Below, piece by piece: positions 1 to 21,468 of a stretch of DNA of 21,468 nucleotides (positions are counted from its first letter, which is position 1; each line of letters opens with the position of its first letter). Both the position numbers and the translations under genes were made by a program. Source of the stretch: a virus; IMG/VR virus record IMGVR_UViG_3300042691_003192, positions 1 through 21,468 of that record; one strand, 5' to 3'. The notes beneath the pieces are model-generated. The model was not told the DNA's origin, did not search any database, and was given only the letters and a program-made list of their open reading frames with translations.

Positions 1-10
1 ATATACTATA

Positions 11-36
11 GAAGACCCGTTCAAACGGGTCTTTTC
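11..36 (+). terminator. Rho-independent terminator at left edge
   Basis: A perfect 9-bp stem (12-20 with 25-33) with a TCAA loop is followed by TTTT. It probably ends a plus-strand transcript entering from outside the window. The stem is symmetric enough to work in both directions. Confidence 0.75.
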
Positions 37-41
37 CGAGT

Positions 42-68
42 GGGTTGGGAAAGTATTTTCCCGAACCC
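42..68. other. Long hairpin next to the left terminator
   Basis: GGGTT and GGGAAA (42-52) pair with TTTCCC and AACCC (57-62 and 64-68). This gives an 11-bp stem with one bulged G at 63 and a GTAT loop. No T-tract follows, so it is not a standard terminator. It could be an RNA processing or regulatory structure, or part of an origin-like region. Role unknown. Confidence 0.5.
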
Positions 69-87
69 CTATATATTAAGCGTACGA

Positions 88-103
88 TGTGACCTAAGTC
101 ACA
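88..103. promoter_or_regulatory. Crp/GlxR-type operator palindrome
   Basis: TGTGACCTAAGTCACA is a perfect inverted repeat. It matches the known actinobacterial cAMP-receptor (Crp/GlxR) consensus TGTGA-NN-TA-NN-TCACA at every fixed base. It lies in the non-coding leader, about 450 nt before the first plus-strand gene. A role in host cAMP-dependent control of the left arm is inference; no clear promoter was recognised beside it. Confidence 0.45.
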
Positions 104-111
104 CTCTCCGA

Positions 112-130
112 GGAGTACTAAAAGTACTCT
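112..130. other. 8-bp inverted repeat in leader
   Basis: GGAGTACT (112-119) and AGTACTCT (123-130) form an 8-bp stem (one G-T pair) around an AAA loop. A G-run follows (131-138), not a T-run, so this is an operator or RNA hairpin rather than a terminator. Function unknown. Confidence 0.4.
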
Positions 131-386
131 GAGGGGGGGTATTAAATATAACAGAAAATTATTATGGGAGTATATATACATAATACCTCGCGGTTTTAAA
201 AAACCACGGCTCAAATCATGCGCTTTCAGCGCTTATTCTGGCTTTATTTATTCTTGGCGTTAATTGTTAATGAGCAACTATCTGCATGGAGAATCTTTAA
301 ATGAATTAGGGGGGAATAAATAAAATAAATCTAGGGGAAAGAGATAGGGGAAAAGTAATTGAATCTTCAACTATCTATCCGCGCCA
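131..386. other. AT-rich leader without a convincing gene
   Basis: Together with the flanking hairpins, positions 37-549 contain no gene I can support. This stretch is AT-rich and holds three short direct repeats of the form TAGGGG(GG)AA near 307, 332 and 345. An inverted copy (CCCCTAG) lies near 447. Iterated G-blocks in AT-rich DNA can mark a replication or regulatory region, but nothing here identifies one. Confidence 0.3.
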
Positions 387-400
387 TTCGGCTAACCGAA
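387..400 (+). repeat. Operator-like repeat, copy 1
   Basis: Exact copy of TTCGGCTAACCGAA (TTCGG/CCGAA arms, CTAA centre). It lies inside the leader, about 150 nt before the first gene and not next to a start codon. Tandem CGCTCACG-like repeats follow it. Confidence 0.8.
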
Positions 401-482
401 CGCGCTCACGCTCACGCGCCCGCCGCTTTCCTTGCGACACGCCCAACCCCTAGACCTTCCCCGATTAGGTGAAAACTGGTTC

Positions 483-502
483 ATGCATTACAATAAATGC
501 AT
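483..502. other. 7-bp inverted repeat before the first gene
   Basis: ATGCATT (483-489) and AATGCAT (496-502) are inverted around a 6-nt spacer. It sits 14 nt upstream of repeat copy 2, so the first gene has stacked palindromes upstream. Confidence 0.4.
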
Positions 503-503
503 A

Positions 504-530
504 CCGAACAACACCGTTCGGCTAACCGAA
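504..530 (+). repeat. Operator-like repeat, copy 2, with extra half-site
   Basis: TTCGGCTAACCGAA occupies 517-530, ending 19 nt before the start codon at 550. An additional half-site CCGAAC (504-509) faces GTTCGG (516-521) across 6 nt. Three half-sites are thus arrayed before the gene, as in cooperative operators. Confidence 0.75.
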
Positions 531-549
531 TAGAAAAGGAACTACCCAA

Positions 550-1161
550 ATGGCAACAACACCAAAGCAAGCAAAAGCACCAAAGCCAGCACTATCAGCA
601 CCAAAGATTAAAAGCGCTTGGATAAAGGTATGCGACACATCCATCAAGAGTGAGAACGAAATCGTGAAGGCGATTGAAAATCTCTCATCCGTCATGGTTT
701 TGGAATCTCGCTTATCTGTTGCAGACCAAAAGCGATTTATCAAAGGCCTTGAAGGAGAAGGCGCTGTGTCTTCATTCGTGAAATCAAGCCATGCGCCAGC
801 GCTTCCAACATGGTCAAAGTTACGCGCTCTACATGCTGATTTCTGCTCACTACCTATCGCAAAGCAACTCTCCACCGCGTCTGCCTCGTATGACCTTCTA
901 GGCGCTGGCAAAGGTGAGCAGATTAAGTCACTAGATGCGCTCACTACCGAAATCTCAAGAGAGCGCAAAGAGAAGGCAAGCAAGGCAAAGGCAAGCAATG
1001 GCGAGACACCAAAGGCAAAGGCACCAAAGTCCAACGCCGAAACCTTGAAATCTATCCTCGCTTACATCACCGCGCTAGACATGGCGGAACTTACAGACAT
1101 TGAGGAAGGCTACATCGCCGAAATTGAATCAACTATAAGTTACAAAATGGCAAGCGCATAA
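550..1161 (+). CDS. Lys/Ala-rich hypothetical protein
   Basis: 203 aa, start supported by AAAAGGA about 8 nt upstream. I do not recognise a family. The N-terminus (residues 1-22) and a central-to-C-terminal segment (about 135-165) are repetitive in Lys, Ala and Pro (KAKAP-type motifs), like histone H1-like tails. The regions between look helical, and the C-terminal 40 residues are acidic (ELTDIEEGYIAEIE). A nucleic-acid-binding or nucleoid-like role is possible but is inference from composition. It is the first gene of the plus-strand arm, with its own upstream palindromes and a strong terminator directly after it, so it is probably a separate, independently controlled transcript. Confidence 0.8.
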   Translation: MATTPKQAKAPKPALSAPKIKSAWIKVCDTSIKSENEIVKAIENLSSVMVLESRLSVADQKRFIKGLEGEGAVSSFVKSSHAPALPTWSKLRALHADFCSLPIAKQLSTASASYDLLGAGKGEQIKSLDALTTEISRERKEKASKAKASNGETPKAKAPKSNAETLKSILAYITALDMAELTDIEEGYIAEIESTISYKMASA

Positions 1162-1174
1162 CCAAAGAGAATAG

Positions 1175-1208
1175 CCTCACCCCTTCGGGGGTGGGGTTAT
1201 TTTTTTGC
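1175..1208 (+). terminator. Strong rho-independent terminator
   Basis: A 9-bp GC-rich stem (1175-1183 with 1188-1196, one G-T pair) is closed by a TTCG tetraloop and followed by TTATTTTTTT. It ends the first plus-strand transcript. Confidence 0.92.
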
Positions 1209-1300
1209 CCAAAAAATCCGACACAAACCAACACAAACTATTAAACGAACGATGGCTGGCGCCGACCTGCGAATGATGAGTGCCACCGAACTATGTCACG

Positions 1301-1314
1301 TTCGGCTAACCGAA
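1301..1314 (+). repeat. Operator-like repeat, copy 3
   Basis: Exact TTCGGCTAACCGAA, extended to 6-bp arms by flanking G and C. It lies between the terminator and copy 4, about 80 nt upstream of copy 4, with no convincing gene directly after it. Copies 3 and 4 may act as a pair. Confidence 0.8.
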
Positions 1315-1394
1315 CACCATAGACAAAAACCTATTTCGATGCTAGACTTATGCCTATCAGCAAGGCTCACGCCTTATTGAAAACCTAATAACCG

Positions 1395-1408
1395 TTCGGC
1401 TAACCGAA
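1395..1408 (+). repeat. Operator-like repeat, copy 4
   Basis: Exact TTCGGCTAACCGAA with flanking G/C. It ends 16 nt before the ATG at 1425, just upstream of the GGAG ribosome binding site. Confidence 0.8.
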
Positions 1409-1424
1409 CAGAATGGAGATGGAC

Positions 1425-1550
1425 ATGATTGACCTAGAACTAAGCGCACACCTTGAAGTTCAGACTAACATTCTGAATGAGAAGCGTGCAGAGCGTGAAC
1501 GACAAGAGCGTGGCATCAAAGCCATGCAGGAAGCAACTAACAAGGCTTGA
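1425..1550 (+). CDS. Small charged helical peptide
   Basis: 41 aa (MIDLELSAHLEV... ATNKA). GGAG lies 7 nt upstream of the ATG. The middle is dense in Glu, Arg and Gln (RAERERQERG), suggesting a single amphipathic or coiled-coil helix. No family recognised. It is flanked by a repeat copy upstream and the tRNA-like element downstream. Confidence rests on the ribosome binding site, the repeat placed as before other genes here, and codon use like its neighbours. Confidence 0.55.
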   Translation: MIDLELSAHLEVQTNILNEKRAERERQERGIKAMQEATNKA

Positions 1551-1592
1551 CCCAAAGTTAGTTCGCTGGTAAAATTAAGGTATTAAGCGGAT

Positions 1593-1626
1593 AGCCTAGT
1601 CTATGAATTTGGGCATACGCTAGGCT
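1593..1626 (+). ncRNA. Stem-loop before the tRNA-like element
   Basis: AGCCTAG (1593-1599) pairs perfectly with CTAGGCT (1620-1626) around a 20-nt loop. It lies 4 nt upstream of the tRNA-like fold, so the two may form one structured RNA. No known RNA family recognised. Confidence 0.35.
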
Positions 1627-1630
1627 GGTG

Positions 1631-1677
1631 GCTCACTCTGGTGATTGTGGATGCAGGTTCGATTCCTGCGGTGAGCG
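1631..1677 (+). ncRNA. tRNA-like element lacking D and anticodon arms
   Basis: A canonical T-arm is present: GCAGG/CCTGC stem (1653-1657 with 1665-1669) and TTCGATT loop. It is directly followed by a 7-nt acceptor-like strand (1670-1676) that pairs with 1631-1637 (six Watson-Crick pairs and one G-T). Only 15 nt lie between acceptor and T-arm, so D and anticodon arms cannot form, and no CCA is encoded. It may be a tRNA remnant, an attP core copied from a host tRNA 3' end, or a tRNA mimic. It is not a normal tRNA. Confidence 0.45.
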
Positions 1678-1680
1678 CGT

Positions 1681-1697
1681 GATAACAAATTGTTATC
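1681..1697. promoter_or_regulatory. Perfect 17-bp palindrome, operator-like
   Basis: GATAACAAATTGTTATC is a perfect inverted repeat with 8-nt arms around one A. It lies 3 nt upstream of repeat copy 5 and 36 nt before the gene at 1734. Its size and symmetry suit a dimeric HTH repressor. No matching regulator gene was recognised. Confidence 0.4.
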
Positions 1698-1700
1698 CTG

Positions 1701-1714
1701 TTCGGCTAACCGAA
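1701..1714 (+). repeat. Operator-like repeat, copy 5
   Basis: Exact TTCGGCTAACCGAA with flanking G/C. It ends 19 nt before the ATG at 1734 and directly follows the 1681-1697 palindrome. Confidence 0.8.
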
Positions 1715-1733
1715 CGAACTGAAAGGTAAGTAA

Positions 1734-1886
1734 ATGGAACTGTTCAACCTAGAGATAAGCAAGTGGGGCATTGACTTGCAGACATACTTTGGTGATGTGT
1801 ACCTGTATCACCGAGCATGGATAACAGTGCTTGCTATTGTTGTTGTACTTCGTGGGGCTAAGTTAATCAGGCAGGCGGTACGATAA
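1734..1886 (+). CDS. Small single-pass membrane protein
   Basis: 50 aa. GAAAGG lies about 8 nt upstream. Residues about 29-39 (WITVLAIVVVL) are strongly hydrophobic and followed by a basic tail (RGAKLIRQAVR). This suggests one membrane helix with a cytoplasmic C-terminus by the positive-inside rule. No family recognised. Its stop codon overlaps the next start (TAATG), so it is translationally coupled to the gene at 1886. Confidence 0.6.
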   Translation: MELFNLEISKWGIDLQTYFGDVYLYHRAWITVLAIVVVLRGAKLIRQAVR

Positions 1887-2071
1887 TGTACCCAACGGTG
1901 GATGAACTTGTAGCCAACGGTATTTCCGACACAAACTTATGGGAATCCCGTCTCGACTACCAACTTGTCCAAGAAATTCTAGGCCATGACCTCTCAGAAG
2001 ATGAGTGGTTAGAACTTGTGGATGCTTTGGATGATGCCGTATTCCAAATTGTAATGAGTTTTCAGAGATGA
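1886..2071 (+). CDS. Small acidic hypothetical protein
   Basis: 61 aa, acidic and predicted helical (for example LGHDLSEDEWLELVDALDDAV). The start overlaps the preceding stop (TAATG) and the 3' end overlaps the next gene's start by 4 nt (ATGA), so it sits in a coupled three-gene cluster. No domain recognised. The cluster position and overlapping starts argue that it is expressed. Confidence 0.65.
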   Translation: MYPTVDELVANGISDTNLWESRLDYQLVQEILGHDLSEDEWLELVDALDDAVFQIVMSFQR

Positions 2072-2238
2072 TTACCGTCACATTTAGCGATGCTGAGGCG
2101 AACCTAGTGCGACAAGCGCTAAGGGCTGAGCATGACCGCATGGTGAAGCAAGGGTATGCAGGATTGGCCAAAGTAGTGGATAGCGCCAGAGATACCATGT
2201 CAAATGCCATGATTGACAAGAACCTAGTTGCAAAGTAG
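2068..2238 (+). CDS. Small helical hypothetical protein
   Basis: 56 aa (MITVTFSDAE... NLVAK), starting in an ATGA overlap with the upstream stop; TTTTCAGAG precedes it. A short beta-like start (MITVTFS) is followed by a charged helix with hydrophobic spacing. No family recognised. It ends 65 nt before the amidoligase gene, with repeat copy 6 between them. Confidence 0.55.
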   Translation: MITVTFSDAEANLVRQALRAEHDRMVKQGYAGLAKVVDSARDTMSNAMIDKNLVAK

Positions 2239-2273
2239 ACTATGCTTATTGCAAATCGCAATGAGTTCGATTA

Positions 2274-2287
2274 TTCGGCTAACCGAA
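2274..2287 (+). repeat. Operator-like repeat, copy 6
   Basis: Exact TTCGGCTAACCGAA with flanking A/T that extend the pairing. It ends 16 nt before the amidoligase start codon, just upstream of the AAGGGAAAG ribosome binding site. Confidence 0.8.
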
Positions 2288-2303
2288 TGAGAAGGGAAAG
2301 AAA

Positions 2304-3554
2304 ATGACAGATGAAGTTGATGATGTTGTAGTATTCAGTTGTTCAGTATGCGAATACGAAACTGATGAAGATAACCTAATCACGACAGAATGGAACGACA
2401 TAGTTTGCAACGATTGCGTTCAAGTTTGCCAGCGTTGCGATACGATAGGTTCCACCAATGATAACTTCAACATGGTAGATGGCAATCATCTATGGTGTGA
2501 AGGCTGTGTAGATAGAATCGCATCTTGGTGTGATTCATGTGCAGAGTACAACTCTGACGGCTCATCTTATGTCTCAGATAGAGGTGAGTACTGGTGTGGT
2601 GGTTGCCTAGACGGTGCTTACTATTGTGAGGATTGCGATGAATGGAATAATGAAGGGTGCGATAGATGCTCAGAGGATACTTACAATGGCAATCGTATTG
2701 TCCATGACTATTCATACCGACCTGATGCTATCTTCCATAGCACCAAGAAGGATGAGCGCCTATTCTTTGGCCTAGAGATAGAAGTAGAAGGCTGGGAAGA
2801 CAGGTCTGCCTCAGCCATGCACGCCTATCAACTAGAAGGAATGGAGTTAGCCTATCTAAAGCATGACGGCTCTCTCAATGACGGCTTCGAGATAGTCACA
2901 CATCCTATGTCTCATGACTTCTTCAAGAATGAGGCTACCGATTTATGGACAGTGCTAGAAGATTTACGCAGTAAGTCTGGCATGAGAGTTAAGTCATGGA
3001 ATACCCGTACTTGTGGCTTACACATTCACATCTCACGCACTGGGTTTAATGGTGGCGCACACATGCACCGCTTTCTTAACCTTGTCTATTCTAACCCTCA
3101 GTTCTACTCGACCTTAGCAGGTCGTGAGTCTGACCAATGGGCTAAGTTCACTGACATCTATCAGTCAGAATACAAGCGCGATGAAAACGGTGAGCGTATC
3201 TGGGACATGGATAATGGATACGTTGTTGACCGTAAGCGTACCTTCAAGCACAAGTTAAGTACAGACCACAATTCAGACCGCTATTCAGCAGTAAATACCA
3301 ACAATCAAGCAACACTAGAGATGCGTATCTTCCGAGGTAGCATCAACGGTGACACCATCAAAGCCCATTTAGACTTAGCACATGCCAGTGTTGAGTACAC
3401 CCGAACTCTTACTGTGCAAGACATCCAACAAGGTGCGCTTAGTGCAGACAACTTCATGTGGTATGTATTTCAGAATGAGACACTATACCCAGAACTTTCA
3501 GCCCGTATAGATAGACTAGTCGTTCGGTTAGCCGAACAGAATGTGAGTGCATAA
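2304..3554 (+). CDS. Zinc-finger amidoligase-family protein
   Basis: 416 aa. Residues 13-122 hold eight CxxC pairs (C13/16, 35/38, 42/45, 65/68, 76/79, 98/101, 108/111, 119/122), enough for about four structural zinc sites in a LIM- or treble-clef-like array. Residues about 154-400 match the amidoligase (COOH-NH2 ligase, Amidoligase_2-like) pattern: GLEIEVE at 156-162, HDGSL and EIVTHPMS near 187-203, CGLHIHIS at 237-244, and RYSAVN then TLEMRIFRGS near 326-346. Members of this glutamine-synthetase-related fold are predicted to form amide bonds using ATP. The next gene is a class II glutamine amidotransferase, which could supply ammonia; this pairing is known for the family. Substrate unknown. 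The zinc array may recognise a protein or nucleic-acid target. Repeat copy 7 lies inside the 3' end of the coding region. Confidence 0.82.
   Translation: MTDEVDDVVVFSCSVCEYETDEDNLITTEWNDIVCNDCVQVCQRCDTIGSTNDNFNMVDGNHLWCEGCVDRIASWCDSCAEYNSDGSSYVSDRGEYWCGGCLDGAYYCEDCDEWNNEGCDRCSEDTYNGNRIVHDYSYRPDAIFHSTKKDERLFFGLEIEVEGWEDRSASAMHAYQLEGMELAYLKHDGSLNDGFEIVTHPMSHDFFKNEATDLWTVLEDLRSKSGMRVKSWNTRTCGLHIHISRTGFNGGAHMHRFLNLVYSNPQFYSTLAGRESDQWAKFTDIYQSEYKRDENGERIWDMDNGYVVDRKRTFKHKLSTDHNSDRYSAVNTNNQATLEMRIFRGSINGDTIKAHLDLAHASVEYTRTLTVQDIQQGALSADNFMWYVFQNETLYPELSARIDRLVVRLAEQNVSA
3523..3536 (-). repeat. Operator-like repeat, copy 7 (reversed, in coding DNA)
   Basis: TTCGGTTAGCCGAA is the exact reverse complement of the common form, the only copy reversed at the centre. 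It lies within the last codons of the amidoligase gene and ends 17 nt before the amidotransferase start. This spacing matches the intergenic copies and implies selection for position despite overlapping coding sequence. Confidence 0.8.
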
Positions 3555-4390
3555 TGTGTTTACTAGTAGTAGCATCACCTAACTCAACACCTAAGAAGAA
3601 AGACTTAGAGTGTGCATCATGTAACAATCCGCATGGCTTCGGCTTTGCAGTAATCACGCCCAATGGCATTGTCACTGGTCGTGGTATGTCAGCCAAGAAA
3701 GTAATCAAGCAGTTCCTAGAAGTACGTAAGGAGTTTCCAGACAATTATGCTATGTTCCATGCTCGCTATGCTACGCATGGTGTCAAGAATGAGGATAACT
3801 GTCACCCGTTCAAGGTGCCTTATGATGCTACCTTTGCACCAGATACTTACCTAGCACACAATGGCGTGCTTGACATCAACATCAGCGCAGGAGATAGACG
3901 TAGCGATACGCGTATCTTTGCAGAGGATACATTACCTGCTATGGGTGGTGTCACTGCACTAGATGACGACCACGTATGGGCTATGGTTAGCAAGTGGGCA
4001 TTAGGTAGCAAGATTGTAATCTTTACTCTAGACCCTAACGCTAAGGAGACTTGCTACATCATCAACGAAAGTGCTGGTCACTGGGACAATGAGGGCATGT
4101 GGTGGTCTAACTCTACCTATAAGCAATCAGGTTGGTCTACTTATCTAGGTACACCTAGCGACACGCCAGCCTATGACAACCCATCAGTCTACGTAGACAG
4201 TGAGTGTATCAACTGCCAAGCCATTCCATTCGAGGATGCTAATCCTTACTACTGTGAGATGTGCATGTCATGTTATGATTGCTCTGGTATCTATTCAGAT
4301 ACATGCCTATGCTGGACACCAGAACAAGATAGATACTCATACAACAAGAAAGGTTCGGTTGCTCGTTATGATAACTACTTCGGATTCTAG
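3554..4390 (+). CDS. Class II glutamine amidotransferase
   Basis: 278 aa. The protein begins Met-Cys-Leu-Leu, placing Cys2 as the N-terminal nucleophile once Met is removed, which supports this start. Further Ntn-amidotransferase signatures are HARYATHG (69-76), AHNG (101-104) and SDT (117-119), which line the glutamine site in GATase II enzymes. The domain would hydrolyse glutamine to release ammonia. Residues 218-253 add eight cysteines (C218, 221, 234, 237, 240, 243, 251, 253), probably two zinc sites; this is not part of the usual domain. The start overlaps the amidoligase stop (TAATG), so the pair is coupled and probably works together, with ammonia passed to the ligase. The Cys-rich tail echoes the zinc array of the partner and may mediate their contact or share a target. 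Confidence 0.85.
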   Translation: MCLLVVASPNSTPKKKDLECASCNNPHGFGFAVITPNGIVTGRGMSAKKVIKQFLEVRKEFPDNYAMFHARYATHGVKNEDNCHPFKVPYDATFAPDTYLAHNGVLDINISAGDRRSDTRIFAEDTLPAMGGVTALDDDHVWAMVSKWALGSKIVIFTLDPNAKETCYIINESAGHWDNEGMWWSNSTYKQSGWSTYLGTPSDTPAYDNPSVYVDSECINCQAIPFEDANPYYCEMCMSCYDCSGIYSDTCLCWTPEQDRYSYNKKGSVARYDNYFGF

Positions 4391-4392
4391 TA

Positions 4393-4406
4393 TTCGGTTA
4401 ACCGAA
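4393..4406 (+). repeat. Operator-like repeat, copy 8 (fully symmetric)
   Basis: TTCGGTTAACCGAA, the only perfectly palindromic copy. It lies 2 nt after the amidotransferase stop and 36 nt before the ATG at 4443. A 12-nt stretch downstream (4417-4428, CCAACACAAACT) also occurs at 1228-1239. Confidence 0.75.
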
Positions 4407-4442
4407 CAGCAAAAATCCAACACAAACTTATGAGAGGAAGCC

Positions 4443-4595
4443 ATGACTACAGAACAGAAAGAACAGTTACGAGAAGTACTTATAGACTATCTACAAGTAC
4501 TTACAAGCACGACGGGACTGTACAAATCCGAATACGAAAAGATACAAAATGCACGTATAGCACAAGTCCGATTACTACTAAGGGAGGTAGCATGA
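4443..4595 (+). CDS. Small helical hypothetical protein
   Basis: 50 aa (MTTEQKEQLR... LLREVA). AGAGGAAG directly upstream makes 4443 a better start than the ATG at 4430, which opens a different, less protein-like frame. The sequence reads as one long charged helix with hydrophobic heptad-like spacing, possibly a coiled coil. The stop overlaps the next start (ATGA). No family recognised. Confidence 0.65.
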   Translation: MTTEQKEQLREVLIDYLQVLTSTTGLYKSEYEKIQNARIAQVRLLLREVA

Positions 4596-4696
4596 GTTAC
4601 GAGCCACGATTAGATGATGACATAGCACTAGGGATAGAACTGGAAGAAGAAGAGGACGATACGGGAGAACCAGATAGGATGTGGGGAGATGATTAG
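4592..4696 (+). CDS. Very acidic 34-aa peptide
   Basis: 34 aa (MSYEPRLDDD... MWGDD), roughly 40% Asp or Glu. AGGGAGG lies just upstream of the ATG at 4592, and ATGA overlap with the previous gene supports this start. The same frame is open back to 4430, but that extension is the out-of-frame shadow of the 50-aa gene and should not be joined to this peptide. Such acidic peptides can mimic DNA or bind basic proteins; this is speculation. Confidence 0.55.
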   Translation: MSYEPRLDDDIALGIELEEEEDDTGEPDRMWGDD

Positions 4697-5096
4697 TCAA
4701 CTAACTGGAGGCCTATGTACTCTGGATGATAATCCTGATGCGTGGTTTCCCACGATAGGTAACGGCAACGTTACTACAATGACACAGCGAGCACTTCCAA
4801 CGATTAAGTATGCTATTGGCGTATGCAATAGATGCCCTATCAGTGAGACGTGTTTAGAAGAAGGTATGAAGCCCGAGAACCTTGCTCATGGCATTTGGGG
4901 TGGCTTACTATCTGGACAGAGAATAGCAATCGCTAAAGAACGAGGGCTTGACTATCGCGTTGACCCTTACAATACAGGCAGGAAGGTTGGACCTAGATAT
5001 ACAGATGAAGTGGGGCCTAGTGGCAAGGTAACCGCTGACGAAGAAGAAGCATCAATGATATTCTTGAACAGGGTTAGACCTTACTTGGAGGTGTAA
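4689..5096 (+). CDS. WhiB-like iron-sulfur transcription regulator
   Basis: 135 aa. Four cysteines, C10, C46, C49 and C55, fit the WhiB pattern (C-Xn-C-X2-C-X5-C) that binds a [4Fe-4S] cluster. The diagnostic G[I/V]WGG turn follows at residues 68-72, then a basic stretch. WhiB proteins are confined to actinobacteria and their phages and bind the primary sigma factor to alter promoter choice. The C-terminal 45 residues are acidic and not part of the core family. The start overlaps the acidic peptide gene by 8 nt with GGGGAG upstream. A likely job is redirecting host transcription or, as known for some phage WhiB proteins, interfering with a host WhiB (inference). Confidence 0.92.
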   Translation: MISQLTGGLCTLDDNPDAWFPTIGNGNVTTMTQRALPTIKYAIGVCNRCPISETCLEEGMKPENLAHGIWGGLLSGQRIAIAKERGLDYRVDPYNTGRKVGPRYTDEVGPSGKVTADEEEASMIFLNRVRPYLEV

Positions 5097-5097
5097 T

Positions 5098-5490
5098 ATG
5101 TACAAAAAGATAGCACTCTTGCTTGTCATTCTTTTAGTGGTAAGTTTTATGAGTCGTTCGGCTAACCGAATGGAGCAGAAGATAACACCAGCAAGAGAAT
5201 GGCAGATTGCAGACAGTAAAGCCTATGCTAATGATGTAGTGCAAGCATGGGCGGATAATCAGTACCGATGTCTTCATAAGTTATGGACAAAGGAATCCAA
5301 CTGGAGGCATCAGGCATACAACAAGATAAAGGTGATGGGCAAGAACGCTGGAGGTATACCTCAGGTTTTAGGGATGGACCCTAAGACTCCACCGCCATTA
5401 CAAATTGACAGGGGCTTTGCATATATCATGCACAGATATGGCACGCCTTGTATGGCATGGAAATTTCATCAAAAGAATAACTGGTACTAA
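5098..5490 (+). CDS. Secreted lytic-transglycosylase-like protein
   Basis: 130 aa. Residues 4-18 form a hydrophobic signal or anchor segment after a Lys pair (MYKKIALLLVILLVVSF). The C-terminal part (about 45-130) resembles the lysozyme-like domain of soluble lytic transglycosylases and Rpf-type proteins: a catalytic-type Glu66 in LWTKESNW, then AGGIPQ, an ordered YIMHRYGTPCMAW segment and a final NNWY. C58 and C118 could form a disulfide outside the cell. It probably cleaves peptidoglycan glycan strands. It is far from the lysis cassette, so it may serve in cell-wall remodelling rather than final lysis. Repeat copy 9 lies inside the gene, coding residues 20-24 just after the hydrophobic segment. 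Confidence 0.78.
   Translation: MYKKIALLLVILLVVSFMSRSANRMEQKITPAREWQIADSKAYANDVVQAWADNQYRCLHKLWTKESNWRHQAYNKIKVMGKNAGGIPQVLGMDPKTPPPLQIDRGFAYIMHRYGTPCMAWKFHQKNNWY
5157..5170 (+). repeat. Operator-like repeat, copy 9 (in coding DNA)
   Basis: Exact TTCGGCTAACCGAA inside the 5' part of the transglycosylase-like gene, 59 nt after its start. Unlike most copies it does not precede a start codon. It is the last copy seen in the window. Confidence 0.8.
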
Positions 5491-5675
5491 TGCCTACATA
5501 TGATTTCAAATGTAGTAAATGTGGTGCGACGAGAGAAGTATTCATCCACCATAAAGAATACGAGAAGTATGTCGTAAGGTGCGATACCTTAAATTGTTAC
5601 AAACCTATGGAGCGTATCTTCTCAGCACCAGCAATTAAGTTCAATGGCTCAGGGTTCTACTCGACAGGAGGATAG
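5490..5675 (+). CDS. FmdB-type zinc ribbon protein
   Basis: 61 aa. The start MPTYDFKC and the cysteines C8, C11, C31 and C36 match the FmdB regulatory-protein zinc ribbon, as does the end (AIKFNGSGFY). This family is found across bacteria and in many actinophages; its molecular role is not settled. The start overlaps the preceding stop (TAATG) and the stop abuts the next ATG, so it belongs to the same operon. Confidence 0.88.
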   Translation: MPTYDFKCSKCGATREVFIHHKEYEKYVVRCDTLNCYKPMERIFSAPAIKFNGSGFYSTGG

Positions 5676-5789
5676 ATGACAGAAGATGAGATGCAAGATT
5701 TACAGGCAAGCATCAAGGAAGGCATCGAAGAATACTTTGAGGCGTATGATTGGGATAGCAAGTTCAAACAATACTTGGAGGAGCGATGA
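5676..5789 (+). CDS. Small acidic helical peptide
   Basis: 37 aa (MTEDEMQDLQ... YLEER), acidic and helical, with AGGAGG just upstream of the ATG. It begins immediately after the zinc-ribbon stop and ends in an ATGA overlap with the next gene. No family recognised. Confidence 0.6.
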   Translation: MTEDEMQDLQASIKEGIEEYFEAYDWDSKFKQYLEER

Positions 5790-6211
5790 AAGATAGCAAC
5801 TGGGACCTAGACCTTAGGTCAGGCATAGAAGGTGAGAGTAGGATTGCAGACTTACTACACCTAGATACAGTAGAAGTTAAAACAGATAGACGATGGGTGG
5901 AAACTGGCAACCTATACATAGAGACAGAGTGTTACTATCAAAACGATAGTGCTTGGAAACCATCAGGCATTAGAGTTAGTAAGGCTACGCACTGGGCTTT
6001 CATGCTAGAAGATGCTGCACTTATTGTACCCTTGCATAGGCTTGCAGAATATGTATACAGTTCTGGTAAAGCAATTACCTGTGACATACAACCCAACCCA
6101 TCAAGGGGTTATCTAATTAAGGCTAGTGGTTTAATAGAGTATATTAAGTATGCTCGCGCTAACGAGATTGCAGAACATGAAGAACATGAAAGATGGGTGA
6201 GGTTTGGATAA
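5786..6211 (+). CDS. PD-(D/E)XK-like nuclease-fold protein
   Basis: 141 aa. A Glu early in the domain (EGE near residue 17), E30-V-K32 followed by D34, and a GNLYIE strand (41-46) fit the core of small restriction-endonuclease-fold proteins of phages. The middle (residues 50-90) has HWAFMLEDAALIVPL, a typical beta-alpha segment. DNA cleavage is predicted from the motif only. It is the last plus-strand gene of this arm; its stop lies 7 nt from the stop of the convergent sigma-like gene, with no obvious terminator between. Confidence 0.65.
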   Translation: MKDSNWDLDLRSGIEGESRIADLLHLDTVEVKTDRRWVETGNLYIETECYYQNDSAWKPSGIRVSKATHWAFMLEDAALIVPLHRLAEYVYSSGKAITCDIQPNPSRGYLIKASGLIEYIKYARANEIAEHEEHERWVRFG

Positions 6212-6218
6212 GGAAACG

Positions 6219-6908
6219 TTAATCGGATTCCTGTCCTTGTTCTCTATCTTCATTACTGTCGGGTTCATCTTGCCCTACTTGTTCTGTTTCGTCTTTATCT
6301 AGATAAGAACGGAAACCGCCAAGCCTAGTGATGAGTTTTTTAATTGCACGATTATGTCTCATACGTGCAGCATCATCACTAGGTAAGGCGAGTTCTTCTG
6401 CAATACCAGCATACGATAAAGAGTTTGCATACTTGTGGTAAAGAATATGTTTATCCTCTGTATTTAATTTCAGATATGCAGCCTTAATCTCAGCCATCAT
6501 AGCCATCATATTGCCACCCTCTGCTGGAGCAGACGGCTTGCTAGGCATACCTAAGTTAAGCACTGGAGCATCTGTTACATCTCCACGTAGTATTGAGGGA
6601 AGCAAGGCTTCAACAATCTCTGGCTCATAGAAGTATAAATCAGAAGGCTCATAGCCTAATGACTTAGCCTTCCAGTATTGGCAATAGTCCAATGCTTGGT
6701 TACGTAGTGAACGATACAATAAGTTCTGAGCAGACTTCTTGCTGAATGCTTCCCACTCTGTCAACTTCCTAGGATGCGACACAAACCATTCATAGAGCGA
6801 CTGCTTGATATCTTCGCGTGCGACCATTGTATACTTCTTGCTGTATTCATCAGCAACATGTGCAACAATGTAATCCCACGGTTCAATGCGGTCCCAACTG
6901 ACTACCAT
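6219..6908 (-). CDS. Sigma-factor-like HTH protein
   Basis: About 229 aa from the ATG at 6908; a TTG at 6914 has a better-spaced AAGGA and is an alternative. The C-terminal half contains a sigma-70 region 4-type helix-turn-helix: LNTEDKHILYHKYANSLSYAGIAEEL followed by an Arg/Asn-rich recognition helix (about residues 150-200). The N-terminus is helical and aromatic-rich but lacks a clear region 2. The last 30 residues are acidic and low-complexity. Similar proteins are common in actinophages and may redirect or tune RNA polymerase. It is the last gene of the long minus-strand operon and overlaps the phosphoesterase gene by 7 nt. Confidence 0.7.
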   Translation of the reverse strand: MVVSWDRIEPWDYIVAHVADEYSKKYTMVAREDIKQSLYEWFVSHPRKLTEWEAFSKKSAQNLLYRSLRNQALDYCQYWKAKSLGYEPSDLYFYEPEIVEALLPSILRGDVTDAPVLNLGMPSKPSAPAEGGNMMAMMAEIKAAYLKLNTEDKHILYHKYANSLSYAGIAEELALPSDDAARMRHNRAIKKLITRLGGFRSYLDKDETEQVGQDEPDSNEDREQGQESD

Positions 6909-7642
6909 CTCCAAGTTTTTCCTTCTACTGTAAATGAATTGTTTACGATAGGTACAAGTTGTGGAACAACTGTCTTACCATCAACATGCAAGATACCGAA
7001 GCCTTGTTGCCATGTAAACAACCCTGCCTTGATATATTTTGCATTACGATAATCCATTAAGTTACCAAGTTCTAATCCCCAAATAGTTTTAGGTTTACCA
7101 CCACGATAACTTTGAGTATGATGTGTCAAACCCATGCGATGCGTGTGACCACACACTACGCTCATACCTGAGCGTTTCGCTAGACCCAATGCGGTAGCAC
7201 CTGCAGTAGGTTGTACGTTTCCTTCATCACCATGCATGAGCAACCAGCCAGGGGCTAATTCATAAGGGTCAGTGTGGTATTGGATACCAAGTTCTTTTAA
7301 CCCAAGAAAGTTCTCAAGTTGTAACTCTGGTAGACCAAGTAATCCTGGTGCTCGCATTGCAACTGTATTAAATAATCTATCTGTGTGATTACTACGAATC
7401 ATGTGCTCGATAGTTAAGTCATACAGTACTTGACGAGTTAAATCTCTATCCCGTCCGATAGAACGCTCATACTCTAGTTCGGTCCCCTTCGACCATTTAC
7501 TGATTGTCTGCATATCCATTTCGTCACCACAGGATACGACAGTATCTGGTTGGTAGTCTCTAATGAATCTAGCCACAGCCTTGGTCGCTTCTACATCGTG
7601 GTACGGTACTTGTAAATCAGATATACAGACTATAGTTTTCAT
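6902..7642 (-). CDS. Calcineurin-like metallophosphoesterase
   Basis: 246 aa. Metal-site motifs occur in order: SDLQVPYHD near the start (D-x-H type), VSCGDE (GD motif, about residue 36), SNHTD (GNHD-like, with Ser for Gly, about 84), MHGD (about 136) and CGHTHRMG (GHxH, about 160). These residues would bind two metal ions for phosphodiester or phosphomonoester hydrolysis. Substrate unknown; in phages such enzymes lie among replication or DNA-processing genes, as here. Starts in an ATGA overlap with the HNH gene. Confidence 0.88.
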   Translation of the reverse strand: MKTIVCISDLQVPYHDVEATKAVARFIRDYQPDTVVSCGDEMDMQTISKWSKGTELEYERSIGRDRDLTRQVLYDLTIEHMIRSNHTDRLFNTVAMRAPGLLGLPELQLENFLGLKELGIQYHTDPYELAPGWLLMHGDEGNVQPTAGATALGLAKRSGMSVVCGHTHRMGLTHHTQSYRGGKPKTIWGLELGNLMDYRNAKYIKAGLFTWQQGFGILHVDGKTVVPQLVPIVNNSFTVEGKTWRW

Positions 7643-7968
7643 GGCTTCTTTTTAACCGCTTTCTTAGTAGTCTTCTTAGGCGATGCTTTCTTTACTGTGC
7701 GACGCTTATTCTCTAGCGCTACATTGTCTTTCTTTTTAAGCACTCGCAAGTTAGATAGGCGGTCATCGCCTGCTCTGCCCTTGTTATTCTTATGGTCTAC
7801 TTCTGAATCTTTCGGTAACTTCTTACCTGTAGCAGTTTCATAATCATGGCGAGCCTTGTTAGTAGACGTTGTTTCCGTCGTACCATCTTTTCTTTTTCTT
7901 TTAAATACATAGATTGGTCGTCCACCATTTTGCTTACTACCCTTGTATGGTCCAAATATTTTCTTCAT
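7639..7968 (-). CDS. HNH endonuclease
   Basis: 109 aa. The segment DHKNNKGRAGDDRLSNLRVL (about residues 58-77) is the HNH core, with the DH pair and the N-x2-L turn seen in phage HNH enzymes. The N-terminus resembles the start of homing-type proteins (GRPIYVFKRK). The last 25 residues are almost all Lys, Thr, Pro and Ala, probably for DNA contact. AGGA lies 5 nt upstream of the ATG. It could be a free-standing homing endonuclease or a genome-processing nuclease. Its position inside an operon with overlapping stop and start favours a stable resident gene. Confidence 0.85.
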   Translation of the reverse strand: MKKIFGPYKGSKQNGGRPIYVFKRKRKDGTTETTSTNKARHDYETATGKKLPKDSEVDHKNNKGRAGDDRLSNLRVLKKKDNVALENKRRTVKKASPKKTTKKAVKKKP

Positions 7969-7975
7969 GTTATTC

Positions 7976-8050
7976 CTATCTCAATAGAGTTGCTATTAAA
8001 GCCAACAAGGCCATTAACTGTGATTGAAATGCAAGTAATATCTCAATCAT
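7976..8050 (-). CDS. Tiny hydrophobic peptide
   Basis: 24 aa (MIEILLAFQS... LIATLLR). The ATG overlaps the stop of the DUF1599 gene (TAATG), the same coupling used by neighbouring genes, and it fills the gap before the HNH gene exactly. The sequence is one hydrophobic helix with a final Arg. There is no independent evidence of expression. Confidence 0.35.
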   Translation of the reverse strand: MIEILLAFQSQLMALLALIATLLR

Positions 8051-8343
8051 TAATTATCCCATTGTCCTCTCAGTACTAGCAATCCGATGATTGCATAGTT
8101 TGCCATGTCCTTAAATGAATCTTCTAGACTCTCATGCTGTGGGTCTGCACCATTATCAACTAAGTTATTGATACGTGCTAACTTATCATGCATACGCACT
8201 CGCAGCCCATTGATTGGACCGCCAGGAGCCAGTGATATATTCTTAGGACCGTAATCCCTGTGCTTGCTCAGCAACAGTTCTGATAACTCAGTGGTTGTAT
8301 CACCAAGGTGAGTCTCTAGATATAACTCTCTTGCTATCATCAT
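8050..8343 (-). CDS. DUF1599-like (nucleotide-modification-associated) protein
   Basis: 97 aa. The pattern HRDYGPKN, then LRVRMHDKLARINNL and ESLEDSFKDMANYAIIGLLVL, fits DUF1599, a small helical family related in style to MazG-like proteins and often found near phage nucleotide metabolism genes. Its activity is unproven. The start is in an ATGA overlap with the upstream acidic gene, with GGAGGAAG as ribosome binding site. The conserved Asp/Glu residues would be consistent with metal-dependent nucleotide binding. Confidence 0.75.
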   Translation of the reverse strand: MMIARELYLETHLGDTTTELSELLLSKHRDYGPKNISLAPGGPINGLRVRMHDKLARINNLVDNGADPQHESLEDSFKDMANYAIIGLLVLRGQWDN

Positions 8344-8678
8344 TCTTCCTCCTCTAGTAGTTCTTTTAACTCTTCATCTATATCTACCATGTGTTGCTTT
8401 ATGATTGCTTCTTCAACTAACTCTTTCATCTGGTCGACATCTGTCTGTGCTGCATAGAGCGTAGCGTATGTCATCTCAGTTATATCTTTAATCATTCCTG
8501 GGTCGTCTGCATTACGATAGAGTTCCTCTAGTAAAGACCCGAGAAGTAAAGAGTAACCATTGGGTAGTTTAAGTACTGGGTCAAAGATATCTCCTTCATC
8601 ATCCATTAAATGATTAATAGCATCAAAGATATTATCAAACTCTGTACCACACACCTTGCACTGCGGAATCTCAATCAA
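8340..8678 (-). CDS. Acidic protein with N-terminal Cys pair
   Basis: 112 aa, apparently from a TTG start at 8678 overlapping the primase stop; GGGG lies upstream. CKVCGTEF followed by HL near residue 23 looks like a C2H2-type or partial zinc finger. The rest is acidic and helical, ending in a run of Glu residues. No family recognised. It sits between the Toprim and DUF1599 genes and may be a small replication accessory protein (inference). Confidence 0.6.
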   Translation of the reverse strand: MIEIPQCKVCGTEFDNIFDAINHLMDDEGDIFDPVLKLPNGYSLLLGSLLEELYRNADDPGMIKDITEMTYATLYAAQTDVDQMKELVEEAIIKQHMVDIDEELKELLEEEE

Positions 8679-9324
8679 TGTTCAACCCCATCTTTTCTCT
8701 GATGAACTGTGCTCCGTGTCGAATGTAAGCACTGTTAACATCTTCTCCATCTCCAAATGTGACCGTAGTGACAGGGAGTTCTCTGGAGAGACTCGCTGCA
8801 AACTCGCGCCCTGGGGCATCACCATCGGCAAAGACGAAGACTCTTTCAAAGTCTGCAAGTAATCTTGTATAGTGCTTCTTCCATGAGTTGGCACCAGGAA
8901 CTCCAACACAGGGAATTCCGACCAAGCGAGACATTGTAAGCGTGTCCAACTCTCCTTCACAGACACCAATCCAATCTCCAGCAGTCTCGATGTCAAGTAC
9001 ATTGTACATGCGAGTATCAACGCCAACCATACCCATATACTTCGGTTCAACGGCAGGGTTAAGAGAGCGAAAGCGCAAATCAACAACGCCAGTCTTTGTG
9101 ATGTACGGTATGCTAAGGCGACCAGCGTATTGTTCATGTCCAGGTTCAGGCTCCTCGACTACGCCTAATCGCGCCAGACGTGCTGCTTCCCTTGTTATTC
9201 CCCGACTTGCTAGGTAATCTTCCGCCAGAGAGATGCTTCCCGCGTACTTGCTGGTGGCTCTCCCCAGTAATTCCTTCTGCGATAGACTTTGCTTCACGTA
9301 TATCACACCCTTCTTTCCTAGCAA
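8671..9324 (-). CDS. Toprim domain of split DNA primase
   Basis: 217 aa from a TTG at 9324; GTG codons just downstream are alternative starts. The region AEDYLASRGIT resembles the linker before the primase core. The Toprim motifs are clear: VCEGELDTLT (catalytic Glu, about residue 123), VGVPGANSW, and VFVFADGDAPGREFA (DxD, about 167-171). It would bind metal and catalyse primer synthesis. It overlaps the CHC2 zinc-finger gene by 179 nt in the +1 frame. The primase is therefore either two polypeptides or one product made by frameshifting. Downstream of the RecA-like ATPase and resolvase genes in the replication operon. Confidence 0.85.
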   Translation of the reverse strand: MLGKKGVIYVKQSLSQKELLGRATSKYAGSISLAEDYLASRGITREAARLARLGVVEEPEPGHEQYAGRLSIPYITKTGVVDLRFRSLNPAVEPKYMGMVGVDTRMYNVLDIETAGDWIGVCEGELDTLTMSRLVGIPCVGVPGANSWKKHYTRLLADFERVFVFADGDAPGREFAASLSRELPVTTVTFGDGEDVNSAYIRHGAQFIREKMGLNID

Positions 9325-9520
9325 TTATCTGGATACTGTTACCTTGCATACCACATGCAAAGCAGTTAAAAATATTCTGTCTTGTATTAAAACTTGCACT
9401 TGCGTGACTATCATTATGAAACGGACACTTGATATTTACTTGACCAGATGTGCGGTTAACTATTGCACCGTAATGCCTCAGCACCGCTACTATGTCTGGT
9501 AATTCATCCACCAAATACAT
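9146..9520 (-). CDS. CHC2 zinc-finger domain of split DNA primase
   Basis: 124 aa. C32-PF-H35 and C53-FA-C56 form the CHC2 zinc ribbon that recognises template DNA in DnaG-type primases; CPFHNDSHASASFN and FNCFACGMQGNSIQII are typical. The final 35 residues are low-complexity (Ser, Gly, Lys, Arg) and lie in the region shared with the Toprim frame. AAGG lies about 7 nt upstream of the ATG. It overlaps the resolvase-like gene by 17 nt. The Toprim half follows in another frame, so the finger may act in trans. Confidence 0.88.
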   Translation of the reverse strand: MYLVDELPDIVAVLRHYGAIVNRTSGQVNIKCPFHNDSHASASFNTRQNIFNCFACGMQGNSIQIIARKEGCDIREAKSIAEGITGESHQQVRGKHLSGGRLPSKSGNNKGSSTSGAIRRSRGA

Positions 9521-9872
9521 CGCCCAACCTTAATACTAAATAGGAATCTGCTATTGACTTGCCTCTTGCTTTAATAAGAACTGCTGGCATTACCTTATCT
9601 CTGGTAAGTCCGCGTGCTTCTGCGTAGTGTACGGCTTCAATCTGTGCTTCTTTTGTCCATCCACTAAGGTCAATGGCATTGCCTGCTCCTGGCGCTTTAC
9701 ATTCGATAACGCCAATGCTACCAAGGAAGTCTGAGCGGACAACAACATCGCCCTCATCTCTTGCACCTGTTCGAGCAAGTCGCTCAGAATCGTATCCATT
9801 TGCTCGAAACCAGTCTCTAATGTCGGTTTCATATGTTGCTCCTCTGGCCTTGTGTGATTTCCTAGTTGTCAT
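9504..9872 (-). CDS. Holliday-junction-resolvase-like PD-(D/E)XK nuclease
   Basis: 122 aa from the ATG at 9872 (ATGA overlap with the methyltransferase stop); a TTG at 9887 is less likely. The sequence GATYETDIRDWF, then ERLARTGARDEGDVVV and IGVIECKAP, fits the archaeal Hjc and phage resolvase-like fold. The Glu of YE, the Asp of GD and E-x-K are catalytic-type residues. It probably cuts branched DNA during replication or recombination. Found beside the primase and ATPase, as in many actinophages. Confidence 0.78.
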   Translation of the reverse strand: MTTRKSHKARGATYETDIRDWFRANGYDSERLARTGARDEGDVVVRSDFLGSIGVIECKAPGAGNAIDLSGWTKEAQIEAVHYAEARGLTRDKVMPAVLIKARGKSIADSYLVLRLGDVFGG

Positions 9873-10435
9873 AACTTGCGTATCCAAACTTGGTATTCCT
9901 TAGTTAGCAAATCATATCTTCCTTCGTGTTTCTCAAGGAAAGCATCAATTGCTGGGCGAGGTGTTAAGTGTGGAGGCAAATCTTGACCCCACATATAGTC
10001 ATCAAATGCTAGAATTCCATTAGGCTTAAGACATCTCCATGCATCATTTGCATCTTTAGCAACCTGCTCTTCTGTATGGCCCCCATCAATATAAATAAAA
10101 TCAAATAATTCTTCTGCTACTTTACTAAAAAAATCATCACTAGTTTTTCGAACCCATCCTACATTTGTATATGGTGATAAACGTCTTCTATAATACTCAT
10201 AAACATGCTCAAAATCAATGCGAGAATGTTCAGGCTCATCAGAGCCAGCCCATGTATCAACATCTATAAGTGATGAAGTTGGGTCAGTTAAAATGTTTTC
10301 TGCCAACCATACACTTGCATCACCAGTATAAACACCTATTTGTAAAAAACGCATATTAGGTTTATCTTGTAAGTGTGGCAAGTAAATCTCAAAGTTATAT
10401 TTCTGGCCATCAAACCAGTTAGGGAATAATGTCAT
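9869..10435 (-). CDS. Class I SAM-dependent methyltransferase
   Basis: 188 aa. FLQIGVYTGDAS (about residues 30-41) is motif I, a glycine-rich SAM loop, LIDVDTW supplies the acidic residue after strand 2, and FDFIYIDGGHT (about 111-121) is the signature of the Methyltransf_24 type, usually acting on small molecules, sugars or macrocin-like substrates rather than on DNA. No DNA methyltransferase NPPY or PC motif is present. Codon use looks more AT-rich than its neighbours, a hint of recent acquisition. It overlaps both flanking genes by 4 nt. Confidence 0.82.
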   Translation of the reverse strand: MTLFPNWFDGQKYNFEIYLPHLQDKPNMRFLQIGVYTGDASVWLAENILTDPTSSLIDVDTWAGSDEPEHSRIDFEHVYEYYRRRLSPYTNVGWVRKTSDDFFSKVAEELFDFIYIDGGHTEEQVAKDANDAWRCLKPNGILAFDDYMWGQDLPPHLTPRPAIDAFLEKHEGRYDLLTKEYQVWIRKL

Positions 10436-11214
10436 ACGTTCTCTGGGATGTCATCGATGTACATGTACTCTGGGTTGAATGCCAACCAAGTCATTAGCGT
10501 TCCGTTTGCATCCGCTCTTCCGTAGCGATTTTTGACTGATGCCACGCCCATTGATGTGCCAACGGTACCAAGCGTGCATATAAGCGCAGGTAGTTGGGAA
10601 ACTTTTCCTTGGATAGCACTTCTTGGCTGACAAGGATTCCCAGGAACTGCCTCCGAAGTATGATGTAGTACCACAATCGCAGCGTTAGTGTCTCTCGCAA
10701 GGAACTTCAACTCCTTCATAATTGCTCGCATAGAAGCGAACTCTTCGCCCCCATCTGTTGCGACATCCATAAGGTTATCCAATACAATGAGAGATGGGCT
10801 ACAGCCCCACAACTCTTCGAATGCTTGGACTTCCTCATCGATGTCTTCTAAGGTTGGTGATGATTCGAATGACCAGACTATGTGACTTCCTTTTTGGAGA
10901 ACTGCTTTAGTCCAACCAACATCAGTATTAAGTTTCTGCTCTACGTCTGACTGACTCTTCCCTGAAATCATAGATGCCAAACGCATTGCCATAGTGTGTG
11001 CATTAGTATCCGCAGATATGTATAGAGTTGGAACATTAGTCTTAAGTGCTAGCGCTAAGGCCAGCGTAGATTTTCCTGCTCCAGGTGCTCCTGCAAACAT
11101 AGAAACTTCTGAACGACGAATAATAATCTTGTTCGCTTCGAATGCTTTAAACGAACTAGGAAGGGGTTCCCCCCCAATAGAGGCCCTACCTACTGAACGT
11201 ACTAGAGTTCTCAT
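10432..11214 (-). CDS. RecA-like/DnaB-type ATPase
   Basis: 260 aa from the ATG at 11214, chosen because AGGAAGG lies 6 nt upstream; a GTG at 11220 has no spacing. Walker A is GAPGAGKST (42-50), Walker B is SLIVLDN (141-147), and VVLHHT (181-186) and IQGKVSQLP (201-209) match motifs of the RecA/DnaB-like, RepA-type hexameric helicase fold. It lacks the N-terminal DnaG-interaction domain of full DnaB. Probable replicative helicase or recombination ATPase, partner of the downstream primase genes. Confidence 0.85.
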   Translation of the reverse strand: MRTLVRSVGRASIGGEPLPSSFKAFEANKIIIRRSEVSMFAGAPGAGKSTLALALALKTNVPTLYISADTNAHTMAMRLASMISGKSQSDVEQKLNTDVGWTKAVLQKGSHIVWSFESSPTLEDIDEEVQAFEELWGCSPSLIVLDNLMDVATDGGEEFASMRAIMKELKFLARDTNAAIVVLHHTSEAVPGNPCQPRSAIQGKVSQLPALICTLGTVGTSMGVASVKNRYGRADANGTLMTWLAFNPEYMYIDDIPENV

Positions 11215-11257
11215 TGGCACCCTTCCTAGTTAATTTAAAATGGAAATTGTTCTGGTA

Positions 11258-11662
11258 TTAATTGACTGGCTTGCACTGGTCCGCGCCCTGAGGCATCGGA
11301 CAGACCCACATCGCGTATGGATTTCCCGTCTTGCTTGAGATTCCCGACTTGTACTTGCGAGGGCCGTGTTGACATGTCGGTCCACCCTGTTGCTGGGTTT
11401 GTGGAGCCGTAGCGGACGGAGCCTGCGCCTGGGGCGGAACGGATGATGTTGTTGGCGGAGTGTTTGGCGTTGAAGCCGATGTCGCTAAAGGGGCAACCCC
11501 GTAAGCACCGACTACCAAACGCTGCACTGCAGCAATCTGATTTGAATAATCCCCAATACCCTCTAACAGAACACTGAGTTCGTCATTGGTTTGGGCTCTG
11601 ATGTTAATCATATCCCCAGCAGGGGTCTTATATGATACTTGTAGTTTCCAGTCTTCGGCCAT
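11258..11662 (-). CDS. Hypothetical protein with C-terminal Cys/His motif
   Basis: 134 aa. The N-terminus (about 1-50) is a small alpha/beta segment. Residues about 57-92 are a Pro/Thr/Ser/Gln-rich linker. The C-terminal part, from GGPTCQHGPRKYKSG to MWVCPMPQGADQC, is a likely single zinc site (C, H, C, C) with basic and aromatic residues suited to DNA. Its position between the nuclease and ATPase, and the flexible linker, suggest a single-strand-binding or accessory factor; this is inference. It starts directly after the nuclease stop. Confidence 0.65.
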   Translation of the reverse strand: MAEDWKLQVSYKTPAGDMINIRAQTNDELSVLLEGIGDYSNQIAAVQRLVVGAYGVAPLATSASTPNTPPTTSSVPPQAQAPSATAPQTQQQGGPTCQHGPRKYKSGISSKTGNPYAMWVCPMPQGADQCKPVN

Positions 11663-12277
11663 TTATTTATCCTTCTTAATCGAGAATTGGCAGTACTCAG
11701 TTAAACCACACATGTACTGACAACTGTTTGTGTTGGGTAAGAATATAGCGTTCTTACGTGCAGCGTCGAATTGCATAATTAGATATTCCATTTTGTCATA
11801 AGTGTACTCAGACAGGTCTACCATATCTGACACGTTGTTACCACGTGACATGTAGTAGGTACCCCACTTGACCTCTACGCCAAAGGTCTGTTCAAGACCC
11901 AGTTTGTAGAACCCAAGTTGTAGACTGCTTGTTGGTGTGTTCTGTGATGTCTTTAGGTCGACAATGACCAGTTCCCCGTTGACTTCGAAGACACGGTCAA
12001 TAATCATCTTGACTGGTACATCATTGACGACTGGAGTTAGCGCAAGTTCGATTGCCTTATTGCCATCTGGTGCTGTCCAGATTTTCCAATCAGGGTTAGT
12101 CTTGCGCCATGCGATGTAGCCTTCTACCCAACGAGGTCCTGCTGTTTGCCAGAAGGTTACGTCTTCCTTGTTAGGGTTAGCCTTGGTTGCCCGACCACCA
12201 ACACGTGCATTGGTTAAGTCGGTATCACCTTTAGATAGGTCCCAAGCGGTTGACCATAATGAATTTGCTATAGTCAC
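11663..12277 (-). CDS. Cas4/RecB-like nuclease, C-terminal part
   Basis: 204 aa from a GTG at 12277 with AAGGAG 5 nt upstream. The PD-(D/E)XK core is present: MIIDRVFEVNG (D94), VIVDLKTS (D107, K109) and the QxxxY motif LQLGFYKLG (Q120, Y124). Three cysteines near the end (C186, C190, C196) match the C-terminal cluster ligands of Cas4/AddB-type iron-sulfur nucleases. The fourth ligand is missing here but present as C25 of the adjacent 63-aa gene, which encodes the missing N-terminus. The two starts overlap (ATGTGA). Probable 5'-3' exonuclease in recombination or end processing; no CRISPR locus is visible. Confidence 0.82.
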   Translation of the reverse strand: MTIANSLWSTAWDLSKGDTDLTNARVGGRATKANPNKEDVTFWQTAGPRWVEGYIAWRKTNPDWKIWTAPDGNKAIELALTPVVNDVPVKMIIDRVFEVNGELVIVDLKTSQNTPTSSLQLGFYKLGLEQTFGVEVKWGTYYMSRGNNVSDMVDLSEYTYDKMEYLIMQFDAARKNAIFLPNTNSCQYMCGLTEYCQFSIKKDK

Positions 12278-12465
12278 ATGTTCTCCTTATCGTAGTTTTC
12301 ACACGCTAAGTGGAACGCTGAACCGCCAACGGACCAAACGGATGGGGCTTCTTCCTTGTTGAGGAGTCTGCCGAGATAGTACTGGTACCCACAGGTTAGG
12401 TAGGTTGTAAACGCAGAGTAGGACATATGCTCTGGTAGTGTATATTCTTCTAGTTTGATTGACAT
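12274..12465 (-). CDS. Cas4/RecB-like nuclease, N-terminal part
   Basis: 63 aa. The sequence MSYSAFTTYLTCGYQYYL followed by VGGSAFHLACENYD is the normal start of Cas4/RecB-family nucleases: an SxS...C motif with C25 as the first iron-sulfur ligand and GxxFH (H52). The rest of the enzyme is in the next gene, in another frame, after an ATGTGA overlap. Either two subunits assemble or this is a recent frameshift. A Shine-Dalgarno before the ATG is weak. It is the first gene of the long minus-strand operon, so its promoter should lie in 12466-12611. Confidence 0.72.
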   Translation of the reverse strand: MSIKLEEYTLPEHMSYSAFTTYLTCGYQYYLGRLLNKEEAPSVWSVGGSAFHLACENYDKENM

Positions 12466-12611
12466 AGGTAGAACTATACATGTAGGTATCCTAAGCGTTG
12501 CTTTCCAACGATGGGTTAATGCCTGTGTATACTTAGTTATGTAAGTAATTATATAAAGGCCTTCGGCCTTATATATTATTTATATATAATATATTATATC
12601 TAAGGAGTACT
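12466..12611. promoter_or_regulatory. Divergent intergenic region
   Basis: This AT-rich gap separates the minus-strand replication operon from the plus-strand 50-aa gene and should contain both promoters. A 5-bp inverted repeat (12496-12500 with 12506-12510) and an AAGGCC-TTC-GGCCTT hairpin (12556-12570) lie inside. TATAAT-like hexamers occur on plus (12585-12590) and minus (12548-12553), but I see no matching -35 boxes. Confidence 0.4.
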
Positions 12612-12764
12612 ATGTCAAATTTTCTAGAAACGTTTTTAGCGTCAATAGCAGGTATCACAACGTTCTACCTATTAGAAGCAATATACTACGACATCCAGGC
12701 TCGTATCCGTGGAAGGCAGTATGAGAACTTCTGGGACAATCTTGAAGAGGAACTACAAAACTAA
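12612..12764 (+). CDS. Small single-pass membrane protein
   Basis: 50 aa (MSNFLETFLA... EEELQN) with a strong TAAGGAG 5 nt upstream of the ATG. Residues about 5-26 are hydrophobic and aromatic (FLASIAGITTFYLLEAIYY), suggesting one membrane helix. A basic patch (RIRGR) and an acidic tail follow. It is the only plus-strand gene between 6212 and the right edge, standing alone between two minus-strand blocks with its own terminator. Role unknown; membrane proteins expressed alone can act in superinfection exclusion or lysis timing (speculation). Confidence 0.65.
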   Translation: MSNFLETFLASIAGITTFYLLEAIYYDIQARIRGRQYENFWDNLEEELQN

Positions 12765-12766
12765 TC

Positions 12767-12797
12767 TTGCCTAGGCAAACCCCTATCAGGCTGGGGT
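12767..12797. other. Palindrome and inverted repeat downstream of the 50-aa gene
   Basis: TTGCCTAGGCAA (12767-12778) is a perfect 12-bp palindrome, followed at once by ACCCC (12779-12783) and GGGGT (12793-12797), which pair around a 9-nt loop. The remaining 50 nt to the terminator contain no gene I can see. They could be part of a short structured 3' RNA or a protein-binding site. Confidence 0.35.
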
Positions 12798-12847
12798 AAA
12801 AGTCGGAGGTCCTGGGTATGACTGTTTAGAACTGCCCCTAAAACGAC

Positions 12848-12896
12848 AAAAGACCCCCTCGCCCTAGTATAATCACTAAGGTAAGGGGGTTTCTTG
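12848..12896. terminator. Bidirectional terminator
   Basis: AGACCCCCT and AGGGGGTTT form the base of a long imperfect stem whose inner part (CCTAGT with ACTAAGG) pairs further. A T-rich tract (TTTCTTGTCTT) follows on plus, and the A-rich left flank gives a T-rich tract on minus. It separates the plus-strand 50-aa gene from the end of the late minus-strand operon. Confidence 0.8.
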
Positions 12897-12927
12897 TCTT
12901 AAAAGGGCCTTGGAAGGCTTATAAAGG

Positions 12928-13125
12928 CTATTCTTTGGAGCCTACTCCGTACTCATCTTCTGCCTTATCCAGCGCTTTGGCTGCTGGTCCTGCTAAGGAG
13001 GCAAGAACGATAGATATTGCTGGCTCTAAACCTAGTTGGTTGCTTGCTAGAAATGTAAGGAAAGATACCAATACGCCACGTAGGTATGACTTTAGTACTG
13101 CTTTTTGCTTCTTGTCTAGTTTCAT
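12928..13125 (-). CDS. Holin-like small membrane protein
   Basis: 65 aa. A basic N-terminus (MKLDKKQK) precedes a hydrophobic region from about residue 17 to 50, room for one or two membrane helices, and a charged tail (DKAEDEYG). Size, topology and place directly after the endolysin gene fit a phage holin or a membrane partner of lysis. The start is in an ATGA overlap with the endolysin stop. It is the last gene of the late operon. Confidence 0.6.
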   Translation of the reverse strand: MKLDKKQKAVLKSYLRGVLVSFLTFLASNQLGLEPAISIVLASLAGPAAKALDKAEDEYGVGSKE

Positions 13126-13574
13126 TTTTTCTCTTTCTTCTTCGGTAGGGGTTTTACCTTTGATTTAACCTTGTTGATAACTGTTGCTTTAGGCAACCAT
13201 GTAAACCATGGCTTAGTTATCTTTCCACAAGATTCTTTAATGGAAATATGTAGGTGCTTATTATGAGGGTTGCTTCCAGTATAAGGACGCTCACCCTTTT
13301 CTGGGGACCATATCTTACCTTTGAAAATTAAATACTTAACCCGACTGTCTAACTTGAAATGGAAGTATGCCTCATGGCAGTTAATACCAAATACTGGGTC
13401 ATGTGTTAGGTCAACGGCAAAGCCAGTGTTGTGGTCTGAGTTAGGACTCTGTGTTAGGTGAGCAGCAGAAGGTAGAAGACCATCGCTTGCTTTGTTCCTC
13501 TTTGGTTTTAATGCCGTCGCTTGGCGCAGAACAGCAATTGCAGCAGGCGTGGCTCTCTTGGCTACAGGTTTCAT
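13122..13574 (-). CDS. Endolysin, M15-type peptidase
   Basis: 150 aa. SPNSDHNTGFAVDLTHD (43-59) contains the H48...D55 pair, and HNKHLHISI contains H107 and H109. Together these form the zinc site of M15/VanY-like D,D- or L-Ala-D-Glu peptidases that cut cell-wall peptides. The N-terminus is basic without a signal peptide, so export would depend on a holin. The C-terminal 18 residues are almost all Lys, Val and Pro, which may bind the anionic cell wall. It lies between two small membrane protein genes in one lysis cassette with ATGA overlaps on both sides. Confidence 0.85.
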   Translation of the reverse strand: MKPVAKRATPAAIAVLRQATALKPKRNKASDGLLPSAAHLTQSPNSDHNTGFAVDLTHDPVFGINCHEAYFHFKLDSRVKYLIFKGKIWSPEKGERPYTGSNPHNKHLHISIKESCGKITKPWFTWLPKATVINKVKSKVKPLPKKKEKK

Positions 13575-13780
13575 TTACCATCTCTTCCCTTTTGAATCAT
13601 TATCTGGTAGAGTATCTCTACTTTTTCCTCTAGTCTAATAACCGAGTCTTTAAGGCTTGACCCAGAATTGGGCTTTAGTTCGTATAGATAATGCTTTACT
13701 AACCAGCGCACCGAGCCCGCAAATGCAGACACTATTGCTATTACAGATACGATTAGTGCGGCCCAATTTGCTGCAGTCAT
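13571..13780 (-). CDS. Membrane protein with coiled-coil tail
   Basis: 69 aa. Residues about 4-26 (NWAALIVSVIAIVSAFAGSVRWL) form one membrane helix. Residues about 44-62 (KDSVIRLEEKVEILYQI) form a short amphipathic coiled coil. This layout is common for small proteins next to phage endolysin genes and suggests a holin or a lysis regulator. AGGAG lies 9 nt upstream of the ATG at 13780. Confidence 0.6.
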   Translation of the reverse strand: MTAANWAALIVSVIAIVSAFAGSVRWLVKHYLYELKPNSGSSLKDSVIRLEEKVEILYQIMIQKGRDGK

Positions 13781-13798
13781 TACATTATGCTCCTAGAG

Positions 13799-15784
13799 TT
13801 ATACGGTACGGATAGTTATTTCAAGTGCGCCACCAAAGCCATCAAAGCGCTTGTCTGGTGGTGTCATACGGGTAAAGGTTACTTGCTCGATAATTGCCTG
13901 ACGAGATTCACCAGTTGATAAATCTTGCCAGATTATTACATCGCCACTTTCTTCTATGTCTTCCAATAACTGGATACGGTCAAAGGCTCTGCCTTCATAT
14001 CCAAATATAGTGTTGTACTTATCTGTTTCAACATCAAAGCAATAAACAGGGAATCTCACAACACGCTGACGCGGGGTTGCAATTGTTGCCTTTGCTTGGT
14101 AGCCCTTAAAGATTGGCCCCTTACTGCTATCTGTAGCATCACGGGACATAATGAATTTGTAGGCTACATATTCCTGAGCAGTTGCTGGGCTTGATGTAGT
14201 AACTTCTACTGGTGAGATGTTAGAATCATAGGAGATGTGGTCGTACTCAACTCCATTTTTATCTACAGTCTCAAGTATCATGGAGCCATATGTAAACTCA
14301 CCACGACCAAGTAGGCGTTTAAAGTTCTTTGGCTCAAGTGTATTGTAGCGAATGTTTCCTGTTGTAATGTAACCACTAGGTACTAATTCAGTTGCTGACT
14401 CTAGGTAGATTGCTCCATCTGTAGTTTCATGCGCTGTGCAGAAAGCAAGTCTATTAGTTGTTCCAAGAAATGCAACACCAGTTGTGTAGTGTTCTGTTTC
14501 TTGAGTTACTTGCAAGTCATTTGCGTATGCAAAACGAAGTGTCTCTAGTTGATTACTAAGGTCAATACGAGTAAGCCCACCATCAAGTGCGCCAATTCCA
14601 GTAGATGCCCAGACGTAGTGGTCACGTGCAGCAAAGTCATAGACTGGTTGTGATGTTTCTAGAATAAGCGGACCATAGTTAAGTGAACCATCTTGGTCAT
14701 TAATTGCAGCAACACGCACACCCTTGTTGGTGCCAATCATTATATAGCCTAAGTAGTAATACAACTTCTCAACTATTTCACCAGCAGGCATTTCTGCTGC
14801 AACAACAGCAGATGTTAAGGTTGGCATAACACCAGAGGTGTTTAGTGTATACTTTTGTATGGTTGAATAGATACCTGAGTGACCCGCTGTGTAGATAGCA
14901 GGCCCAGAAGCGGCTACGCTTGTGTAATGATAGTTTGTGTTAGGGTTAGTAAAGATGGCAGTTGGTAAAGCAGTAGCCGTTGTTGCTACCTCATAGACTT
15001 TATTATTTACGCAAAGCACAATTCTGTCTTTGATAAACTCCATTGTTGCATTTTGAATCACAAGTCCAGTTTCAGTAAACATTGGAGATGGAATAGTTGT
15101 TGTATTATCAGTCAATGCTTTTTTGTACATATGAAGTTTGTTAGCGCCACCTGCAACAGCATTTGCTACCCAATAGGCATTTACACCATCATCGCAGATA
15201 GCACGTACTGGCTCCGCTCCTCCAGTATTATAATCAATAAAGTGAGTTACTGTTCCATCTGCAGAAATTTTGTCTACGTCATACTCATCATGGAGTAGCA
15301 CTCCCTCAGTACCGCTCCATTGTATAGAACGAACATGTTGGTTAGGATGTTGATGGTCAGTACCAGTTACTGCACCAGTAGTTTCGTGTGTATCAACTAC
15401 ATCTTTAAGTAGAGTTACTTGTCCTTTAGTCCAGACATCTATACCCTTACTATCAGCAAAACGATGTGCTACTATTTCACCAGCAGATGGGTCATAGAAC
15501 TTAATACCTGTTCCACTATGAAATGATGACTGTGAGCGAATCCACCAACCAGTTAGAGATTGCTCTCCTGGCTCACTACCATTGTCAAACTGTTCCTTAC
15601 GAAACGGTGCAGTCTGGCGAATGTAAGGACGAGCATCATTGATTGCATAGATAAACGGCATGCCACCAACCGCTACATCGTAGGCAATATCAGTGTTTTG
15701 CCAGATAGATGCGTCAGAGACTACACCAACGTCTACAGCAATAGCCCGATTAGCACGACCTTCGGTTATATCTCTACCAGCCAC
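13799..15784 (-). CDS. Large tail protein, beta-propeller-like
   Basis: 661 aa from a GTG at 15784, 5 nt after GGAG. The protein is rich in short beta-strand repeats with Asp/Gly turns, such as IYTAGHSGIYSTIQKYTL, YYYLGYIMIGTNKGVRVAAI and DHYVWASTGIGALDGGLTRIDL in the middle (about 180-470). These resemble blades of a WD- or NHL-type propeller. The C-terminal part looks like a separate beta domain ending in FDGFGGALEITIRTV. Position between fibre genes and the lysis cassette and its size suggest a minor tail or receptor-contact protein. No catalytic motif was recognised. Confidence 0.65.
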   Translation of the reverse strand: MAGRDITEGRANRAIAVDVGVVSDASIWQNTDIAYDVAVGGMPFIYAINDARPYIRQTAPFRKEQFDNGSEPGEQSLTGWWIRSQSSFHSGTGIKFYDPSAGEIVAHRFADSKGIDVWTKGQVTLLKDVVDTHETTGAVTGTDHQHPNQHVRSIQWSGTEGVLLHDEYDVDKISADGTVTHFIDYNTGGAEPVRAICDDGVNAYWVANAVAGGANKLHMYKKALTDNTTTIPSPMFTETGLVIQNATMEFIKDRIVLCVNNKVYEVATTATALPTAIFTNPNTNYHYTSVAASGPAIYTAGHSGIYSTIQKYTLNTSGVMPTLTSAVVAAEMPAGEIVEKLYYYLGYIMIGTNKGVRVAAINDQDGSLNYGPLILETSQPVYDFAARDHYVWASTGIGALDGGLTRIDLSNQLETLRFAYANDLQVTQETEHYTTGVAFLGTTNRLAFCTAHETTDGAIYLESATELVPSGYITTGNIRYNTLEPKNFKRLLGRGEFTYGSMILETVDKNGVEYDHISYDSNISPVEVTTSSPATAQEYVAYKFIMSRDATDSSKGPIFKGYQAKATIATPRQRVVRFPVYCFDVETDKYNTIFGYEGRAFDRIQLLEDIEESGDVIIWQDLSTGESRQAIIEQVTFTRMTPPDKRFDGFGGALEITIRTV

Positions 15785-15793
15785 CGTATCTCC

Positions 15794-15883
15794 TTAAATA
15801 AATATACTTGATTCTGCAAAATCTACTTCTGCTAACGCATCGTACTTGTGTTCTTTAGAACAGTTACCGCAGTCTTTACACAT
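15794..15883 (-). CDS. Tiny Cys-rich peptide
   Basis: 29 aa beginning MCKDCGNCSKEHKYD, with C2, C5, C8 and a His, a possible metal site. The start overlaps the stop of the 41-aa gene (TAATG), and it ends 9 nt before the 661-aa tail protein start. Likely real because it completes a gapless chain of coupled genes. No function known. Confidence 0.45.
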   Translation of the reverse strand: MCKDCGNCSKEHKYDALAEVDFAESSIFI

Positions 15884-16008
15884 TACTGATTAGACAACAA
15901 TGCCGCTTCAAGTTCCAGTCGTCTTGCTTCTTCTTCTGGAGTTAGGTCACGCTCTGTAATTGTTTCTTCACCTGTTTGAATGTTAAATTCTTTTTCTGTT
16001 ATTTTCAT
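15883..16008 (-). CDS. Small acidic hypothetical protein
   Basis: 41 aa (MKITEKEFNI... LLSNQ), acidic and probably helical in its second half (PEEEARRLELEAAL). The first residues resemble short phage proteins of the form MKI..KEFN..TGE that end in an acidic helix, which often lie near tail genes. TAATG overlaps at both ends link it to its neighbours. Confidence 0.55.
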   Translation of the reverse strand: MKITEKEFNIQTGEETITERDLTPEEEARRLELEAALLSNQ

Positions 16009-16823
16009 TAGTTTGCTCCGTATACATAAATTGTTCCAGCAGTGTAATTTGTAGGATACAAACTAACAAATGTCAGACTTGACACGGTAGATGTTCCTGT
16101 GTATTGACCATTTCCAAAAGCAGGTCCAGCACCATAACCACTAGCACCACCTGAAACTTCAACCATTTTTACGCCTGATGTAGCAGCACCTGAAATTTTT
16201 AGAGACACTGTACATCTATCGTATTGAATATTTGCTCCGCTTTCTCCAAGCAATTCAATGTAACTGTTACTATTAGGTGCTTGATTTAAATAAGTTGGTA
16301 TACCACCATTACTATTTACGTTATCCTGGAAGTTAAACCTCATACCAGCAAAACCGTATTTATTTGTTGAATCTGCGTTTATTCTTAACCCTAATAAATT
16401 ACCTGCGCCTGTGTATATGCCATTAATAAAAACATAAATCTGGTCCATATTAGATATACCACTAATTGTTAAAGTACTCAGACCAGCAATAGAAGTTCCA
16501 CCTGCATTAAGGAGTGAGAAACTTTTTGTAGTTGCTGGCGTAGCGGGAGCAGCCCACTTGAGTCCAGTAGCAGTAGAACTATCTGCCGTAAGCACTGTGT
16601 CGTTAGAACCAACTGCTAATCTTGCAACAGTATCAGATGCGCTAGCAGCAATAATATCGCCTTTAGCATCTACGATAGTAGGTGCTATTGCAGATGAACC
16701 AGTAATCTTACTGTCAATCTGTGTCTGCACAGCAGAAGTTACGCCATCTAGGTAGCCTAACTCTGTGGCTGATACAGTTGTTAGGGCTGTACCTGCGTTG
16801 GCTAGGTCTCTTGCTTTACTCAT
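16008..16823 (-). CDS. Tail-fibre-like structural protein
   Basis: 271 aa from the ATG at 16823, chosen because GGAGGG lies 8 nt upstream; the frame is open further to 16880 but without such support. The N-terminus has the phage fibre motif TELGYLDGVTSAVQTQID. Residues about 47-93 contain a module (VDAKGDII... VLTADSSTATGLKW) that recurs in the 5'-partial fibre gene at the right edge. The C-terminal half is Ser/Gly/Asn-rich and beta-like. It overlaps the upstream gene by 8 nt. Probably part of the receptor-binding apparatus. Confidence 0.68.
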   Translation of the reverse strand: MSKARDLANAGTALTTVSATELGYLDGVTSAVQTQIDSKITGSSAIAPTIVDAKGDIIAASASDTVARLAVGSNDTVLTADSSTATGLKWAAPATPATTKSFSLLNAGGTSIAGLSTLTISGISNMDQIYVFINGIYTGAGNLLGLRINADSTNKYGFAGMRFNFQDNVNSNGGIPTYLNQAPNSNSYIELLGESGANIQYDRCTVSLKISGAATSGVKMVEVSGGASGYGAGPAFGNGQYTGTSTVSSLTFVSLYPTNYTAGTIYVYGAN

Positions 16824-17187
16824 TAGTTGTTTCCCTCCAGGATAGGTCATCTTCTGACCAGTAGTAAATCTTTCCTTCAACTACGGGTGCAGGTGTAGGT
16901 GCTTGCCATTGACAAGTATCTTCATCTAGTACCCAAGAGTTAAACGGCTTAGGTGCTATAAAAGCATTTCTTGTAGCATCATAAGTAAATCCAATGCCAG
17001 CATAGTTCTTGCGAATGTTACCGTTGTAAGATGTTTGAACCCAACGAGTATCCTCGCCTAATAGAGACTTGCAAAAGATAATTCCTTTAGTTTCACTCTC
17101 TACTCCGTCAAGAAGTAGTTCTTCATTAGCCACAACAATTACTTGTGTGACTACATTGTTTTCATCTAGTTGTGCAAAGTGTGCCAT
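16816..17187 (-). CDS. Phage structural-type hypothetical protein
   Basis: 123 aa, starting MAHFAQLDENNVVTQVIVVAN, a beginning frequent in small proteins of marine and freshwater phages. The rest includes RWVQTSYNGNIRKNYAGIGFTYD and two Trp-containing segments (FNSWVLDEDTCQWQAP, YYWSEDDLSWRE). Probably a virion or fibre-associated protein, judged by its place among fibre genes. AAGGAG lies upstream of the ATG. No enzymatic motif. Confidence 0.6.
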   Translation of the reverse strand: MAHFAQLDENNVVTQVIVVANEELLLDGVESETKGIIFCKSLLGEDTRWVQTSYNGNIRKNYAGIGFTYDATRNAFIAPKPFNSWVLDEDTCQWQAPTPAPVVEGKIYYWSEDDLSWRETTNE

Positions 17188-17198
17188 TTTTTTTCTCC

Positions 17199-18101
17199 TT
17201 AGAAGGTAATACTACCTGAGCCTGTCCATATGTAAATTTTATATCCTCCACTTGTTACAAAGGTGGGAGAGCCTGTTGTAGATGTTGCTGAAGCCCATTG
17301 GTCAGAATAACGAATTGCTACTAAACCTGAACCACCTGCTTTTGCATTTGTATTCATACTATTAGCATTACCACCGTAAGAACTGGCACCGCCGCCGCCT
17401 CCAGTATTTGTACTTCCAGCAAGTGCAACTACAGAAGCACTAGCACCACGACCACCACCTTGAGTTCCTGTTCCTCCAGGATTACCAAATCCACCACCGC
17501 CTCCTGCTAAACCTAATTCAGAACCAGTAAATGATGTAGTTGCACCAGTTCCACCGTTGGCTCCTGTGGCATAGTTAGTTGCACCACCGCCACCTCCGCC
17601 AGACGGCGTAGCATATGCACCATTATTACCTTCGGATGGGTCATACCCACCTTGGTTACCTGAGCCACCGCCGTTTGATTCGTAACCAGCGCCACCTTTA
17701 CCGCCACCTCCGCCTGAACCACCATCTGCTCCTGGTTGTCCTGCGTAGTAAGAACCACCTCCGCCACCGCCAGTAGAACTAATACTAGAAAAAACTGAGT
17801 TGCTGCCTTTACCGCCTCTTGTAGTATTACTAGCATCAACTGAATTACTTACGCCAGCCGTTCCGCCTGCACCAACGGTTACAGTATAAGAAGTGCTTTG
17901 AGTTATAGCAAAATTGTCTGCAGTTCTATAACCACCAGCACCGCCTCCGCCACCTCCGCCTCCGTAGGTAGAAGAACCGCCTCCGCCACCTCCGCCTGCA
18001 ACAACTAAATATTCAACTGTTGGTGGAATAGGATTAAAGAAAAGATTGCCTACTAGTAGTGAGCCACTTTTAGTTTTGTTTTTAATACTTATAACAGACA
18101 T
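17199..18101 (-). CDS. Glycine-rich adhesin-like protein 3
   Basis: 300 aa, third of three tandem paralogues. The N-terminus has SLLVGN then VEYLVVAGGGGGGG. The middle (about 38-255) is dominated by runs of Gly with Ser, Ala and Tyr, including blocks of seven to nine Gly. The end has STTGSPTF and IYIWTGSGSITF. Polyglycine runs of this kind form packed PG-II helices in receptor-binding adhesins such as gp38 of T-even-like phages; similarity here is by composition only. The start overlaps the previous paralogue's stop (TAATG). Likely part of the tail tip that recognises the host. Confidence 0.72.
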   Translation of the reverse strand: MSVISIKNKTKSGSLLVGNLFFNPIPPTVEYLVVAGGGGGGGSSTYGGGGGGGGAGGYRTADNFAITQSTSYTVTVGAGGTAGVSNSVDASNTTRGGKGSNSVFSSISSTGGGGGGSYYAGQPGADGGSGGGGGKGGAGYESNGGGSGNQGGYDPSEGNNGAYATPSGGGGGGATNYATGANGGTGATTSFTGSELGLAGGGGGFGNPGGTGTQGGGRGASASVVALAGSTNTGGGGGASSYGGNANSMNTNAKAGGSGLVAIRYSDQWASATSTTGSPTFVTSGGYKIYIWTGSGSITF

Positions 18102-19012
18102 TAGTAAGTAATACTCCCGCTTCCAGTAAATGTATAAATATAATATGAACCTGATGTTGTTGCAGTTGGACTACCTGTCGTAGATGCTGCTGCTTGGGTT
18201 GCTCTAATTATTACAACACCTGAGCCTCCTGCACCGCCTGTAGCGGTATATGCTCCACCTTGAAGTGCAGATGAACCACCACCTCCGCCACCAGTATTTG
18301 CAGTTGCTGCAAAACCGCCACTTGCACTACCAGCACCAGTAGTTCCAGCGTTTCCGCCACCGCCAGCACCGCCTGTGCCTCTAGTTCCACCTTGATAAGT
18401 ACCGCCTCCGCCACCACCAGCATAGGTTACTGATGAACCAGTGATTGAAACTGCAACACCTGCTCCACCATTACCACCTGCAGTAGTTGTAGCACTTCCT
18501 GCTATAGCGCCTGCACCACCACCACCGCCTGAGCCGTAGTTATCTGGTTGCGTTCCTACTGTTCCTGCATAACCTTGGTTAGCCGTTCCAGTACCGCCAG
18601 CCTGTAAATCAGCGCCACCACCACCGCTACCACCATTGAATCCACCTTGATTTGCTGCACCTCCACCACCTCCACCATTAGATGTGATTGTTGAAAATAC
18701 AGAATTGCTACCAGTATTACCTCTTGCAGAACTATTATAACCAGCAGAGCCAACGGCTCCACCTGCGCCAACTGTGACTGTATAAGAAACACCAGGAGTA
18801 AGTGTAAGTGGAGATTCTAAAGTTCCACCACCACCAGTAGCAGTTACAGTAGAACGTAATCCACCTGCACCACCACCTCCGCCGTATGCGGAACCTCCAG
18901 CACCTCCACCTGCGACTACAAGATAATCAGCAGTAACTACAGGTATAAAAGCAGTATTACCAACAAGGAGACTGCGACTAAACACTCCAGTCTTAAGACT
19001 TCTAATAGCCAT
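18101..19012 (-). CDS. Glycine-rich adhesin-like protein 2
   Basis: 303 aa, with AAGGAG 6 nt upstream of the ATG. It has the same plan as its neighbours: SLLVGN and DYLVVAGGGAGG near the start, a long Gly-rich centre, and STTGSPTA and IYTFTGSGSITY at the end. It differs in its variable loops (for example GSSALQGGAYTATGG) and ends in VVIIRATQAAAS rather than ...AIRYSD, so it is more diverged from the other two than they are from each other. Confidence 0.72.
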   Translation of the reverse strand: MAIRSLKTGVFSRSLLVGNTAFIPVVTADYLVVAGGGAGGSAYGGGGGAGGLRSTVTATGGGGTLESPLTLTPGVSYTVTVGAGGAVGSAGYNSSARGNTGSNSVFSTITSNGGGGGGAANQGGFNGGSGGGGADLQAGGTGTANQGYAGTVGTQPDNYGSGGGGGAGAIAGSATTTAGGNGGAGVAVSITGSSVTYAGGGGGGTYQGGTRGTGGAGGGGNAGTTGAGSASGGFAATANTGGGGGGSSALQGGAYTATGGAGGSGVVIIRATQAAASTTGSPTATTSGSYYIYTFTGSGSITY

Positions 19013-19021
19013 TGTTACTCC

Positions 19022-19852
19022 TTAAAATCTAATAGTTCCTGAACCAGTCCATTGATAAATTCTATATCCACCCGATGTTGTAATTGTAGGGCTACCTGTT
19101 GTGCTTCTTGCTAATTCGTAAGTATCTGAATAACGAATTGCTACAAATCCTGAAGCGCCTGTAAAACCTGCTCCATTACTATTTGAGCCAGCGCCGCCAT
19201 TACCTGAGTTTGCTGGTGTAGAATTTGTTCTACTTGAAGCACCACCACCCATTGCGCGAGTTACGGGTGTTCCAGTAATTGAAGATTCTGAACCAGCACC
19301 ACCATCTTGGGCTTGACCGAAGCCACCTAGTGGAGCAGAACCACCACCACCAGCGGCACCTCCGCCACCACCACCTGCATTAATTCCACCTGAGCCACCA
19401 TTGTTTCCCTGTGAAGGAGAAGTTGAAGGAGTATTACCAGCACCACCTTGTGGTAGTCCACCACCATTTGTCCAACCACCGCCACCACCTGAACCGCCAG
19501 CGCCACCGTTTAACCCTGTTCCGCCATTAGGTCCTGCACCACCGTATCCACCACCAGCAGAAGAAATAGAACTAAAGACTGATGCGTTGCCGTTTGTTCC
19601 GTTGGAATTATTACCAGCAGCGCCACCAGCGCCAACAGTTACAGTTATAGATGTGTTAGGTGTAACTGCTAAACCAGTTGCAGTTCTATAACCACCTGCG
19701 CCAGCACCACCAGCGGCAATTCCACCACCTCCACCACCTCCGCCTCCAACAACAAGGTATTCAACATCTGGTGGAGCAGGGAAATAAGAATCATTACCAA
19801 CAAGCATACTGCCAGAAGATATTACTCCAGTTTTATAACTTGAGACTGACAT
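19022..19852 (-). CDS. Glycine-rich adhesin-like protein 1
   Basis: 276 aa, first of the three paralogues in transcription order. SMLVGN and VEYLVVGGGGGGGG near the start are followed by a Gly/Asn/Ser-rich centre (about 38-225), GFVAIRYSDTYELA, and a closing STTGSPTI and IYQWTGSGTIRF. The start overlaps the upstream stop (TAATG). The shared ends and variable middles suggest that the copies arose by duplication and then diverged to bind different surface structures (inference). Confidence 0.72.
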   Translation of the reverse strand: MSVSSYKTGVISSGSMLVGNDSYFPAPPDVEYLVVGGGGGGGGGIAAGGAGAGGYRTATGLAVTPNTSITVTVGAGGAAGNNSNGTNGNASVFSSISSAGGGYGGAGPNGGTGLNGGAGGSGGGGGWTNGGGLPQGGAGNTPSTSPSQGNNGGSGGINAGGGGGGAAGGGGSAPLGGFGQAQDGGAGSESSITGTPVTRAMGGGASSRTNSTPANSGNGGAGSNSNGAGFTGASGFVAIRYSDTYELARSTTGSPTITTSGGYRIYQWTGSGTIRF

Positions 19853-20178
19853 TAGGCTGTAGCCTCGTCTCCAAACGCTGAGAACGCTAGGTTCGCAGTT
19901 GATGCGTATACTGAAATCACATCCGTAGTTGCTAGTGTTAAACCTACTGTAATAAGAGTTGAGTCAGATGCGCCTACTGTAATGTCATAACCAATATAGT
20001 GCTGGTTAGCAATGGTTGCTCCTGCTGGGCGTACCGCAATACGGAACGTAGCAGAAGTTGATGTTAGGTTAGCAACTGATATAGTAGATACCACTGCTTC
20101 TTTTGCAGAAGGTACCGTGTATAGAGTTGTAAGTGTTGTTGCAGATGGGTTTACTTGCCCAAGTACTTTCTTTGTCAT
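19852..20178 (-). CDS. Small beta-rich tail protein
   Basis: 108 aa. The pattern VLGQVNPSATTLTTLYTVPS followed by VVSTISVANLTSTSATFRIAVRP matches a small all-beta domain seen often in phage tail operons. It lies between the fibre gene at the right edge and the glycine-rich genes. Probably an assembly or linker protein of the tail tip. No catalytic residues seen. Confidence 0.65.
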   Translation of the reverse strand: MTKKVLGQVNPSATTLTTLYTVPSAKEAVVSTISVANLTSTSATFRIAVRPAGATIANQHYIGYDITVGASDSTLITVGLTLATTDVISVYASTANLAFSAFGDEATA

Positions 20179-20194
20179 TTTTTATATCCTTTGC

Positions 20195-21468
20195 TTAGGC
20201 ACCCATCAGCATAAATACTGACGGTGTAGGGTCGGTTACGATTGAAGCCCAAGAAGCGGCTGTGCCGTTCGTGGTTAAATATTTTCCTGTATTGCTTGTC
20301 TGCGATGGTAGAGCATCTACTGCTCCCCAAGAAGCAGCAGAGCCATCTGTGGTTAAATATTTTCCTGTGTTTCCTGTTTGTGAAGGAAGTGCATCTACGG
20401 CTGACCAGGCAAGTCCAGTTGCTGTAGAAGAGTCTGCTTTTAAGTAATGTCCGTTAGTTCCAACGGTTAGTTTTCCTATAGTGTCTGCAGATGTACCTGC
20501 AATTAAGTCACCCTTAGCATCAATGACTGTTGGGCTAATTACATTTGCTACTTCAAATGGAGTAAAGGTAATAATCTCAAGAATATCTCCAGCGGTTAAA
20601 GCAGCAAGAGATGTAATGCTAGAACCGTTAGAGGCTGTGTAATCTGTGGTACGAACTAATAGGACACCATTAAGGTATACCTGCTCTTTGCCAACAATAT
20701 ATGAAAGTGTTAATCCATTATCGTCTGGACCTGACTCTGATGTCTCTCCGCCTGACGCTGTGTAGCGATAGCGGAAGATGTCTGCAGTAGATGAGATAGA
20801 ACCCCAAGCAGAACCTGTCCAAGCAAACATAGCATTAGATACTGAGTTCCAATATAGAGCACCAGTTATTAAAGCATTTCCATCATTGTCTACAGAAGGA
20901 GCAGATGACTTGCTACCTAAGTAGCGGTCATCAAAGTTATCGTATGATGTAGCAGCAGCGGCAGCACTTGCTGCAGCAGCGGTAGCAGAACCAGCAACAG
21001 TATCTACATACGCCTTTGTAGCAGCGTGTAGGTTAGATGATGGAGCACCTGAAAGAGTAAGAGCACCAGTCATAGTAGAACCTGACTTGAGCACTACTGT
21101 AGATTCAAATGAACCACCGCTAGAGATTGCTGTAGCAATTTCATTAAGAGTGTTAAGTGTGCCTGGGGCACCATCTACTAGAGCATTTACCTGAGCATCA
21201 ACATATGCTTTAGTTGAGGCATCTGTATTATCTGTAGGTGTAGCAAGACCAGTAATCTTCTGTGCATTTAATGCAACCGAAGCAGTAGGTGCAGCCATCT
21301 GGTCTAGACGGTTAGTGCGTACTGCTGTGTTGAAATCTGAGATAGTTGATGCAGTCTGGCTACCAGTATGGTTAGCGCGGGCATAAGGGTCAGAAACTAA
21401 CTTGGCTGCAGTAATAGTTCCATCTGCAATATCTGTGGCTACGATAGTTCCATCAACCAAGTCAGCGG
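20195..21468 (-). CDS. Tail-fibre protein, 5' end outside window
   Basis: At least 423 residues; the frame stays open through the right edge (GCT GAC before the TTG at 21460), so the true start lies beyond the window. It contains fibre motifs: LVDGTIVATDIADGTITAAK, STKAYVDAQVNALVDGAPGT, a trimer-like Ala-rich segment (SATAAAASAAAAATSYD), a module shared with the 271-aa fibre protein, and near the C-terminus two copies of a 26-residue repeat (ALPSQTxNTGKYLTT). Likely a long tail fibre with repetitive shaft. The GTGGTTAAATATTTTCCTGT sequence occurs twice, 78 nt apart (20271 and 20349). Confidence 0.78.
   Translation of the reverse strand, partial: ADLVDGTIVATDIADGTITAAKLVSDPYARANHTGSQTASTISDFNTAVRTNRLDQMAAPTASVALNAQKITGLATPTDNTDASTKAYVDAQVNALVDGAPGTLNTLNEIATAISSGGSFESTVVLKSGSTMTGALTLSGAPSSNLHAATKAYVDTVAGSATAAAASAAAAATSYDNFDDRYLGSKSSAPSVDNDGNALITGALYWNSVSNAMFAWTGSAWGSISSTADIFRYRYTASGGETSESGPDDNGLTLSYIVGKEQVYLNGVLLVRTTDYTASNGSSITSLAALTAGDILEIITFTPFEVANVISPTVIDAKGDLIAGTSADTIGKLTVGTNGHYLKADSSTATGLAWSAVDALPSQTGNTGKYLTTDGSAASWGAVDALPSQTSNTGKYLTTNGTAASWASIVTDPTPSVFMLMGA

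Follow-up and report, generated by a model that had tools for sequence, protein, structure and literature searches.

Positions 1593-1679 of the window (the whole stretch of viral DNA that was analysed, 21,468 nucleotides, positions 1 to 21,468 of IMG/VR record IMGVR_UViG_3300042691_003192) are one member of a conserved structured RNA family, as the comparison of its members shows; no match to the family was found in Rfam release 15, and no publication on it was found. The layout of the family is promoter, short leader, 5' hairpin (P1), GGTG, acceptor 5' strand, linker, T-arm, acceptor 3' strand and GCG (Table 1). We consider it rather probable that the element is a phage-encoded structured RNA which has its own vegetative-type promoter and acts as an acceptor/T-arm mimic recognised by the tRNA-handling enzymes of the host. 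'Ca. Nanopelagicales' belong to the most abundant bacteria of fresh waters, and to our knowledge little has been established about the means by which their phages gain control of the host. If true, a tRNA mimic that is universal in a phage clade, present in single copy and driven by a promoter would be a new kind of phage RNA tool, and a natural, near-minimal acceptor/T-arm minihelix makes recognition by RNase P, RNase Z, the CCA-adding enzyme and EF-Tu directly testable.

Anatomy and covariation of the RNA element

All elements described in an earlier sequence-only reading were found within 1593-1677 by direct sequence check, including the perfect 7-bp upstream stem-loop (AGCCTAG at 1593-1599, CTAGGCT at 1620-1626) and the canonical T-arm (GCAGG-TTCGATT-CCTGC, 1653-1669). 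The composite helix of acceptor and T-arm was likewise present, but its division into 7 and 5 bp had to be revised, as the homologues show an acceptor stem of 6 bp and a T-stem of 6 bp. This is because G1670 pairs with T1652 (C-G, T-A or T-G in the family), while a seventh acceptor pair is excluded by the base at 1637, which is G in most members and thus unable to pair with G1670.

Table 1. Features of the RNA element and its flanks (window coordinates).
Feature	Position	Strand	Remarks
Sigma-70-type promoter	1547..1575	+	-35 TTGACC, 17-bp spacer ending TG-, -10 TAAAAT
Predicted transcription start region and single-stranded 5' leader, AGCGGAT motif	1580..1592	+	inferred from -10 spacing
5' hairpin P1, AGCCTAG/CTAGGCT, inner stem TATG (1602-1605)/CATA (1614-1617) closing loop AATTTGGG	1593..1626	+	compensatory changes
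Invariant GGTG linker, immediately 5' of acceptor	1627..1630	+	in all members
Acceptor stem 5' strand GCTCAC	1631..1636	+	pairs with 1671-1676
Linker in place of D and anticodon arms, class 2, TCTGGTGATTGTGGA	1637..1651	+	GG = D-loop-like G18G19
T-stem 5' strand TGCAGG, 6 bp	1652..1657	+	pairs CG/UA/UG, AU/GC/UA, GC/AU; 100% of cells paired
Canonical 7-nt T-loop TTCGATT	1658..1664	+	direct sequence; family consensus T[TG]C[AG]ANT
T-stem 3' strand (1665-1670) and acceptor 3' strand GTGAGC (1671-1676)	1665..1676	+	pairing
GCG after acceptor, CCA not encoded	1677..1679	+	GC kept in all members seen (L323: GCT)
Hairpin P4, GATAAC-AAATT-GTTATC	1681..1697	+	common, outside core; compensatory changes where present
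Palindrome GTTCGGCTAACCGAAC	1700..1715	+	phage-specific intergenic element, outside RNA core; 1 of 9 window copies

The anatomy of an acceptor stem joined to a 7-nt T-loop occurred once in the window, in comparison to a mean of 0.015 in 200 dinucleotide shuffles of the window (3 of the 200 had one), and neither ARAGORN nor Rfam at the gathering score made a call anywhere in the window. The folding energy of the single sequence was unremarkable (z of -1.0 for a 101-nt stretch, and -1.5 to -4.0 for longer stretches), so that the evidence for structure is comparative and not thermodynamic. To collect homologues, IMG/VR was scanned with exact and gapped patterns, which gave about 45 members ranging from near-identical to increasingly divergent copies, 37 of them distinct and aligned; a covariance model, R1, was also used, and its E-values are rough. 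Exactly one good R1 copy per record, in syntenic position, was found in 20 of 20 related phage records, many of which are fragments. A sample independent of the patterns was obtained by retrieving 26 loci through a 56-aa gene located about 0.4 kb downstream, and the RNA was present in 24 of them; in the remaining two (L318 and L328) the 56-aa gene lies at the edge of the fetched stretch, which ends before the RNA site. The GGTG was also found in the members retrieved through this neighbouring gene and not by pattern. In a loose pattern scan of genome contigs, the loci examined among the matches listed gave weak matches of at most 19 bits, which were taken as chance.

The results showed that 18 of 28 pairs in the 37 aligned sequences have changes on both sides and that 90.7% of pair cells are standard. 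None of 500 shuffles reached any of the five covariation measures, and when the partner was slid by 1 to 3 columns the pairing fell to 34% to 48%; the compensatory base changes thus exceed both chance and the slid controls, as in a conserved structured RNA. The low variation of the acceptor stem is due in part to the search patterns, in which most of this stem was fixed. Its fourth pair shows a C-G to U-A compensatory change in 5 members. The T-stem, which was not fixed by the patterns, is always paired, with GCAGG/CCTGC, GCAAG/CTTGC, GCTGG/CCAGC and GCGAG/CTCGC among its forms, and its identity changed 9 times on the tree of the neighbouring gene with every T-stem cell still paired. For P1, 4 of 6 outer pairs carry compensatory changes; the hairpin folds singly in most members and is register-shifted in a few, and its loop keeps TTGGG in most members and is entirely different in the L155/L156/L184 group. 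No conserved reading frame runs through the RNA, and the lengths of the linker differ by non-multiples of three. The DNA of the tRNA-like core is 76% to 100% identical to that of the window in phages where identity falls to as little as 26% to 55% for proteins encoded up to about 2 kb away. A lack of conservation had been named beforehand as an argument against an RNA role; conservation is present, and the outcome favours such a role. P4 was also considered as part of the RNA and was dropped from the core because several members do not have it (L004, L156, L172, L155, L184, L064 and L139).

Another feature of the family is the linker between acceptor and T-stem, which measures 12 to 18 nt in all members. 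Class 1 linkers are 12 nt long (GATAGGYAGTTA, with a GA[TA]AGG[CT]AGTTA-like form), class 2 linkers, including that of the window, are TCTGG-like and 15 to 18 nt long, and the L155/L156/L184 group has GAAGGG. In 37 of 37 members T55 in the T-loop is accompanied by G, and G55 by A, at the 18-like position of the linker, that is, the base preceding the linker's G. Five linker/T-loop changes were placed on the tree, all in step, 3 of them on well-supported branches (sign test p 0.25). Such co-switching is expected of a G18-psi55 elbow contact, and the linker is thus read as a stemless D-loop. The co-switching is partly module exchange by recombination: L004 and L152, near-identical phages by their amidoligases, differ in linker/T-loop class, an allelic swap inside the tRNA-like domain.

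Promoter, phages and hosts

The window promoter matches 10 of 12 consensus positions and is one of the two best scores on the + strand of positions 1-6300, and it alone of these two has the extended -10 TG. TTGnnn-17-TAnnnT was found at a fixed distance in 36 of 37 aligned members, the remaining one being truncated by the end of its contig, and the leader motif AGCGGATAGCC was found again in most family members. No intrinsic terminator was found 3' of the RNA, and a discrete small RNA would therefore depend on processing.

Among the genes of the window are those for WhiB, a sigma factor, a DnaB-like helicase and a primase, and the helicase is 81% identical to that of the Planktophila phages LanE43AprE7/F5 (E7/F5), which were the first phages isolated on 'Ca. 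Nanopelagicales', bacteria in which CRISPR-Cas is absent (PMC10202952). By the comparison of whiB, sigma factor and DnaB sequences, the RNA-bearing phages belong with the E7/F5 family. E7 and F5 themselves have neither the RNA nor any of the amidoligase/glutamine-amidotransferase (GATase) early block, so that the phage lifestyle is not strictly dependent on the RNA, and the host of the RNA-bearing group is inferred only. No isolate phage record carries the RNA. As the presumed host order we took a freshwater actinobacterial order represented by 201 genomes of about 0.8 to 2.2 Mb. In a complete 1.35-Mb genome of that order, in which 41 tRNA genes were found (G028), most tRNA genes have no encoded CCA, which makes the missing CCA in the RNA compatible with tRNA-type maturation; CCA could be added after processing.

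The first gene downstream of the RNA belongs to at least four unrelated families of small ORFs, and owing to this variability it is not any single gene that the RNA regulates. About 0.7 kb downstream of the RNA, the window encodes an Amidoligase_2 protein (2304-3554) followed by a glutamine-amidotransferase-like protein (3554-4390), the same pair as gp105/gp106 of mycobacteriophage Marvin, which is possibly a peptide or cell-wall modification system.

Relationship to tRNAs and candidate functions

In comparison to tRNA (RF00005), the RNA has a 12-bp acceptor/T-stem stack, which is the tRNA value, and a 7-nt T-loop. D-stem and anticodon arm are missing, and with them the cloverleaf; Rfam calls nothing. 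The RNA is unable to decode. A full cloverleaf was suggested by ARAGORN in two loci (L167 and L180, 'tRNA-Thr(GGT)') through pairing of P1 with the acceptor 3' strand, and this candidate was dropped; the acceptor proposed for L167 has one mismatch and one wobble, and the call was not repeated in other loci scanned. The minimal substrate of bacterial RNase P consists of an acceptor/T-arm minihelix preceded by a 5' leader. This enzyme cuts tRNA-like RNAs including the phage-encoded M3 and C4 RNAs, and the window RNA, also phage-encoded, resembles its minimal and natural non-tRNA substrates (phi80 M3, P1/P7 C4 and pre-4.5S RNA) in the 12-bp stacked helix, the T-loop and the 5' leader (PMC11143913). 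It differs from them in having GCG instead of an encoded RCCA, and in its D-loop-like linker, covarying 5' hairpin and own promoter. The anatomy fits that of an RNase P substrate, and cleavage is predicted. Similar to the tRNA-like domain of tmRNA (RF00023), the RNA combines an acceptor and a T-arm with a D-loop that has no D-stem, and there is no anticodon arm, while the mRNA-like domain, the tag reading frame and the CCA of tmRNA are absent from its about 100 nt; the match to RF00023 was weak and below threshold (8.7 bits in comparison to a gathering score of 47). The search for tmRNA and other Rfam families gave nothing at the gathering score and sub-threshold matches only. The bacterial Y RNA YrlA has a tRNA-mimicking module and is bound via Ro60/Rsr. 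The RNA is like YrlA in being a small bacterial or phage RNA that mimics the tRNA elbow and differs from it in domain order; YrlA and Y RNA were rejected as candidates, with a TROVE/Ro60 gene in 0 of 20 related records and no Rfam match.

The sequence-only reading had proposed three explanations, of which the tRNA mimic that engages host enzymes is favoured by the comparative evidence, namely conservation, covariation, promoter and synteny. The one according to which the element is an attP core for integration, identical to a host tRNA at its 3' end, found no support and is extremely improbable. The 17-nt T-arm of the window (GCAGGTTCGATTCCTGC) is indeed identical in many tRNAs of the host order, but the identity ends there: the T-arm with the 3' acceptor strand (24 nt, one R allowed) had 0 exact matches in 84,980 bacterial and archaeal species genomes, and in the 201 host-order genomes the best DNA match was 30 nt at 90%, the usual match being the shared T-arm only. 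Moreover, integrases were not found in related records, some of them fragments (tyrosine recombinase PF00589 in 0 of 20, serine recombinase PF00239 in 0 of 14), and an att core would neither have its own promoter nor keep its pairing while the sequence changes. The proposal that a phage tRNA has decayed here, with loss of the D and anticodon arms, draws on the likeness of the 3' half to host tRNAs, best to tRNA-Arg(CCG) at 24 to 27 bits, with AGGCAG-n-GCAGGTTCGATTCCTGC in common; R1 matches in the host order reached 20 to 27 bits, and the four examined were ordinary tRNA-Arg(CCG) genes. These hints suggest that the tRNA-like domain may descend from the 3' half of a tRNA. Decay itself was rejected, its probability being put very low, because the RNA has been kept, in single copy throughout the phage clade, with compensatory changes and a fixed promoter where the flanking proteins have diverged as far as described above, and compensatory evolution rules out decay.

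Under the tRNA-mimic reading, host tRNA-handling enzymes would recognise the 12-bp helix and the T-loop, and the D-loop-like linker would be able to dock on the T-loop. RNase P would most likely cut at 1630/1631, where the invariant GGUG meets the acceptor stem, and RNase Z would perhaps cut after G1677. The product might be a minihelix of about 47 nt which, acting in trans, would occupy a host factor that binds tRNA; or it might be an early-operon mRNA with its 5' end locked in a tRNA-like stem. A more specific form of the former, a trans-acting decoy of the tRNA elbow that would titrate a host factor which binds tRNA, or a defence which targets it, is put forward tentatively as one of the less likely possibilities; nearly identical phages differ by allelic exchange of the interior, linker and T-loop, as expected of a specificity-switching module in an arms race. 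Somewhat more plausible than this decoy, though still on the doubtful side, is a purely cis-acting 5' leader of the early operon, in which the fold would serve as a signal for both processing and stabilisation, giving an mRNA whose 5' end is base-paired, with no activity in trans. The promoter lies directly upstream, the hairpins P4 and P5 and the operon continue downstream in the same direction, and the absence of a terminator keeps this model alive. Against it, the same core precedes unrelated first genes and persists where the downstream intergenic sequence was replaced (L004, L156 and L172), and a mere roadblock would have no need of a canonical T-loop and of a D-loop-like linker that switches together with it. 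The conservation of elbow-like features, the irrelevance of the first gene and the exchange of classes between close relatives together favour an RNA that binds a partner. Minihelices are chargeable by some synthetases, and an aminoacylated minihelix could feed the amidoligase/GATase pair, which is found a short way downstream in nearly all loci whose contig extends far enough. This we regard as quite unlikely, since Marvin has a related pair and a search of 9.4 kb around it gave no match to the RNA, there is no encoded CCA, and charging is hypothetical.

Intergenic elements and other observations

In L004, L156 and L172 the sequence after GCG is replaced. Downstream of GCGCG these loci (L004:5580-5880 in the first) have a shared segment, ATGTATCGGTATGT...AATCAGCAGGG, with an extra small ORF, which shows that a recombination boundary coincides exactly with the 3' end of the RNA core.

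The 14-bp palindrome occurs in nine copies in the window (387, 517, 1301, 1395, 1701, 2274, 3523, 4393 and 5157) in comparison to 0.02 expected, mainly as TTCGGCTAACCGAA, with TTCGGTTAGCCGAA and TTCGGTTAACCGAA found once each. All copies are in the rightward early block, mostly just 5' of a ribosome-binding site, and they recall the stoperators or start-associated sequences of cluster K mycobacteriophages (PMC3203893). Related phages each have their own palindrome in about 3 to 9 copies (TCGGG.., GTCGG.., TCCGT.., TTCGT.., TGCCGTATAATACGGCA and CACTTTATAATAAAGTG). In addition, ordinary phage tRNA genes were observed in two relatives, for Met, Trp and Leu in one (L139:2426-2764) and for Arg in the other (L326:546-617).
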